A stretch of 64,000 nucleotides of DNA, from the NCBI GenBank assembly GCA_025351355.1, contig JANXWC010000059.1, positions 1-64,000 of the forward strand. The letters run 5' to 3'. This DNA comes from Hyphomicrobiaceae bacterium. Lineage in GTDB: Bacteria > Pseudomonadota > Alphaproteobacteria > Rhizobiales > Hyphomicrobiaceae. The position numbers and the translations under genes were made by a program. The notes beneath the pieces are model-generated. The model saw nothing but the letters and a program-made list of their open reading frames with translations. It made no database searches and had not been told where the DNA came from. Below are positions 1-64,000 of the stretch, in pieces (the first letter of the stretch is position 1; the number at the start of each line of letters is the position of its first letter).

Positions 1-64
1 GCAGCAGCGGATCGATGATTGCCCACTCGGCATCGCTGAGTTCGTAGCGACGTAGCTGTGCCAT
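1..64 (-). CDS. IS5-family transposase, N-terminal fragment (cut by window edge)
   Basis: The first 21 codons of a gene running off the left edge read MAQLRRYELSDAEWAIIDPL, the typical opening of IS5-family transposases common in Rhizobiales (family assignment from memory of that N-terminus). An AGTTGGGAGG-like purine tract lies just upstream of the ATG on the minus strand ('cccaacctccctcagttgg' on the plus strand). The catalytic DDE part lies outside the window, so it cannot be said whether the element is intact. The element sits immediately downstream of the 3' end of the acyltransferase gene and points away from it. Confidence 0.75.
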   Translation of the reverse strand, partial: MAQLRRYELSDAEWAIIDPLL

Positions 65-138
65 CCCAACCTCCCTCAGTTGGAATCATGAATCACTGTT
101 CGCGCCGTTTGGGAATCCCGTTTATGAGTTTATGACCT

Positions 139-177
139 AGGGTCATTCCGGTTTTACGTGAATCATGGAACGACCCT
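139..177. repeat. Imperfect inverted repeat, candidate IS terminus
   Basis: AGGGTCATTCC (139-149) and GGAACGACCCT (167-177) are inverted copies with one mismatch. They lie between the transposase start and the end of the acyltransferase gene, where the outer end of the insertion sequence should be. Whether this is the terminal repeat or a subterminal hairpin cannot be decided without the other end of the element. Confidence 0.35.
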
Positions 178-238
178 CATCTTTTGATTTGTCGTGCTTC
201 TTATCGGGAAAACCGTTCACACTTTTCCCGGATGCACT

Positions 239-2179
239 CTATGGCGCGGAATTGAGAAGCGCGCGGAATTCGTCAGAAAGCGTGCGCGAAAAACTGGCCG
301 TCAGATGATGTTCGTCGAACATGACGAATTCGCCGTCGAGGACCACACGACAGACCTCGCCGGGACAGATGCGCCTATTCAAATCGAGCAAGCGTACGTT
401 GTCGGGCAGGTCCATGGCGGCGGTGCGGGGATAATTGTAGTCGACCAGCAGCGACGCCAGCGGCCACGTGCATAGTTCGGGATCGCGGTTTTTGCGCAGG
501 CAAGCGGCCCCATTCTGTGGAAACCATGGCGTATCGCGTATGACGACCGTCGGCGATACGGACGCAAGGCGCACGAGAAAGCGCGTTTCAGCGGCGATCG
601 GCAATTGGTGACGGGTGCCCGCCACGATGATCATGCGTGGCTTAATGCGTGCGATTTCATCGAGTGTGGCCGACAGCCATTCCGTGCATTCTGTGTAGAT
701 CCGGTCGAGGCCGCCTTCGCTGACGGATTGCTGGATGTCGAGCGGTCGGCACGAGGCTTTGATGCGGACGAGCAATTCCCAACCCTCGGCAATAGCTGCG
801 GCATTGACGGGTTCGAACCAGTTGCCGGCATGAGAATCGCCGAACAAAACTACGGTCGGCGAGCCGACGGGCCGGCCGTAGCGGCAATCCCGATGGTCCA
901 CATCGGCAAAGCGACGCATGCATTGGTCGGTGTAAATAACCGGCCTGTCGCGGCGGAGTTGGGCGGCGCTTTTGTAAGCTCCATTGCCGATGGGCACGAG
1001 ATCTGGGGTTAGGTGCAGCATGGCAATGCCGGTTCCGACGCCAAGCGCGATCAAGCCTGCTCCGAGCGCGAACGTGCGCTTCATCGAGCGGGCAAAAAAG
1101 TCGCCGTGGCGGAATGGTTGCTCGACGAAGCGATACGAGAGCGCGGCTAGCGCAAACGAAGCTGCGATCGCCGAGCCCGTCACGAGCGCGTGATTTCCGA
1201 AACGCAAGTGCGCGAAAACGAGCGACGGCCAATGCCACAGATACTAGGAGAACGAGATGCGCCCGGTGTAACGCAGCAGTGGCGTCGATAGTAGGCCGCC
1301 GGCGATCGTGGGTTGCAGGGCTCCGGCGTGGATCAACAGCGTTGCGGCCAGTGTCGGGATGGCGGCCAGCAAGCCGGGATAGGAGTGCCGGGGTGAAATC
1401 AGGAGGAAGCAGGCGAGAATGGTCGCCAGGGAAATTATGCCTACGGCGGTCGCGCAACATCGGAAATGGCGCGAGCCTGCGGCGGCGATGAAACTGCCAC
1501 TCAGCAGCTGGAACGAGCGCGATAGCGGATCGAAATACGCCCACGCCCGGTGCGTGCTGGTGAGATGGACGCTGTAGGCAAATGAAGCGATCCAGAGACC
1601 GCCAATAATCAGCACCAATGATCGTCGGTGTTTGATCGTGTCGACGCGCCGCAAGCCCGCAAGAATGCAAAACAGCAATAGCGGCCAGACGAGATAGAAT
1701 TGTTCTTCGACGGAGAGCGACCAATAGTGGAGGAGCGGATTTTCGCTGTGGTTCGAAGCCAGGTAGTCGACCGCCACCTGAGCCTGATGGATGTTGTGAT
1801 AAAACAGGGCGGCGGCGATCACATGGCGGCTCAGTTCGCGCGGGTCGAGGGTCGGCGCGAGCAGGATCAGTGCAGATGTGGTGATCAGCACCAGAGTGGC
1901 GACGGGAAGAATGCGCCGGATGCGGCGCGCGACGAAGTGCTTGAGATCGATGCGGCCGGTGCGGTCGTATTCGTTGAGCAGCAGTTGGGTAATCAGGTAA
2001 CCAGAGATAACGAAGAAGATGTCGACGCCGATGAAGCCGCCGGGAACGAGGGTGGCAAAGGCGTGATAAAGCACCACGGCTAAAACGCAGATGGCGCGGA
2101 AACCCTCGATGTCAGGCCGGAAACCGGGTATCGGTTTGGTCGCGCCTTTGGTTTGTAGAGCCTCCAAAGTCGATCCCAT
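239..2179 (-). pseudogene. OafA/YrhL-type O-acyltransferase with SGNH domain, split by an in-frame TAG
   Basis: One continuous 647-codon frame encodes an integral-membrane acyltransferase-3 domain followed by a periplasmic SGNH-type domain, a family that O-acetylates lipopolysaccharide or other glycans. The N-terminal half shows the family's opening (FRPDIEGFRAICVLAVVLYH), FFVISGYLI and WSLSVEEQFYLVWP. The C-terminal half carries the GDSH serine motif (Ser near codon 449) and a DEHH catalytic Asp/His motif near codon 622. Codon 312 (1244-1246) is TAG, exactly where relatives read SFS-L-YLWHWP; a TTG-to-TAG change would explain it. There is no frameshift and both halves are otherwise intact, so this is either a recent nonsense mutation or a readthrough gene. 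The second half alone could start at 1207 but would lack most of the membrane domain. It heads a minus-strand run of glycan genes. Confidence 0.85.
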
Positions 2180-2279
2180 CGATTGTCCTGGTTGCCGATA
2201 GCCGACCTATAAGCGTTCGCGTCCGCATTGGGCATCGGCTCGTCGCTGTCATCGTAGCTGTGCAGGCTTGTCGCCCAGG

Positions 2280-2936
2280 TTATCCTAGCAGCATTTTGCG
2301 CACGAAGAAGGCTTCGGCAAAGCGTTCGGGGGCGCGGCATTCCATGCCACGAAGGCGGGCCAGGCCGCGGAAGGTATCGGCGTCGAACCAATCCTTGCTG
2401 CGCTGGGTGGCGAAATGCTGCAAGAGCAGTTCGATCTTGCGATCGAGATTGGCCGCGCTTACGGGTATGTAGGTGTTGGGTTGGCCGATATCGCCGTCCC
2501 ACTTGGGTATCTCGTATTCGAGTATCAGGTGATCCCGAAACGTAGTGCGGGCGTGGCAGTTGAGTTCGCGATGATCCTGATGGGCGTCGTCGGCGCGGTG
2601 GGTGAAGATGACGTCGGGCGCGGGAATGCGTGCCTTGAGGGCTTCAAGCCAAGCTTTGATTTCAGTGGACTGCGCGGGGAAATGCCCGTCGCGGAAGGTC
2701 GCGCAATCGAGCGCGGCTGAGGTTGTGCCCGACGTGAAAGCCGCGTGTGCCGCGCGTGCCTCGGCGGCGCGTGCGGCGTTTGTGGAGAGCACGCACCAAT
2801 GGGTGTGAAGTGCGACGCCAGAGGTCAGCCACCCGAGTTGAGTGCCGCCCGTGCCGATCTCGATATCATCGGAATGGGCGCCAAGGCACAGAATCAAAAG
2901 TTTTTGTCCGGGGCGGACGAGGGGCAGGCCAAACAT
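2280..2936 (-). CDS. PIG-L/LmbE family deacetylase
   Basis: This 218-aa protein matches the zinc-dependent PIG-L N-deacetylase family, which removes acetyl groups from N-acetyl sugars or related metabolites. The first metal-binding motif is AHSDD at residues 20-24 (AHPDD in most members, so Pro is replaced by Ser), and HQDH supplies another zinc-ligand histidine in mid-protein. There is no signal peptide, so it is probably cytoplasmic. It lies 38 nt downstream of the cytidylyltransferase gene on the same strand and is followed by the broken acyltransferase gene, which suggests a role in modifying a surface sugar. The exact substrate cannot be read from the sequence. Confidence 0.8.
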   Translation of the reverse strand: MFGLPLVRPGQKLLILCLGAHSDDIEIGTGGTQLGWLTSGVALHTHWCVLSTNAARAAEARAAHAAFTSGTTSAALDCATFRDGHFPAQSTEIKAWLEALKARIPAPDVIFTHRADDAHQDHRELNCHARTTFRDHLILEYEIPKWDGDIGQPNTYIPVSAANLDRKIELLLQHFATQRSKDWFDADTFRGLARLRGMECRAPERFAEAFFVRKMLLG

Positions 2937-2974
2937 GTTTGTTGTCTCAGATCATCATGCGGCACGATCGGGCA

Positions 2975-3781
2975 TCAACTTAGTTTTGGGGGACGCATGG
3001 CCAAACTATCGTTGGTGCCGCGCCAGGGCATGCGACCTTGCTCGACCATGTCTTCCAGCATCTGACGATCCCGCAAGGTGTCCATGGAGCGCCAAAAGCC
3101 CATATGCTTGAATGCCATCAGCTGATTTTCGGCGATCAGGCGGGCAAAAGGTTCGACGACAAGTTCCTCGCCCTCGCGCATGTAGTCGAAGATGGAAGAC
3201 TTGAAAATAAAAAAGCCGCCATTGATCCAAATCTCCGATTTTTCGCTGCTTTTCATGCCGCGCACGCGTCCGTCTTCGGCAATGTCGGCGATGTGGTAGG
3301 TGAGTGGCGGACGCACGGCGAGAAATGCCGCGACTTTCCCGCTGGCTTTGAACATTGCGATCATCTCATCGAGGTTTACGTCGCCAAGGCCGTCGGAATA
3401 GTTGGCCAGAAAATACTCCTCCTTGGCGAGATGTTCTCGGACCGCCCATAGCCGTTCGCCGATGTTGCGCCATACGCCGGTATCGATAAGCGTTATGCGC
3501 CAATCGTCGGGTACTTTGCCAAGATATTCGACGCTGGCGCCGGCGTTGGAGATGACGCAATCGACATGCGCCTGAGGGCGATAATTGAGGAAGTAGTCCT
3601 TGATGGTATTCGCCTTGTAACCGAGGCACAGCACGAAATCGCGATGTCCGTAGCGGCTGTAGCTGTCCATTACGTGCCAAAGGATCGGCTCGTGGCCGAC
3701 CGGAATCATCGGCTTAGGGATCGCTTCAGAATATTCGCGCATGCGTGTGCCGAGGCCACCGCAGAACAGGACGACCTTCAT
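2975..3781 (-). CDS. rfbF: Glucose-1-phosphate cytidylyltransferase (RfbF-type)
   Basis: This 268-aa nucleotidyltransferase opens with MKVVLFCGGLGTRM, the nucleotide-binding loop, followed by AIPKPMIPVG, as in sugar-1-phosphate cytidylyl- and thymidylyltransferases. The internal segments GDVNLDEMIAMF and INGGFFIF fit the cytidylyltransferase (RfbF/AscA) branch, which makes CDP-glucose for 3,6-dideoxy or branched sugars of lipopolysaccharide. The start overlaps the stop of the upstream methyltransferase by 4 nt (ATGA), so the two are probably translationally coupled. CDP-glucose dehydratase (rfbG) and rfbH partners are not in the window, so the pathway is incomplete here or continues elsewhere. 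Confidence 0.85.
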   Translation of the reverse strand: MKVVLFCGGLGTRMREYSEAIPKPMIPVGHEPILWHVMDSYSRYGHRDFVLCLGYKANTIKDYFLNYRPQAHVDCVISNAGASVEYLGKVPDDWRITLIDTGVWRNIGERLWAVREHLAKEEYFLANYSDGLGDVNLDEMIAMFKASGKVAAFLAVRPPLTYHIADIAEDGRVRGMKSSEKSEIWINGGFFIFKSSIFDYMREGEELVVEPFARLIAENQLMAFKHMGFWRSMDTLRDRQMLEDMVEQGRMPWRGTNDSLAMRPPKLS

Positions 3782-5076
3782 GGTGCTAGTTGCTCCTTGA
3801 TGGATGGTCGATCGCCTGGAGTAACGATTGCAGGCTCTGGAATTGGCACTATAAACTTGCCTCCCCAGTCCGAAATGTGGCTGAGCTGGGCGATGATTTC
3901 GCGCTTAAGGTTCCAGGGCAGGATCAAGACGTAGTCGGGCTTGGCAGCATCGAGAGCCGCAGGTTCACGGATCGGAATGTGCATCCCCGGCGTGAAACGA
4001 CCATGCTTGTAGGGATTGCGATCCACGGTGAAGTCGAGCAGGTCGGTGCCGATGCCGCAGTAGTTGAGCAAAGTGTTGCCCTTGCCGGGGGCGCCATAGC
4101 CGACGACCCTCTTGCCAGCGTCGCGCGCGTCGATCAACAGCGTCAGCAGTTTGCGTTTGGTGGCACGCACACGCTCGGAGAAACCAGCATAGGTCGCCAT
4201 GGCGCGGAAACCGTCGCGCTCCTCGGTTGCGAGCAATCCGGTGAGCGCCGGAGATCGTGTGCGGCCTGCGCCTGCGTGAGCGAGGTAAACGCGCAGAGAG
4301 CCGCCGTGCGTTGGGATTTCCTCGACATCATAAAAATCGAGACCGTGACGCCGAGCGAGGACGTCGATGGTGAGCGCTGAAAAATAGGAGAAGTGTTCAT
4401 GGTAGATGGTGTCGAACTGGTTTTCCGCCAATAGCCGCGCGAGGTGGGGAAACTCGAGGGTGATCGTGCCGTTCGGTTTCAGCAGGATTTTCATACCGGC
4501 GACAAAATCGTTGAGGTCGGGTACCTGTGCCAACACGTTGTTGCCGATGATGAGGTCAGCGGATTTGTCGTCACGCACGAGTTGTTCGGCGAGGTCGCGA
4601 CCGAAAAATTCGGAGATAGTCGGGACACCTTTCTCGATGGCAACGGCGGCGACGTTGCGGGCGGGCTCGATGCCCAGGGATGGGACGCCTAATGGCGCTA
4701 AGTGCTGCAACAGGTAGCCATCGTTACTGGCGATTTCGACGGCGAGACTGTTGGTGCCGAGCGACAGGCGTTGGGTGATCATTTCGCAATAGGTCTTCGC
4801 GTGGGCCACCCAACTCGTCGCATAGGAGGAGTAGTAGGCGTATTCGCGGAAGATGTGCTCGGGCGAGACGTAGGCTTGCAGCTGCGCGAGATAGCAGACG
4901 TGGCAAACCTGAACATGGAGCGGATAAAAGGGTTCCATCGCGTTGAGTTGGTCGGCTGCGAGGAAGCTCTCGCAAAGCGGCGACATGCCAAGGTTAATGA
5001 GCGTGTGACCGAGATGTGTTCCGCAGAGCCGGCAAGGCCCGAATGCGCCGTTAGAATGGGGGACGGTTGTCGCCAT
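3778..5076 (-). CDS. Sugar C-methyltransferase, NovU/TylC3 type (class I SAM)
   Basis: This 432-aa protein has the three-part layout of NDP-sugar C-methyltransferases. An N-terminal zinc-binding segment carries CRLCG near residues 15-19 and CHVCYL further on. The middle SAM-binding fold contains VEIASNDGYLLQ. The C-terminal domain contains YGAPGKGNTLLNYCGI. Enzymes of this kind add a branching methyl to an NDP-keto-deoxysugar. The ATG at 5076 (MATTVPHS) is preferred to an upstream TTG at 5145 because the zinc-binding domain begins just after it. Coupled to the cytidylyltransferase downstream, it suggests a branched CDP-sugar for surface glycan. The substrate is inferred from the family and neighbours. 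Confidence 0.85.
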   Translation of the reverse strand: MATTVPHSNGAFGPCRLCGTHLGHTLINLGMSPLCESFLAADQLNAMEPFYPLHVQVCHVCYLAQLQAYVSPEHIFREYAYYSSYATSWVAHAKTYCEMITQRLSLGTNSLAVEIASNDGYLLQHLAPLGVPSLGIEPARNVAAVAIEKGVPTISEFFGRDLAEQLVRDDKSADLIIGNNVLAQVPDLNDFVAGMKILLKPNGTITLEFPHLARLLAENQFDTIYHEHFSYFSALTIDVLARRHGLDFYDVEEIPTHGGSLRVYLAHAGAGRTRSPALTGLLATEERDGFRAMATYAGFSERVRATKRKLLTLLIDARDAGKRVVGYGAPGKGNTLLNYCGIGTDLLDFTVDRNPYKHGRFTPGMHIPIREPAALDAAKPDYVLILPWNLKREIIAQLSHISDWGGKFIVPIPEPAIVTPGDRPSIKEQLAP

Positions 5077-5177
5077 TTTCTGAACTTCTGGATCAGTAAA
5101 ATTTGTTGATGCGGAAACAGTCCCGCACCGTGGCGGCAAGTGCAATGCAATTCCGTGCTGATAGTTACATGCGAAAA

Positions 5178-5798
5178 TTATATTTTCGTGGCTGCGACAA
5201 ATTGGCGTGCAAGGCGGCCGACGTCGGCGGCCGAGCGGCCGGGGCTGTAGAGGGCGGAGCCGATCCCGAAGGCTGAAGCACCGGCCGCGCGATAAGCGGG
5301 CATGTTCGCTTCGCCGATACTGCCGACGGGGATGAGTATCGTGTCCTTCGGCAACACGGCCCGCATCGCCTTGACGGCTGCGGGTGTGATGATCTCCGCG
5401 GGGAACAGCTTTAGGGCATCTGCGCCAGCTTTCAGGGCGGTAAAGGCTTCCGTTGGCGTGGCGACCCCAGGAGTGACGTACAAGCCGGCGCCGCGGGCGG
5501 TTGCAATAACGGTGGTGTCTGTATGAGGCATGACTATGAGGCGTCCGCCCGCGGTGGCCACGGCGTTGACGTCGGCGGTGGACATGACGGTCCCTGCGCC
5601 GACAATTGCGCGATCGCCGTAAAGCCGGGCGAGGCAGGCGATGCTATCCAAAGGTTGGGGCGAGTTGAGCGGGACTTCGATAATACAGATGCCGACGTCT
5701 AAGAGCGCCGCGCCAATGGCTGCGGCTTCAGGCGGAGTGATCCCGCGCAGGATAGCGATCAGGGGACAGCTAGCTAAGGCATGTGAGAAACTAATCAT
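5178..5798 (-). CDS. dgoA: 2-dehydro-3-deoxy-6-phosphogalactonate aldolase
   Basis: This 206-aa class I aldolase of the KDPG/KDPGal family cleaves 2-dehydro-3-deoxy-6-phosphogalactonate to pyruvate and glyceraldehyde 3-phosphate. Visible marks are AILRGITP at residues 15-22, IEVPLNSP with the catalytic Glu41 (the EVPLNSP form is characteristic of DgoA rather than Eda), and the Schiff-base Lys130 in LKLFPAE. The ATG at 5798 overlaps the stop of dgoK by 4 nt (ATGA) and matches the family's N-terminus; an upstream alternative at 5843 would only add residues antisense-like in character. It forms a two-gene unit with dgoK for the De Ley-Doudoroff galactose pathway. Confidence 0.9.
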   Translation of the reverse strand: MISFSHALASCPLIAILRGITPPEAAAIGAALLDVGICIIEVPLNSPQPLDSIACLARLYGDRAIVGAGTVMSTADVNAVATAGGRLIVMPHTDTTVIATARGAGLYVTPGVATPTEAFTALKAGADALKLFPAEIITPAAVKAMRAVLPKDTILIPVGSIGEANMPAYRAAGASAFGIGSALYSPGRSAADVGRLARQFVAATKI

Positions 5799-6739
5799 GG
5801 CGTTGTTGTCTTCACCAATCCGGAGGCAAGCGCAATGAGCCAATGGCCGCGAGCGGCACAGTCGGGTGGGGCGGTGGATGCGGCCATGCCTAAGTGTTCG
5901 GCCGCTTGCTCGTAGAGGCGGCTAAGCATGGAATTGCCGACAATCGTAAGGCCTCGGCCGCTTGGTGCGGCAGCCGCAATCTCAGCGCCAATTAAAACGC
6001 CTGACAAATACGGTGCAAGCGCCGAGGGAGCGATGCGGTTGAAGAGGCCGAGGGTGCGGGTGGAAAAAACACGGTTGAGCAGATCGCCGGGGTGACCCTT
6101 CGTGGCACCGATCGTGACGCCGCCAGAAAAGGCGGCTGCGTCGTACATTGCCGGCTCCGCGGGCATCAGTCCGCCGAGTATGGTGTGGTGGCGGAGCGCC
6201 GCGAAGATTTCACCGGTCATGTAGGTGGTGAAGTCCGTGATGGTGTCGCCGAGCGTGTCGACCCATTTGCTATGAGTCCCGGGTAACACGAAGAGCCGCG
6301 CCGTTTCAGCCGTCGGCGCCTGGGCGGACGACAGCGCGCCGAGAATCTGGGTTTCTTCGCCGCGCATGACTTCAGGCGGGCGATTGGGGTTGTCGATGGC
6401 AAGTCCAGGAACAATGTAGATCGGGCAGGGAAAATCGGTTTCGATGCGATGCAGGTGTTGGGCGAGGCTGGATGCTTTGGCGGGGCAAGTCAAATATGGC
6501 ACTTCGGCCCACCCCTGGCGGCTGCCGATCATTCCCGACATGAGGCATGGAAGTGGGCCGTGTGATGCGTGCCATTGGCTGAGTTCGCCGGCAAGGACGG
6601 CGGCGAAGCCGAGCGATGGGATCGTACGTATGCCCGGTCCGCCATCGCGCCGGGCGATAATGGAGCCATCGCCTGCCAAAAGAGAGCAGCGGAGCGTCGT
6701 CGTGCCCCAATCGACGGATATGAGACGAGGATGTAGCAT
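5795..6739 (-). CDS. dgoK: 2-dehydro-3-deoxygalactonokinase
   Basis: This 314-aa sugar-acid kinase phosphorylates 2-dehydro-3-deoxygalactonate with ATP. The N-terminal ISVDWGTTTLRCSLL is the phosphate-binding loop of the family, followed by LMSGMIGSRQGWAEVPYL and LPGTHSKWV, both typical of DgoK. The ATG at 6739 is chosen because the protein then starts a few residues before the core fold; a GTG/ATG a few codons upstream is also possible and the ribosome site is weak for all. It is coupled by a 4-nt overlap to dgoA. Galactonate dehydratase and galactose dehydrogenase genes are not in the window. Confidence 0.9.
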   Translation of the reverse strand: MLHPRLISVDWGTTTLRCSLLAGDGSIIARRDGGPGIRTIPSLGFAAVLAGELSQWHASHGPLPCLMSGMIGSRQGWAEVPYLTCPAKASSLAQHLHRIETDFPCPIYIVPGLAIDNPNRPPEVMRGEETQILGALSSAQAPTAETARLFVLPGTHSKWVDTLGDTITDFTTYMTGEIFAALRHHTILGGLMPAEPAMYDAAAFSGGVTIGATKGHPGDLLNRVFSTRTLGLFNRIAPSALAPYLSGVLIGAEIAAAAPSGRGLTIVGNSMLSRLYEQAAEHLGMAASTAPPDCAARGHWLIALASGLVKTTTP

Positions 6740-6975
6740 TGATGTCTGTGCTCGGTTCGGCCGCATCAGTTTTCCGCAGCGTAAGTGGTTCTGATCAAAT
6801 GGGGAATAGCGCAGCTATTGAATCGCTGGATTTGAAAATGCGAACTTTTCCGTATGCTTCCTTGTGGCCATTTTTGCGCTTGCCATATTGCTGGCATGGT
6901 CCACGGGTATCGGCGTCAGTTCGTGGCAAACGTTTTGCGTCATACGATCGTCGCCTGGGAGATGGAGAGTTTTGT

Positions 6976-7611
6976 ATGTGGCTTCGGGTCCTGCTGATCC
7001 CCTTCGTTTGGTGCTGGTTGATCGGCCCATCTGCTGCACAAGCCGCCGCGGACAACGACTGCTACAATGAGGACGTTGAGACTCGCATCCGGGGGTGTAC
7101 CGAATTGCTGGGCCGTAGCGGCTTATCGACGGAAACTCGGAGTGGCGCGTTGGCGACGCGGGCGCTCGGCTATTCGCTCAAGCGCGATTACGGTCGGGCC
7201 ATCGAAGACTATAATCGATCACTGGAGCTCATTCCGAACTTTGCTACCGCGCTCAATAATCGTGCCTGGGCATATTTCAGGTGGGGCAAAGCCGCTATGG
7301 GCGTCGTTGATGTCGAAAAGGCCTTAGATCTGCAGCCAGATATGGACGCCGCCTATGATACCCGGGCACACATTCGGCAGGCGTTGGGAAATCCCAGCCC
7401 GGCGATGAACGATTACCAAATGTCTATGGATTTCGGCGGTGAACGCATGGTGTTGATGTATCAATGCGGTCTCAAGGATCACGGGCTCTACAAAGGTCCG
7501 CGCGACGGTCAGCAGAACGAGGAACTGCGGTTGGCGCTGAAAGCGTGTGTGCTCGATCTGAAGTGCGATCCGTTGCCGTCCGATGAATTCTGCAGGCCGG
7601 CGAGTTCTTGA
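6976..7611 (+). CDS. Secreted TPR-repeat protein
   Basis: This 211-aa protein begins with a hydrophobic signal-like segment (MWLRVLLIPFVWCWLIGPSA, then AQA) and so is probably periplasmic. Residues about 45-160 form helical repeats of the tetratricopeptide kind, e.g. GRAIEDYNRSLELIPNFATA and ALNNRAWAYFRWGKA. Several cysteines in the mature part, including the tail CVLDLKCDPLPSDEFC, suggest disulfides. A GGAGAG ribosome site sits 6 nt before the ATG at 6976, which decides this start over longer in-frame alternatives. The gene is divergent from dgoK and alone on its strand. TPR proteins mediate protein-protein contacts; no specific partner can be named. Confidence 0.75.
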   Translation: MWLRVLLIPFVWCWLIGPSAAQAAADNDCYNEDVETRIRGCTELLGRSGLSTETRSGALATRALGYSLKRDYGRAIEDYNRSLELIPNFATALNNRAWAYFRWGKAAMGVVDVEKALDLQPDMDAAYDTRAHIRQALGNPSPAMNDYQMSMDFGGERMVLMYQCGLKDHGLYKGPRDGQQNEELRLALKACVLDLKCDPLPSDEFCRPASS

Positions 7612-7726
7612 GCGATTTGTATTGGACGCGGCGAGCACGCGACTGCTCGCTGAGATATGTGGAAAATTGCCGGCGCGTGAGCCCTGGTCGCGCGCCGGAC
7701 ATAGTTTGTTACTTCAATTGTCCGCC

Positions 7727-7978
7727 TCAACGTTTCACTAACCGCAGGACAAAAAGTAAAATACAAGCGCCGATCAATGCATTGATGATGGCACCCACGA
7801 TGCCGCCGCCGATGAATATGCCGAGGCTCGGCAACAAAAAGCCGGCAATGACTGCGCCCAAGATACCAATGATGATGTCGCCGACGAGGCCGAAGCCGCC
7901 GCCCTTCATGAGTTGTCCGGCAAGCCAACCGGCGACGGCGCCGATGATAAGCCAGATGACGATGACAGTTGGATCCAT
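7727..7978 (-). CDS. GlsB/YeaQ/YmgE family stress-response membrane protein
   Basis: This 83-aa protein is almost entirely hydrophobic and glycine-rich, with three predicted membrane helices and the family's pattern GAVAGWLAGQLMKGGG, GDIIIGILGAVIAG and GGGIVGAIINALIGA. Members are small inner-membrane proteins linked to general and acid stress; no biochemical role is established. A strong GGGAGGA ribosome site 5 nt before the ATG at 7978 fixes the start. It is a single-gene unit between the TPR gene (convergent) and the BoxR-like regulator. Confidence 0.85.
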   Translation of the reverse strand: MDPTVIVIWLIIGAVAGWLAGQLMKGGGFGLVGDIIIGILGAVIAGFLLPSLGIFIGGGIVGAIINALIGACILLFVLRLVKR

Positions 7979-8157
7979 TGCATCCTCCCTTGGTGTGTCC
8001 CGACGATTCGCCGGGATCACTCAGCTTCTCGCCGGCAAGGCGCATTTACAAGCTGAAACAATTGTTCTGCTTGGGTGAAGTTGGGGATTTTATGGAGCGG
8101 TGCGGGATGGTGCAGTGCACGATTATTATACCAGCGGCGCGTTTGGCGGATCGTCGA

Positions 8158-9069
8158 TCACGCGTTGTCTTGTTCAACCTGGGCTAACTTTTGCCGGACG
8201 GCTGCGATGGCCTGATCGATGGTCATCGTCGAAGTGTCGATTGTGGCGTGGGCCTGGGAATAAAGTGCGCGACGACTTTCGACAATGGCGCGCAGGTCGT
8301 CCATGGCCTGCGGATTGTCGGCCATGGGACGCAAATCGCCTTGGGCCATCACGCGGTTCATGTGGCTCTCCGGATCCGCCTTGAGCCAGACGACAAAGCA
8401 GTTCGATAACAGTAAGTCGAATGCTGCCGGTTCAGTTACCAAGCTACCACCGGTCGCGATGATGGCGCGCTGATGCTGGTCGATTGTGGCTGTGAGGCAG
8501 CGCAACTCGTGCTGACGAAAGCCGGCTTTGCCCTGGAGCGCAAATATTTCCGAAAGTTCCATTCCGGCGGCGCGTTCGATTTCACGGTCGAGTTCGATGA
8601 ACGGCAGGGCCAACGAATCGGCGACTGCGCGGCCAACAGTCGTTTTGCCGGCACCGCGCAAACCGATCAAGGCAATGCGCCCGGATTTTATGCTCCTGGT
8701 GGTAACAAGGCCGCGTTGCAGACGATGTCGAGCGGCGGTCAGCTGGTCGGGGGTGAGGTCAGCTAGCAGGGTTAAGATTGCCTTGAGTTCCGGGGACGGA
8801 TCCGGTTGAGCCGCGAGCAACTGTTCCATGTCGAGATGTAACACATGAGCAATGCGGCGGAGGATAATCAGCGACGCGTTACCCGATCCGACTTCGAGGT
8901 CCGCCAGATAGCGTTCGGACACGCCGGATTTTTCGGATAACTTCTTGCGGGTAATACCAAGCTGGTCTCGTGCCGCACGGACACGGTCGCCGACGCGTCG
9001 CAAAAAGTCTTCGTCCGCAGCCGTTTTGCCGCGTCGAGTATCTTGCTGCGGGTCGCCGTGGATAACCAA
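8158..9069 (-). CDS. XRE-HTH / shikimate-kinase fusion regulator (BoxR/BzdR-like)
   Basis: This 303-aa protein combines an N-terminal XRE-type helix-turn-helix (about residues 24-85) with a C-terminal shikimate-kinase fold that has a complete P-loop, GLRGAGKTT at 136-144, then FIELDREIE and ATGGSLV. This architecture is that of BzdR/BoxR, repressors of anaerobic or aerobic benzoyl-CoA degradation in which the kinase-like domain senses benzoyl-CoA. No box/bzd catabolic genes lie nearby, so the target may be elsewhere or different. The only in-frame start after the upstream stop is TTG at 9069; no ATG precedes the HTH. Confidence in the architecture is high; the regulon is inference. Confidence 0.8.
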   Translation of the reverse strand: MVIHGDPQQDTRRGKTAADEDFLRRVGDRVRAARDQLGITRKKLSEKSGVSERYLADLEVGSGNASLIILRRIAHVLHLDMEQLLAAQPDPSPELKAILTLLADLTPDQLTAARHRLQRGLVTTRSIKSGRIALIGLRGAGKTTVGRAVADSLALPFIELDREIERAAGMELSEIFALQGKAGFRQHELRCLTATIDQHQRAIIATGGSLVTEPAAFDLLLSNCFVVWLKADPESHMNRVMAQGDLRPMADNPQAMDDLRAIVESRRALYSQAHATIDTSTMTIDQAIAAVRQKLAQVEQDNA

Positions 9070-9143
9070 ACTTGTTCAATCTCTTGTCAGTGCCTTGGTC
9101 AGTAAATCTCACTTATCACAAAATGCATTATTGTGCATTGCTG

Positions 9144-10400
9144 CTATTTGGCCGGTTGCGCCGCGCGGTATGTTTGAGTTGGAAGCATGAGCGCCTGGAT
9201 TGTGGTCGCGATCTCGCGCACATCGGTGATCGCGCTGTCGTAACAGGCGATGGAATCGTCCGGCATCAAGTATGGATTAACGGTGTCACGGTCGGGACTG
9301 AGCACCATATCCTCGATGGAGCGTTGAATAACTTCTGTCTCCATGGTTTTTGGATTGCGACTGATCAGGACGGCGTAACGTGCTGCATTGCTTGCCCGTG
9401 AACCTCCGACACAGTTGCCTGACACCAAACCGGCCAACAGACGCGTGCCGTAGGGAACGCTGCCGGAATCCTTTGTTATTCCGGCGACGGCACTGCCAAA
9501 TGAGGGGGCGGTAACGTTGGCCATGAAGACACGGATACCCGGCGGCGTGATCTGTGACGGGCGAACAAGGGCCGACTGGAAGCACGGCGCTTCGCCGACC
9601 TGAATGTGATCACCCTCCAGCAGAGGCACATCATCAACGGGGGCTCCCGTGATGGCACCCTGCCAATTCAGCACGAACGTTTGCTTGCCGCGGTGCAGAG
9701 TAATGCGCGTCAGGTCGGCGTCGGGGCGCACTCCGCCGGCCGCACGCAGGGCCGCGGCGACAAACCTTTCGATAGGGCTGTCGCCATACTTGGCAAGCGC
9801 CTTGTCGCCCTTGTCGGCGGCGCTAATGTTGTTGATGACAAATCGGCCGGCCAGAAATACCGCGCCGGCTACGGTAACGTTGATTGGCGCATACTGCACT
9901 GGGCGGACGCTAATGAGGAACTTTTCCGGCTTGAAGGCGCCAGCCTTGATCAGGCCCGCCTCAACCTTGCGCGTCAATTCGGCATTCGAGAGGCCCACCG
10001 CCTCGATCTCGCCGGCAAACGGTAGAATCACGCGACCATCGGCGTTAACGGCATAGTCGCCAGTGAATTCGGGCGAACCTGGAACGAAGACATTCAGACG
10101 ATCGCCCGGTGAATAGCGCATGGTCAGATCGCGACGCGCCGGCGGGTGGCGATGGCTGAGGTCTTGCGGCATGATAAAACTGCTGGCCCCTGCCGGGGCG
10201 CACACACCATTGTTGGCGATAACCGGCGTTTGCTGACGCGAAGCCCATACGTCGCGACCATCCAGCGACGCCATCTTCTCCCTGTCGAACATCGGCTGGG
10301 GTTTGTTGGCCGGCAATTGCAAATTGGCGCAGCCGGCCAAAAGCACCGGTAACACAATTGCCATCAGCGCGCGCCGAAGTTGGCGCGGTTTTGCCGCCAC
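9144..10400 (-). CDS. Wza-like polysaccharide export lipoprotein
   Basis: From the GTG at 10400 this 418-aa protein has a charged n-region, a hydrophobic stretch and a lipobox LLAGC with Cys24, so it should be a lipoprotein in the outer membrane. The following region (YSPGDRLNVFVPGSPEFTGDYAVNADGRVILPFAGEIEA) is the Poly_export domain, and later SLBB-like segments (ITLHRGKQTFVLNW, LEGDHIQVGEA) follow. Such proteins form the outer-membrane channel for capsule or exopolysaccharide. A longer TTG start at 10436 is possible but only delays the signal. The matching Wzc/Wzx/Wzy genes are not adjacent and the Wzt locus is 34 kb away, so its partner system is unknown. Confidence 0.8.
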   Translation of the reverse strand: MAAKPRQLRRALMAIVLPVLLAGCANLQLPANKPQPMFDREKMASLDGRDVWASRQQTPVIANNGVCAPAGASSFIMPQDLSHRHPPARRDLTMRYSPGDRLNVFVPGSPEFTGDYAVNADGRVILPFAGEIEAVGLSNAELTRKVEAGLIKAGAFKPEKFLISVRPVQYAPINVTVAGAVFLAGRFVINNISAADKGDKALAKYGDSPIERFVAAALRAAGGVRPDADLTRITLHRGKQTFVLNWQGAITGAPVDDVPLLEGDHIQVGEAPCFQSALVRPSQITPPGIRVFMANVTAPSFGSAVAGITKDSGSVPYGTRLLAGLVSGNCVGGSRASNAARYAVLISRNPKTMETEVIQRSIEDMVLSPDRDTVNPYLMPDDSIACYDSAITDVREIATTIQALMLPTQTYRAAQPAK

Positions 10401-10704
10401 CTTCTGAATTTGACGCTCGCTTCCGCAACTACGCAACGCAACTTACCCTTTACACACCACAGTGACGCAAACGTCCGAGCATCCGACGCACGGTTCTGTT
10501 CGGCGCAACCGATAGCCGGGTACGCAACACGCTAACCCGGCCAGAGTCGACGTGGTGAAGAACCATTTTCCACAGTATAAAGGCAGACACCTCCTCCACC
10601 GACGAAAATCTGCTGCGTCAATGCATTAGCGTTGTATTTCAGCCTGCAGGGTGTGTCCGTGTTGGTTCAGTCGTCGAAAAGGGCTTGCTTTTTGCTCGCA
10701 ATGC
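10401..10704. other. Non-coding stretch between the Wza-like gene and bolA
   Basis: No convincing gene is seen. The region must hold the promoter of the Wza-like lipoprotein gene and the 3' end region of the bolA-family gene. No clear palindrome or terminator was recognised. Confidence 0.5.
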
Positions 10705-11004
10705 TCAATCGCGATGATCGCCGGGTGCCGAAGTGTCGAGGGCGAGGGCGTGGATGGGCTTGCCCATCAGATGCGCCAATGCTCGGTTTACTAGGCGATG
10801 ACGCGCAATGCGGGACAGACCCACGAAATCGGCCGAGACGATCACAACGCGGAAGTGGCTGTCGCCGGTGCCGGGAGAGCCACGATGACCAGCATGAAGG
10901 TGACTTTCATTGACGATTTCCAAATGCGTCGGGTGCAGCGACGCTGTCAGCGCGCTTTGGACCGCGGCTTCAACGCTCGGCTGCGACATGGACTGGGCTG
11001 TCAT
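10705..11004 (-). CDS. BolA family protein
   Basis: This 99-aa protein carries the BolA core: LEIVNESHLHAGHRG, followed by SHFRVVIVSADFVGLSRIARHRLVNRAL. BolA proteins bind [2Fe-2S] clusters with monothiol glutaredoxins and act in iron handling and cell-shape control. The first ATG (11004) is used; a second ATG five codons in is equally possible. It is divergent from the J-domain gene, an arrangement (bolA, J-domain protein, cobS) that recurs in alphaproteobacteria. Confidence 0.85.
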   Translation of the reverse strand: MTAQSMSQPSVEAAVQSALTASLHPTHLEIVNESHLHAGHRGSPGTGDSHFRVVIVSADFVGLSRIARHRLVNRALAHLMGKPIHALALDTSAPGDHRD

Positions 11005-11228
11005 GGGCTCTGAGGCTAATCAAGAGTTCAGGTTTGCGGGATTTAGCGAGATTGACGATTTCGCTCCGGCGATTGCTCATGCGGGGCTCAGCAGAAGCGA
11101 TTACCACCTCTGAGTTGCTTTGTCGCTCGAAGTTTGTGTCCGAAAGGCATGGCGCTTGTGCCATGATTGCCATCCATCGCCTGTCAAGATCTTGAAATCG
11201 TCATTCGCGAAGCCGATAGTGTTGCAGC

Positions 11229-11858
11229 ATGAAGCCAAGTTCAAAATACTTTGATACCATCCGGATCAAATCCGCGGCCGGCTCAAAAAAAGAGCCGGAC
11301 GTGCGGGTGTGCGACTGGAGCGGGTGTCAGCATCCAGGCACCCACAAGGCTCCCCGAGCGCGCGGGGGCGATGGGCGCTATTATTTTTTCTGCATCGACC
11401 ATGTGCGGCAATATAACGCCAATTACAATTATTTTGACGGGATGAGCGACGCCCAGGTTTCGGCGTTCCAGAAAGACGCGGCGACCGGCCATCGACCAAC
11501 TTGGAAAACCGGCGCCGATGCACTCGATCACGGTACGTCCAAGGGCGCCAAATCGTCGGACCCAGATTCGCTCGGCGGACGCAAGGTCAATGATCCGCAT
11601 GGTTTTTTTGCCTATCGCGCGAAGCGGCAGGCAGGTTCGGAGGCCGAGCCCCGGCGCTATGTACGGCCGCTTGAACGGAAGTCGCTGGAAACTCTGAATC
11701 TGCCTGAAACGGCCGGCAAAGTGGAGATAAAAGCGCGCTTCAAAGAATTGGTAAAGCTGCATCACCCCGACGCCAATGGGGGCGACAAGAGGTCCGAGGA
11801 TACGTTGCGTGAAATCATCCAAGCCTATAACATTTTGAAATCGGCGGGCCATGTCTGA
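11229..11858 (+). CDS. J-domain (DnaJ-like) protein with N-terminal Cys/His region
   Basis: This 209-aa protein ends in a J domain: ARFKELVKLHHPDANGGDK contains the essential HPD motif (residues 179-181), which stimulates Hsp70 ATPase. Unlike classical DnaJ, the J domain is C-terminal. The N-terminal part has CDWSGCQHPGTHKAP and FFCIDHV, a Cys/His set that might bind zinc. The middle is polar and likely flexible. It is followed 123 nt later by cobS on the same strand. The client is unknown; conserved linkage to cobS suggests, but does not prove, a role in metallo-chelatase assembly. Confidence 0.85.
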   Translation: MKPSSKYFDTIRIKSAAGSKKEPDVRVCDWSGCQHPGTHKAPRARGGDGRYYFFCIDHVRQYNANYNYFDGMSDAQVSAFQKDAATGHRPTWKTGADALDHGTSKGAKSSDPDSLGGRKVNDPHGFFAYRAKRQAGSEAEPRRYVRPLERKSLETLNLPETAGKVEIKARFKELVKLHHPDANGGDKRSEDTLREIIQAYNILKSAGHV

Positions 11859-11981
11859 GGCTGCGCTTGACTGAGGCTGGTATTCGGGCAGCGGTTCGCA
11901 CCATCGGTTTCAGGTTTTCCGGACAATTGACCCATCGGTGAGCCGCGGCGGCTTGCCCCTGACGAGGACTGCGAGACATCC

Positions 11982-12989
11982 ATGCGCGCGACTGCTCCCT
12001 CTGCGGCTCTGCCCGCAGGCACTCCCGGTCTTCCCGATGCAACGTTGTCAGTTAAGAAAGTTTTCGGTTTCGAAAGTGATCTTGAGGCGCCCTGTTACGC
12101 GCAGCGAACTGAGCATGTCCCGGACTTTGATCCCGATTATCTGTTCAACCGGGATGTGACGCTGGCGATCTTGGCGGGCTTCAAGCACAACCGCCGGGTG
12201 ATGATCCAAGGCTATCACGGCACCGGCAAGTCGACACACATCGAGCAAGTTGCCGCGCGCCTCAACTGGCCGTGCGTGCGCGTCAATCTCGACAGTCACG
12301 TCAGCCGCATCGATCTGGTCGGCAAGGACGCGATCGTGCTGAAGGACGGCAAGCAGGTCACTGAATTCCGCGAGGGCATTTTGCCGTGGGCGCTGCAGAA
12401 CAACGTGGCGCTGGTGTTCGATGAATACGACGCCGGTCGTCCCGATGTGATGTTCGTTATTCAGCGCGTACTTGAATCGTCGGGTAAGCTGACGTTGCTC
12501 GATCAGGCCAAGGTAATCCGGCCGCATCCGGCATTCCGGCTGTTTTCAACCACCAATACGATCGGCTTGGGTGATACGAGCGGGCTGTATCACGGCACGC
12601 AGCAGATCAACCAAGGTCAAATGGACCGGTGGTCGCTGGTGTCGACGCTCAATTATCTGCCGCACGACGACGAGGCGCGCATTGTGCTGGCCAAGGTCAA
12701 GTCGTTCGCCAAGACCGACGCCAAAAAGAAGCAGGTGTCGAACATGGTGCGCGTCGCCGACCTCACGCGCTCGGCCTTCATCAATGGCGACCTGTCGACC
12801 GTCATGAGCCCGCGTACGGTGATGACCTGGGCCGAAAACGCCGAGATCTTTGGCAATATCGGTTTTGCGTTCCGGCTGACGTTCTTGAACAAGTGCGATG
12901 AGCTTGAGCGGCCGCTGGTGGCGGAGTTCTATCAGCGCTGCTTCGGCGAAGATCTGCCGGAGAGTGCGGCGAACGTAGCACTGAGCTGA
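11982..12989 (+). CDS. cobS: Cobaltochelatase subunit CobS (AAA+ ATPase)
   Basis: This 335-aa protein is the AAA+ ATPase subunit of the aerobic CobNST cobaltochelatase, which inserts cobalt into hydrogenobyrinic acid a,c-diamide during cobalamin synthesis. The Walker A motif GYHGTGKS is at residues 77-84, Walker [10 protein letters not shown] near 145, and [13 protein letters not shown] lies in the lid region. Length and N-terminus ([32 protein letters not shown]) match the family. The usual partner cobT does not follow; an unrelated acetyltransferase comes next. No cobalamin riboswitch was recognised upstream. Confidence 0.95.
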
Positions 12990-13109
12990 GAAGTTTTGCG
13001 CCGGTTGATGTTGTGAAATCGGCCTCGGATTACTACCCGGGGTCGACTTTTTGTTTTCTATGAGCGCGGCAATTTATGAGTTGCAAATAGCATCGGCGGA
13101 GAAGCCGTC

Positions 13110-13613
13110 ATGGCTGAGCACTGGCGTTTCTCAATTGCTGGGGTGCGAACGGCTCAAGATGTGTCTGATATTGCCGAGTTGTTTCGCGTCTATGCGGCGT
13201 CGCTCGATGTCGACCTTGCTTATCAGGACTTTGACGCCGAGCTTGCGGGCTTGCCGGGTGCCTATGCGCCGCCAACCGGAGCGCTGTTGCTGGCTCGGGG
13301 ATCGGATGGCCAGTCGCTGGGTTGCGTCGCGTTGCGGCCGATGGCTGAGACTGGCTGCTGCGAGATGAAGCGGTTGTTTGTTACCGCGAATGCGCGAGAG
13401 CTTGGGCTTGGCCGTGCGCTCGTTGCGGCGGTAGTGTCGGCGGCGGAGGCTGCGGGATATCGCGAGATCCGCCTGGATAGTTTGCCGTCGATGAGCGCGG
13501 CAATTGCGCTGTATCGTCAGTGTGGCTTCGTGGCAATGGCGCCCTATTACGATACGCCTGTGGCGGGCACGGTGTTTCTGCGGCGGGAGCTGTCAGGGCG
13601 CACCATTGGTTGA
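13110..13613 (+). CDS. GNAT family N-acetyltransferase
   Basis: This 167-aa protein has the GNAT fold: the acetyl-CoA-binding segment CEMKRLFVTANARELGLGRALV contains the R/Q-x-x-G-x-G/A loop (ARELGLG), followed by AAGYREIRLDSL and a C-terminal AIALYRQCGF, typical of small-molecule acetyltransferases. The ATG at 13110 has GGCGGAGAAG just upstream. It occupies the place where cobT is often found after cobS. The substrate cannot be predicted. Confidence 0.8.
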   Translation: MAEHWRFSIAGVRTAQDVSDIAELFRVYAASLDVDLAYQDFDAELAGLPGAYAPPTGALLLARGSDGQSLGCVALRPMAETGCCEMKRLFVTANARELGLGRALVAAVVSAAEAAGYREIRLDSLPSMSAAIALYRQCGFVAMAPYYDTPVAGTVFLRRELSGRTIG

Positions 13614-13636
13614 CCAGTCAACGCACATTTCATGCA

Positions 13637-14872
13637 CTATATGGCCAGCATCTTCGCGCAGGCCGCGACGAAGACATGGGCGCCGGTGGCGATGTCGGCA
13701 TCGGAGGTGTTCTCGGTCCAGTGGTGGCTGATGCCACCGATCGAGGGCACGAACAGCATGGCTGCCGGCATGACCTTGGCGAGGATCTGGGCGTCATGGC
13801 CGGCTCCACTGGGGATGCGGTCCGATTTGCCACCGGCATAGGTGGCGGCGGCGGCTTCGATGGCATCCTGGAAACGTGGTTGCATCAACGCCGGCGTGGT
13901 GCCGCGCAGTTTGATGACTTCGATCGGGCAGGGGCCGCGCTCGGTGTGCGCGGCGGCGGTGTCACGCAAGAGTGTTTCGAGGCGCGCGAGCAGCGCTGGA
14001 TCATCATCGCGGAACTGAAACAGGATCTCGGCGCGGCCGGGGATAATGCTGGGCGCGCCGGGGTCAAGGGCAATGCGGCCGGTGGTCCAGACGGTACGCG
14101 GGCCGGCGGCCTTGCGGAAAGCCTCGTCGAGAGCTGTCAGAAGCCTGACGGCGGCAAGACCAGCGTCGCGGCGGATGGCCATGCGGGTGGTGCCGGCATG
14201 GTTCTGGGTGCCGGTGATGATCAGCTTGAATTGCCAGATGCCGACAATTGAGGTGACGACGCCGATCTTGAGGTGGTGGCTTTCGAGCCAATCGCCCTGC
14301 TCGATGTGGGCTTCGAAATAACCGATGTGGCGGCCGCGCTCGACCGCGATGCGGGGGCGGTCGGCATAACCAGCGGCGGCGAGGGCATCGCGCATGCGTC
14401 TGTTATCGGTGCGGTCGATGGCCTGGTCGATTTCGCTTTCCTTGACATCGCCGACGTAGCTGGAGCTCCCGAGCAGGTTGCCGAAGTGGCCTTCTTCATC
14501 GCACCAGGCGGCGACCTCGACGGCGCCATCGAAGTCAGCGACGGGGTTTAGTACACGGGCGGCTTCAAGCGCGTAGACGACGCCCAACGGGCCATCCAGC
14601 CAACCGGCCTGGTTCTGGCTTTCGAGGTGGGAGCCGGCGAGCAATTTGCGGCCGGGTTTTGCGGAGGTGCCGAAGACGTTGCCGATGCCGTCAATAGTTG
14701 GTTGCAATCCGGCTGCCGGCAGGGCTGCGGCAAGCCAATCGAGCGAGCGGATATGTTCTGGCGACAACGAGGGGCGATGCACGCCGGTTTTATACGCGCC
14801 GATTTTGCGCAAGGCGTAGAGATCGGCCAGCACCCGCGCCGGGTCGAAGCCTGCAATAGTCGGTTCCGACAT
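13637..14872 (-). CDS. Zn-dependent M20-type amidohydrolase (N-carbamoyl-amino-acid hydrolase / allantoate amidohydrolase family)
   Basis: This 411-aa enzyme belongs to the M20 group that hydrolyses N-carbamoyl amino acids, beta-ureidopropionate or allantoate. Metal-ligand motifs are GSHLESQ, DGPLGV, CDEEGHFGN (the Glu-Glu pair), HIEQG and the C-terminal SGAGHDAQ with HHWTENT. Substrate-binding segments such as GTQNHAGTTRM are present. It is cytoplasmic and stands alone on the minus strand, convergent with the GNAT gene, so nothing nearby reveals which carbamoyl or ureido compound it uses. Confidence 0.85.
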   Translation of the reverse strand: MSEPTIAGFDPARVLADLYALRKIGAYKTGVHRPSLSPEHIRSLDWLAAALPAAGLQPTIDGIGNVFGTSAKPGRKLLAGSHLESQNQAGWLDGPLGVVYALEAARVLNPVADFDGAVEVAAWCDEEGHFGNLLGSSSYVGDVKESEIDQAIDRTDNRRMRDALAAAGYADRPRIAVERGRHIGYFEAHIEQGDWLESHHLKIGVVTSIVGIWQFKLIITGTQNHAGTTRMAIRRDAGLAAVRLLTALDEAFRKAAGPRTVWTTGRIALDPGAPSIIPGRAEILFQFRDDDPALLARLETLLRDTAAAHTERGPCPIEVIKLRGTTPALMQPRFQDAIEAAAATYAGGKSDRIPSGAGHDAQILAKVMPAAMLFVPSIGGISHHWTENTSDADIATGAHVFVAACAKMLAI

Positions 14873-15014
14873 GATGGACCTTCCAAGGAGTTTGCGGAAG
14901 TTGAGTACCGCGTCGGGCGCAATGAGGGAATGGCGAACCCGAAAAAATATCGCACGGGCGTCACGATTCGCTCGCGTTGGCGCCCAATTGATCCGTCATA
15001 CGCATACTCGAGTG

Positions 15015-15156
15015 CTTGACCCGGATCGAATTTCGCCCCTGATCCGGTCCCCCCAGTGCCGATCTGCCGGGATGCTCTCCGCGGTCCGGGTCAAGCCTCT
15101 CTCCGCACTCCAGTTATGCCGATAGCGCCAGCGTTTCTCGACGCGTGGCGTTTTTT
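15015..15156 (+). ncRNA. Candidate small or leader RNA with alternative stems
   Basis: CTTGACCCGGA (15015-15025) is a perfect inverted copy of TCCGGGTCAAG (15085-15095). Part of the same left arm, CCGGATC (15021-15027), also pairs with GATCCGG (15041-15047), so two mutually exclusive structures are possible. A strong intrinsic terminator follows at 15126-15156. No plus-strand gene lies upstream within 1.4 kb, so the terminator needs another transcript to end. No known RNA family was recognised; an intergenic repeat is the main alternative. Confidence 0.35.
15126..15156 (+). terminator. Intrinsic terminator without an upstream plus-strand gene
   Basis: CGCCAGCG (15126-15133) pairs with CGCGTGGCG (15142-15150) through eight base pairs and one bulged G around an 8-nt loop, followed directly by TTTTTT. 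It lies 179 nt before the histone-like gene. Confidence 0.65.
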
Positions 15157-15334
15157 GTGCGTGGGTTGCAAGCAGATCTCGAACGCTGGAAATCGCGATG
15201 ACTCGCTTGCTGCAGAAGAGCGACAGTAAAACGTGTTAACCTAGAGTTAACCAGACGCGGGCAAGAGTTAATGTGTCAGTCATTCTGATTCGTGAGTGCA
15301 CTGGCTTACTGGGCAACTTGAAAGGAAGACTCCC

Positions 15335-15523
15335 ATGGCGAAGATCGCAAAGACTGTGAAGACCAAGGCGAAGAAGGCTCCTGCCAAGCGTAAGATCAAG
15401 GCTGTTGCCAGCGTGAAGCGTGCGGGTGCTGCCCGTCGCACAAGCGCAAAGGCAAAGACCGCGCGCAAGCCGGCTGCTCGCAAGACCAGCGTCCGCAAGA
15501 GCGTGAAGAGCGTCAAGAGCTGA
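15335..15523 (+). CDS. Histone H1-like Lys/Ala/Arg-rich small protein
   Basis: This 62-aa protein is almost only Lys, Ala, Arg, Val, Ser and Thr (MAKIAKTVKTKAKKAPAKRK, then repeated KAKTARKPAARKTS-type units), resembling the C-terminal tail of histone H1 and the bacterial H1-like or AlgP-type proteins. Such proteins bind DNA or RNA non-specifically by charge. The AAAGGAAG ribosome site 7 nt before the ATG at 15335 fixes the start. A second, smaller gene with the same MAK..KK..APAK style follows 460 nt downstream. No enzymatic function is expected. Confidence 0.75.
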   Translation: MAKIAKTVKTKAKKAPAKRKIKAVASVKRAGAARRTSAKAKTARKPAARKTSVRKSVKSVKS

Positions 15524-15985
15524 ACTGCTCGCCTCTCTTCGAGGGGCAATGAGATATGGCGGGCTCGGGCAGATGCCCGCCAAGGATCACTCGGCCGGGA
15601 CCCGCGTCAGCGTGGTCGCCGGCCGTGAGCATTTCTGGGGCAAGGTCGTGGCCGCGATTTCCCGATCAAATTTATGCATGGGTCGGCTCGGTGATTCGGC
15701 GCATGGCGCCTTGTTTTGATTCGGTTTATTCGAAATTTAGATCGGTTTAGGTCGGAATTTTTCTATTCACTGCAGAGCAATAGGTGAAATACCCGACTCC
15801 CGTTATCATAAAAACTGTCTAATCATCGGATTATGCGAGTAAAAATGTGGATTGATTGCAACACTTTCGAACCATAAACACGAATTCTGAGTTCGAAAGT
15901 ATTTTCGATGTCAACAGGCGAATTAAAATTGTGCATAGTTGACTTGTCCGAAATGATTCGGATGTTTTTGAGAGAGGGAAATCCC
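15524..15985. other. Long leader/intergenic region between two histone-like genes
   Basis: There is no protein gene. A GGCGGGC/GCCCGCC hairpin (15558-15581) lacks a T-tract, so it is not a classical terminator. The right half is visibly AT-rich and contains the ACTTTCGAAC/GTTCGAAAGT repeat listed separately, and probably the promoter of the 29-residue gene. Confidence 0.5.
15863..15900. promoter_or_regulatory. Perfect 10-bp inverted repeat upstream of the 29-residue gene
   Basis: ACTTTCGAAC (15863-15872) and GTTCGAAAGT (15891-15900) are exact inverted copies separated by 18 AT-rich bases, 85 nt before the ATG. The spacing suits either a dimeric regulator site or an RNA hairpin in the leader. 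No T-tract follows, so it is not a terminator. Confidence 0.4.
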
Positions 15986-16075
15986 ATGGCAAAAGCTGCC
16001 GCGAAGAAGAAAGTTGCTGCTAAGAAGGTTGTGAAGAAGGCCCCGGCCAAGAAGGCTGCTGCCAAGCGCCGTTGA
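15986..16075 (+). CDS. 29-residue Lys/Ala micro-protein, histone H1-like
   Basis: A 30-codon gene encodes a peptide of only Met, Ala, Lys, Val, Pro and Arg: MAKAAAKKKVAAKKV, then VKKAPAKKAAAKRR. An AGAGAGGGA ribosome site 7 nt before the ATG and a strong terminator about 90 nt after the stop argue that it is a real expressed gene. It looks like one repeat of the H1-like tail made by the 62-residue gene upstream and should bind nucleic acid. It is short enough to be missed by usual gene callers. Charge-based function is inferred only from composition. Confidence 0.6.
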   Translation: MAKAAAKKKVAAKKVVKKAPAKKAAAKRR

Positions 16076-16166
16076 TTGGTTAGGTCGCGCGCTTCCGCCC
16101 TTTGGTCTCAGCTGGGCACTGGGGACAACGGGCTGCAGCGCTGCACCTGCCGAACGGTACACATTG

Positions 16167-16208
16167 AAACCGGAGTGTCGCATTCGCGACCTCCGGTTTC
16201 TTTGTTTG
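16167..16208 (+). terminator. Intrinsic terminator after the 29-residue gene
   Basis: AAACCGGAG (16167-16175) pairs perfectly with CTCCGGTTT (16191-16199), extended by GTCGC/GCGAC inside with one unpaired T, and is followed by CTTTGTTTG. It closes the small histone-like transcription unit. Confidence 0.8.
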
Positions 16209-16374
16209 TGGGTCCTGTAAATAATACTTACGAATACTGCTGTGTTTGTTTGGGCTTTCATGCTGAAAGCACGCTTCCGGCATGACGGCGCCCCACCATG
16301 CTGGAAGCATGGCTCCGAAATGACCCCGCGCGCGTATACCAGCCTGTAGAGGTCGGGACCTGTGCAGGCTGGCA

Positions 16375-16761
16375 TTATTCGGCGAGATGGCAGACGGCTT
16401 CGATATTGTGGCCGTCGGGGTCGTGCACGAAGGCGCCGAAATAATTTTCATGGTAGTGCGGACGCAGTCCCGGGGCGCCGTTGTCGCTGCCGCCTGCTTT
16501 CATGGCTGCGTCGTAGAAGGCGCGCACGCTCTCGCGATTTTTGGCGGTGAAGGCGAAATGAACGGCACCCTTGATGGGCTTGCCGGTGCCAATCCAAAAC
16601 TGAGGGCGCTTGCCGGCGCCAAACCCGGCGCTGCGATTGCCGCCGGTTTCCTTGGAAGACACTTCAAAAACGAGATCGTAACCGAGTGGCTTCAGAACCT
16701 TGGAGTAAAAGACTTTCGAACGCTCGTAGTCCGAAACCGGCATTCCGACGTGGTCCAACAT
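16375..16761 (-). CDS. VOC (glyoxalase/dioxygenase superfamily) protein
   Basis: This 128-aa single-domain protein of the vicinal-oxygen-chelate fold starts MLDHVGMPVSDYERSKVFY and contains the second beta-alpha-beta half with HFAFTAKNRESVRAFYDAA and the C-terminal FVHDPDGHNIEAVCH. His in LDHVG and Glu in NIEAV are the usual metal-ligand positions. GGAG sits 7 nt before the ATG at 16761. It lies 87 nt downstream of sdhB on the same strand, but no functional link is evident. It could be a glyoxalase, a fosfomycin-resistance-like enzyme or an uncharacterised lyase. Confidence 0.8.
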   Translation of the reverse strand: MLDHVGMPVSDYERSKVFYSKVLKPLGYDLVFEVSSKETGGNRSAGFGAGKRPQFWIGTGKPIKGAVHFAFTAKNRESVRAFYDAAMKAGGSDNGAPGLRPHYHENYFGAFVHDPDGHNIEAVCHLAE

Positions 16762-16848
16762 GAGGTGCTCCAACGGGATCTTGATCGCTGGCGGCAGTCT
16801 ACATGGTGACGTTGGACCGGCAAGCCCGCAAAGCCCGCACGGCTCTAC

Positions 16849-17631
16849 TCACACGCGGCGCTCGACCATCAGCTTCTTGAGTTCGGCGATCGCCTTGGCG
16901 GGGTTGAGGCCTTTCGGGCAGGTTTGGGCGCAATTGAGAATGGTGTGGCAGCGATAGAGGCGAAAAGGGTCTTCGAGGTTGTCGAGGCGATCGCCGGTGC
17001 CTTCATCGCGGCTGTCGATGACCCAGCGATAAGCCTGGAGCAGCGCGGCCGGGCCCAGATAGCGATCGGAATTCCACCAATAGCTCGGGCACGAGGTGGA
17101 GCAGCATGCGCAGAGGATGCACTCGTAGAGGCCGTCGAGCTTTTCGCGATCGGGACGGGCCTGTTTCCACTCGGTCGGCGGGGTGGGCGTACTGGTCTTG
17201 AGCCACGGTTCGATCGAGGCGTGCTGCGCGTAGAAATTGGTGAGGTCCGGCACGAGGTCTTTGACCACCTTCAGGTGCGGCAGCGGGTAGATGTTCACGG
17301 TGCCGGACACGTCATCGATGGCCTTGAGGCAGGCGAGGGTATTGGTGCCGTCGATGTTCATGGCGCAGGATCCGCAGATCCCCTCGCGGCAGGAGCGGCG
17401 GAAGGTCAGCGTGCTGTCGATTTCACCTTTGATCTTGATGAGGGCGTCGAGGACCATGGGGCCGCAGCTGGAACGGTCGACCCAATAGGAGTCGGTACGC
17501 GGATTGGCTGCGTCGTCCGGGTTCCAGCGGTAGATCTTGAACTGTTTCCAGTCGCCTTTGCCCTTCGGGCGCGCATTCCAGGTCTTGCCGGTGGACACTT
17601 TCGAATTGCGAGGGAGGGTGAGCTCAACCAT
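16849..17631 (-). CDS. sdhB: Succinate dehydrogenase iron-sulfur subunit
   Basis: This 260-aa iron-sulfur subunit of complex II passes electrons from the flavin to ubiquinone. The plant-type [2Fe-2S] ligands are in [16 protein letters not shown] with a final Cys in NTLAC. The [4Fe-4S] and [3Fe-4S] ligands are in [16 protein letters not shown] and in [18 protein letters not shown]. The start at 17631 ([12 protein letters not shown]) matches alphaproteobacterial homologues. It lies more than 2 kb downstream of sdhA instead of directly after it; an unknown gene, a vapD-like gene and REP elements intervene. Confidence 0.95.
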
Positions 17632-17812
17632 GGAGGCGATCTTCCGGGAGGTGATGCAGAGGTGCGAATTTCGAGCCGTGTTTTTGCAGTGCACTGTCTG
17701 CATTTGGCGGCGCGGTGTCAACGCGGCAGTAGCGCCTCATATGACACCTGCGGCAAGCTGTCCGATAGCGTGGGCGAGTAACGGCCAACGTTGGTCGGCG
17801 CGAACGCCAAAG

Positions 17813-18454
17813 CTACTGTGATTTGTGGGTTTTCAGATCGCGGACGAGGGCGACCAGATTTTCGGCGATGGCTAAAGCGTGTTCGACGGTGACTTTTATG
17901 CTGGCACGGCTGGCGAGCAGCGCATTGAGCTTTTCCTGGGCCTCGCCGAAACGGTAGAAGAGAGCTTCCGGCGGATTGATATCGCCGTCCTCGATGGCAT
18001 TGGTGGCATCGACGCTGGCCTGTGCAGCCAACACCAACATCGTGGCGACGTCATTGACGAGGTGGATGAAGATCTGGCCTTGCTGCGGATCGACACGGGT
18101 GCCGATGAGGCCAAATTTCATGGGCGCGGCGCTGGCGGCGTTCTGCAGGCCGAACATGGGGGTGTGGCGAATGACACGCCTGAGTATTTCTGCGGTGCCG
18201 AGGCAGCTGGTTTCGAGATCCCTCAGAATTACATCGGCACGGCGTTTGACACGTGGGCGGTCGCCGGTGCGATCTTCGGCCAACCAGGCAACGGCGGCAA
18301 TCGCTGCCACGGAGCCGAGTGCGGCAATAGCTGGGAGCACAATGGCCAGGGGTTCAGGGGCGGCTCGGCCGGATTCGGAATGTTGATGGGCTTTGCTTGC
18401 AGGGACGGCAGCCGACGGGATGGCCGGCGGTGATGTCCGGCGGAATATGGCCAT
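17813..18454 (-). CDS. Hypothetical protein with one membrane segment
   Basis: This 213-aa protein is not recognised. It has a polar N-terminus with Pro/Ser-rich residues, one hydrophobic helix around residues 37-58 (APEPLAIVLPAIAALGSVAA) and a mostly helical C-terminal region including ALLASRASIKVTVEHALAIA. It could be an inner-membrane anchored cytoplasmic helical protein. It lies between vapD-like and sdhB genes on the sdh strand, so it may be co-transcribed with sdhB, but nothing shows a role in complex II. Confidence 0.6.
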   Translation of the reverse strand: MAIFRRTSPPAIPSAAVPASKAHQHSESGRAAPEPLAIVLPAIAALGSVAAIAAVAWLAEDRTGDRPRVKRRADVILRDLETSCLGTAEILRRVIRHTPMFGLQNAASAAPMKFGLIGTRVDPQQGQIFIHLVNDVATMLVLAAQASVDATNAIEDGDINPPEALFYRFGEAQEKLNALLASRASIKVTVEHALAIAENLVALVRDLKTHKSQ

Positions 18455-18801
18455 GGCGCCCTCCTGCTGGTTGTGCTGGCAGAGGCATCACACGCCTCAC
18501 GCGGCAATAGCAAGGCGCAACCGCGTTTTCGGTGCCGATCGCGTTGGCGGCGTGGCCGGAAGACAGGTTTCAGAATTTTACTTTCAAAATATCACGAGGC
18601 GCTTGAGATCGGCGCAATGGTTGGTTTGCCAGACTTGGTTGCTCGGCGTGTTGCGGCATTTGGCGAAGAGCGCCATTCCTGCGTGCGGAACAAAACAAAA
18701 TGCGGGACGGCTTTGAGATCGGCGGAAGGGATGGCATTTCGGCAACGGGAGTGTGCGGGTTCGGGTAGATTGGGTGACCCAAGGTCAGATGATGGGCAGA
18801 A
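18455..18801. other. Non-coding stretch inside the sdh region
   Basis: No supported gene, RNA or repeat is seen in this 347-base interval between the membrane-segment protein and the vapD-like gene. Confidence 0.5.
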
Positions 18802-19134
18802 TCAAGTGGTTTTAGCTGTTCGCGGCTTGCTGGACGACATTTGTCGCGCGAATTCGACGGCCGGCATCAGGTCGTTGTTATCTTCTATCCGGAGCATACG
18901 AATGTCGCGGACAGAGGCGGCAAACCAATCGAACTCAAGGGTCAGTTGCTGCACGGTCATTTGGGCGCGGACAACGTCGATCGACTCGTCACCGAAATAT
19001 ACGCTGCCTTGCTGGCGTGCAAACCCATGCTCGCGCAGGAATTTGCCGATATCGGCATAGGCGTTCTGCCAGGATTGCGTCGGATAACTCGCTTCGAGGA
19101 CCTTCGGATCGAGGTCGAATGTGATGGCGAACAT
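18802..19134 (-). CDS. VapD-like endoribonuclease (Cas2-fold toxin family)
   Basis: This 110-aa protein opens MFAITFDLDPKVLEASYP and continues NAYADIGKFLREHGFARQQGSVYFGD, the conserved pattern of VapD, a Cas2-like ribonuclease of toxin-antitoxin type in other bacteria. The Asp of FDLD fits the conserved catalytic position. The ATG at 19134 is preferred because homology begins there. No vapX-like antitoxin gene was recognised next to it. It sits between sdhA and sdhB together with REP elements, which suggests an accessory insertion. Confidence 0.7.
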   Translation of the reverse strand: MFAITFDLDPKVLEASYPTQSWQNAYADIGKFLREHGFARQQGSVYFGDESIDVVRAQMTVQQLTLEFDWFAASVRDIRMLRIEDNNDLMPAVEFARQMSSSKPRTAKTT

Positions 19135-19569
19135 GACCGGAGGTCTCGCACTGCGTTGCGAATTATGACCGACACGAGGGCGGAGCGTGGTGAGCATGGC
19201 GGTGTGTAGCGCACTATAGCGGGCAGGTCAGCAGCCAAGGTCAAACGTGCTCGACGCATTTCTCAACACTGCTGCGTGAGGAACTCTTGTGTTGCGGCTG
19301 CGCAGGGCCGCCTAGCCCAACTTTCGAGATGGACAAAACAATGACGTAACGATTATCAATTTTAGTGCGCGTTCTTAATCGAAGGTTCGTTTATTGAAAA
19401 CGCTGAAACTATACCAGTTCACGACATTCGATTTACTTCGCTTTATTCGGCAAAATCGGCGGAAAAAGTGCTGGGGGAAATCGGTATTCGCGGCGTCTGC
19501 CAACTCCACAGATTCGAAGTAAACGATGATTGGCGCAAGGCATGGACGGATCAAGGCTCGTGCGAGCCA
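19135..19569. other. Non-coding stretch between vapD-like gene and REP pair
   Basis: No credible gene is seen. It is more AT-rich than its surroundings (about 19330-19480), and any open frame across its right part would read through the REP element. Confidence 0.5.
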
Positions 19570-19660
19570 GTAGGTTGGGTCAAGCGCTTCGCGCGACCCA
19601 ACAGCCATATATGGCGCGCGTGCGATGTTGGGTCGCGCTGAAACGCGTGGCCCAACCTAC
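19570..19660. repeat. Paired REP-like palindromes (BIME-like)
   Basis: GTAGGTTGGG (19570-19579) and CCCAACCTAC (19651-19660) form the outer arms. Inside are two palindromic units: GTTGGGTC...GACCCAAC (19574-19602), and GTTGGGTC...GGCCCAAC (19627-19656). The GTAGGTTGGGT theme is that of widespread bacterial intergenic REP sequences. The element lies just downstream of sdhA and could protect the sdhA mRNA end or mark past transposition by a RAYT-type enzyme. Confidence 0.75.
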
Positions 19661-19700
19661 AAGTCGCGAGTGAAGCGCTGCCAACCTCAATACACCCTTC

Positions 19701-21545
19701 TCAATACACCCGCGCCTTTGGCTTGATGTACTCGGTGTCGTTGGTCATGGTGTAGGTGTGGACGGGGCGATAATCGATGATGACTTCCTTCTTCGCGTCG
19801 TCGGCGAAGGCCAGCGTGTGCTTCATCCACTCTTTGTCGTCGCGGTCGGGGTGATCCTCACGGGCGTGGGCGCCGCGGCTCTCTTTGCGATTCTCGGCGG
19901 AGTACATGGTGACGGCGGCCTGTGAGATCAGGTTGTCGTATTCCAGGGCTTCGATCAGATCGGAATTCCAGATCAGCGAGCGATCGGAGATGCCGATGTC
20001 GCTGGAGTTCTTCCAGACCTCGGAGATCAGGCCAACGCCTTCGGTCAGCACGGGGCCGTCGCGAAAGACGGCGCAGTTGTTCTGCATGGTCTTCTGCATG
20101 CGCATGCGCAGCGCCGAGGTTGGCGAACCGCCCTTGGCGTGACGGAAGCGATCGAGGCGGGAAAGGGCAAGATCGGCCGAATCCTTCGGCAATTCAGGCT
20201 GAGAGCTGCCGGCTTCGACGGTTTCGCCACACTTGAGGCCGGCGGCGCGGCCGAACACGACGAGATCGATCAGCGAGTTGGAGCCCAGGCGATTGGCGCC
20301 ATGCACGGAGACGCAGGCGGCTTCGCCGATGGCCATCAAGCCGGGTACGATCGTATCAGGGTTGCCGTTTTTCAGCGTCAGTACTTCGCCGTGATAATTG
20401 GTGGGGATGCCGCCCATGTTGTAATGCACGGTCGGGAGTACCGGAATCGGCTGTCTGTGGATGTCGACGCCAGCGAAGATCTTGGCGCTTTCGGTGATAC
20501 CCGGGAGGCGCTCGGCCAGGATTTTCGGATCGAGATGGTCGAGATGGAGGTAGATGTGGTCGTTGTCCTTGCCGACGCCGCGGCCTTCGCGGATTTCGAC
20601 CGTCATGGATCGCGACACGACGTCGCGCGAGGCCAGATCCTTCACGTGCGGCGCGTAACGCTCCATGAAGCGCTCGCCCTTGGAGTTGGTGAGATAGCCG
20701 CCTTCGCCGCGTGAGCCTTCGGTGATCAGCACACCCGCGCCGTAAATGCCGGTGGGGTGGAACTGGACGAATTCCATATCCTGCAGCGGCAGGCCGGCAC
20801 GCAGCACCATGGCGTTGCCGTCGCCGGTGCAGGTATGGGCGGAGGTGCAGGAGAAGTAGGCGCGGCCGTAACCGCCAGTGGCGAGAATGGTTTTCTTCGC
20901 GCGGAAGCGGTGAATGGTGCCGTCATCGAGGTTCAACGCGATGATACCGCGGCAGACACCGTCCTGATCCATGATCAGGTCGATGGCGAAGTACTCGATA
21001 AAAAATTCGGCGGAGTTGCGCAGTGCCTGGCCATAGAGCGTATGGAGCATGGCGTGGCCGGTGCGGTCGGCGGCGGCGCATGTGCGCTGGGCGGGTGGGC
21101 CTTCACCGAACTGGGTGGTCATGCCGCCGAACGGGCGCTGATAGATGCGGCCATCTTCGGTGCGGCTGAAAGGCACGCCGTAATGTTCGAGCTCGTAAAC
21201 CGCGTCGGGGGCGTTGCGGCAGAGGTATTCGATGGCGTCCTGATCGCCGAGCCAGTCGGCACCTTTGACGGTGTCGTACATGTGCCAGCGCCACTCATCC
21301 TGGCCCATATTGCCAAGAGCTGCGGCCACACCGCCTTGGGCCGCAACCGTGTGCGAGCGAGTGGGAAACACCTTGGTAACGCAGGCAGTCTTGAGCCCTG
21401 CTTCAGCGCAACCGAGCGTGGCGCGCAAGCCAGCGCCGCCCGCACCGACAACAACCACATCGTATGTGTGTTCGGTGATTTTGTAGGCTTGGCCGTTCAT
21501 GTGGGGCGCCGACGCGCCGTTAGCCTTGCCGTTGAATTGGGCCAT
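19701..21545 (-). CDS. sdhA: Succinate dehydrogenase flavoprotein subunit
   Basis: This 614-aa flavoprotein of complex II oxidises succinate to fumarate. The FAD-binding GAGGAGLRA motif is at residues 34-42, the covalent-FAD histidine is His65 in [12 protein letters not shown], and the catalytic region includes [10 protein letters not shown] and [11 protein letters not shown]. The C-terminus ends in the usual KPKARVY. The ATG at 21545 is chosen over 21584 because it has an AGGCGATC site and the usual short Asn/Gly/Ala-rich leader; ATG 21500 is a further alternative. It is separated from sdhD by a Uma2-family gene and 351 non-coding bases, so it may have its own promoter. Confidence 0.95.
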
Positions 21546-21896
21546 AAGTGATCGCCTGATTGGTAAATTTCCGTATCCGGACATGCCGAGGAACGCGGTT
21601 CGTGTCGTGGATATTTATCGCGCTGCAGCACAACGAGCAATGGGGATGATGGGAGATAGCTGGCCATTCGTGTGTTAGCGGAGAAGTTTGTAACGGCGTT
21701 ACGCCTCTAGAACGGCACTTGGGAGTGGTTGGTGTGACATCTTCAACGGCTCTGTAAGGGCTGCAGCGGGGTCGTGGCAGGCATTTACCAAAGTGTTGGC
21801 CAAAAGGGGTGCCGCGCCCAGCAAAGAGCCGCCCACAATCAAATTTGCGGCGGCGATTGGATTAACTTTGTTGACGCGATTCCACGGGGGGTGGCG
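21546..21896. other. Non-coding stretch upstream of sdhA
   Basis: This 351-base interval has no gene. A GTAACG-G-CGTTAC palindrome at 21690-21702 could be a regulator site for sdhA. A separate sdhA promoter would have to lie here because the Uma2-family gene interrupts the usual sdhCDA run. Confidence 0.45.
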
Positions 21897-22475
21897 TCAG
21901 TTGCCATCCTCTGTTTCAGGCATCCACAATACGTCCAGCGTAAACGTGTGAACCTCGAAAGGTGGGGCCGTAACGGGGTCGGCGTCCTTGAAGGTGGCCG
22001 CCAGCAGCCATTTGTCGCCCTGCCGGGAGAAGACTTCGAGGGTTCGGAGCTGGGGATCGACGTACCAGCAATGGCCGACGCCGAATGCGGCGTAGATGGC
22101 AAGTTTGTCGGTGCGATCGAAGCGCTCGGTCGAAGGCGACAGGATTTCACAGACCCAGTCAGGCGCGATTTCGAGCCAGGCGGTCTTGGGCAGAGTTGGC
22201 AATCGCTCGCGCCGCCAGCCGGCAATTTCGGGGACGATCACGTGCTCAGCCAAATGCAACTCAGGCTCGGGAAGGAAGATCCAGCCGCCGGGACCGCCAC
22301 GGCCATGCCGGAAAGGGCTGTTGATCTCGGTCTGCAATTCGATCGCCACATTGGCATGCCGTGGCGTCGGCCTTGGATGTGTATGCAGCGCGCAGTAGGC
22401 GATCTCACCTGTTACGTGCGGCGGCAAGGCCTGGATGTCGGCATAGGTGGCGGTTTTGTGCTGCGGATTGGCCAT
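21897..22475 (-). CDS. Uma2 family protein (DUF820, PD-(D/E)XK nuclease-like)
   Basis: This 192-aa protein has the Uma2/DUF820 pattern: LPEPELHLAEHVIVPEIAGW, then APDWVCEILSPSTERFDRTDKLAIYAAFGVGHCWYVDP. The Glu, E-x-L and Lys of these segments correspond to the PD-(D/E)XK active site, so a nuclease fold is likely. The biological role of Uma2 proteins is unknown; they are abundant in cyanobacteria and scattered elsewhere, often as mobile accessory genes. Its position between sdhD and sdhA in the same orientation suggests insertion into the sdh cluster. Confidence 0.85.
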   Translation of the reverse strand: MANPQHKTATYADIQALPPHVTGEIAYCALHTHPRPTPRHANVAIELQTEINSPFRHGRGGPGGWIFLPEPELHLAEHVIVPEIAGWRRERLPTLPKTAWLEIAPDWVCEILSPSTERFDRTDKLAIYAAFGVGHCWYVDPQLRTLEVFSRQGDKWLLAATFKDADPVTAPPFEVHTFTLDVLWMPETEDGN

Positions 22476-22549
22476 TAGTGGACCTATAGCACGACTAGGT
22501 GAACCGCCACCCCACGACCTGCGAGCGACCTTTTCCGACGCCGCTCAGC

Positions 22550-22969
22550 TTACGCGCCGAAACTCAATTTTAGCACAGCGAAGACACTGGTCAGACCGAC
22601 GGCGATGGCGAAAAAAGTATTGAGGGCGAGCAGAAGCATTTTGCCGCCTTCGCCGTGCACGTAATCTTCGATGATAACCTGCATACCCAGGCGCATATGG
22701 TAGACGCCGGACAGGATCAACAACAGCAGCGGAATAGCGACCCACGGCTGATGCAACGCCGCCTTGACGGTCGCGTAATCGCTGCCGGCGTAACGGGCGA
22801 TCAGCCAGACCAAGAAGATCGTCAGCGGCACGTTGGCCAGCGCGGTCAGCCGCTGCTTCCAGAAATGGTCGGTGCCGTCATTGGCTGAACCGAGGCCGCG
22901 GACCTTGGCCAGCGGGGTGCGAATAGTGGCCGATGTCGGCGATGGAGTCGGGGGTAAGCGGGTGCTCAT
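22550..22969 (-). CDS. sdhD: Succinate dehydrogenase membrane anchor subunit SdhD
   Basis: This 139-aa hydrophobic anchor of complex II has three membrane helices. [18 protein letters not shown] contains the conserved haem b/quinone-site residues (His of YHMRLG, Asp-Tyr of EDYVH). The polar N-terminus with the [14 protein letters not shown] segment is typical of alphaproteobacterial SdhD. The ATG is one base after the sdhC stop (TGAGATG), so the two are translationally coupled. Confidence 0.95.
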
Positions 22970-22970
22970 C

Positions 22971-23387
22971 TCAGAAGACTCCCTGCGTGTGAAGGGCGTA
23001 AGCCCAAAGCGCGGCGGTTACTGCCAGCGAGGCGATGATGGTCAGCCAACCCAGCCGGTTGACCGAGCCAAGATCGAAACCGCGACCGGTGTCCCAAATG
23101 AAATGCCGGATGCCGCCAAACATATGGTGGAAGAGCGCCCAGGTGTAGCCCACCAGGACGATCTTGCCGAGCGGATGGCCCATGACGATATTAACAATGT
23201 CGAGCGCTTGCGGGCCCTGAGCGACTGCCAGCAGCCACCAGGCCAAGAGCAGCGTGCCGAAATATAGCGCTGCGCCGGTGAGGCGATGGACGATCGACAT
23301 CACCATGTTGATTTGTTGCTTGTAGATGCCAATATGCGGTGACAGTGGCCTTGCGTTCTCGTTGGTTTTATCGATGGCGTCAGCCAT
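22971..23387 (-). CDS. sdhC: Succinate dehydrogenase cytochrome b556 subunit SdhC
   Basis: This 138-aa cytochrome b556 subunit is recognised by [13 protein letters not shown], the [11 protein letters not shown] helix and the haem-ligand helix [16 protein letters not shown]. Three membrane helices are visible. The start at 23387 (MADAIDK) fits the family better than an upstream alternative at 23411. It is the first gene of the sdh cluster, followed by sdhD; its promoter should lie in 23388-23575, divergent from the TIGR02300 gene. Confidence 0.95.
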
Positions 23388-23575
23388 GCCGCACGTCTCC
23401 CTGGTATTCACATCGCTGGTTGCAGTGAGCGGTATCTATCGCACCGGAATACGGGCTGCAATGATGGTGATTTGCAAGCAGACGTTTTCGAAGCGAGATT
23501 TGTGAGTAGTCTTTGACAGATGCGGCGGCCCGTGCCATGGGGTGCGCCTCTCTTTCAGCCTATCGAGGTATACTT

Positions 23576-23968
23576 ATGTCGACGGCCACCAAAGCGGCAC
23601 GAGGCACCAAACGGACGTGCCAGAATTCAGATTGCGGTTCGCGCTTCTACGATCTCAATCGTCAGCCGGCCGAATGCCCGATCTGCGAGACAGTGTGGGT
23701 GCCTCCGGTAGCCGCACCTGTATCTGCAGCAGTAGCTGCTGCGGACAAACTGCGCGGCAAGCCGTTGGTGAAACCGGATTTCGAGCTGGCTGCCGACGCC
23801 AAAGCCGACGACCTGCCGGAGGGCGAGGAGGCGTTAGCCGATATCGAGGTTGCCGAGGAACCGGGTGCAGTCGAGGCGGACGAAACGTTCCTCGAAGAGG
23901 AAGAGGATGCCGGCGCGGATGTCACCGGCATCGTCGGCGATGGTTCGGAAGAGCCGGAAGAGCAGTAA
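23576..23968 (+). CDS. TIGR02300 family protein (zinc-ribbon plus acidic tail)
   Basis: This 130-aa protein has an N-terminal Cys4 motif, C-x4-C in CQNSDCGSRFYDL and C-x2-C in ECPICETVW, that probably binds zinc. An Ala/Pro linker follows, then a strongly acidic Glu/Asp tail. This is the layout of the alphaproteobacterial TIGR02300 family of unknown function. The ATG at 23576 is preceded by GAGG at good spacing and is preferred to an in-frame start at 23513. It is divergent from sdhC and ends in its own terminator. Confidence 0.85.
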   Translation: MSTATKAARGTKRTCQNSDCGSRFYDLNRQPAECPICETVWVPPVAAPVSAAVAAADKLRGKPLVKPDFELAADAKADDLPEGEEALADIEVAEEPGAVEADETFLEEEEDAGADVTGIVGDGSEEPEEQ

Positions 23969-23999
23969 AACCGGGCTTTTGCTTTAGCGCGGTTTTTTT
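23967..23999 (+). terminator. Intrinsic terminator of the TIGR02300 gene
   Basis: AAAACCG (23967-23973) pairs with CGGTTTT (23990-23996), and the right arm runs into a T7 tract. The left arm overlaps the stop codon of the gene. Confidence 0.7.
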
Positions 24000-24035
24000 C
24001 GCAGAACGGGATTCCAGCTAAACCGCGCTGGCCGC

Positions 24036-24674
24036 TCAGAGCGGCACGAAGGTATCGGTCGCGGCATTCAATACTTCAAGGGTGCCGGACGCGATGTCGA
24101 AGTACGTACCGTGCAAGGTTATGCGGCCTTTGCCTTCCAGCGTCTGAATGCATGGAAACGAGCGCAAGTTGCCAAGCGACGTCTTGACGGCCTCGTGTTC
24201 GAGAGCCGCGCGCAGGTCGCGTCCGGAAAGGTGGGGCTTCTGCTGGCGCAGGCGCGCGTGCGGCTCGTCGAGCATCGACATCCAGTTGCTGATGAATTCA
24301 GCGTCAGTCTGTCGCGTGGCGTCGTGATCGATGCAGGCGCGCACGCCGCCGCAGCCGGAATGGCCCATGACCACGATATGCTTGACGCGCAAATTGAGTG
24401 CGGCAAATTCGAGTGCGGCCGAGACACCATGATATTTGCCCGTCGTTTCGTAGGGCGGCACGAGATTGGCGACGTTGCGGACCACGAACAGTTCGCCGGG
24501 CATGGCTGAAAAAATAGTCTCAGGATCGACGCGGCTGTCGCAACAGGACACGATCATGACATCGGGATTCTGGCCATTTGCAGCCAAAGTTTCGTAGTGA
24601 TCCTGGTTGGCGACGAAGTGGCGGAATTTGAAGCGCCGGAAGCGATCGGCGAGGTGATCAGGAAACGGGCTCAT
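24036..24674 (-). CDS. Beta-class carbonic anhydrase
   Basis: This 212-aa zinc enzyme interconverts CO2 and bicarbonate. Zinc ligands and the catalytic dyad are visible: Cys44, Asp46 and Arg48 in SCCDSRVDP, and His105 and Cys108 in GHSGCGG. The length and the opening PDHLADRFRRFKFRHF fit bacterial beta-CA of the CynT/Can group. It is convergent with the TIGR02300 gene and 26 nt downstream of the pyridoxal kinase gene on the same strand. Confidence 0.95.
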   Translation of the reverse strand: MSPFPDHLADRFRRFKFRHFVANQDHYETLAANGQNPDVMIVSCCDSRVDPETIFSAMPGELFVVRNVANLVPPYETTGKYHGVSAALEFAALNLRVKHIVVMGHSGCGGVRACIDHDATRQTDAEFISNWMSMLDEPHARLRQQKPHLSGRDLRAALEHEAVKTSLGNLRSFPCIQTLEGKGRITLHGTYFDIASGTLEVLNAATDTFVPL

Positions 24675-24700
24675 GGTGGGTACCCAAATCGTGCGGGGAA

Positions 24701-25489
24701 TTAATTCGGTGCGATGGTCAGATGCAGCTCGGCGCGACCGCTACTGGCGACCAATACGCGTTCAACCTCAGCAACAGACCAACACAGAGCGTCGTCAACT
24801 GTAGCCGTTGGTTCCAGATAGCGTGCAAGGAACAAGGCGGCAAGCAGGTCGCCGGTTCCATTGGGTGCGAAGGTTCGGCGCGAGACGCTCGCGATTGCCA
24901 CCGTATCGGGAGTGACAGCAAGTGTGGCAAGTTGTTCACCCGAGATCGGAATCGAGGTTGCAATGATGAGTGGTCGGTTGAGGCTGCGCGCCGCTACGAT
25001 GGCAGTCGCGGCGTCGGTGACGGGGAGGCCGCTCAGCCAGGACAATTCAAAACGGTTCGGAGTGAGAATGTCTGCGCTGTTGAGTAAATGGTCGCGGATT
25101 GCTACGGCTGCTGCCTGATCGATGTAAACGCCTTTCGGATCGTCGCCAATGACGGGATCACACAAGACGACGAGTTTCTTGTTGAGGTGCCGGCAACGTG
25201 TCACAGCGGCAACGGCGACGGCAACGTGGGCCGCGGTAGGCAGGTAGCCGGTGAGGATCGCGTCGAGGGGTGTGAGGCGGCCATTGGTTTCCAGCGCGGC
25301 GATAATTTCTTCCAGTACAGCCGGCTCGATGCGAGATCCTTTGGCTGGTTGCTGGCCTGGATGGTTCGAAAGTAAAATTGTGGGTATAGGCAGGACTTCA
25401 TGGCCGAGGCGTTGCAGGCCCGGCACGATAGCGGAAAGGCCGACGTAGCCACTGACGACCTGGGACGAAAGAGCGAGAATGCGTGCCAT
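24701..25489 (-). CDS. pdxY: Pyridoxal kinase (PdxY-type)
   Basis: This 262-aa ribokinase-fold enzyme phosphorylates pyridoxal and relatives in vitamin B6 salvage. The N-terminal LALSSQVVSGYVGLSA is the substrate-binding segment of pyridoxal kinases, DPVIGDDPKGVYI gives the metal/phosphate region, LTPNRFELSWLSG is conserved, and APNGTGDLLAALF holds the catalytic Asp and anion hole. PdxY and PdxK cannot be distinguished with certainty by eye; the single-enzyme PdxY label is the usual one in alphaproteobacteria. Confidence 0.85.
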   Translation of the reverse strand: MARILALSSQVVSGYVGLSAIVPGLQRLGHEVLPIPTILLSNHPGQQPAKGSRIEPAVLEEIIAALETNGRLTPLDAILTGYLPTAAHVAVAVAAVTRCRHLNKKLVVLCDPVIGDDPKGVYIDQAAAVAIRDHLLNSADILTPNRFELSWLSGLPVTDAATAIVAARSLNRPLIIATSIPISGEQLATLAVTPDTVAIASVSRRTFAPNGTGDLLAALFLARYLEPTATVDDALCWSVAEVERVLVASSGRAELHLTIAPN

Positions 25490-25585
25490 AGGATATGTGC
25501 GTCTTCTTGCTGGGTTATAGTTGCCTCTGGCGCCATTGAATGCGAAGGGCTGACATAGTTTCAGTTATAGCACGAGAGCTTATCC

Positions 25586-26464
25586 ATGTCGTTTCGCCCT
25601 ACGCGCAGCGCGCTTTATATGCCCGGTTCGAACGCGCGGGCGCTCGAAAAGGCGAAAAGCCTGCCCGCCGATGCGGTCATCCTCGACCTGGAGGATGCGG
25701 TGTCGCCCGAGCAGAAAGACACGGCGCGACGGCAAGTGTGCGCGGCAGTGGCGGCGGGTGGCTTCGGTCGTCGGCAGGTGGTCATCCGCATCAACGCGCT
25801 GGATACGCCGTGGGGGGCGGAGGATCTGGCCGCGGTGGCGGCGGCCAAACCGGACGCGGTGCTGTTGCCCAAGCCGAATGATGCGCGTGACATCGAGCGG
25901 GCGACGGACGCGCTACGTCGGGCGGGCGCGCCAGATACCCTGGCGCTGTGGGCGATGGTGGAAACGCCGCTGGCCATCCTCAATCTGCGTGAACTCGCGG
26001 GCGCGGCGCGGCATGCAGGTGCACGGCTGACGTGCCTTGTGCTGGGGACCAATGATCTGGTGAAGGAGACACGCGTCGAACTGGACACATCGCGGACCGC
26101 AGCGCTGTACTGGCTGTCGGCGTCAGTAACGGCGGCGCGCGCGTTCGGGTTGATGGTGCTGGATGGCGTTTACAACAATTTCAAAGATCTGACGGGTTTG
26201 TCGGCGGAGTGCCACCAGGCCCGAATGCTTGGCTTCGATGGCAAAACGCTGATACATCCAGATCAAATTGGGGCGGCTAACGAAGTGTTCGCGCCCGGGA
26301 TCGACGAGGTCGTCTGGGCGCGCAAGATTATTGCCGCGTTTGATATCCCTGCGAATGTCGGCAAAGGCGTGATTACGATCGACGGCAAGATGGTCGAATT
26401 GCTGCATGCCGAAATGGCGCGGCGTACGGTGGCGATCGCCGACGTCATTGCTGCGCAAACGTAG
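25586..26464 (+). CDS. HpcH/HpaI-CitE family malyl-CoA lyase or malyl-CoA thioesterase
   Basis: This 292-aa protein has the CitE-like TIM-barrel: RSALYMPGSNARALEKA at the N-terminus, ILDLEDAVSP with metal-binding Asp/Glu, VVIRINALDTPWG and WAMVETPLAILNL. Family members cleave malyl-CoA, beta-methylmalyl-CoA or citramalyl-CoA, or hydrolyse malyl-CoA. Its length is nearer to the (3S)-malyl-CoA thioesterase (Mcl2) branch than to the longer Mcl1 lyase. The mesaconyl-CoA hydratase gene follows 44 nt downstream, so a role in the ethylmalonyl-CoA pathway is the best inference. Confidence 0.8.
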   Translation: MSFRPTRSALYMPGSNARALEKAKSLPADAVILDLEDAVSPEQKDTARRQVCAAVAAGGFGRRQVVIRINALDTPWGAEDLAAVAAAKPDAVLLPKPNDARDIERATDALRRAGAPDTLALWAMVETPLAILNLRELAGAARHAGARLTCLVLGTNDLVKETRVELDTSRTAALYWLSASVTAARAFGLMVLDGVYNNFKDLTGLSAECHQARMLGFDGKTLIHPDQIGAANEVFAPGIDEVVWARKIIAAFDIPANVGKGVITIDGKMVELLHAEMARRTVAIADVIAAQT

Positions 26465-26508
26465 CTTTTTTTGTCTGGTTGCAATTGTTTACACTTACCG
26501 GTGTCCGC

Positions 26509-27591
26509 ATGACCGATACTTCTTCGCCAAAAATACTTTCAGCCAAGACAAACCGCGGCAATTTTTTCGAAGATTTCCGGATGGGTCAGGAAATCGTACA
26601 CGCTACACCGCGCACGGTCACGGGTGGTGACGTGGCGCTCTACACGGCGCTCTACGGCAACCGTTTTGCCGTGCAATCGTCCGATGCGTTTGCGAAATCG
26701 ATTGGGCTGGCGCACGCAACGGTCGACGATCTGCTGGTGTTCCATATCGTTTTCGGCAAAACGGTGCCGGACGTTTCGCTCAACGCGGTGGCCAATCTCG
26801 GCTATGCCGAATGCCGGTTCGTCAAACCCGTGTCGGTGGGCGATACTTTGTCGTCACGGTCTGAAGTGATCGGGCTCAAGGAAAATTCTAACGGTGAAAC
26901 GGGCGTCGTGCACGTGCGCACGGTCGGACGCAATCAGCATGGCGAGATCGTGCTGAGTTTCGTGCGCTGGGTGATGGTGCGGAAACTGCGGCGCGATGCG
27001 CCGGCCCCGCAATCCGTCGCACCGAAACTGGCGGCACAGGTCAGCCCGAATGTGCTCGGTGCGTGCCTGCCGAAGATCGACACGGCGGCCTACGATTTTG
27101 ACGCCAGCGGATCGCCGTACCGGTTTGGAGATTATGCCGTCGGCGAACGGATCGATCATGTCGATGGCATAACGGTCGAGGAGGCCGAGCATCAACTGGC
27201 CACCCGGCTATACCAGAATACCGCGAAGGTGCACTTCGACGGGTTCGCGGCAAAGCAGACCCGGTTCGGCAAACGCTTGATCTATGGCGGCGTCGTCATT
27301 TCGCTGGCCCGGTCACTCTCGTTCAATGGCCTGGGCAACGCCTTCAAGATTGCAGCCATCAACAGCGGTCGCCATGTCGCGCCTCTATTCGCCGGTGATA
27401 CGGTCTATGCGATGAGTGAGGTCATCGAGGCAGCCAATGTCGGCAACCGCAGGGATGTGGGGGCGCTCAGACTAAGGACGATCGCAACAAAAGACGTGCC
27501 TTCAACCAGCCTGATGCAGCATGTCGCCGATCCCAGCACAGTCGAAGGCGTCGTGCTCGATCTTGATTACTGGGTTCTATTGCCAATTTGA
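26509..27591 (+). CDS. mch: Mesaconyl-CoA hydratase (MaoC double hot-dog)
   Basis: This 360-aa protein has two MaoC-like hot-dog halves. The first reads NFFEDFRMGQEIVHATPRTV, then ALYTALYGNRFAVQSSDAFA and VFGKTVPDVSLNAVANLGYAE; the second includes TARLYQNTAKVHFD-like (TRLYQNTAKVHFD) and RLIYGGVVISLARSLSFNGL. These strings closely resemble mesaconyl-CoA hydratase of the ethylmalonyl-CoA pathway, which hydrates mesaconyl-C1-CoA to beta-methylmalyl-CoA. The ATG at 26509 is preferred to a TTG at 26479. It pairs with the CitE-type gene upstream, giving consecutive steps of C2 assimilation. Confidence 0.85.
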   Translation: MTDTSSPKILSAKTNRGNFFEDFRMGQEIVHATPRTVTGGDVALYTALYGNRFAVQSSDAFAKSIGLAHATVDDLLVFHIVFGKTVPDVSLNAVANLGYAECRFVKPVSVGDTLSSRSEVIGLKENSNGETGVVHVRTVGRNQHGEIVLSFVRWVMVRKLRRDAPAPQSVAPKLAAQVSPNVLGACLPKIDTAAYDFDASGSPYRFGDYAVGERIDHVDGITVEEAEHQLATRLYQNTAKVHFDGFAAKQTRFGKRLIYGGVVISLARSLSFNGLGNAFKIAAINSGRHVAPLFAGDTVYAMSEVIEAANVGNRRDVGALRLRTIATKDVPSTSLMQHVADPSTVEGVVLDLDYWVLLPI

Positions 27592-27729
27592 TAGATCAGG
27601 CAGTTTTAAAGTTTGCCGTAATCGAGTTATTAACTATTTTGCCGGTAGATGTTAGTTAATCAATCACGCGCCTGGAGGCGGACGGGGCGTCCGTACGCTT
27701 GAGGGCGCGGTAGCAGCTTTTGCTGCCCG

Positions 27730-28710
27730 GTGCGCGACGTGACCAATCGAGTGGCAGTGATCGGAGCGGGATTGGCGGGGTTGTCGGCGGCGCGTGTGCT
27801 GCGGCGCGCAGGTTGTTACGTCGAGGTTTTTGAGCAGGATCGGATTATCGGTGGTCGTATGGCCACGATGCGGTTGGGAACGGCATCGTTCGATACCGGC
27901 GCGCAATATGTGACGGTGCGCAGTTCAAGCTTTCAGAAATACGTCGATGAACTCGTCGGTTCCGGCTACGCCACGGCGTGGGCGCCGCGCGGCCTCAACG
28001 GCGAGGCCACGCCGACGATGCAGCAATGGTTCGTCGGTACGCCGGGCATGAGTTCGATTCTGCGGCCGCTGGCCGAAAGTGTGCGCATCCATACAAGCCG
28101 CCGCGTCCATACCATGAAGCGCGGGGACAAGGGTTGGAATCTCTGGTTTGAAGACGAGTCGCGCGCGGGGCCGTTTCATGCGGTCGTCTGTGCGGTGCCG
28201 GCGCGAGAAGCCTTGCTGCTGCTAGGCCGGATCGAGAAACTTGCGGACCCGATTACGCGCGTGCGCATGTCGCCGTGCTGGGCGGTTATGGTGCGGCTCG
28301 ACTCGAAGCTGTTGCCGGACAAAGACGTCTATTCAGATATGAGCGAAGTGATCCGCTGGGTATCGCGCAACAACGCGAAACCTGGACGGGCGTCGAAGGG
28401 CGATCAGGTTTTGATCCACGCTTCGCCGGCATGGAGCCGCGAGACGGAGGATGCAGATCCGGAGGCTGTCGCCGAAGATTTATGGGCCGAAGTCAGCCAC
28501 GCGCTGGGATTGCCGCCGACGCGTCCGGCGCAGATGTCGGCCTATCTGTGGAAACATGGCCTGGTGGAGACGTCGCTTGGCGAGACGTTCCTGTTTTCGT
28601 CCGAGGATATGGTCGGGGTGACCGGCGATTGGTGTCTGGGCCGGATGGCAGAACATGCCTTCGATAGTGGCGCACGGCTCGGCAAAGTGGTGATGGATGC
28701 GCTGGAATAG
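27730..28710 (+). CDS. FAD-dependent amine oxidoreductase (renalase-like)
   Basis: This 326-aa flavoprotein begins with a Rossmann dinucleotide motif, VAVIGAGLAGLSAARVL, followed by VEVFEQDRIIGGRMAT and FDTGAQYVTVRS, the pattern of NAD(P)-binding amine oxidases of the renalase group. The C-terminal GVTGDWCLGRMAEHAFDSG closes the FAD site. The start is GTG at 27730, just before the Rossmann strand; an alternative GTG lies three codons later. It stands between the mch gene and the convergent transglutaminase cluster. Its substrate is unknown. Confidence 0.8.
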   Translation: MRDVTNRVAVIGAGLAGLSAARVLRRAGCYVEVFEQDRIIGGRMATMRLGTASFDTGAQYVTVRSSSFQKYVDELVGSGYATAWAPRGLNGEATPTMQQWFVGTPGMSSILRPLAESVRIHTSRRVHTMKRGDKGWNLWFEDESRAGPFHAVVCAVPAREALLLLGRIEKLADPITRVRMSPCWAVMVRLDSKLLPDKDVYSDMSEVIRWVSRNNAKPGRASKGDQVLIHASPAWSRETEDADPEAVAEDLWAEVSHALGLPPTRPAQMSAYLWKHGLVETSLGETFLFSSEDMVGVTGDWCLGRMAEHAFDSGARLGKVVMDALE

Positions 28711-28782
28711 TGCGCTTGGTTATTTCCAGTGCAGACGTGGCTACCGATTGTCGAAATCGTAAGCCGAGGCACCGACAAGTCT

Positions 28783-29658
28783 TTACCTAATCATCTCGAC
28801 ATCAACGGCAACGGAAATCGATTGCTCGCCGCCGCCAAGAATGACACCGCTGACCGGGCTGATATCCTCGTAGTCGCGGCCGTAGGCGAGGGTAATATGC
28901 TCGCCGACTGGAATTACACCATTGGTCGGATCGAAATCGACCCAGCCCGCGTCCGGCGACCAGACCGACAGCCAAGCGTGTGAGGCATCGGCGCCCCTGA
29001 GTTTCACCTGTCCTGGAGGCGGTCGCGTCATCAAATAGCCGCTGACGTAGCGAGCCGGAAGGCCAAGCGAGCGGAGCGACGCGATGGCGAGGTGCGCAAA
29101 GTCCTGACAGACGCCGCGTTTGGAGGCGAGCACACGAGCAACGGGCGTGGAGATGTCCGTCGCCTTTGGATCGAAGATGAATTCGGTGAAAATTCTGCGT
29201 GTCAAATCCATCGCGCCAGCAAGGATGGGGCGTTGCGCCGGAAACGAGGCACGCGCGAAATCAGCCAACTCCGCAGAGATCGGGGCGTGCCGCGAGGCAC
29301 AGGTGAATTGCAAGACGTTAACTTCAAGGGGTCCGCTTTCTGCGCTGGCAAGAGTGGTCACCCCTTCCCACGCGGCGCTTAGCCGCAAATCGGGCGCGAC
29401 AGGCGGATGGATTTCAACTGTGCTGCGGGCGTGAACGATGAACTCAGTGTGCTCATCCTCGATGCGCAAGAGCGTTCCAGTGTTGCCGAAATAGTCGATG
29501 ACCTCTGTGCTTGCGACAGGGGCCGGCTCAATCAACAGACTGTGATGTGCTACGCTTTGTGCGGCCGACTGCCGCGGTTTTAAATGAACGAGATGATAGG
29601 ATTGCACGACGGGGACGCGATAGCTGTACTTGGTGCGGTGCGAGACTTCGAATTTCAT
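28783..29658 (-). CDS. Transglutaminase-like cysteine peptidase (COG1305)
   Basis: This 291-aa protein has the bacterial transglutaminase N-terminal beta domain (MKFEVSHRTKYSYRVPVVQS) and a transglutaminase-like catalytic core. The catalytic triad is visible as Cys184 in KRGVCQDFAH, His in ADASHAWLSV and Asp in GWVDFDPTNG. Family members act as peptidases, amidases or transferases. It is the last gene of the minus-strand amidoligase cluster, and its ATG overlaps the stop of the ATP-grasp/alpha-E fusion by 4 nt. Function in the cluster is predicted cleavage or transfer of a peptide-like product. Confidence 0.85.
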   Translation of the reverse strand: MKFEVSHRTKYSYRVPVVQSYHLVHLKPRQSAAQSVAHHSLLIEPAPVASTEVIDYFGNTGTLLRIEDEHTEFIVHARSTVEIHPPVAPDLRLSAAWEGVTTLASAESGPLEVNVLQFTCASRHAPISAELADFARASFPAQRPILAGAMDLTRRIFTEFIFDPKATDISTPVARVLASKRGVCQDFAHLAIASLRSLGLPARYVSGYLMTRPPPGQVKLRGADASHAWLSVWSPDAGWVDFDPTNGVIPVGEHITLAYGRDYEDISPVSGVILGGGEQSISVAVDVEMIR

Positions 29659-32387
29659 GTTTCCTGCCGCGAGCGCGCCCTAACCCATTTCGGGTCCTTT
29701 TCCACCACGCTGAAATAGCGACGGGTAATGGCGTCCGACAATTGCGGCAAGCGAACGACCTGCTGCTCGAGAAAAGAGATCAAGCCGGTGCGCCGAGCAT
29801 CGGAATCGACTTCAACCAAGCGAGCTATATCGACTAAATTCACGTCATTGAGCATTGATAGAGCCAACTTCTGAACCTCGGTACGCCCGCTGCCGCTATC
29901 GGCCTGCGGCAGCATATCGATATGCCGTGAAAGCGCTGCGAACTGAAAGCCGAGACTGCGTGGATTGTTTTCATCGACGATCAAAAGGTCGAGCACCGGT
30001 ATCATCAGCGGATTGAGCCGATAGCGGGAGCGATAGGTAATGAAGCAATCGGCCATTTCGAGCGCGAAGGCGGCTCGCGTGCTGTCGTCCTCGTCTGATT
30101 GATGGACCTGAAAGAGCGTCAAGAGCATGCGACTGAGATGGCGCGCGCGCGTAATCCGCCTGCCGATGTCCAGCAAAGACCAACCGGGGTTGCGGGTCAT
30201 GTTTTCGTGCGTGAGACCGCTGAAGGCGGCAACAGCGGCGAGACCGGCATCGATCAGATCAAGCGATTCACCGATCGATTGAGGCAGGGCACCCGACTGC
30301 CAGTGGCGACCGATGTAGAATTCGTTCAGCGTGCGCCAAGCCTCCTGTGACAGGCGGTCTCGGGTCAGGCTGGCAATGCGATGAATGTGGCCCAGTGTTG
30401 GCGGCAGGGCATATGCGCGATCGGTCGCCGTCATCAATGCGCGCGACAAATGGGCGATGACGCGCGTCTCGTCCAGGCCTGCGGGTACCGTCACTGGGGG
30501 AGCGCCGTCACGCTCCAAAAGTTCGACCAGTAGGGCGCGCGCGAGTTGCAGGTTCTGGCGCATGCCGCTGTCGTCTTCCATGCGGCCAAGGCAGTTGCGA
30601 AGTGTGCGCAACGTCCAGTCGGCACGTTCGACGTAGCGACCGAGCCAGAACAGATTGTCGGCGGCACGGCTGGGCAACTCGCGTGGGCTGCGTTGCACTT
30701 GGGCCGCCTCAATTGTAGGGCGCCACAAGCTTTTGAAGACCGGCTGTGCGTTGTTGGAAAGAACCCAAACGTCTCGCGAAGCGCCGTCGAACGCCGTCAA
30801 TGCCATTGACGCGCCGGGATCGACGGTCATGGCGAGACCACCGGGCATGACCGCAAAGCCACCGGGAACGGCCGTCGCAAAAATTCTCACGGCATAGGGT
30901 TTGGGTTCCAGCCCATTAGCGCCATACGACGGAGTGGTTCCCAACAGTGTCTTTTCTTCGGCAACCAAGCCGGAGCCGTTGAACTCGATCTCGGCAATCA
31001 ACGCGGCGCGCTCGGCCGATGACAACTTGAGCGGATCACGCGCGGGGGCCGCACGACCAGGACGCGCCGTCTGTTCGAAAGCTTGGCGGATAAAATATCG
31101 ATCGAGGTCTTTGATCACAGTCCGACCGACGGCGCGATCGCCCAGCCACCATTTCTTGACGTCCCAGATAGCCAAGTCTTCGCCCAGCAACTCTTTACAC
31201 AGTTGCGGCAGGTAACTGCCAAGCCCGCGATTTTCGACCACTGCGGTGCCTAGCGCATTGACGACCAGATTGGGCCGTCGGCGTACGGAATCGACGAGGC
31301 CGACAGGGCCGAGAAAACCGGAGGGGTCGAGTTCAAGGGCATCGGAGGATGCGCCGGCGACGCTGCGTACGATAAGATCAATGGCGTGCAAGCCATCGAT
31401 CGTCTTCAGGAAAACTTGCCCTTTTTCGGCGCGCAAATCTTCACCTTCGACGAGCAGGTAGCCGAGATAACGAGCCAGGTAGGCGTGCGAAAAATAATCG
31501 TTGTGGCGCGGGCCGGGGGTCAACAGCGCTATTGTTGGATCGGGCCGCTGGATGCGCTGTGCGAGGGAGTCCTGCAGCTGCTGGAAGAAGGGCGCAAGGC
31601 GCATCGCCTTGCTGTCGCTGAAGAGGTCACCGGAGACATGGGTAAGTACGGTGCGATTGGCGAGAGCGTAGCCAATACCCGCAGGTGTCTCGACATGGGT
31701 GTCGACGACGCGCCAAGTACCATCGACGCTGCGCGCCAGATCCACGGCGAGAAACTGGATGCGGCCAGCACTGGGAACAATGTCGTGGCAGGGGCGCAAA
31801 TAAGCAGGGTCGCTGAAGAGAAGCTGTGGCGGGATCAAGCCACGCGCCAATGTGGCTTGCGGTCCGTAGATATCGGCAAGCATGGCTTCGAGCAGACGGG
31901 CGCGCTGCATCACCGCCGTTTCGATGCCCTGCCAAGTCTCGGGTGGGAAAATGAGCGGAACGAGATCGAGATGCCAGGGCTGCAGGTTGCGAGCTGGATC
32001 GGCAAACACGTCGTGGGCAATACCGGTTTCGCGCACCCGCAGGTTGATGCGCTCGATACGGTCGATGCGCTGTTCGTGGGATAGAGACTGAAGACCTGCC
32101 AACAGCTGATGCCAGTGAGGCCGGATCGCTCCGTCGCTGGCGAGCAATTCATCGAATGCCGACGTCGCGGTATAACCAGCAACGACTTCTGACGATGGAC
32201 TAGCCCGCTTTGAGTGAGATGTGGCTGCTGCCATGCTATTCGTGACCTGGTCTTGGCTCCTAGTCGCGGGGTCGACAGCGCCTGTGTTCGGCAGCACAGG
32301 TGTCTCTCCATTCGCCGGAACGTACCAGCCGGTCAGCCTATTCCACCAGTTGTCTGTTGCAACTTTGTCACGCGGCGCATCGCTCAT
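29655..32387 (-). CDS. Circularly permuted ATP-grasp / alpha-E fusion protein
   Basis: This 910-aa protein fuses a circularly permuted type-2 ATP-grasp domain (about residues 90-560) to an alpha-E helical domain (about 580-900; LPSRAADNLFWLGRYVERAD). It is a paralogue of the separate ATP-grasp and alpha-E genes upstream. Where the stand-alone enzyme has EDNGRSPSGVSYVVENR, this one has DTHVETPAGIGYALANR; where the stand-alone has KPVGESGGYGIVVGP, this has VIKDLDRYFIRQAFEQTARP. ATP binding may therefore be lost or altered. Both ends overlap neighbours by 4 nt (29655-29658 and 32384-32387). Catalytic role is unproven for the whole family. Confidence 0.85.
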   Translation of the reverse strand: MSDAPRDKVATDNWWNRLTGWYVPANGETPVLPNTGAVDPATRSQDQVTNSMAAATSHSKRASPSSEVVAGYTATSAFDELLASDGAIRPHWHQLLAGLQSLSHEQRIDRIERINLRVRETGIAHDVFADPARNLQPWHLDLVPLIFPPETWQGIETAVMQRARLLEAMLADIYGPQATLARGLIPPQLLFSDPAYLRPCHDIVPSAGRIQFLAVDLARSVDGTWRVVDTHVETPAGIGYALANRTVLTHVSGDLFSDSKAMRLAPFFQQLQDSLAQRIQRPDPTIALLTPGPRHNDYFSHAYLARYLGYLLVEGEDLRAEKGQVFLKTIDGLHAIDLIVRSVAGASSDALELDPSGFLGPVGLVDSVRRRPNLVVNALGTAVVENRGLGSYLPQLCKELLGEDLAIWDVKKWWLGDRAVGRTVIKDLDRYFIRQAFEQTARPGRAAPARDPLKLSSAERAALIAEIEFNGSGLVAEEKTLLGTTPSYGANGLEPKPYAVRIFATAVPGGFAVMPGGLAMTVDPGASMALTAFDGASRDVWVLSNNAQPVFKSLWRPTIEAAQVQRSPRELPSRAADNLFWLGRYVERADWTLRTLRNCLGRMEDDSGMRQNLQLARALLVELLERDGAPPVTVPAGLDETRVIAHLSRALMTATDRAYALPPTLGHIHRIASLTRDRLSQEAWRTLNEFYIGRHWQSGALPQSIGESLDLIDAGLAAVAAFSGLTHENMTRNPGWSLLDIGRRITRARHLSRMLLTLFQVHQSDEDDSTRAAFALEMADCFITYRSRYRLNPLMIPVLDLLIVDENNPRSLGFQFAALSRHIDMLPQADSGSGRTEVQKLALSMLNDVNLVDIARLVEVDSDARRTGLISFLEQQVVRLPQLSDAITRRYFSVVEKDPKWVRARSRQET

Positions 32388-35300
32388 GGCGTCCGACGCA
32401 TATCCAACGTCAAAGGAAAGTCAGGATGCACGCCTGTCCGTTTTACGCTCGCAGGACCGGGGCTGTGACCCATCGCCTCAAAACGAGCGAGGCGTCGCCC
32501 TTCGGCTTCGAAGGAATTAACCGGTAACACGTCGAGGCCGCGGCCGCCAGGATGGGCGACATGATAGCGGCAACCGCCAATCGAGCGGCCGGACCATGTG
32601 TCGACGATATCGAACGTCAGCGGCACGTGCGGCTTGATCGTGGGATGGAGCACGGAAGCCGGGTGCCAAGCGCGAAAGCGGACGCCGGCGACGGCGTCGG
32701 CAAAGGTGCCCGTCGAGGCGAGCGGAAGCGCGTAGCCGTTGCAGGAGACCACATGGCGTCCCTGAGTGTCACCCTTGACGCGGACTTCGAGGCGTTCGAG
32801 GGAGCTGTCGACGTAACGCGCAGTTCCGCCGACCGCCGTTTCCTCGCCCAACACGTGCCAAGGCTCCAACGCTTGCCGAATTTCCAGGGTGATCCCTGCT
32901 CGTTCGATGGTGCCGCAAAGCGGGAAACGGAATTCAAAATGGGGTTCGAACCATTCGTGCTGCATGGGGAAGCCCGCGGCGCGCAATTCATCGACTACCG
33001 AATGGAAGTCAGCCTTGACGAAATGCGGCAGCATGAAACGATCATGTAAAGCTGTGCCCCAGCGGACGAGCGGACGCCGGTAGGGCACCTCCCAGAACCA
33101 GGCGATAAGCGCGCGAACAAGCAATTGCTGGGCAAGGCTCATGCGGGCATGCGGCGGCATTTCGAACGAGCGGAACTCGACGAGGCCTAGTCGACCGGTG
33201 GGACTGTCTGGCGAATACAATTTGTCGATGCAGATTTCGGCCCGATGTGTGTTGCCGCTGACGTCGACAAGCAGATTGCGGAAGATGCGGTCAACCAACC
33301 ATGGCGGTGTCGGCTGGCCTGCCTTGGATGCAACCTCGTGAAGGGCGATCTCAAGTTCGTACAGTTGATCGGTGCGGGCCTCATCGAGGCGCGGTGCCTG
33401 GCTCGTCGGCCCGATAAACAAGCCGGAAAACAGATAGGACAACGACGGATGATTTTGCCAGTAGGTGATGACGCTGGCCAGCAGGTCAGGACGGCGCAAG
33501 AAAGGACTGTCGGCAGGCGTTGTGCCGCCGAGTACGATGTGATTGCCGCCGCCAGTGCCGGTGTGACGGCCATCTAGCATGAATTTTTCTGCGCCCAGCC
33601 GTGTCTGACGCGCGGCCTCATAGAGAACGGTGGTCGTTTCAACGAGGGTTGGCCAGTCCTTCGTCGGATGGATATTGACCTCGATGACGCCGGGATCGGG
33701 CGTCACCTTGATGACATTGAGACGCGGATCAGGAGGGGGCGCGTAACCCTCGAGCCGAACCGGCAGGGCTACGTGTTCAGCCGCCGCTTCCAGTGCACCG
33801 ACCAGGGCTGCATAATCGGCTGCGTCCTCGACCGGAGGCAGGAAAACGCACAAATGGCCATCGCGTGGCTCGATGACGAGGGCCGTACGAACGGCACCGA
33901 CGACCTCATTGGCAGCGTCTGCAGATGCGGGGGACGGCTGCAATGCCTCGGCGCGACGCCGCCGTTGCAAGGCCTCCCTATCGGGTAAGAGTTCGATCGC
34001 AGCGAATGGATCGGCCGGCTCGACGCTGGGATAGTTGATGGGCGCGATGTATGGCAAAGTGCCGAGAGGCAACCGGAAGCCGACCGGCGAGTCGCCTGGA
34101 ACCAGATACAGCCGCTCGCGACGAAACTTCCAGCGCTCGGTTACCCATCTCCGACCAAGATCACGAGACTGCCAAGCCTGGATCGGCAAGACGTATCCCG
34201 TTGGTTTGCCGAGACCACGGTTGAACACTGCGACGAGGCGCGCGCGCTCGGCGGGATCTTCCAGTTTGTTGTCGCGCGGATCGATGCCCAACGGCAGTTT
34301 CTGTTCAACCAGTGCAAAATAGCCGGGATCCTCGAAGGCCGCGATCGGTGCATCGACCGGCAGCCCGAGATTGCGGCACAACTCCGCCGAATAGCGTTCA
34401 GCTTCGGCGATCGTTGCGGGCGCGCGTGGCTGCTCGCGGTCGATAAGATCCGGATTGACCCACAGTGGTTCGCCATCGGTGCGCCAATGAACGGCATATG
34501 ACCAGCGCGGCAACTGTTCGCCGGGATACCATTTGCCTTGTCCGTAGTGAAGCATGCCGCCGGGAGCGAAATGCTGGGTCAAGCGACGCACGAGATCTTC
34601 GGCGAAGCGTTGTTTCGTTGGGCCGACGGCCGCATTGTTCCACTCGGCGCCATTGACGTCGTCGATCGACACAAACGTCGGCTCGCCGCCCATCGTCAAT
34701 CGCACGTCGCCAGCTTTCAACCGCGCGTCGACGACGTTGCCGGCTGATACGATCTCGGTCCATTGCTCGTCACTATAGGGCTTCGTAACCCTGGGAGTTT
34801 CCCGCATGCGGCTAACCGACATGTCGAATTCGAATTCGACCTCGGCTTCGTCGTGGGCGCCGGAAATTGGGGCCGCACTCGATGGACTGGGGGTGGCGGC
34901 CAAGGGTATGTGCCCCTCGCCTGCGACTAACCCGGAGGTCGGATCAAGGCCAATCCAGCCGGCACCGGGCAAATAGACTTCTGCCCAGGCATGCAAGTCG
35001 GTAAAATCTATGTCGGCACCAGCGGGACCCTCAAGAGGTTTGACATCGGGTTTAAGCTGGATGAGATAGCCGGACACGAACCGGGCTGCGAGGCCCAGGC
35101 GGCGCAAGATCTGCACCAGCAGCCAGCCGGTGTCGCGACATGAACCGGAACCATTTTTCAATGTCTGATCCGGCGTCTGAACGCCTGGTTCCATGCGGAT
35201 CAGATATTTTATTTGTTGCGACAATAGACGGTTAAGGTCGCAGATGTAATCGAGCGACGTACCGTTCGTCGTGCGGTCGAGTTTGGCCATGTAGCGCTCA

Positions 35301-35680
35301 AGCAGCGCGCCGCCGGCAGTCGGTTCAAGGTAGGGCTTGAGTTCGCCGGCAAGATCGGGATCATAGCTAAAGGGCCAGCTCTGCGTGCTGTCTTCGACGA
35401 AGAAATCGAATGGATTGATCACCGCAAGATCGGCAACCAGATCGACCGTGACCTCGAACGAGGAAGTCTTTTCAGGCACGATAATACGGGCCAGGAAATT
35501 GCCGAAAGGATCTTGCTGCCAGTTCAAAAAATGCTGGGCTGGTTCGATACGCAGGGAATACGACAGGATTGGCGTGCGGCAATGCGGTGCTGGACGAAGC
35601 CTGATCGTATGCGGGGCGAGCGAGACGAGCCGATCGTAAGTGTATTTGGTTCGATGCGTCAGGGCCGCATGCAATGTCAT
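32384..35680 (-). CDS. Large transglutaminase-DUF2126 protein (COG1305+COG4196)
   Basis: This 1098-aa protein has an N-terminal transglutaminase-like part with Cys181 in GSGSCRDTGWLL, His in DLHAWAEVYLPG and Asp in WIGLDPTSG. A long C-terminal DUF2126 region follows (e.g. MGGEPTFVSIDDVNGAEWN and DGRHTGTGGGNHIVLGG), whose conserved Gly/His/Asn pattern resembles a glutamine-synthetase/amidoligase-type active site, as proposed for this family. The ATG at 35680 has GAGGA upstream and starts just before the beta domain; upstream ATG 35713 is less likely. It overlaps the fusion gene by 4 nt. It is expected to act with the ATP-grasp proteins on one product. Confidence 0.85.
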   Translation of the reverse strand: MTLHAALTHRTKYTYDRLVSLAPHTIRLRPAPHCRTPILSYSLRIEPAQHFLNWQQDPFGNFLARIIVPEKTSSFEVTVDLVADLAVINPFDFFVEDSTQSWPFSYDPDLAGELKPYLEPTAGGALLERYMAKLDRTTNGTSLDYICDLNRLLSQQIKYLIRMEPGVQTPDQTLKNGSGSCRDTGWLLVQILRRLGLAARFVSGYLIQLKPDVKPLEGPAGADIDFTDLHAWAEVYLPGAGWIGLDPTSGLVAGEGHIPLAATPSPSSAAPISGAHDEAEVEFEFDMSVSRMRETPRVTKPYSDEQWTEIVSAGNVVDARLKAGDVRLTMGGEPTFVSIDDVNGAEWNNAAVGPTKQRFAEDLVRRLTQHFAPGGMLHYGQGKWYPGEQLPRWSYAVHWRTDGEPLWVNPDLIDREQPRAPATIAEAERYSAELCRNLGLPVDAPIAAFEDPGYFALVEQKLPLGIDPRDNKLEDPAERARLVAVFNRGLGKPTGYVLPIQAWQSRDLGRRWVTERWKFRRERLYLVPGDSPVGFRLPLGTLPYIAPINYPSVEPADPFAAIELLPDREALQRRRRAEALQPSPASADAANEVVGAVRTALVIEPRDGHLCVFLPPVEDAADYAALVGALEAAAEHVALPVRLEGYAPPPDPRLNVIKVTPDPGVIEVNIHPTKDWPTLVETTTVLYEAARQTRLGAEKFMLDGRHTGTGGGNHIVLGGTTPADSPFLRRPDLLASVITYWQNHPSLSYLFSGLFIGPTSQAPRLDEARTDQLYELEIALHEVASKAGQPTPPWLVDRIFRNLLVDVSGNTHRAEICIDKLYSPDSPTGRLGLVEFRSFEMPPHARMSLAQQLLVRALIAWFWEVPYRRPLVRWGTALHDRFMLPHFVKADFHSVVDELRAAGFPMQHEWFEPHFEFRFPLCGTIERAGITLEIRQALEPWHVLGEETAVGGTARYVDSSLERLEVRVKGDTQGRHVVSCNGYALPLASTGTFADAVAGVRFRAWHPASVLHPTIKPHVPLTFDIVDTWSGRSIGGCRYHVAHPGGRGLDVLPVNSFEAEGRRLARFEAMGHSPGPASVKRTGVHPDFPLTLDMRRTP

Positions 35681-35746
35681 CAAGTCCTCGCTGGCAGCGG
35701 CGTTCGACACCATCGAACGTCGCACGGTGTGATGGGCTGAATTAAT

Positions 35747-36811
35747 TCAAGACTGCTTTTGGTCCTGAGTCTGTGTCTGTGTCTGTTTTTGTGACTGCGA
35801 TACTGGTGCAACATCTGGCGGTGACTTCGAGCCAATCGGCGCGTCCGTCGACTCTGCGGCCAACGCCGGCATTCGCTTGCGGAAAAAGGCATTATCGATT
35901 TCGGCGGTCAATCCGATCAGCGATTGTTGAACCCAGTCGTTGAATTCGTGCAGGCGAAGGTGCAAGGCGGGATCGCGAGCAGCCGTATGCAAACCTTCCG
36001 TCAATACTTCGCACGCTTCGAGGCACACATTGGTCGTGTGAAGTCCAAAGCCTCGGCGCAGCATTTCCAACGCGTCAGTCATCGAGCGAACGCAAAACCC
36101 GATGGCGCGCGGATGGCTCGGATTGAAGACCAGGAAGCGAGCAACACGTTGGGCATCAGCACCGGCCGGCTCCAAACGGTGGAAGACCTGATAGGCAGCC
36201 GCGGTACGCAGGATCGTCGACCAAAACACGAAATCGTCGGATTGGTCGGTACTAGCGCCCGTCGTCGCATTCTGCGCGAATTTGACGTCGAGCAAGCGGC
36301 TGGTCTGGTCGGCGCGCTCAATCATAAGCCCGAGTTTGAAAAATTCATAACCCTCGTCGCGGTATAGTGTGCTCTCGGCGATACCAATCTGGGCCAGACA
36401 GCCGGCGCGGATTTGCGCGCAGGTGCGCGGCAACTGCGAAAGCCTGATGTCTTCGGCATTGACGCGTTCGATCATGCTGTGAAAAACATTCAATTGCGCC
36501 CACATTTCCAACGGAATGAATGGACGCAAGGCGCGTGCATTTTCGCGGGCCCAACGGGTCGACGAGCGGATCGACCCTGGGTTTGCGACGTCCGTTAAGT
36601 AGAAGGCGATGATCGTATCGGCGGCCGGCTCGAAACGTTCGCGAAACCGCGCCTCATCGGTATGAAGTGTGAGCAGCCAATTCCAGCCCCGGTCCCTGTC
36701 GTAACCACCGAACGACGATTGCATTTCGACAATACGGGCGAGGCTGGCTACGCGTTCGAGATACCGCGCCAACCAGAAAAGGCATTCCGCATTGCGAGAA
36801 AGAAGCCTCAC
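35747..36811 (-). CDS. Alpha-E domain protein (COG2307)
   Basis: This 354-aa all-helical protein opens VRLLSRNAECLFWLARYLER, the hallmark of the alpha-E family, and carries a second signature AESTLYRDEGYEFFKLGLMIERAD near mid-protein (about residues 145-170). It starts at GTG 36811, and that start overlaps the stop of the ATP-grasp gene by 4 nt (GTGA); the open frame further upstream is antisense-like. The C-terminal tail is Gln/Thr/Ser-rich (SQSQKQTQTQTQDQKQS), unusual and probably disordered. No activity is known; the conserved coupling to ATP-grasp genes suggests an accessory or catalytic partner. Confidence 0.85.
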   Translation of the reverse strand: MRLLSRNAECLFWLARYLERVASLARIVEMQSSFGGYDRDRGWNWLLTLHTDEARFRERFEPAADTIIAFYLTDVANPGSIRSSTRWARENARALRPFIPLEMWAQLNVFHSMIERVNAEDIRLSQLPRTCAQIRAGCLAQIGIAESTLYRDEGYEFFKLGLMIERADQTSRLLDVKFAQNATTGASTDQSDDFVFWSTILRTAAAYQVFHRLEPAGADAQRVARFLVFNPSHPRAIGFCVRSMTDALEMLRRGFGLHTTNVCLEACEVLTEGLHTAARDPALHLRLHEFNDWVQQSLIGLTAEIDNAFFRKRMPALAAESTDAPIGSKSPPDVAPVSQSQKQTQTQTQDQKQS

Positions 36812-38286
36812 GTGTTGTCCACCAGCACCCAAGTGTCCTTGGTGCCGCCACCTTGCGACGAATTGACGATGATCGAACCTTCCTTGAGCGCGACACGCGT
36901 AAGCCCACCGGGCAGCACCCAAGTGTCGCGCCCAGTTATTGCATAGGGGCGCAAATCGACATGCCGCGGCTGAGCTCCGGTTTCCGTCAATGTGGGCGTC
37001 ACAGACAAATCAATCATGGGTTGGCTGATAAAATTTGCTGGATCGGCGCGAAGTTTATCAGCGGCATCAGCAAGTTCCGCCTTGGTTGACTTTGGGCCGA
37101 CAACGATGCCGTAGCCGCCGGATTCGCCAACCGGTTTCAAAACAAGCCGATCCAAATGGGCCAGGGTATAGGCGAGGCCGTCCGGCTCGCCGCAAATGTG
37201 GGTTTGGACATTCGCCAAGATGGGGTCTTCATCGAGGTAGTATTTGATGATGCGAGGCACGAACGCGTAAACCGCCTTATCGTCGGCAACGCCGGTGCCG
37301 ATCGCATTGGCAAGAGTGACTCTGCCTTGGCGAGCCGCCCGCAGCAAACCCGGTACCCCGAGCATTGAAGTAGGATTGAACGCTTCCGGGTCGAGGAAAT
37401 CATCATTGATGCGACGGTAGATGACATCGACCGGCTCTAACCCGCCGATCGTGTAGGCGTAAACGCGGTCGTTCTCGACGATTAAATCGCGTCCCTCGAC
37501 AAGCGGAACGCCCATTTCTCGGGCCAGAAACACGTGCTCGAAGTAAGCCGAATTGTAAATGCCGGGCGACAGCAGAACGACGCAGGGGTTGTCGACACCG
37601 GGTGGTGCGACCTCTCGCAACTTGATGAGCAGGCGTTCGCCGTAGTCGGAAACCGGACGCACTTTTAAGCCTTGCATCAGATCGGGGAAAGCGCGCTGCA
37701 TGAGATGTCGGTTCTCGACCACGTAGGATACGCCAGACGGGCTTCGGCCGTTATCCTCGAGCACGAGAAATTCGCCTGCGCGATCGCGCACGATGTCTGT
37801 ACCGTTGATGTGGATGTATGTGCCGCAGGGGAGATCAACCCCGATCATTTCCGGCCGGTAGCAACTGTTTTTGAGCACCAGATCGGCAGGAACGACACCA
37901 TCCTTCAAAATCTTGCGATCATGGTAGACGTCATGCAGAAACAGGTTAAGCGCCTTGACGCGCTGTATGACGCCGGATTCAATTGTGGCCCACGCGGTTG
38001 CCGACAGGACCCGAGGGATGACGTCAAATGGTAAGATCCGGTCGATGGCATCTTTATCGGTATAGACTGTGAATGTGATACCAAGATTAAACAACTCGCG
38101 CTCGGCGTCGGCCGCGCGTTGCCGAAGTAGACCCAGATCGCTGGTCTGCAGAGAATGCCAAAGGGGTGCCACGAGTTGGTTCGGCTGCTTGTCCGCCCCT
38201 AATAGCTCGCAGAAGAATTCGCGCGGATCATATCCGTCAAGGGCAGATACAGAATCAGGGTGCTTGAAGGCCGCAATTATCGCCAT
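36808..38286 (-). CDS. Circularly permuted type-2 ATP-grasp protein (COG2308)
   Basis: This 492-aa protein is the stand-alone ATP-grasp member of the cluster. Conserved segments are VLEDNGRSPSGVSYVVENR, YRRINDDFLDPEAF, NAIGTGVADDKAVYAFVP, LKPVGESGGYGIVVGP (the glycine-rich nucleotide loop) and NSSQGGGTKDTWVL. ATP-grasp enzymes join a carboxylate to an amine, so peptide or amide-bond formation is expected. The ATG at 38286 is used; a GTG seven codons earlier (38307) is an equal alternative. It couples to the alpha-E gene by a GTGA overlap. Confidence 0.85.
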   Translation of the reverse strand: MAIIAAFKHPDSVSALDGYDPREFFCELLGADKQPNQLVAPLWHSLQTSDLGLLRQRAADAERELFNLGITFTVYTDKDAIDRILPFDVIPRVLSATAWATIESGVIQRVKALNLFLHDVYHDRKILKDGVVPADLVLKNSCYRPEMIGVDLPCGTYIHINGTDIVRDRAGEFLVLEDNGRSPSGVSYVVENRHLMQRAFPDLMQGLKVRPVSDYGERLLIKLREVAPPGVDNPCVVLLSPGIYNSAYFEHVFLAREMGVPLVEGRDLIVENDRVYAYTIGGLEPVDVIYRRINDDFLDPEAFNPTSMLGVPGLLRAARQGRVTLANAIGTGVADDKAVYAFVPRIIKYYLDEDPILANVQTHICGEPDGLAYTLAHLDRLVLKPVGESGGYGIVVGPKSTKAELADAADKLRADPANFISQPMIDLSVTPTLTETGAQPRHVDLRPYAITGRDTWVLPGGLTRVALKEGSIIVNSSQGGGTKDTWVLVDNT

Positions 38287-38363
38287 CGGGGGATCCAAAA
38301 AGTTCACGCCGAGTACGATACTAGATCCCGACCGCTTGCGTTGTCATGTTTAAATTATAGCCG

Positions 38364-39473
38364 TCAGCTTCGGATGTGCAATTTTTTTAGGCTATCGCTC
38401 ACTTTCGTGCGCCACGTCGTGACCCCGGCACCGGTTTGAACCAGCGACCTTATATAATCGAGCTTGCGGGCAGCGGGAGGCGAAATGATAAAAGGATAGA
38501 GGTCTGGCTGGCCCATCGTGCGGTTTAAGCTGTTAACGGCAAAGGTAATGGGCAGCCACGCGGCCAAAAGTTCATCGATAGTCGTCATGGCGTACGGATC
38601 GCGAGCGATCTTGGCATTCATTCCGTGTTCGTTCTTCAGTCGCGGCGAGATCGTCATGCCAAAGGCAAAGCCCATTTCGAGGGTATCGACGATATGAAGG
38701 TAGTGCGCCCAGGTTTCGGCGAAATCTTCCCAGGGATGCATGGTGGCATAGCCGCTGACATAACTTTTCTGCCAGTCCGCAGGCGGTCCCGAAGTGTAGT
38801 AAGCGGCGAGCGCTGCAGCATAGTCCTTGCGTTCGTCGCCAAAGACGTCACGAAATCCTTCCAGGCGGTTATCATCCCTGACTAACCGATCCCAGTAAAA
38901 ATGACCCACTTCGTGTCGGAAGTGTCCTAGCAGGGTGCGATAGGGCTCGTGCAAGTTGACGCGAAGTCTCTCGCGTTCAGCGTCGTCGGCTTCACGAAGG
39001 GCAATCGTTATCTTGCCGCTGTCGTGGCCGGTCATGACTTGGCGATCGGCGGGATCATTCAGGAAATCGAACTCAAGGGGTTCCGGGCATTCGTCTTTGC
39101 GCAACGGCAGAGGGAGGCGCAACTTGATGAGTGAATAGAAGAGCCGACGCTTGGCCGTCTCCATCTTCACCCACAATGCGTGATTATGAGGATCGGTTAC
39201 GTCGGGGATGGTGCTGTTGTGCTGACAGGCGCGGCAGTAGGGATTCGCTGACGCAACGGTGATCAGCCAATTGCATGCACGATTTTCCCAGTTGGCACAG
39301 AAACGATACGGCACTTTGGAGTGTGCAAGTGCCGTCCAATGATTGCCGGCGGGCAAGACTGCGCTCAACAGCTGCTGGTCGGCGAGATAGCCAACCAACG
39401 AACCGCATTTTTCACACGACGTGTTTTCAAAATACAGCAGATTGGCGCATTTCTGACATTCGAAAAGCTTCAC
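38364..39473 (-). CDS. Putative zinc-ribbon metallopeptidase (DUF2248 type)
   Basis: This 369-aa protein starts VKLFECQKCANLLYFENTS, followed by CEKCG, a rubredoxin/zinc-ribbon N-terminus, with a second Cys pair in NPYCRACQH. The catalytic part contains HEVGHFYW (His187, Glu188, His191), an HExxH zincin motif, and EDFAETWAHYLH as the likely third-ligand helix. GTG at 39473 has GGGAAAGA upstream and starts at the ribbon. The family is often found with ATP-grasp/alpha-E/transglutaminase genes and here sits at the head of that cluster, 77 nt before the ATP-grasp gene. Peptidase activity is predicted, not shown. Confidence 0.85.
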   Translation of the reverse strand: MKLFECQKCANLLYFENTSCEKCGSLVGYLADQQLLSAVLPAGNHWTALAHSKVPYRFCANWENRACNWLITVASANPYCRACQHNSTIPDVTDPHNHALWVKMETAKRRLFYSLIKLRLPLPLRKDECPEPLEFDFLNDPADRQVMTGHDSGKITIALREADDAERERLRVNLHEPYRTLLGHFRHEVGHFYWDRLVRDDNRLEGFRDVFGDERKDYAAALAAYYTSGPPADWQKSYVSGYATMHPWEDFAETWAHYLHIVDTLEMGFAFGMTISPRLKNEHGMNAKIARDPYAMTTIDELLAAWLPITFAVNSLNRTMGQPDLYPFIISPPAARKLDYIRSLVQTGAGVTTWRTKVSDSLKKLHIRS

Positions 39474-39565
39474 CGGATCTTTCCCGTGTAATGAATTGTG
39501 GGTACCCTGCAACTCTCCATCGCTTGAGCGGTTCCAGCCCGCGTCAGACCGGGGTCCAGGCGATG

Positions 39566-39766
39566 ACGTCTGACGTTGCACAGATGGACGAAGTGGGCGC
39601 GCTCGGCAAAGCGGCGCGCGATGGCCGCGACATCATTGTGTGCACCCGCGCCAAGCGAGCCTCTGCACAATGTCAAGCCGTTGGCCGGCGAAGGAGCGGC
39701 CGCGAACAGCGTTGCAAAATCGGCCTCGCTCGACCACACCCGCCGCGCCGAAAGCGCCGAAAATTC
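39566..39766 (-). pseudogene. uxuA: Fragment of D-mannonate dehydratase gene
   Basis: A 67-codon minus-strand stretch reads SEADFATLFAAAPSPANGLT, then LCRGSLGAGAHNDVAAIARR and FAERAHFVHLCNVRR, matching the internal SPANGLTLCTGSLG...RIHFAHLRNV region of UxuA. On both sides the frame loses resemblance, and the N-terminal and C-terminal parts of the roughly 400-aa enzyme are absent. It is therefore a remnant of a deleted gene for hexuronate catabolism, lying between the metallopeptidase and the Hint-domain gene. Recognition is from the family's conserved segment; an alignment would settle it. Confidence 0.7.
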
Positions 39767-39808
39767 CCGAGTAGTCTTATGTGCAGACGTAGGCACGGAC
39801 CTACTCCA

Positions 39809-40831
39809 GTGACGATCAACCATCGTCACTGTGCCGCGCTTCGTCGCATCCGAATAGAGTGGTCGTCAACGGAGGGGTACCTCTCAACCGCCGTTGCTCT
39901 TCAAGCTGGCAATCTAGCTACTCTCTCGACAATCGCGGGCCGCATTGCGTGTGCATTCTACATCGTTTCGGATGCGGTTGCTCTCGCGGATGATCCGAAC
40001 ATCGAAAACTTGGCCGGACTGGCCGTCGATGCTGCAAGTTGCGGCGTGACACCGAAGTTCGGGCGACCCAAACCCAAGCCGGCAACGTGCAAGGCACCGA
40101 ATTCCTTCGACGGCGATACGATGGTCTGGATCAAGGAGGGCCTGAAGCAGATCAAGGATATCGAAGTCGGCGAGCAGGTGCTGGCTTGGGATCCAATCAC
40201 CATCGCGCCGGTGTTGAAACCGGTGGTGGGACTTTCTTCGCGCATCGCGGTGGGTGACGTCTACCGGCTCATCCTGAGCGATGCGGCTGGAAAACATTCG
40301 ACGACGACGGTCACGGGCAATCATCCCTACTTACTCGCGGCGAATGAGAATCAGCCTCCTCTTCTGTTGGCAGCAGACGACAACGGGTCAAACGATCCGA
40401 CAATTCTTCACATCGCCCCTGGCGGCGCCTGGAAGATCGTGCGCTACTTGAAACCCGGAGATAGAGTGCGCACTGCGCTCAACGGCGCCGTCATTGAGAA
40501 AGGGTTGATTCATTCCCCAACCACAGACTTCCTCACCGTAATTTCCATCGACCTGGAGCACAGCCCGCGCCGGGTTTACAACTTCGAAGTCGAAGGCCTT
40601 TACTCCTATGCTGTAGGAGCTTTGGGAGAGTGGGTACACAACGCAGGTTGGCCCACAGACAAGCTAAACAACATCATGGATCAAATTATCAAGCGCGAGA
40701 AGGATTTAAAACAGGACGCTTGCAAGCTACCCGAGTTTGGCCCTGGCCCAGACCGGAGCTCCCGACTAGGTCATCGACGCATAATTCGGAGGCTATGGAT
40801 CGAATTCTACAAACGTTTGGATCAACTGTAG
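39809..40831 (+). CDS. Hint-domain polymorphic-toxin tip, probable N-terminally truncated remnant
   Basis: The frame encodes a Hint (intein-like) domain: NSFDGDTMVWIKEGLKQIKD and VGEQVLAWDP form the N-terminal block, TVTGNHPYLL the histidine block, and YNFEVEGLYSYAVGALGEWV then HNAG the C-terminal block. Such domains sit before the toxic tip of RHS and other polymorphic toxins and release it by self-cleavage. About 65 residues follow HNAG (rich in Arg, e.g. RLGHRRIIRRLWIEFYKRLD) and could be a toxin, unrecognised. The start is uncertain: GTG 39809 is the first plausible one after the antisense region, and no export module is present. Confidence 0.6.
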   Translation: MTINHRHCAALRRIRIEWSSTEGYLSTAVALQAGNLATLSTIAGRIACAFYIVSDAVALADDPNIENLAGLAVDAASCGVTPKFGRPKPKPATCKAPNSFDGDTMVWIKEGLKQIKDIEVGEQVLAWDPITIAPVLKPVVGLSSRIAVGDVYRLILSDAAGKHSTTTVTGNHPYLLAANENQPPLLLAADDNGSNDPTILHIAPGGAWKIVRYLKPGDRVRTALNGAVIEKGLIHSPTTDFLTVISIDLEHSPRRVYNFEVEGLYSYAVGALGEWVHNAGWPTDKLNNIMDQIIKREKDLKQDACKLPEFGPGPDRSSRLGHRRIIRRLWIEFYKRLDQL

Positions 40832-40846
40832 TAGAAAGCGACCCAA

Positions 40847-41401
40847 ATGGCTTCTTTGATAAGTCTGATCACGAGAACTGGCGCACTGGTGACAAAAATT
40901 ACCTCGCACCGATTCAGCGAAGACAATGGCTTCCCCCTCGTGTCTGGCGCCGTGTTTGATAATTTGGATATGGCGGGTGTAATAATTAAAGAAATCGACT
41001 TCGAATTGTGCTCATTTGATGATAGCAACCTTGTTCATGCCTCCTTAACGTCGGTTCGTTTTTTTGGTGACATTATGATGGGAGCGGATTTTAGTGAATC
41101 TATCCTTTTAAATGTGGAGTTCTACGGTATCACAGGTTTGAATAATTCCTTCAGAAACGCATGCTTGAACAATGTTTAATTCAAGGGGGCTTGCTTTAAG
41201 GGAGCTGATTTCACAGGAGCGCAATTGAGAAACGTGAGATTTTCGCGGGACAACGTTGGCGGCACAACAGCACTTCAAGGCGCAAACCTTCTCAATGCGC
41301 AGTTTGATGCCGTCACGTTTGATGGGGTCGATTTTGATGGAGAAACCAAGTTTCCAGTTGATTTTGATGAGCGAAACAACCCGGGATTTAATTCCACCTA
41401 G
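40847..41401 (+). pseudogene. Pentapeptide-repeat protein gene broken by TAA
   Basis: From ATG 40847 the frame encodes degenerate pentapeptide repeats (AVFDNLDMAGVIIKEIDF, SFDDSNLVHASLTSVRFFGD) for 110 codons, then meets TAA at 41177-41179. The same frame continues without a shift for 73 more codons of clear repeats (FKGACFKGADFTGAQLRNV, LQGANLLNAQFDAVTFDGV) to a TAG at 41399. A single nonsense change therefore split a 184-codon gene. Pentapeptide proteins often serve as immunity proteins for polymorphic toxins, and this gene follows the Hint-toxin tip by 15 nt. The region is markedly more AT-rich than its surroundings, suggesting transfer. Confidence 0.75.
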
Positions 41402-41421
41402 GCAGGCGGAATACGCGTCCA

Positions 41422-42164
41422 ATGAGGCGATGGCGTTTTCTGGGTAATAAGCTATGGCAGGGCATCTTCAACCAGTCGCGGCTGGATTCGGTGGGCGTGT
41501 CCGGCGGGGCCTCCAGCTTCTTTTACTACGACGCTTACAACCGGCTGTTCACCGTCAACCTTCCGGACGCCGCCATCGGCGAGGCCCATCGCTACTACGA
41601 CGGCGACGATGTGGTACTGGAACGCCGCACCGTGTTCGGCACGCCCCGCTGGGCGCGCCGTGCGGACGTCGTGTGGGCATCCGAAGCGCCACTCTAAACG
41701 TACATGGGCCCAATGCCGAGCAGCCATTGGCCATGGAAATCTACTCCGCCGGCGCCGATCCAATCCCCGGCACCGGTCAGACCTACTACTACCACGCCGA
41801 CGCCGAAGGATCCGTGCGCCTTGTCACCGACGCCAATGCGCAGCCGGTCAACCGCTACGAGTATGATTCGTATGGCAAAAGACTGAGCGTCGTCGAATCC
41901 GTCTGGCAGCCCTACAGCTGGAAAGGCCGCGAATGGATCGGCGGCGGCGTCAACCAGTACTACAACCGCGCCAGATTCTACGACCCGGCGGTGGGACGGT
42001 TTACGTCAGAGGATCCGCTGGGGTTTGATGAGGAAGATTCAAATCAATTTGCGTTCGCGTGGAACAATATCAAGAACTGGAACGATGCCAGTGGCCTTTG
42101 CCCGAGTTGCGAGTATCCGCAATTTTGGATGGACCGGCCACAGCCCTCGAATGCGGTTGGTTAG
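41422..42164 (+). pseudogene. RHS repeat core fragment with frameshift
   Basis: Two overlapping frames together give the end of an RHS shell protein. Frame one (41422-about 41655) reads FFYYDAYNRLFTVNLPDAA and YYDGDDVVLERRTVFGTPRWARR. Another frame (about 41700-42164) continues VHGPNAEQPLAMEIYSAGA, YYYHADAEGSVRLVTDANA, then the RHS core signature YYNRARFYDPAVGRFTSEDP. The join lies near 41655-41700, where an indel must have occurred. A short unique tail of about 45 residues with CPSC follows. The N-terminal bulk of the roughly 1,400-aa protein is missing. It is a decayed remnant, not a working toxin. Confidence 0.8.
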
Positions 42165-42225
42165 TTCATCGCCGGCAGAGCCCCTGGGCGGCCGCCGGCA
42201 GTGCAATTAGCGTGAAACGAGCTCA

Positions 42226-42255
42226 AAACAACAAAAAGCCCGCTCAATGGCGGGC
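42226..42255 (-). terminator. Intrinsic terminator of tRNA-Gly
   Basis: Read on the minus strand, GCCCGC-CATTGA-GCGGGC (42238-42255) is a perfect 6-bp stem followed by TTTTTGTTGTTTTG. It lies 33 nt after the tRNA 3' end and is the natural end of that transcript. Confidence 0.75.
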
Positions 42256-42287
42256 CTTTGTATGTCGTTGACTTTGCTTAGAGAAAT

Positions 42288-42362
<75 letters not shown>

Positions 42363-42685
42363 GTCCTATTCTTATTCAACGGCCAACCGGCGCGCCGACG
42401 CCGTCTTATGCACAACGGGGAGGACCTTGGCAAGCACCTCTCTTGCAGTTGCACGCAGGCTCCAAAATTTATCGGCGGTTGCGGATCGGGAGCGCTTTAG
42501 TTCACCGCCGATGCTAGCCTCGTTGGCTAGGATCAAGCAGGACCGCGCGTACTTGCCGTTCGAGGGCGCGAGTGTGAGCACCGGCCTGTCGAAGCAGACA
42601 AGAGATTGCTGCCGGGGTATCTGGCTGTGCTTGCGACATCGGCCTTGATGCGCGCGAAGTTGACCCTGCTATTGGATTGCAAGCT
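42363..42685. other. Region between tRNA-Gly and the dehydrogenase gene
   Basis: This interval holds the promoter of the minus-strand tRNA. A 69-codon minus-strand frame (42372-42581) ending in SARRLAVE is open but starts from a non-ATG codon and matches no family known to me, so it is not called as a gene. Confidence 0.4.
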
Positions 42686-43660
42686 GTGAAAATCCTGCTG
42701 ACACACACGCCTGATATGCGAGCGAACTACTACGGCGAGCGTGCGCTGGAGGGGTTGAGAAGTCTCGCACAAGTGCTGCTGCATGAGGGGCCGTCGCCCC
42801 TTGCTGTGCAGGATCTCGTTGCTGCGGGACGTGATGCCGATGTGATCATTGCCGATCGCCTAACTTCCATGCCGGCGGAGGTTTTTGGTAAGCTTCCCAA
42901 GCTCAGGGCGTGCTTGCGCTGTGCAGTCGACATTCGAAATATCGACGTCGGGGCGGCGACTGGCGTTGGGGTGCTGATAACGCGAGCAAAGCCGGGGTTT
43001 GTCGAGTCCGTTACGGAACTGACGTTGGGTTTTCTCGTCGACTTGGCGCGTGGGGTTTCACGCGCGGCAAACGATTATCACAGAGATCGAGTGCCGCAGG
43101 TGCGGATGGGGCGTCAACTGTCTGGCAGCACCATCGGCATCATCGGCTATGGAAATATTGCAATGCAGCTCGCGCCGATCGTTGCTGCGCTCGGTATGAG
43201 CGTGCTGATCGCCGATCCGCATGTTCGGGTCGATGATGCGCGTTTCCAGCAGGTACCACTCGATCTATTACTGGCAGAGGCCGATCACGTCGTCTGCCTG
43301 GCAATCGCCACTGAAGCGACGGAAAATCTGATGAACGCGGCAGCATTTCGCCGCATGAAGCGAGACGCCGTGTTCATCAATGTTTCGCGCGGCAATCTGG
43401 TGGATGAAGCAGCGCTGATAGCAGCGTTAAACGATGGAACGATCGGCGGGGCGGCCATCGACGTTGGCAGGGCGGTCGATCAAATGCCAACTCCTGCGAT
43501 TGCCGCGCTTCCAAACGTCATTGCTACTCCGCACATTGGCGGCCTTACGCCCCCGGCAATCGAGGCGCAGGCGCTCGACACGGTCGAACAGGTCCGCGAA
43601 TTGATTGATGGCAAGGTGCCGCATGGCGCGGTCAATGGTGAATATTGGTCGCGTCGTTGA
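42686..43660 (+). CDS. D-isomer-specific 2-hydroxyacid dehydrogenase
   Basis: This 324-aa NAD-dependent dehydrogenase of the SerA/phosphoglycerate dehydrogenase superfamily has the Rossmann motif IGIIGYGNIAMQLA, the RGNLVDEAALIAAL segment with catalytic Arg upstream, and the catalytic His in IATPHIGGLTPPAIEAQ. The N-terminus VKILLTHTPDM follows GTG 42686, which is chosen over TTG 42677. Substrate is unknown; similar enzymes act on D-3-phosphoglycerate, glyoxylate or hydroxypyruvate. It is 263 nt before the polysaccharide locus and may not belong to it. Confidence 0.85.
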   Translation: MKILLTHTPDMRANYYGERALEGLRSLAQVLLHEGPSPLAVQDLVAAGRDADVIIADRLTSMPAEVFGKLPKLRACLRCAVDIRNIDVGAATGVGVLITRAKPGFVESVTELTLGFLVDLARGVSRAANDYHRDRVPQVRMGRQLSGSTIGIIGYGNIAMQLAPIVAALGMSVLIADPHVRVDDARFQQVPLDLLLAEADHVVCLAIATEATENLMNAAAFRRMKRDAVFINVSRGNLVDEAALIAALNDGTIGGAAIDVGRAVDQMPTPAIAALPNVIATPHIGGLTPPAIEAQALDTVEQVRELIDGKVPHGAVNGEYWSRR

Positions 43661-43676
43661 TGAGCGCGCTGGGGCT

Positions 43677-43699
43677 AAAACGATAGGCCTAATCGTTTA
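43677..43699 (+). terminator. Weak terminator-like palindrome after the dehydrogenase gene
   Basis: AAACGAT (43677-43683) and ATCGTTT (43692-43698) flank AGGCCTA. The arms pair perfectly and the right arm ends in TTT, but no longer T-tract follows, so termination efficiency is doubtful. Confidence 0.35.
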
Positions 43700-43923
43700 A
43701 AATACTGCAATAACAATGTGTTACTGATGATTTTTATGACGGGCCTCGGTCCAAGCTGGCCTGAATTGAAAGGCCGTAAGCGTTTCGCCTCGGCATCGCA
43801 GTTCGGCTGCGCGCGCATTTTGCTGGCGCCCGCCCGATCAAAAAGTTAGAGCAGCATCGGGCTGATGTGCATCGTTAACTTAAGAGGCATACAGACGGCG
43901 GCACTGGCAATTTTGAGGCGCGC

Positions 43924-45195
43924 ATGAGTCATCCTGCAATACGTGTCGAGGGGCTTTGGAAAGAGTATTCGATAGGGGCGCAATCGCTCGCCGGGCAGAC
44001 ATTCCGCGAATCATTGGTGGCTTCCGTCCAGCGGCCCTGGCAGCGCTTGACCGGTCGAGGTGAGGCCGTTCAGGGCGAGGAGCATTTCTGGGCGCTGAAG
44101 GATGTTTCATTCGAGGTCCAGCCCGGCGAGGTGGTGGGCATCATCGGACGGAACGGCGCCGGCAAATCGACGTTGTTGAAAATTCTCTCGCGCATTACGG
44201 CGCCGACGAAAGGTTGTGTTGAGATCCGCGGGCGGGTCGCAAGTCTGCTCGAAGTCGGCACGGGATTTCATCAGGAACTGACAGGTCGCGAGAATATTCG
44301 CCTCAACGCCGCGATCCTCGGGATGTCCAGCGCCGAGGTGGCGCGCAAATTCGATGAGATCGTCGATTTTTCCGGCGTCGAAAAGTTCATCGATACGCCG
44401 GTCAAGCGCTATTCCAGCGGCATGCAGGTGCGCCTCGCGTTTGCCGTTGCCGCGCACTTGGAGCCGGAAATTCTCATCATCGATGAAGTGCTCGCCGTGG
44501 GTGATGCCAAATTCCAGAAGAAGTGCATCGGACGTATCAGCGAAATTGGCACAAGTGGGCGAACGGTACTATTCGTAAGTCACAATCTTTCAGCCGTCAG
44601 CGCACTGTGTACGGCGGGAATTTATTTGGAAAAGGGTTTGATCGTTCACCGTGGAACGGCCAGCGAGGTACTTAAAGAGTACAGTCAGGGAGCGGCCTCA
44701 AATGGTACTTTTCAACGCGGTGACGTTATAAAAACAGATCTGGCTGTCATTTCCGCCAATGCCGAATATGACAGCGATGTACCGAACCAAGGTGCTGGCG
44801 TTCGCGTCGCCCTTAAGCTGCTTGCGCGGAAAGATATTGCGACAAGTATCGATCTACGGTTGAAGGACTCGTTTGGTGTTCCTGTGGGCTTTGGATCGAT
44901 CGGAGCATTGGATTCGCGAGACATGATATCGATCAAGGCAGGAACTCGCGATCTTATGATTTACTTGCCGGCTCCTCGATTAGCAGCCGGAACCTATACG
45001 GTGAGCATTGATCTCACCGTCCCTGGCGTAGCCTATTATGACCGTCTCGAAGATTGCCTGACGCTGTCGGTCGAACCGACCGGGACAGAGGTCGGTGTCC
45101 AACCGCTCAAACAGGAATGGGGCTATGGGTCCACTTTTTTTCCCATGTCGGTTCAATGCGGACAGGCGAATATTATGAATGACAATCGCACATGA
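43924..45195 (+). CDS. wzt: Wzt-type ABC transporter ATP-binding protein for polysaccharide export
   Basis: This 423-aa ATPase energises export of O-antigen or similar polysaccharide. Walker A is GRNGAGKST (residues 76-84), the signature YSSGMQVRLAFAVAAHL and Walker B EILIIDEVLAVGD follow, and VLFVSHNLSAV carries the switch His. The extra residues 255-410 form a C-terminal beta-rich Wzt_C-like domain that in relatives recognises a terminal sugar modification such as methylation. Its stop overlaps the next gene's start by 4 nt (ATGA). The permease wzm is not in the window. The presence of methyltransferase genes downstream fits a methyl-capped polysaccharide. Confidence 0.9.
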   Translation: MSHPAIRVEGLWKEYSIGAQSLAGQTFRESLVASVQRPWQRLTGRGEAVQGEEHFWALKDVSFEVQPGEVVGIIGRNGAGKSTLLKILSRITAPTKGCVEIRGRVASLLEVGTGFHQELTGRENIRLNAAILGMSSAEVARKFDEIVDFSGVEKFIDTPVKRYSSGMQVRLAFAVAAHLEPEILIIDEVLAVGDAKFQKKCIGRISEIGTSGRTVLFVSHNLSAVSALCTAGIYLEKGLIVHRGTASEVLKEYSQGAASNGTFQRGDVIKTDLAVISANAEYDSDVPNQGAGVRVALKLLARKDIATSIDLRLKDSFGVPVGFGSIGALDSRDMISIKAGTRDLMIYLPAPRLAAGTYTVSIDLTVPGVAYYDRLEDCLTLSVEPTGTEVGVQPLKQEWGYGSTFFPMSVQCGQANIMNDNRT

Positions 45196-45929
45196 TTCAG
45201 ACTTTCCGAAACAAGCTCAAGTTTGCACTTTTGGATCGTTGGCGCATTCCTCATAGTCAAATCTCGGGTGTGCCGCATTGCCTATTTCAGCGCTATCGCA
45301 ACTCGGGACCAATCAGCGTCATCGACATCGGTGCATACAAGGGTCATTTTACAATTGGGTTAGACCAATTGTGTAAAGTGAAGCGCGCGGTACTCATTGA
45401 GCCCAATGAAAGGTTGGTCCGCGCGATGAGGACTGATCCGTCATTGTCAAACTTCCGCATTGTCGACAACGCGGTGTCAGATTTTGACGGTGAGATCGAC
45501 ATGAAGATCTTTCCGAATGCCCCCGATATGTCCTCAGCGCTCGCTCTCGACGGATCTTCAGCCGAACTGACCGAGCGGACGCATGGCGAAGCCGAAATCG
45601 TCCGGCGCCCCGTCAGAAAGCTTGATACTCTGCTTGCTGGAGGTCAGAACGACGCCATAGATATCATTAAGATAGACGTGCAGGGCCTGGAGCATCTTGT
45701 TATCGCAGGTGCGACAGAAACGTTGAAGCGAAGCACGGCGGTTTACGTCGAAGTGTCATTTCGACCTCTCTATGAGGGGTCATCAGTATTTCACGAGATC
45801 CACTCGATGATGATGAAGCGCGGTTTCATCATGAGCGCGCTCGAACTCGGATATTGGTCAAACGCTGGCGAACTGCTCCAGTGCGACGTCCTGTTTCTCA
45901 ATCCTTCCATCCGAATATGGAACGCTTAA
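45192..45929 (+). CDS. FkbM family methyltransferase (copy 1)
   Basis: This 245-aa SAM-dependent methyltransferase shows motif I VIDIGAYKGHFT, motif II IEPNERL and the FkbM acidic block IDIIKIDVQGLEHLVIAGA. FkbM enzymes O-methylate sugars or other hydroxyls. It starts inside the wzt stop (ATGA), so it is translated with the exporter ATPase, which supports capping or decorating the exported glycan. Acceptor specificity is unknown. Confidence 0.85.
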   Translation: MIQTFRNKLKFALLDRWRIPHSQISGVPHCLFQRYRNSGPISVIDIGAYKGHFTIGLDQLCKVKRAVLIEPNERLVRAMRTDPSLSNFRIVDNAVSDFDGEIDMKIFPNAPDMSSALALDGSSAELTERTHGEAEIVRRPVRKLDTLLAGGQNDAIDIIKIDVQGLEHLVIAGATETLKRSTAVYVEVSFRPLYEGSSVFHEIHSMMMKRGFIMSALELGYWSNAGELLQCDVLFLNPSIRIWNA

Positions 45930-45931
45930 AT

Positions 45932-46759
45932 ATGAGGGCGCGTGCTTATGCCAAACGTATTGCTTGGGGCCTTTGGCCTACAGGGAATCTTTCTTTTCCG
46001 TATTTCGGATCGCGTGTTCATTTTCCACGTGACTCGCTGATTTTTCGCCTCGCCTGCGAGAGCGGAATCTATGAGCCGCAAATCGTAAATTTGGTGAACC
46101 GCCTGCTGGCGCCCAATTCCGTTTATCTCGACGTCGGCGCCAATATCGGCCTGATGTCCGTTGCCGCACTCGCTAGCCGCCCCGACTGCAGGGTCATCTC
46201 GGTGGAAGCGTCGCCGGCGACGTTGACGCACTTAAATCGCACGCACGCTGCAAACAGCTTCAATAAGCGCTGGACTATTGTCCCAAAGGCTCTGGGTAGC
46301 AGTATCGGCGAAGCCACGTTTTATGAGGACACCTCGCAGGGTGGTGCCATGGATGGGTTGCGGGATACCGGGCGCGGCGGCGGCAAGCGAGGTATCAAGG
46401 TGCCGGTAGCGACCCTCGATCAGGTCTGGATCGATCTCGGTCGCCCGAATATCTCGGCAATCAAAATCGATATCGAAGGCGGCGAACGCGACGCGCTCGC
46501 AGGAGCTAAGGCATGCCTCTCCGCATTGCACCCCTCGATCGTTCTGGAATGGAGCCGACTTAACCTGCCATCCTACGGCGTCGCCGAGTGTTGGCTGCTG
46601 GAGTTCGCCAAACAATATGGTTACTCGGTATTCAGCGTTCCAGGATATGCGGAAGTTCGGTCGGCGACCGAGATTTCACTGCGTATGCTGGAAACAGAAA
46701 CGTTTGTGTTGGTCGCACCACAAGCTCTGCCATTCGCCGTTCAAGGAAATTCTACATGA
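45932..46759 (+). CDS. FkbM family methyltransferase (copy 2)
   Basis: This 275-aa protein has motif I SVYLDVGANIGLMSVAALAS, motif II VISVEASPATLTHL and the acidic block ISAIKIDIEGGERDALAGA. The ATG at 45932 follows the previous stop by 2 nt; ATG 45917 inside the upstream gene is an alternative. GGAACG lies just before it. It is a diverged paralogue of its neighbours rather than a recent duplicate, so the acceptors probably differ. Confidence 0.85.
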   Translation: MRARAYAKRIAWGLWPTGNLSFPYFGSRVHFPRDSLIFRLACESGIYEPQIVNLVNRLLAPNSVYLDVGANIGLMSVAALASRPDCRVISVEASPATLTHLNRTHAANSFNKRWTIVPKALGSSIGEATFYEDTSQGGAMDGLRDTGRGGGKRGIKVPVATLDQVWIDLGRPNISAIKIDIEGGERDALAGAKACLSALHPSIVLEWSRLNLPSYGVAECWLLEFAKQYGYSVFSVPGYAEVRSATEISLRMLETETFVLVAPQALPFAVQGNST

Positions 46760-47559
46760 CGCCGCGTCGGATTGCACGCTACCTGTTGAACCGGACGTCG
46801 GGCATGATGTCATTTGACACAGCCGTCATCATCGCCAAGCAGCTGCTCGCCGCGCAAGGCATGGGCGCGGGCGGCGACATTGCCACGAGTGGCGAGTTCG
46901 GTGTGCTGAAACTTGTCGCCGCGTCCGAACCATTGTTGTTCGACGTTGGCGGTCACGTCGGGACCTACACCCAAGAATTTCTGAAAGTGTTCCCACGCGG
47001 TCGCTCGCTGATCTTCGAGCCATCGGCTAGTCATCTCGTGCACCTCCGGCAAAATCTTGCGGCGAACCCGGCCGTGACAATCTATCCCGTGGGACTCAGT
47101 GACAAAGCGGCCGAACTTCCCCTCTACAAGGACAAGGACATTTCCGGACTGGCGTCGCTCTCACAACGCCGCCTCGATTACATGAACATCAAGCTTGAGG
47201 TTGTGGAAACCGTCACGGTCCGCACCCTCGACAGCGTCGTCGAGGAAACCGGAACGACGGCGATCGATCTGCTCAAGATGGACGTTGAAGGGCACGAATT
47301 GGCAGTTCTCAAAGGCGGTAATAAAACGTTTGAACGCGGTATTGTGAAATTGGTGCAGTTCGAATTCGGTGGTTGCAATCTGGATACGCATACGACGCTG
47401 CAAGACTTCTACTATTTCTTCAAAACTTACAACTTCGCCATCGGCCTCGTCCAACCAAGCGGCCGCATCCAGATCCTCGAGAAATACGACGAATTCTATG
47501 AGCAGTATCGAACCGCAAATTTTGTAGCCGCACCGCGCCACGTCCTTGCCGGTCACTGA
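46756..47559 (+). CDS. FkbM family methyltransferase (copy 3)
   Basis: This 267-aa protein has motif I LLFDVGGHVGTYTQEFL, motif II LIFEPSASHLVHL and the acidic block AIDLLKMDVEGHELAVLKGG. Its ATG overlaps the previous stop by 4 nt (ATGA) behind an AAGGAAA ribosome site, which fixes the start. It probably modifies the same polysaccharide as the other FkbM enzymes, at a different position or sugar. Confidence 0.85.
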   Translation: MTPRRIARYLLNRTSGMMSFDTAVIIAKQLLAAQGMGAGGDIATSGEFGVLKLVAASEPLLFDVGGHVGTYTQEFLKVFPRGRSLIFEPSASHLVHLRQNLAANPAVTIYPVGLSDKAAELPLYKDKDISGLASLSQRRLDYMNIKLEVVETVTVRTLDSVVEETGTTAIDLLKMDVEGHELAVLKGGNKTFERGIVKLVQFEFGGCNLDTHTTLQDFYYFFKTYNFAIGLVQPSGRIQILEKYDEFYEQYRTANFVAAPRHVLAGH

Positions 47560-47598
47560 CCCAAGCAGATTAGTGGCGGCGGTCCCAAGGTTGTGATA

Positions 47599-48417
47599 AT
47601 GAGTGACATCGTAATACTCGTGACAACGCATTCAAAGGCCGCGCGCTATCTGCCTGCGGTTCGCGAAGCGCTCGATGCATTCTGGCCCGATCGTCCTCCG
47701 GTGCGCTATCTGACGGACGGTGGCACCGCACCGGCGACGGACATTTACATAGAGGACGAGCGCGAATTTGTGCCACTGTTGGCCAAAGGAGTTGCGCGCA
47801 TCAAGGCAGAATTCCCGGCGGCCACGCATGTCTTCCACATGCTCGAGGACCACTGTCCGTTGCGAACTTGCGACAACAGCCAATTCAATGCCGCCCTCAG
47901 AGAGGCGACCGCGCGCGGCTTCGTCAATGTGGCGTTTCCGACTTACGATTGGCCTTGGGACTATTGCGATCCCATCGACCGCGCATTCGGTGAACGTGAG
48001 GTCTGGAAATCGATCGAAATTATCGAGGCCGCGGAAACGAAATTCGGTTTGGTCCCGCTGGATTATTTTCGCTACTATCAGATCCAGCCGACAATCTGGC
48101 ATATCAATTATCTTGCTGGACTTCTTGCAGCCGCCGCTGACAGAGGCATCACCGATCCATGGAAACTCGAGTGTATGCAATTGCCGAGCCCCCAGCAGCA
48201 TTATGTATCGTCCTACCGCTGGCCAACGGTGCACCATGGCTTCCTCGCGCAGGGCAAGATTAATGCTGCGGCGATCAAATTTGTTGACACAAAAATTGGC
48301 AAGTCAATTCGCCGCAATCTGATAAAGCAAGCCATCGGTTTTGAAAGCGAAACCCTCTTCGACCTGAATATCATGCGTTTGCGCGTTGCAAACCGCCTCT
48401 CAAGAATGATGAACTAA
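47599..48417 (+). CDS. Hypothetical protein, possibly a glycosyltransferase
   Basis: This 272-aa protein is not assigned to a family by eye. The N-terminus MSDIVILVTTHSKAARYLPA resembles the first beta strand of a GT-A fold, and VFHMLEDHCPLR includes an acidic pair that could serve as a metal-binding motif; LPSPQQHYVSSYRWP is rich in aromatics. It has no signal peptide. Its place inside a compact polysaccharide locus makes a transferase acting on sugars plausible, but this is inference. The ATG at 47599 is chosen over a start two codons earlier. Confidence 0.6.
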   Translation: MSDIVILVTTHSKAARYLPAVREALDAFWPDRPPVRYLTDGGTAPATDIYIEDEREFVPLLAKGVARIKAEFPAATHVFHMLEDHCPLRTCDNSQFNAALREATARGFVNVAFPTYDWPWDYCDPIDRAFGEREVWKSIEIIEAAETKFGLVPLDYFRYYQIQPTIWHINYLAGLLAAAADRGITDPWKLECMQLPSPQQHYVSSYRWPTVHHGFLAQGKINAAAIKFVDTKIGKSIRRNLIKQAIGFESETLFDLNIMRLRVANRLSRMMN

Positions 48418-48460
48418 TGATGCGGCCTCACAATATTAACAGCCTTATCGGCCACGCCCC

Positions 48461-49405
48461 ATGAAACTCGCGATCTCCGTCTGCAAGTCATGTGGCTCGA
48501 ACCGCATTAGAGATCGCGGTGAACTTCCGCCATTGGATCCGCGACTTTTCGCCGGCCAAACTAGTGACGTACCGATCGTGGCCGGGCATCTGTTCGTCTG
48601 CGAAACCTGCCACCTACAATTTCGGGAACCATGTCTTAACGATCAACAGCTTTTGGCGCTCTACAAACAGTTGCCTGACACGATATGGACTGACAATGAG
48701 CCGCGCGCTTATTGGCCAAGAATCCAGAACGCAATCAACACCTACTCCAGCAACAATACCTTACTTGATATCGGCTGCTATCGTGGCGATTTTCTAGCTT
48801 GGATGCCCGCGAGTTGGAACCGTCTAGGCATCGAACCGAGTATTAAAGCAGCACAATTCGCGGCCGGGCGAGGTATCACAATCCTTGGGGCGACAATCGA
48901 AGACGGTACCGTACCGGACCCACGTCCTGGCGTTGTCACCGCGTTCGATGTGATTGAACACATTGTCACTCCACTGTCGTTCCTCAAGAATATTCGGGAC
49001 TGCCTCGACCGAGAGGGCTGCATTGTAATTATGACTGGTGCAACAGATACTTGGCCATTCAGATTGTTCGGGAGACACTACTGGTACAGCGCGCTGCCCG
49101 AACACGTTACCTTTTACAATCTTGCGTGGTTTCGTTGGGCCGCCAGCAGGTTAAATATGCGAGTGGTATCGCACTCTTATTTTAGCAGCGAACCAAGAGG
49201 TATCAGGCAGTGGCTGCGCGAGTGCGCGCTGATTTCACTGCACACTCTTGTCCAGTCTCTTAAACGCTTAGGTATCGCCGATCGAGCGATCGGAGCAATA
49301 CCGTACGGAAAACTCGCGTTGAGCTGGCGAACCGTCCCTTGGTGGAAGCATTCGGAAGACCATATTCTAGTAGTTCTCAAAAACAATGTGACTTCGGATA
49401 ATTGA
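48461..49405 (+). CDS. Class I SAM methyltransferase with N-terminal zinc ribbon
   Basis: This 314-aa protein starts MKLAISVCKSCGSNRIRDRG and has a second Cys pair in FVCETCHLQF, so a small zinc ribbon precedes the methyltransferase fold. Motif I is TLLDIGCYRGDFLAWM, followed by VVTAFDVIEHIVTPLSFL and a YWYSALPEHVTFYN segment typical of Methyltransf_23 proteins in glycan loci. It lies between the hypothetical protein and the fourth FkbM gene. Acceptor unknown. Confidence 0.85.
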   Translation: MKLAISVCKSCGSNRIRDRGELPPLDPRLFAGQTSDVPIVAGHLFVCETCHLQFREPCLNDQQLLALYKQLPDTIWTDNEPRAYWPRIQNAINTYSSNNTLLDIGCYRGDFLAWMPASWNRLGIEPSIKAAQFAAGRGITILGATIEDGTVPDPRPGVVTAFDVIEHIVTPLSFLKNIRDCLDREGCIVIMTGATDTWPFRLFGRHYWYSALPEHVTFYNLAWFRWAASRLNMRVVSHSYFSSEPRGIRQWLRECALISLHTLVQSLKRLGIADRAIGAIPYGKLALSWRTVPWWKHSEDHILVVLKNNVTSDN

Positions 49406-49413
49406 GGCAAGAT

Positions 49414-50385
49414 ATGCAGTTGAGAAGTGCGGTCGATGAAATGTTTAAAAAAATAATGCGCCTATCGGTTGCGAAATCCGCTGGTAGATCGCTTCTATTT
49501 TGGGTGTCACGCTCACCTTCAATCGGTCGAAAGAACCGCATGCGTGCCTTCAATCTTCTGGCGACAAGAACGACGACCGATGGGCCGCTTGATACAGCCG
49601 TACCGATACCAGAGATGCCCGGACTGGATATCAAGGTTCGGCTTGAATTATCTGACGAATTGAGCCGGCAGTGGTATTTCTTCGGCTACGATCACTACGA
49701 AATTTCAGTCCGCAAAGTGCTGGCTGCGTTGGTCGACGACCTCCCTTCGGATGGGTCGTCGCAAATACTCGATGTGGGCGGCAACTTGGGATACTTCACG
49801 TTGTTTCTCGGCGCCCTCGCACACGCCAAGAACAAGGGCCACGTGCACGTTTTTGAACCGAGCCCGCGCGTGTTCCAGATGTTGAAACGCAACGTCTCCC
49901 TAAATCCAGCTTTCGCTATCACGTTGAACGAGGCTGCGGTCAGCAACACCGAAGGCCGATGCACGCTTTTTCTCGCCCACGAAGACTACGGCCATAGTGG
50001 CGCCAGCCTACTGGCTGGTGCTGTCGAACAGGTTGGCGGCGTCGAGGTGGAGACACTGACACTGGACGGGTATGCCCGACGGCTGGGCGACAAGCCCGTG
50101 CGATTGTTGAAAATGGACTGCGAAGGCGTGGAAACGAAGGTCCTCGCTGGCATGACGGCCACGCTAGAACGCTGGTCACCTGATATTGTACTTGAAATTC
50201 TGCCACGCTACCCAACGATGGTCGCCGAATTGGCCGCCCTGCCGTTCTTCGCGCGCTATCGAAAATTTCTCATAACTGACGTTGGACTGATCGAGCGCGA
50301 GACAATCGAGCCAACCTATGAGGACCGCGACTGGTTGTTCAGCATCGACCCTCCGGCGCGCCTGATTCGCCACGCCGGGGCTTGA
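49414..50385 (+). CDS. FkbM family methyltransferase (copy 4)
   Basis: This 323-aa protein is the largest FkbM member here, with motif I ILDVGGNLGYFTLFLGAL, motif II VHVFEPSPRVFQMLKRNV and the acidic block RLLKMDCEGVETKVLAGM. A basic N-terminal extension of about 60 residues precedes the fold. The ATG at 49414 has GAGGCAAG at good spacing and is preferred to a TTG at 49402. The next gene starts 3 nt after its stop. Confidence 0.85.
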   Translation: MQLRSAVDEMFKKIMRLSVAKSAGRSLLFWVSRSPSIGRKNRMRAFNLLATRTTTDGPLDTAVPIPEMPGLDIKVRLELSDELSRQWYFFGYDHYEISVRKVLAALVDDLPSDGSSQILDVGGNLGYFTLFLGALAHAKNKGHVHVFEPSPRVFQMLKRNVSLNPAFAITLNEAAVSNTEGRCTLFLAHEDYGHSGASLLAGAVEQVGGVEVETLTLDGYARRLGDKPVRLLKMDCEGVETKVLAGMTATLERWSPDIVLEILPRYPTMVAELAALPFFARYRKFLITDVGLIERETIEPTYEDRDWLFSIDPPARLIRHAGA

Positions 50386-50388
50386 GCG

Positions 50389-52650
50389 ATGTCAAAACCT
50401 TTGTCCAAACAATACCTTGCGCCGGTGCGGCCGGAACTCGTGCCCGATATCGTCATACTCGGCGGTGGCAGCGTCGTCACCGAGTATTACCTGCCGGCTT
50501 TAGCCGTACTCGGCATGGCCAACTCCGTACGCGTGATCGAACCCGATCAGGCTATTCTCGACGCGATCAAGGCAGCATTTCCGGCCACTTGCGTCGTGCA
50601 AAACGACTATGCGTCGTTCTTGGCTGAGGTGACTGATGCGCGCGGTTCTGCGTTGATTGTCGCCTTGCCAAATCATTTGCACGTCGATGCCGTGCGTCTT
50701 GGGTTGGAACGGGGTTTTCATGTCCTCTGTGAGAAGCCACTCGCGCTAACTGCCGCCGATTGCCTGTCGCTCACAACTCTCGCTGAGGCAAGAAATGCCA
50801 TACTCGCGGCAGCGATGGTCCGCCGCCATCTTCCAAGTCTCAAGCTATTGCGACAGATGCTCGACGGAGGTGAGCTAGGCCAGGTGCGCAGCATTGAGGT
50901 TTGGGACTGCCAGCCATTTCAGTGGCGCCCAAAATCCTTGGGCTTTTTCGCACCATCCGCGGGCGGTGTCCTGGCTGATATGGGTGTGCACTATCTGGAT
51001 TATCTCGATACCATCGTGGGCGCGTTGCAGCCCGTTTCCTATTTTGACGATAGTCTTGGTGGTCTTGAGTCCAACGTTGAATACGAGCTGCGTGCGGGAG
51101 ATATTCCTGTAAAATTGCGGTTGTCTCGAACCGATCCGGCGGGTGCGTTTCTGCGGATTGACTGCGAACGCGGAGATGTGTCGGTATCAAAGTCAAACGA
51201 TTTCGATGTTGTCGTCACCTTGGCGTCCGGGGCATCACGCGTCGTGCGGCTTGAGCAACCGTTCGAATCCGGGTCGTTGCCAACTGATCTGACAGGTTGT
51301 TTCTGTGCGCTGTTGGCGGACTTCACGCGAGCCATTGCCGGCAAACAAAACCAGTTGGCCACAGGTCGGGATGCGGGTCGGGCAGCCGGCCTCATTGAAT
51401 GGGCATACGCGAACCGCTCAAAGATGACGGGAACATCATCGCTAGCCGATTGCCAAACTCCAAAACGCCCGCCGCGACCTGATGTGCTCTTAACTGGAGG
51501 AAGCGGATTTATTGGCGGACATCTTGCTGTAGCTCTTGATAAAATGGGACATAGCATTCGCGCAGCGGTGCGCAGCCCTGCTAATTGCGCAAATCTTGCA
51601 CGGTTGCCGGTCGAGCTGAAAATGCTCGATCTGTTGGATCGTCAGGCGGTAGACGAAGCCAGCGAGGGGGTTCGAGTCGTTTACCATCTCGCCTATGGTC
51701 GCGATGGTGACAACGCATGGCGCGTGACGGTGGAAGGCACGAAAAATGTCGTCGAGGCGGCAATCAAATCGGGTGCTGAAGCCGTCGTTATACTTAGCAC
51801 AATGTACGTTTTTGGTTTCCCTGAAGGCAACACGCCGATCGATGAAACTTTTCCCTACGCGCCGTACGGTGGCACATATGGTGCCAGTAAGGCGGCAATG
51901 GAGAAATGGTGCCTTGATCGCGCTCGAAGCTCGGGAAAAACAAGAATTGTCGTCCTGAACCCGACTTGCGTCTTTGGTCCGGAGGGTATCGCCTACACGA
52001 CGTTACCCTTGAAGCTTGCCAAAGAGGGTGGGTTCTGTTGGGTCGATGGTGGATCCGGCACCTGTAACTACGTTTACGTTGCAAATCTCGTTGACGCGAT
52101 TATCCGCGCAGCACAAACCAATGCCGCGCACGGTCGTCGGTTTATTATCAGTGATGGCTCGATGACTTGGCGAGAGTTTCTAACGCCCTTTGTCGGTGAA
52201 GCAGGAGAAGTCTCGATCGATAATTACTCGAACGCCGATTTGATCCGGCTCAATAAGGTGGCCTCGGCGTTTCGCCTTCGCGACCTGTTTTCGGCGCTCT
52301 CCACTTCACAGGATGTCAGAAACGTCCTGCGAAACAGCAAAACTTTGCAGCGCATCCGGCCAAGCCTCGCCCAGATGTTTAACAAGAAGGCCGCGCGCGT
52401 AGCGGAGTTTGGTCGTGCCGGCTCAGGCAACGGGGCTGCGGGGGCATTGCCACCAGCGTGGTTGGCTGATCTGTACGGTGGAAGGCGTGCGATATTCTCA
52501 TCAATGAATGCGCGGGATGTATTGGGCTGGAAGCCCTTAATTGGTGCGTCCGAAGCAACAATGCAGACAGTTCAGTGGTTGCGGAAAACCGGTCGCAGCC
52601 CGCAACATCCGCCCCACTTCAACAATGCCATCGATGGCGGTATTGAGTGA
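50389..52650 (+). CDS. Fused Gfo/Idh/MocA oxidoreductase - NAD-dependent epimerase
   Basis: This 753-aa protein joins two sugar-nucleotide enzyme types. Residues about 20-345 are a Gfo/Idh/MocA oxidoreductase (VILGGGSVVTEYYLPAL, HVLCEKPLALT, GGVLADMGVHYLDYLD). Residues about 365-735 are an extended-SDR epimerase/dehydratase (VLLTGGSGFIGGHLAVAL, catalytic YGASK near 498, NYVYVANLVDAIIRAA). The junction (QTPKRPPRPD) is a short Pro-rich linker, and the reading frame is continuous, so this is a true fusion. It could carry out consecutive oxidation and reduction/epimerisation of one NDP-sugar. Its end overlaps the GT2 gene. Confidence 0.9.
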   Translation: MSKPLSKQYLAPVRPELVPDIVILGGGSVVTEYYLPALAVLGMANSVRVIEPDQAILDAIKAAFPATCVVQNDYASFLAEVTDARGSALIVALPNHLHVDAVRLGLERGFHVLCEKPLALTAADCLSLTTLAEARNAILAAAMVRRHLPSLKLLRQMLDGGELGQVRSIEVWDCQPFQWRPKSLGFFAPSAGGVLADMGVHYLDYLDTIVGALQPVSYFDDSLGGLESNVEYELRAGDIPVKLRLSRTDPAGAFLRIDCERGDVSVSKSNDFDVVVTLASGASRVVRLEQPFESGSLPTDLTGCFCALLADFTRAIAGKQNQLATGRDAGRAAGLIEWAYANRSKMTGTSSLADCQTPKRPPRPDVLLTGGSGFIGGHLAVALDKMGHSIRAAVRSPANCANLARLPVELKMLDLLDRQAVDEASEGVRVVYHLAYGRDGDNAWRVTVEGTKNVVEAAIKSGAEAVVILSTMYVFGFPEGNTPIDETFPYAPYGGTYGASKAAMEKWCLDRARSSGKTRIVVLNPTCVFGPEGIAYTTLPLKLAKEGGFCWVDGGSGTCNYVYVANLVDAIIRAAQTNAAHGRRFIISDGSMTWREFLTPFVGEAGEVSIDNYSNADLIRLNKVASAFRLRDLFSALSTSQDVRNVLRNSKTLQRIRPSLAQMFNKKAARVAEFGRAGSGNGAAGALPPAWLADLYGGRRAIFSSMNARDVLGWKPLIGASEATMQTVQWLRKTGRSPQHPPHFNNAIDGGIE

Positions 52651-53624
52651 TGATCAGTGTAGTTATTCCTTGTTACAATGCGTCGCGCACAATTGCCGCA
52701 ACGATTGAAAGCGCACTGCAACAAGACACTCCCCATGAAATCATTGTGGTCGACGATGGATCGTCCGATGATTCGGTCAATGAGATAGCGCGATTTGGTT
52801 CGCGGGTGCGTTGCATTTCGACGATCAACAGGGGTGTAAGTGCTGCGAGGATCACCGGCACTGAAATGGCGGAAGGTGGATTTATTCAATATCTGGATAG
52901 TGACGATCTGCTTGTAAAGGGGACATTGGCACGTCGTGTCGACGCGCTCAAACGCACCGGCGGCGATGTAGCGCACACGGATTGGCAGAAATTTTCAAGC
53001 GATCCTGATGGCCTTATCCACGAGGGTGACGTTGTACGGCCTGATCTGCGCGCTATCGCGGCGGATTGTGAAGTGGCCACCGCGACGTCAAGGTTTTGGG
53101 CGCCGCCAGCTGCGCTGCTCTATAGACGTTTAATTATCGGTCGCATGCCGGCGTGGCACCCGAGGTTACCTGTTATACAGGATGCGCGCTTCATGTTCGA
53201 AGCCGCAATGGCTGGCGCAAGTTTTGTGCACGTTCCCGGTGTCGGTGCTCGCTATCGCGTTTCCCCTCACAGTCTGTCTCGCCAGAATTTGCCGCAGTTT
53301 ATTGCCGATTGCGCACTAAATGCCAAGGAGATCGATTTGCGTTGGCGCACAAACGGCGGGTTGTCCAAAAGGCGCGAGGATGCACTCACAGAAATGTGGT
53401 TGCACGTGGCCACAACATCACTGTTCCATGGCCTGGAGCATTTTGACGACGCGAGAGAAGCTCTGCATCGGATGAGTAACTTAACTCGAATGTTAAAAAT
53501 TGGCCACGTCTCACGATTAACATTGGGGCCAGCCGCTGCCGCCGGACTTGCGCGCGGTTTGGCCAATGCAAAAGCTAAACTCGGTGGCGTAGCTGGGAAC
53601 GGTCAAGGCAACGTGTTGAAGTGA
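52650..53624 (+). CDS. Family 2 glycosyltransferase
   Basis: This 324-aa GT-A glycosyltransferase begins MISVVIPCYNASRTIAATIE, with IIVVDDGSSDDSVNEI as the nucleotide-binding segment and IQYLDSDDLLVKGTL containing the DxD metal site. It transfers a sugar from an NDP donor to the growing glycan. The ATG at 52650 overlaps the fused oxidoreductase stop (TGATG); a GTG one codon earlier is possible. It is the last gene of the plus-strand polysaccharide locus. Confidence 0.85.
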   Translation: MISVVIPCYNASRTIAATIESALQQDTPHEIIVVDDGSSDDSVNEIARFGSRVRCISTINRGVSAARITGTEMAEGGFIQYLDSDDLLVKGTLARRVDALKRTGGDVAHTDWQKFSSDPDGLIHEGDVVRPDLRAIAADCEVATATSRFWAPPAALLYRRLIIGRMPAWHPRLPVIQDARFMFEAAMAGASFVHVPGVGARYRVSPHSLSRQNLPQFIADCALNAKEIDLRWRTNGGLSKRREDALTEMWLHVATTSLFHGLEHFDDAREALHRMSNLTRMLKIGHVSRLTLGPAAAAGLARGLANAKAKLGGVAGNGQGNVLK

Positions 53625-53693
53625 TTCTGACGACCGTACAGCGGTTGAAAGAAGCTGGTTCGGCGACCGAGGCAGCTACAATTTGGAGATAGC

Positions 53694-54068
53694 TCAAATC
53701 ACTGGAACGGTGGGGTCCCAGTAGGGTCGAACGCCGTAGTGCTGATGCGTCCGGGTTTCCCACTCCCGGTTTCCCCATGCATCATCGGCAAACTGCGGCG
53801 CCGACTTAAGTTGGACTTCCGTTATGCCGGTCCTGTAGCCACCAAGCGCGGTGTCATATTTTAGCGCACCCCACGGAATGGGGTAGCGACTGTTGCCGAC
53901 GCCCAGGAAGCCACCAAAGCCCATTACCGCGTACGTCACGCGACCGGATATTTTTTCAATGATCAAGTGATCGATATCGCCGACCTTGGAATCGCCGACG
54001 CCGTAAACTGTCGTGCCTTGAACATCTTCGCTCGAGATAAGCTGATTGTAAGGCTGTGCGGTTGCCAT
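53694..54068 (-). CDS. PRC-barrel domain protein
   Basis: This 124-aa protein contains a PRC-barrel: LISSEDVQGTTVYGVGDSKV, then GDIDHLIIEKISGRVTYAVM, GFGGFLGVGNSRYPIPW. PRC-barrels occur in photosynthetic reaction centres, ribosome maturation factor RimM and many stress-related soil-bacterial proteins. AGAGGAG lies 10 nt before the ATG at 54068, which decides this start. Function unknown; stress response is a common context in Rhizobiales. Confidence 0.85.
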   Translation of the reverse strand: MATAQPYNQLISSEDVQGTTVYGVGDSKVGDIDHLIIEKISGRVTYAVMGFGGFLGVGNSRYPIPWGALKYDTALGGYRTGITEVQLKSAPQFADDAWGNREWETRTHQHYGVRPYWDPTVPVI

Positions 54069-54128
54069 GCTGCTAACTCCTCTTTCACCATGGCAATTTA
54101 ACTTCCGCACCGATAATGCGTTCCCGCT

Positions 54129-54428
54129 TCAAGCGGCGCGCGTGCCTGTCAAAGGAACGCTGCCCATGGGTCCAAGGCCGACCGTGCCGGACATCGTGTC
54201 GCCGGTGACGGTAACATCGAATTGTAATGTCATGGGCATGGGTTGAGTAACTTCAGCGGTCCAGCTCAGTTTGTCGCCGGCGACTTTGCCGCTCACCTGC
54301 TGCTGGCCTTGCGGTCCGCCTTCGACGATGCCGATGAACGTGTTGTTGCTCGTCGTGATGGTAAGTTGGCGCTGTTGCGGGCCCGTCGGGGCTGCGACTG
54401 AGATATTCCATTTTCCGTCGGCTGACAT
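54129..54428 (-). CDS. Small conserved-looking hypothetical protein
   Basis: This 99-aa protein (MSADGKWNISVAAPTGPQQR at the start) is rich in beta-strand-type Thr/Val/Gly residues, for example GKVAGDKLSWTAEV and TVTGDTMSGTVGLGPMG. It has no signal peptide or membrane segment and probably forms a small beta-barrel. AAGGAAAA precedes the ATG at 54428. It lies between the amidohydrolase and PRC-barrel genes on the same strand. I do not recognise the family. Confidence 0.65.
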   Translation of the reverse strand: MSADGKWNISVAAPTGPQQRQLTITTSNNTFIGIVEGGPQGQQQVSGKVAGDKLSWTAEVTQPMPMTLQFDVTVTGDTMSGTVGLGPMGSVPLTGTRAA

Positions 54429-54496
54429 GATTTTCCTTGTTGGTTTAAGTGATGGTGGTGTCGTCGCTACCTGTACCTGCAGATCAAAGTCCCAAA

Positions 54497-55507
54497 TCAA
54501 AGTTTGTAGATGCGGTTGGCGGTGCCGTAGAACATGGCGTGCTGCTCGTCGGCGGAATAGCGTGCTGCGATTTTCTTCATGGCATTCCAGTACGCGACAT
54601 AGGGCAGCGAGCGGCGGTCGACCGGAAAGTTGCTTTCAAACATGCAACGATCAGGGCCGAAGCATTCGATGGCGTGGTGATAATAGTGCGATTGCGCCGC
54701 CACCAATTCGTCTGAGCTGGCAGGGCGATCCCGCCGGTCCCAGCCGAAGCCATTGTCGGGCATGGCGAGGCCACCAAGTTTAGCGACGACGTTGGGGCAA
54801 GCAGCAATGGCCGCAATATCGTCACGCCACTTGTCATAGATGGCTTCGCGTTGACCAGCATAAATACCAACGCCAAGCGGCGTGCCGAAATGATCGAGGA
54901 CGAGCGTTGTTTCAGGGGTTGCACGTGCCAGAGCGGCGAAAGCTGGATTCTGGTGGTGATAGTGCCAAGTGTCATAGGTATAGCCGAGTTTGCCTAGCCG
55001 TTTTACGCCGGCACGAAAATCGGCATCGTCGTAAAGTCCTGCCGCGCCGCGACCGGGAATGTTCAACGCTTCGGGATTGGGATCACGCGCGCCCGCATGC
55101 CGGATGCCACGGAACAGTCCGTCGGCGGCGTCGAGGTGTGCGCGCAGAACTTCGTCGAGGGCAGCGCCTAAACGAAGATCGGCATGGCCAACAAAGCCCG
55201 CGACAACTGCGCCACCGCCGGCACGGCTGGCTCTCGCGATGGCGGCAACGAATTCGGTTTCGCCGACGGGTTTCAGGTGGTCGGGTCCGTCGCCCCGATA
55301 GCTGGCGCGGCACTCGATGAAAACGGTTTTCTCGATGTTATGGCCGGAATTTGTGTCGGCCCAAAGGTTGGCGAGCAGGTAGGGCGTTCGCCCGCCCGCG
55401 TCTGTCCATAAATGATGATGGGGATCGATGATGCGGCGAGATGGGCCGATGGCGACCTCATTGGACTGAGCCAACCAGGGATCGCTACCAGGAATGAGTT
55501 TTGACAT
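54497..55507 (-). CDS. Amidohydrolase-2 family metal-dependent hydrolase
   Basis: This 336-aa TIM-barrel hydrolase shows the metal-binding start IIDPHHHLWTDAG (HxH type), a GIRHAGARDPNP segment, VLDHFGTPLG with the third His region, and CMFESNFPVDRRSLPY with the conserved Asp/Glu near the end. Relatives hydrolyse lactones or decarboxylate aromatic acids. The start lies 14 nt inside the head-to-head region with the SDR gene. Substrate unknown. Confidence 0.85.
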   Translation of the reverse strand: MSKLIPGSDPWLAQSNEVAIGPSRRIIDPHHHLWTDAGGRTPYLLANLWADTNSGHNIEKTVFIECRASYRGDGPDHLKPVGETEFVAAIARASRAGGGAVVAGFVGHADLRLGAALDEVLRAHLDAADGLFRGIRHAGARDPNPEALNIPGRGAAGLYDDADFRAGVKRLGKLGYTYDTWHYHHQNPAFAALARATPETTLVLDHFGTPLGVGIYAGQREAIYDKWRDDIAAIAACPNVVAKLGGLAMPDNGFGWDRRDRPASSDELVAAQSHYYHHAIECFGPDRCMFESNFPVDRRSLPYVAYWNAMKKIAARYSADEQHAMFYGTANRIYKL

Positions 55508-55613
55508 GGGGCCTCCTCAGTTCGTTACAACGAGCCTAACGTTGAAGCCAGGGTTGGTCGATGGTGTATTCGTAGCGAGCGACTGCCATCGCAAGCAATG
55601 GAGTGACTACGTC

Positions 55614-56351
55614 ATGGGTGATCTGGATTTCAGCGGCAAGACCATATTGGTTGTCGGTGGATCGAGTGGGATCGGCAATGGTGTCGCGCAGGGTTTTCGC
55701 GCGTGTGGCGCTAAAGTATGCGTTACGGGCACGCGCGCTACTGCTGCCGATTACCGAACGGAAATTGGTAGCGATCTCGGCGGGCTCGATTATGCCAGCC
55801 TCGATGCGACCAATGGGCGAACTCTCGAGGCCTGGCGCCCACCGTTCACAGAACTCGACGTGCTGGTGCTTTCACAAGGCACGGTCCTCTACAAGAGGGA
55901 AGAGTTTGTGCTCGACGGCTTCCGCCGCGTCGTTGATGTCAACCTGAACAGCCTGATGGCGTGCGCCATGAAGTTTCACGCTATGTTGGCGCGGAGTCGC
56001 GGAGCACTGATCATCATCAGTTCGACGGCGGCGTTCCATGCGACGAAGGGCAACCCTGCGTACAATGCATCGAAGGCCGGCGCCGTAGGGCTGACCCGTA
56101 CATTGGGTGTGGCGTGGGCCGAAGATGGCATTCGCGTCAATGGTATTGCGCCGGGCTTAGTCGATAGCAAACTCACAAAGGTCACAACCGGAAATACAAA
56201 ACGGCTTTATGGAGCGCTGCAGAAAATCCCAGTGCATCGACTTGGAACGCCGAAGGACATGGCAGGAGCAGCGCTATTTTTGGCGTCGCCTTTGGCTGCC
56301 TATATCATCGGGCAGACGATAATCGTGGATGGGGGGCTCATTCTTGCCTAG
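55614..56351 (+). CDS. Short-chain dehydrogenase/reductase
   Basis: This 245-aa classical SDR has the NAD(P) motif VVGGSSGIGNGVAQGF, the catalytic tetrad with Ser in IIISSTAAFHAT, Tyr-x3-Lys in AYNASKAGAVGL and the Asn of VDVNLNSLM. The C-terminal IIVDGGLILA is normal. The ATG at 55614 (MGDLDFSGKTILV) is preferred to an upstream ATG at 55494 that would overlap the divergent amidohydrolase start. Substrate unknown. Confidence 0.85.
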   Translation: MGDLDFSGKTILVVGGSSGIGNGVAQGFRACGAKVCVTGTRATAADYRTEIGSDLGGLDYASLDATNGRTLEAWRPPFTELDVLVLSQGTVLYKREEFVLDGFRRVVDVNLNSLMACAMKFHAMLARSRGALIIISSTAAFHATKGNPAYNASKAGAVGLTRTLGVAWAEDGIRVNGIAPGLVDSKLTKVTTGNTKRLYGALQKIPVHRLGTPKDMAGAALFLASPLAAYIIGQTIIVDGGLILA

Positions 56352-56373
56352 CGCCATCGGCAGCGTGAAAGTA

Positions 56374-57210
56374 TCACGCCTTGCCTTTCCAGGGGACGGC
56401 GACCCTTTCAATCCAGCGCATCAGCAATTCGAAGGCAAAGGCGACAATTCCAATTAAAAGAATGCCGAGGATGACAACGTCCGTGCGAAGAAAGTTGGAG
56501 GCGTTAAATACCATTTTGCCAAGACCGGCATCGGCGGCCACCATTTCGGCGGCGACCAGCGTCGTCCAGCCGACGCCCATGCCGATCCTGAGGCCTACCA
56601 GGATTTCCGGTAGTGCCGATGGAATTATCACGTGAACGATGACCTGCCAGTCGGAGGCGCCCATCGAGCGGGCGGCTTGGATTTGTTCCTGGCTGACGGA
56701 ACGAACGCCCGCGCGAGCAGCAAGTGCAACGGGTGCGAAGATGGATAAGAACAAAAGAATGATCTTGGCCATCTCGCCGATGCCAAACCAGATGATCATC
56801 AACGGCAGATAAGCAAGCGGCGGGAGCGGACGATAGAATTCGATGGGCGGATCAAGCAATCCTCGAGCAATGCGAGAAACGCCCATGGCGATGCCAACGG
56901 GAATGCCCAGCAGAACGGCGAGCACAAAGGCTGCTGACACACGCCCCAAACTCCACATAAAATGGATGCCAAGAGTGTGGTTGTCGAGGTCGCCTGAAAT
57001 AGCATCCTTAAAGGCTTTGATGATCGTTTCAGGTTTTGGCAGGAACAGTGGCTTGATCCAGTTAAGATGGGTTGCCAGCCACCAGAGCAATAGCAGTGCG
57101 CCAATGCTGATCGCGTTCATGGCGAGGCTGGAGCCCTCACCCAAGACGCGATATCGGCTGGTTTTTACAGCGTCTTTTTCAAGTGGAGGCGGTGTGCCGT
57201 CTGCGGCCAT
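56374..57210 (-). CDS. tauC: Taurine/sulfonate ABC transporter permease
   Basis: This 278-aa inner-membrane permease has six hydrophobic segments and the EAA-type cytoplasmic loop EQIQAARSMGASDWQVIVHVIIP, which docks to the ATPase. GMGVGWTTLVAAEMVAADAG is typical of the SsuC/TauC group. It starts 2 nt after the tauB stop, so the two are co-translated. The sulfonate assignment comes from the TauA neighbour; nitrate or aromatic sulfonate permeases look alike. Confidence 0.85.
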   Translation of the reverse strand: MAADGTPPPLEKDAVKTSRYRVLGEGSSLAMNAISIGALLLLWWLATHLNWIKPLFLPKPETIIKAFKDAISGDLDNHTLGIHFMWSLGRVSAAFVLAVLLGIPVGIAMGVSRIARGLLDPPIEFYRPLPPLAYLPLMIIWFGIGEMAKIILLFLSIFAPVALAARAGVRSVSQEQIQAARSMGASDWQVIVHVIIPSALPEILVGLRIGMGVGWTTLVAAEMVAADAGLGKMVFNASNFLRTDVVILGILLIGIVAFAFELLMRWIERVAVPWKGKA

Positions 57211-57212
57211 GA

Positions 57213-58028
57213 CTAGCCTCCGGCCTGGCCGACTGGCGATAAATTGCGACGTTGAATGTCTGCCAGGACGGCTTCGCGCAGGCGAATGAATTCGGGATCG
57301 GATTTGACTTTACGAGCGTCGCGCGTGGAAATGAACCGCCGGCCAAAATCAAGCTCATAGATTTTTTCGCTCTTGCCGGGTCGCGGCGTCATGACGACCA
57401 AGCGGGTGGCGAGGAACAATGCCTCCTCGACCGAATGAGTGATGAAAAAGATCATCTTGCCGGTGCGGTGCCAAATATCGAGGATCAGTTCCTGTACCTG
57501 CTCGCGCGTCAACGCGTCGAGGGCACCAAGCGGTTCGTCCATCAGCAGAACTTCCGGGTCAGACGCCAATGCGCGAGCGATACCGACGCGTTGCTGCATT
57601 CCGCCGGATAGTTCGTAAATCATTTTATGCTCAAAGTCGGCAATCCCCACCAGTGCCAGATTTTCTCGTGCGATCCGGTGGCGCTCGGCCAGTGGCACGC
57701 CCCGCATCTTGAGGCCAAAGGCTACGTTGTCGATAACTTTCAGCCACGGCATCAACGCATGACGTTGGAAGACAACACCGCGGTCGCTTCCCGGACCGGT
57801 GATGGGTTTACCGTCTAGCAGAGCCTCGCCTTCAGAAGCATCGAGAAAGCCGGCCATGACTGACAACAGCGTAGTCTTGCCGCAGCCGGACGCGCCGATG
57901 GCTACCACGAAGTCGCCGTCCTCTATGGTGAGGTGGACATGTGACAGTGCTTCGACGTGGCTGCCGCTCGACGCGTAGCGTACCGACAGATCTTTAATTT
58001 CCAGAATGGATTTGGGGCCGGCGGCCAT
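57213..58028 (-). CDS. tauB: Taurine/sulfonate ABC transporter ATP-binding protein
   Basis: This 271-aa ATPase has Walker [13 protein letters not shown]-loop [13 protein letters not shown], signature [15 protein letters not shown], Walker [16 protein letters not shown] and switch His in [12 protein letters not shown], all characteristic of the SsuB/TauB/NrtD branch. It powers import through TauC. It sits between tauA (107 nt upstream) and tauC (2 nt downstream). Confidence 0.9.
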
Positions 58029-58135
58029 CTGTCTGTTGGTGATCCAGAATACGTAGGGCCGATCCTATGACTGGCCCCGTTGCGACATTTATGCCGATAG
58101 CATTTGTAAACGTGCTGTTCGATCCCGTTTCACGA

Positions 58136-59143
58136 TTACTTGGCAACTGCCGCGGCAAATTCAGGATTGACGAATTTACCAAAGTCGCTTGGGACATCGG
58201 TGATCCGACCCTGTTCGTTAAGGAATACCGCTGTATTGGCCATGGCCTTGGCAACGCCACCAGCGGCGCCACCGCCGAGCCACTTGTCTGAGGCCTGTTC
58301 GGCGGCAGGCATAAACCCATAATCGGCCATGGCTGCGGGGACGTCTTCAGGCTTCGCGCCAACGATTTTAGCCGTAGCTTTCGCTTCTTCGGAGTCTTTG
58401 GTGTATTTGGATTTGTTGGCGAGATAAGTCGCGTCAGCTTTGGCAATCTCGCGAATGAGTGCGACGATGAACTCCTTGTTCTTGTCGGCCCAGGCCTTGT
58501 TGACCATCAATGCATCGAACGTGGGTGCGCCCTGCTTGGCAATATCCGAGGAGGATATCAGCACCTTGCCGCCACTTGCCTTTGCCTTCGACAGTACCGG
58601 TTCCCAGATGAAGGCGCCGTCGAGATCGCCACGTTCCCAGGCCGCTGCAATTTCCGGCGGGCGCATATTGAGCAACTGCACTTCCTTCGGGTTGATGCCG
58701 GCCTTGTTGAGTGCGTACATCAACTGATAGTGCGACGTGGAAACGAACGGCGTCGCGATCTTCTTGCCTTTGAGGTCGGCGAGCGACTTGATTCCGGATT
58801 TTTCAGAGACTACGAGCTGCTCGGAGTTATTTATATCGTCGAGAATCCACACGACTTGCACATCCAGGCCTTGGGCTGCGGCAGCCGTCGCCGGAGATGA
58901 ACCAACTTCGCCAATCGGAATATCGCCAGAAGCCATGGCCTTGATAACGTCACCGCCACCGCCGAACATTTTCCAATTGATCTTGTAGCCGGTCGCCTTT
59001 TCGATGGCGCCTTGAGCCATCGCCACTCGCATGGGGATCACCATGTCCTGGTGCGCGAACGTGACCTCCTTGGTCTGGGCGAGAGCCGCGCCGGTGCTGA
59101 AGAACAACGCTAACGGAAGCGCAAAAATGTTACGACGGTCCAT
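58136..59143 (-). CDS. tauA: Taurine ABC transporter substrate-binding protein
   Basis: This 335-aa periplasmic protein has a cleavable signal (MDRRNIFALPLALFFSTGAA, LAQ). The mature sequence follows TauA closely: GGDVIKAMASGDIPIGEVGS, then SSPATAAAAQGLDVQVVWIL, KKIATPFVSTSHYQLMYALN and PPEIAAAWERGDLDGAFIWE. It captures taurine or a related alkanesulfonate for TauBC. It begins 91 nt after the last soe gene on the same strand, consistent with one sulfonate-and-sulfite unit. No tauD, tpa or xsc is seen in the window. Confidence 0.85.
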   Translation of the reverse strand: MDRRNIFALPLALFFSTGAALAQTKEVTFAHQDMVIPMRVAMAQGAIEKATGYKINWKMFGGGGDVIKAMASGDIPIGEVGSSPATAAAAQGLDVQVVWILDDINNSEQLVVSEKSGIKSLADLKGKKIATPFVSTSHYQLMYALNKAGINPKEVQLLNMRPPEIAAAWERGDLDGAFIWEPVLSKAKASGGKVLISSSDIAKQGAPTFDALMVNKAWADKNKEFIVALIREIAKADATYLANKSKYTKDSEEAKATAKIVGAKPEDVPAAMADYGFMPAAEQASDKWLGGGAAGGVAKAMANTAVFLNEQGRITDVPSDFGKFVNPEFAAAVAK

Positions 59144-59234
59144 GCACCGATCTCCACAATTGGCTGAGCGAATTTGCCTCCACTGAAGCTAGGCAGGTTT
59201 TGGCGAACTAGCAAGGCTGGCTGACAGTCGGAGG

Positions 59235-60182
59235 TCAGGCTGATTTAGCGCCATAATAAAGCGTCACAACGTGTTGCGCTTCAGCAAAAAAGAGCCAGCG
59301 CTCGGTAAAAATGCCAATTGCGCATGAGACGATGGCCAATCCCGTCAAGAAGGTGGCGACAATGGGTATTGTGACCAATGCCACCGCTAGGAGTACGGCG
59401 GGCGCAAGGAAACCTGCGCCCAAGATTAAGCCGCGTAATTTCTCGGCGTGCTTGCGGCCTACAACGAAGCCCATTTCGCGCATGACAAAATTTGCTTGCC
59501 CGTGCGGCGGGTCAAGCGGACGCACATCGCCGATGCTTGCGAGGCCGATGGCTTGACCAGCCGTAAAGGTGCGAGGAGCATTGGCGACGATGCGCCAATA
59601 GGTCCGCTTTAATGCGGCACCGAGCAACAGGGCCGCAATCGTGAGGATCGATAGCGGCGGTATCTCGATAAAGAACGTGCGCAAAATAAACAGTGCGAGC
59701 AGACTGCCGGTGGCAATCGCCAGCACGACATAGATCGGTGTCACCAACGGTTGATGCCAGGCGCGGATCGTGGGCAGCGACTGATAGATCATGCCGGTGC
59801 AGTAGACGGTTGCGAGTGACAAACCGACGGTCGCCACAGCCATGCACACAAATATCGTCGAGTAGGTGCCGAGCCAAATCCAACCGATCGCCAAGAAGCC
59901 GGCAGGAATAAAACTCGCGATGCTGAGTACACCTTCGCGCGAAAGCCAGGATGTGCGCCATTGAGAAAAAGCACGCCAGGCGCGCGACGGACGACCGAGA
60001 TGCAGGGTCGAGGCCAAAAGGCCTATCGATATGAGTGCAAAGGCCGAGCCGAGCGACAGGAGGCCCAGGAGCGGCGCGGGTGGAATGGCGCCGAGCGAAT
60101 AAAGGGTGGCGAGACAGATCAGCAGACCATAGCCGGCGCCGGACAGCGTGGTAAAAAAAATGACGGAGTAGGCTGGATGCAT
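59235..60182 (-). CDS. soeC: Membrane anchor subunit, DmsC/SoeC type
   Basis: This 315-aa protein has about eight hydrophobic helices, starting MHPAYSVIFFTTLSGAGYGL, with STLHLGRPSRAWRAFSQWRT, the LHLGRP segment characteristic of DmsC-family anchors. It would deliver electrons from the iron-sulfur subunit to the quinone pool. It is 6 nt downstream of the 4Fe-4S subunit gene. The order (molybdoprotein, FeS protein, DmsC-type anchor) and absence of a Tat signal on the large subunit match SoeABC sulfite dehydrogenase; a DMSO-reductase-like complex is the alternative. Confidence 0.75.
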   Translation of the reverse strand: MHPAYSVIFFTTLSGAGYGLLICLATLYSLGAIPPAPLLGLLSLGSAFALISIGLLASTLHLGRPSRAWRAFSQWRTSWLSREGVLSIASFIPAGFLAIGWIWLGTYSTIFVCMAVATVGLSLATVYCTGMIYQSLPTIRAWHQPLVTPIYVVLAIATGSLLALFILRTFFIEIPPLSILTIAALLLGAALKRTYWRIVANAPRTFTAGQAIGLASIGDVRPLDPPHGQANFVMREMGFVVGRKHAEKLRGLILGAGFLAPAVLLAVALVTIPIVATFLTGLAIVSCAIGIFTERWLFFAEAQHVVTLYYGAKSA

Positions 60183-60188
60183 TTTGCC

Positions 60189-60935
60189 TCAGCGAGTGAA
60201 CATTTTGTCGGCGAAGGCGAACAATTTTTCGAGCGCCGCTCCGGTGGAAGCGACTGCTTCGGTTGCCGCCGATGGAATCGAGTTTGTCGCGTCCCGCTTC
60301 GCACGCGGGGGCAAGTATTTGTTGACGGGCTTGAAGCCCATGTCAGGCAGAAGGTCGACGCCGCCACGGTCGGCCACGAGTTTTGAGACGTCGCTTCGGG
60401 GGTCGCCGAGGTCGCCGAAATGGCGCGCGCCGGTCGGGCATGCGCGGACGCAAGCCGGGATGCGATCTTCCTCTGGGATGTGCTCGTTATAGATACGATC
60501 GACGCACAGCGTGCATTTTTTCATTATGCCATCAGCATAGTCGTATTCGCGGGCGCCATAGGCGCAGGCCCATGAGCATAGCTTACAACCGATGCAAAGA
60601 TCGGGATCGACAAGGACAATGCCATCTTCTGCGCGTTTGTAGCTGGCACCCGTGGGACATACCGTGACACAGGCCGGAGTTTCGCAATGCAGGCACGAGC
60701 GCGGGAAATGCAGGGTGCGAGACGTGTCGCCGGCGCCGACTTCGAAACTGTGGACGCGGTTGAGCCAAGCCCCGTGCGGGTCGGCGCCATACGGATCGAT
60801 GTCGGAGAGCGGCGCGGAGTAACCGCCGGTGTTCCATTCCTTGCAGCTGGTGGCGCAAGCCTGGCAGCCGACACATGTATCAAGGTCAATAACCAGGCCG
60901 AGTTTGGTTTTCGATGGCGGTGGTAGGGCTGTCAT
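60189..60935 (-). CDS. soeB: Four-cluster 4Fe-4S subunit (SoeB/DmsB type)
   Basis: This 248-aa ferredoxin-like protein carries four Cys clusters: CVGCQACATSCKEWN, CLHCETPACVTVCPTGA, CIGCKLCSWACAYGAREYD and CTLCVDRIYNE with CVRACPTGARHFG. It would transfer electrons between the molybdopterin subunit and the membrane anchor. There is no signal peptide. Its ATG overlaps the stop of the large subunit by 4 nt. A C-terminal helical tail of about 50 residues beyond the last cluster is longer than in DmsB. Confidence 0.85.
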   Translation of the reverse strand: MTALPPPSKTKLGLVIDLDTCVGCQACATSCKEWNTGGYSAPLSDIDPYGADPHGAWLNRVHSFEVGAGDTSRTLHFPRSCLHCETPACVTVCPTGASYKRAEDGIVLVDPDLCIGCKLCSWACAYGAREYDYADGIMKKCTLCVDRIYNEHIPEEDRIPACVRACPTGARHFGDLGDPRSDVSKLVADRGGVDLLPDMGFKPVNKYLPPRAKRDATNSIPSAATEAVASTGAALEKLFAFADKMFTR

Positions 60936-63856
60936 TGCCGCTCCTTGTTGAAGGAGCGTCCGAAGTCGGAGATGGAAATATTCGGCATTGGTACGGGCGA
61001 AATGGTCGGCTCGAAGCGAGGCGACATCTCATGTTTGTCAGCGGGCGCCGCTTTCTCGATGCGAACTCGAAGGTCGTACCAGGCGGCCTGGCCGGTAATC
61101 GGATCCGAGTTGGAATAACGATAGCCATCGGCACGGGCGGGCAAAAGTTCGGCAATCAGATGGTTGAGCAGAAATCCTTGGTTGGATTCGGGCGCATCAT
61201 CGTCGAGCGCCCAGGCGCCGCGGCGTTTGCCAATCGCGTTCCAGGTCCAGACGGTGTCGGGGTTGACACCGTCCATCAACTTGACTTGGCATTTGACACG
61301 GCCAATGTGGGAGCAAATCCACACCCAGTCGTCGTCGACGATGCCAAGAGATGTGGCCCGCGTGCGCGCGATATAGAGCCTGTTGGCGGTGTGAATCTGA
61401 CGAAGCCAGGCATTTTGTGAGCCCCATGAGTGATACATTGCCATCGGCCGCTGGGTAATGGCGTGCAGGGGAAATGCGTGCTCGTCGATCATGGTGCCTT
61501 CGAAGGGCGCATACCAGAAGGGGATCGGATCGAAATAGCGTTCGATGCGGGACCGGTGCGCATCGGGTGGCTGGATGGCGCCGTGGCCGCGCGCTGCGAG
61601 ACGAAATTTCTGCAAAGTTTCGGAATAGAGCTGGAAAATTACCGGAGCAGTGCTGTCGGTGAAGCCGACAGATTTGGCAAAGGCCAGATAGCCTGCGTTG
61701 GCATGCTTCATGTAGCGGTGGCTGGGCTCGAGATGATGGACATGGAAAGAACCGTTGGCGATGTAGCGGTCGAGCTGATCCGGATTGACGTCGCCGATAC
61801 CGAATTTGTCGCCGTCCCGGCCACGCCAACCGGCGAGCGGGCCGATGCCGGGCGTGCGCTCATGGTGGACGATGTAGTCGGGATAACCGCCAGGAAATTT
61901 CGGTTGGCCATCGCTGGTAACGAACCCCGGCAGTTGCAGACGAGCGCCGAGATCGATCAGGACATCCTGAAACCCGCGCACATTGCGATCGGGCAAGACT
62001 ACGGGATGGCGGATGGCGTCGGCGGGGCCGTCGGGGTCGGAAATCGGGCGATCGAGTAGAGAAATGCAATCGAAGCGTTCGAGATATGTCGTGTCGGGCA
62101 AGATGAGATCGGCGTAGGCGACCATTTCTGAGGCATAGGCGTCGGAATAGATAATTTTGCCGATTTTGTAGGTACCGTCGGGGTTTTTGGCCGTGAGGTG
62201 GTCGTGCGTCGCGGCTATGTTCATGGACGAATTCCAGGCCATGTTGGCCATGTATAAGAACAGCACATCAAGCGGATAAGGATCGGCCAGACCGGCGTTG
62301 GTAATGGCCATGTGCATGAGGCCATGGGCGGCTATGGGCGCATCCCAAGAATAGGCCTTGTCGAGGCGCGACGGATTGCCGTCGGCGTCGACGAGGAGGT
62401 CTTCCGGGCCGACTACGAAGCCGAGGTGCATGCCGGGGATGGGCGTGTTCGGCTTTATGTGCTCGGGCTTGCCCGTTGGCTTGTTGGGAGGCGGGGCCGA
62501 CTTGGGATATGGGGCCTTGTAGCGGAAGCCGCCGGGCACATCGATGGTGCCGAGCAAGATCTGCAGCACATGCAGCATGCGGCATGTCTGGAAACCGTTG
62601 GAGTGGGCGGAGATGCCACGCATGGCATGCATGGAGACCGGGCGACCGGTGATCTCGGTGTGCCGGCGACCGGCCCAGTCGGTCCAGGCAATGGGCAGGG
62701 TGACGGTCTGCCGGAAAGCGACGTCGGCAATTTCGGCGGCGATGCGGATGATGGTGGCGGCATCGATGCCGCATTCGCCGGCGACTTTTTCGGGCGCGTA
62801 GTCGGCCGCCAGAAAGCGCTCCGCCAGCAAGCGAAAGGAGGGAACAGCCGTGCGTCCATCCGGCAGTGTGTACTCGCCGACGAGGGCTGGCGAGATATCA
62901 ACACGGTCCGCAGATGCGAGGGACGATGTTTGCTTGTCAAAGCATAGCGGGTAGCCGTCAGCATCGCGGACAATCAGGCCATCGTCGTGCGCGCCGGAAT
63001 CGCGGATGACCAGCCAGGGCGCATTAGTGTAACGAACGAGATAGTCGAAGTCGACGTGTTCGGTGCGAAAGAGTTCGTGGATCAAGGCGCCTACGAACAA
63101 GCCGTCGGTGCCGGGTCTGAGACCGACCCATTCATCAGCGATGGCATTGTAACCGGTGCGTATGGGATTGATGGATACGACTTTGGCGCCGCGTGCTTTT
63201 AGTTTGCCGAGGCCGATCTTGATCGGATTGGAGCCGTGATCTTCGGCAACTCCGAACAGGAGGAAATATTTTGTGAGATCCCAATCGGGTTCACCGAATT
63301 CCCAGAACGAGCCGCCGAAAGTGTAGAGGCCGGCGGCAGCCATGTTGACCGAGCAGAAACCGCCGTGCGCGGCATAGTTCGGCGTGCCGAACTGCTTGGC
63401 CCACCAACCGGTCAGCGATTGAGATTGATCGCGTCCCGTGTAGAAAGCGAAGCGGCGGGGATCGCGGGCGCGGACTTCACTCATCCATTCGGTGGCGAGG
63501 TTTAAAGCTTCGTCCCAGGAAATTTCTTTGAACTCGCCCGAACCGCGTTCGCCGGTGCGAAGGAGAGGCGCACGCAGCCGTGCAGGGGAATTGTGCTGCA
63601 TGATGCCCGCGGCGCCCTTCCCGCAGATAACGCCGCGGTTGACGGGGTGATCGCGGTTGCCGTCGATATAACGGACCTTGCCGTCCTTAAGATGGACCTG
63701 GATGCCACAGCGGCAAGCGCACATGTAACAGGTCGTCGTTTTTATCTCGTCTGCGGGCGGCACCGATAATGCGACCAGGGGCTGGCGTGCAGCCAGTGCC
63801 ATGCGTCTGTCGGAATCGTCTGACGCGACCGCCGGCTCGGGTAATTGCTTGTGCAT
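60932..63856 (-). CDS. soeA: Molybdopterin oxidoreductase, SoeA-like sulfite dehydrogenase large subunit
   Basis: This 974-aa DMSO-reductase superfamily catalytic subunit binds a [4Fe-4S] cluster through C42-x2-C45-x3-C49 (TTCYMCACRCGI) and C77 (GVICGKG). Further marks are NSPARLRAPLLRTGERGSG, TGRDQSQSLTGWWAKQFG and GFCSVNMAAAG. No twin-arginine signal is present, as in cytoplasmic SoeA, which oxidises sulfite to sulfate (via APS-independent direct oxidation) and reduces quinone. AGGA precedes the ATG at 63856. The assignment rests on length, lack of Tat signal, the soeABC gene order and the tauABC genes behind it; thiosulfate or polysulfide reductases are less likely. Confidence 0.7.
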   Translation of the reverse strand: MHKQLPEPAVASDDSDRRMALAARQPLVALSVPPADEIKTTTCYMCACRCGIQVHLKDGKVRYIDGNRDHPVNRGVICGKGAAGIMQHNSPARLRAPLLRTGERGSGEFKEISWDEALNLATEWMSEVRARDPRRFAFYTGRDQSQSLTGWWAKQFGTPNYAAHGGFCSVNMAAAGLYTFGGSFWEFGEPDWDLTKYFLLFGVAEDHGSNPIKIGLGKLKARGAKVVSINPIRTGYNAIADEWVGLRPGTDGLFVGALIHELFRTEHVDFDYLVRYTNAPWLVIRDSGAHDDGLIVRDADGYPLCFDKQTSSLASADRVDISPALVGEYTLPDGRTAVPSFRLLAERFLAADYAPEKVAGECGIDAATIIRIAAEIADVAFRQTVTLPIAWTDWAGRRHTEITGRPVSMHAMRGISAHSNGFQTCRMLHVLQILLGTIDVPGGFRYKAPYPKSAPPPNKPTGKPEHIKPNTPIPGMHLGFVVGPEDLLVDADGNPSRLDKAYSWDAPIAAHGLMHMAITNAGLADPYPLDVLFLYMANMAWNSSMNIAATHDHLTAKNPDGTYKIGKIIYSDAYASEMVAYADLILPDTTYLERFDCISLLDRPISDPDGPADAIRHPVVLPDRNVRGFQDVLIDLGARLQLPGFVTSDGQPKFPGGYPDYIVHHERTPGIGPLAGWRGRDGDKFGIGDVNPDQLDRYIANGSFHVHHLEPSHRYMKHANAGYLAFAKSVGFTDSTAPVIFQLYSETLQKFRLAARGHGAIQPPDAHRSRIERYFDPIPFWYAPFEGTMIDEHAFPLHAITQRPMAMYHSWGSQNAWLRQIHTANRLYIARTRATSLGIVDDDWVWICSHIGRVKCQVKLMDGVNPDTVWTWNAIGKRRGAWALDDDAPESNQGFLLNHLIAELLPARADGYRYSNSDPITGQAAWYDLRVRIEKAAPADKHEMSPRFEPTISPVPMPNISISDFGRSFNKERQ

Positions 63857-63876
63857 TCATATTCCTGGAGCGTCTT

Positions 63877-64000
63877 TTATTCCTGTGCATCGCTTAGTCG
63901 TGACGCGATCAAGTTGTCGTCATACTTCGGCACATAGGGCCGCATTGACAGGCGGTTGTAAAGCATCAACGGCCGGATCGGGATGTCGTTGGCTAACCGC
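63877..64000 (-). CDS. C-terminal end of an unidentified protein (cut by window edge)
   Basis: The last 40 codons of a minus-strand gene end at TAA 63877-63879, 20 nt before soeA. The readable part is RLANDIPIRPLMLYNRLSMR, then PYVPKYDDNLIASRLSDAQE. The close spacing suggests that it belongs to the soeABC operon. The fragment is too short to assign. Confidence 0.6.
   Translation of the reverse strand, partial: RLANDIPIRPLMLYNRLSMRPYVPKYDDNLIASRLSDAQE

Follow-up and report, generated by a model that had tools for sequence, protein, structure and literature searches.

A near-core small gene of the Hyphomicrobiaceae for an H1-tail-like basic protein, with a leader palindrome that carries a predicted GcrA/CcrM site

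Hc2 (HctB) of Chlamydia and the BpH1-type proteins of Bordetella and Burkholderia combine Lys/Arg with Ala, Val, Thr and Pro and have no globular domain. Hc2 spans approximately 165-237 amino acids, is built from Lys-rich pentamers and varies in length with the number of repeats (PMC2848022). The C-terminal domains of AlgP and PhaF from Pseudomonas carry KPAA-like repeats with predicted disorder and serve as a DNA-binding tail; KPAA-repeat peptides bind DNA in vitro, and AlgP is found with polyphosphate granules, whose even spacing requires it (PMC9239181). The promoters of the GcrA/CcrM regulon in Caulobacter and Brevundimonas combine a sigma70-like promoter with an adjoining YGAKTCK, which is the reported consensus of GcrA targets (PMC7987155). 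In Caulobacter, GANTC lies between the -35 and -10 elements in one class of promoters regulated with the cell cycle, and timing depends on its position (PMC4287350). The small gene considered here lies in the window, a 64-kb stretch of a 5.2-Mb draft genome (G000), and the features located below by window coordinates are on its plus strand; no paper on this gene was found in the literature searched.

The 29-residue protein and its likeness to H1-like and AlgP-type tails

The gene (MAKAAAKKKVAAKKVVKKAPAKKAAAKRR) occupies a 30-codon frame at exactly 15986-16075 and, as the initial annotation stated, its 29 residues are M, A, K, V, P and R only. The strong ribosome-binding site described there is also present: GAGAGAGGGA reads at 15970-15979, approximately 7 nt 5' of the ATG, is kept in congeners, and its pattern has a single match in the genome. 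The leader is AT-rich, with a GC content of 0.38 against approximately 0.59 in its surroundings. An in-frame ATG further upstream at 15908, which would extend the protein to 55 residues, was rejected as the start, as it lies 5' of the predicted start site of the mRNA and indels shift the frame of the leader in one congener. Downstream, a terminator-like stem-loop (GAAACCGGAG..CTCCGGTTTC, followed by TTTGTTT) is predicted at 16166-16200 and its stem is kept in two congeners; since a simple terminator scan did not list this stem, its earlier description as an excellent terminator is carried by the fold.

The composition of the protein bears out the resemblance to a histone-H1-like tail that had been proposed for it. 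It shares with the Hc2 and BpH1-type proteins the combination of basic residues with Ala/Val/Thr/Pro and the lack of a globular domain; its family likewise varies in length through repeat number, and the longest members score against the Pfam family HC2. By contrast, this protein has 29 residues, is alphaproteobacterial, and is encoded behind a GcrA-type promoter site by a gene with leader and 3' hairpins. Searches of Pfam and NCBIfam gave no match for the proteins of the window, and HC2 (PF07382, gathering cut-off 40 bits) matched neither the 29-aa protein nor the 62-aa product of a neighbouring basic gene. Among the relatives scanned only a 192-aa member passes this cut-off (66.5 bits), with members of 157, 116, 66 and 49 aa below it. 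The protein also falls well short of the Hc2 length range, as does the family median of 46 aa. Because it has no match and is too short, the 29-aa protein cannot be filed as HC2, a family for which DNA and RNA binding is part of the membership criterion; a mode of action like that of an H1 tail may nevertheless apply, which is a different claim and a weaker one. The NCBIfam H1-like models NF038052 and NF038053 also gave no match for it, and the longest relative reached 46.7 of 135 and 40.9 of 80 bits, respectively, below the curated cut-offs.

The likeness to AlgP and PhaF lies in the KPAA-like repeats and the predicted disorder, and the difference in the absence of their N-terminal helical domain: no domain precedes the basic tract, K, R, A and P begin at residue 2, and the whole protein is tail. 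The family gene would thus encode an almost acid-free, disordered polycation of K, R, A, P, T and V, for which binding to DNA, and perhaps also to RNA or polyphosphate, would be expected through charge alone, as in H1-like tails. Its composition, its near lack of acidic residues, the score of the longest member against HC2 and the published DNA binding of KPAA peptides point by analogy to a role in coating polyanions. We regard it as unlikely that polyphosphate or some other polyanion of the cell, and not DNA, is the main target of the protein, for example in spacing granules on the nucleoid in the manner of AlgP; the association with polyphosphate granules of AlgP, whose KPAA-repeat tail has a similar composition (PMC9239181), speaks for such a role, but there is no AlgP-like N-terminal domain here, and the length of most family members seems insufficient for tethering one body to another.

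Conservation within the genus and across the family

Comparison within the genus found the locus retained in three of four congeners. The orthologues have 25, 29 or 30 residues, all indels are multiples of three, and the start, ribosome site, composition and reading frame are retained in each. The initial annotation had let the gene depend on conservation of the start, ribosome site and Lys/Ala composition in relatives, and at the level of sequence all of these are conserved. Differences between the window and the three relatives number 0/0/4, 0/1/8 and 3/4/8 at codon positions 1/2/3, and the substitutions within the genus are mostly synonymous. The flanking blocks are conserved as well as the frame itself, from TGTCAACA to the ATG and for approximately 65 nt past the stop codon. 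No orthologue was seen in the fourth congener (G001), where the locus near the VOC gene is short (L067, 1974 bases), so that the region may simply be absent from the assembly. This genome has a different 22-aa ORF (MAKKAAAKKAAKPAKKAAKKKK, L021 1496-1564) beside an acylphosphatase-like ORF and without the leader described below.

Because protein similarity cannot trace a sequence of this kind, the neighbouring VOC (glyoxalase-type) gene was taken as a synteny anchor. This revealed a small Lys/Ala/Pro-rich ORF with the same leader at the same place in many genera; the relatives that could be named are metagenome-assembled genomes of the Hyphomicrobiaceae and Hyphomicrobium, within the order Hyphomicrobiales/Rhizobiales to which the initial annotation had pointed, and the family compared here is accordingly taken to be the Hyphomicrobiaceae. 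At the VOC-gene loci named outside the Hyphomicrobiaceae no comparable ORF was found, and a Lys-rich ORF at one of them (L139) was dismissed as unrelated.

A covariance model of the 58-nt upstream leader (R1) was then built from 28 aligned leaders (alignment A8), and since it contains no coding sequence, it provides an independent test of the ORF. R1 matches 90 of 103 Hyphomicrobiaceae genomes (73 of the 76 of good quality) in 22 of 25 genera; roughly one third of these matches arise by construction, as the model-building leaders come from the same genomes, and the remainder do not. With few exceptions, each of the 90 genomes has a single strong match. In the window's own genome the sole match is the promoter and 5' leader block at 15909-15966 (60.1 bits, E 6.4e-13), and a protein search of the same genome returned the 29-aa protein itself and no second copy. 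No strong match was obtained outside the family, the best values being 1.3e-4 in the search of the order and 3.8e-4 in that of the class Alphaproteobacteria; values near 1e-4 are about the chance level for several hundred genomes.

When 89 R1 matches were read out, a basic Lys/Arg/Ala/Pro-rich ORF was found to start 10-39 nt past the leader in all 88 that were readable. At the remaining match (L239) the frame reaches the end of the contig, and the sequence visibly proceeds as a basic ORF. The family ORFs range from 24 to 192 aa through gain or loss of repeats, with a median of 46 and a single exception (L248), an ORF of 16 aa that may be a broken or misread frame. Among their 5021 residues are 6 acidic ones and 1 that is aromatic or cysteine. 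Genome G034 carries two near-identical 116-aa copies (L014 and L023), each with its own leader, possibly as an effect of duplication, assembly or contamination.

Since a basic ORF follows in every readable R1 match, the gene is, on this sequence comparison, near-core and normally single-copy in the Hyphomicrobiaceae. Lys/Ala-rich frames are simple sequence and arise easily, but a chance low-complexity ORF with no function is very improbable indeed, given that leader and composition are kept across the family, indels stay in frame and substitutions are mostly synonymous. The comparisons confirm a real gene, above chance expectation, and uphold the suggestion that a frame of this size tends to escape annotation with size cut-offs.

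The predicted promoter, the leader palindrome and the predicted GcrA/CcrM site

Alignment of the 82 distinct leaders reveals a conserved sigma70-like pattern, TCAACA-N17-CATnnT, upstream of the gene. In the window the -35-like element TCAACA lies at 15911-15916 (TCAACA in 67 of 82 leaders, TCTACA in 9), and the -10-like element CATAGT follows 17 nt later at 15934-15939 (second base A and sixth base T in 76 of 82). A simple promoter scan of the window did not report this pair, because its match to the consensus is weak; the conserved pattern makes a sigma70 promoter plausible. An alternative placement, with TTGACT (15939-15944) as the -35 element and GANTC in the spacer, was ruled out, as TTGACT is not kept outside the genus. 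A start approximately 7 bases past the -10-like hexamer would coincide with the first base of a predicted stem-loop, GTCCGAA-ATGA-TTCGGAT, at 15946-15963, which would thus form the 5' end of the mRNA. The palindromic leader and its GcrA/CcrM site, as well as a long hairpin between the stop codon and the terminator, had gone unremarked in the initial annotation.

The palindrome contains TGATTCG at 15954-15960, a GANTC (CcrM) site that fits the GcrA consensus and is located in the promoter region. The consensus is found on the coding strand of 81 of the 82 leaders, and GANTC in the hairpin part of all 82; the variants, one TGAGTCG and three CGATTCG, depart from the window's form at degenerate positions and retain GANTC. 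One leader (L014) lacks the usual site and has GAATC elsewhere in the same hairpin, in reverse orientation. As R1 was built from leaders that nearly all have TGATTCG, its matches favor this motif. A gcrA gene is present in the window's genome (PF07750 at 172 bits, cut-off 26.9) at G000:C219:70947-71432, on the same contig as the small gene and approximately 55 kb from it. The GcrA model also scored above its cut-off in the control genome of Sulfolobus acidocaldarius, which is unexpected for an alphaproteobacterial regulator.

The locus therefore resembles the GcrA/CcrM promoters of Caulobacter and Brevundimonas in having YGAKTCK next to a sigma70-like promoter in a genome with gcrA. It differs from them in that the predicted site belongs to a palindrome and lies a short way past the predicted start, with GANTC approximately 9-13 nt from the start; this position is unlike that in the Caulobacter class with GANTC between the -35 and -10 elements and counts against the assignment. 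No small basic protein was found among the GcrA targets in the accessible parts of the literature on such promoters. GANTC is rarer in the 64-kb window than its composition predicts (95 against 236 expected), and CTNAG is equally rare (87), so this depletion is no proof of CcrM activity. Because the palindrome holds a CcrM site within the GcrA consensus, we propose that the weak predicted promoter just upstream of it would be controlled by GcrA, and that expression would be tied to chromosome replication via GcrA and CcrM.

In alignment A8, 92.1% of the cells of the leader stem are paired against 87.9% after shuffling and 18-53% in slid registers, a contrast that owes much to invariant pairs, with two-sided changes and G-U pairs also present. 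The near-perfect dyad containing GANTC, together with a weak fold z-score for the leader region of the window (-1.51), could instead mean that the palindrome serves a dimeric regulator as its DNA operator, or is a methylation site only, and is not an RNA hairpin. Only the function of the leader is at issue here; the gene stands under either reading. We consider it possible but doubtful, since G-U is tolerated at five of the seven leader pairs, which fits RNA and not a DNA dyad, and the palindrome coincides with the expected beginning of the mRNA; both roles could also hold at once. As an RNA hairpin, the leader stem-loop may stabilize the message or offer a binding site for protein or RNA.

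The 3' hairpin, the neighbouring basic gene and the proposed role

Immediately past the stop codon the sequence is predicted to fold into a structured hairpin at 16076-16153, whose core is the same in three congeners; the region that takes in both this hairpin and the terminator (16076-16215) has a fold z-score of -5.57. Its apical loop contains UGGGC at 16113-16117. An apical-loop UGGGC occurs within the first 75 nt of the 3'UTR in 59 of 88 family members, against 0-2 of 88 in each of 20 dinucleotide shuffles, and is the commonest loop pentamer when all are tallied. In other genera the sequence of the stem differs and the loop retains UGGGC. In a gap-free alignment (A7) 80.5% of the stem is paired against 62.9% when shuffled, with covariation of 0.549 against 0.261, and slid registers give at most 60.4% and 0.268. 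Among 38 distinct held-out hairpins, 75.6% pairing compares with 62.3% for shuffled sequences, a value attained in 0 of 1000 shuffles; because the sequences are related, these numbers are not probabilities. The UGGGC loop is missing in several genera. In one of them, g7 (L071, L074, L075 and L084), a CGCGC stem and a shared loop near CAGUYCCCCUCGU are found, and UGGGC has seemingly been replaced.

Rfam covariance models gave no match in 14500-17000 of the window up to E 1, and for ten relatives they returned nothing beyond weak hits that fell far short of the curated cut-offs. A DNA search with the 3'UTR block found homologues within the genus only, because the stem diverges, and the loop motif surfaced only after synteny anchoring. 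A model of the 3' hairpin (R2), too weak to speak for or against further copies, ranked the window's hairpin best in its genome (E 0.09; next 9.4). The strong fold, a loop invariant in 59 of 88 members while the stem covaries, and conservation within the genus at least equal to that of the ORF would suit a small regulatory RNA whose seed loop is UGGGC as the main product, with the short ORF of minor importance. Such an RNA nevertheless appears improbable to us as the main product: all 88 readable matches have the basic ORF and only 59 the UGGGC hairpin, the ORF maintains composition and frame despite lengths of 24-192 aa, and no base-pairing target was identified. In a protein-coding message the order would be the leader stem-loop, a strong ribosome site, the UGGGC-loop hairpin and lastly the terminator, and the UGGGC hairpin, like the leader stem-loop, may act in stability or binding.

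A second basic ORF of 62 aa, with a VKRAGAARR core, lies at 15335-15523 and is conserved next to the 29-aa gene both in the window's genus and in another one. Upstream of it is a box, TTAA-N7-TTAA (15236-15250), the only one in the 64-kb window, which stands at -99 here and 98-99 nt from the ATG across five genomes; ChIP-seq in Hyphomonas neptunium, a budding bacterium, gave TTAA-N7-TTAAC as the consensus for CtrA (PMC7200025). The box is thus a predicted CtrA site at promoter distance with conserved spacing. A TGATTCG that fits YGAKTCK (15286-15292, at -49) precedes the ATG by 48-50 nt in five genomes. A hairpin read from the sequence 3' of the gene (15558-15581) has the loop CGGGCA here and UGGGCA in three congeners. 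The two adjoining small basic genes carry predicted sites of two cell-cycle master regulators. The initial annotation grouped them as a small family; the 62-aa gene is indeed also basic and has a GANTC-type site, but common descent with the 29-aa gene cannot be traced and it is confined to two genera, the window's and one other, so the two need not be paralogues. An 89-aa basic ORF in genus g20 (L026, G023), with VKRAGPARRK and with GATTCG upstream, may be a distant relative of the 62-aa protein.

Taken together, these results are best explained, and we think rather probably, by a family gene for a disordered polycation that binds polyanions and whose expression is linked to GcrA and CcrM. The product, if translated as the ribosome site and frame suggest, is most likely a disordered polycation coating DNA or some other polyanion in the manner of the tails of Hc2 or AlgP, and expressed in phase with the cell cycle. 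A bolder and distinctly unlikely version is a cell-cycle-timed chromatin protein consisting of a tail only, in which replication-dependent methylation of the palindrome sets the timing and the UGGGC hairpin gives the peptide or a partner a means of regulating the peptide's mRNA.

It is easy to take small basic proteins for low-complexity noise. Here the noncoding anatomy, and not protein similarity, revealed a near-universal family gene behind a cell-cycle-type site, and this offers a general route to minimal H1-like genes beyond the reach of protein alignment. The tail-only, H1-like protein and the family-wide regulatory anatomy of its gene are undescribed in the sources searched, and the 3' hairpin is a new conserved RNA structure. 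Whether replication-dependent methylation is coupled to a histone-tail-like protein can be tested directly on this gene. The Hyphomicrobiaceae include stalked budding bacteria; if the bolder version is true, a tail-only chromatin protein could aid the packing of the chromosome for its passage through the narrow hypha into the bud.
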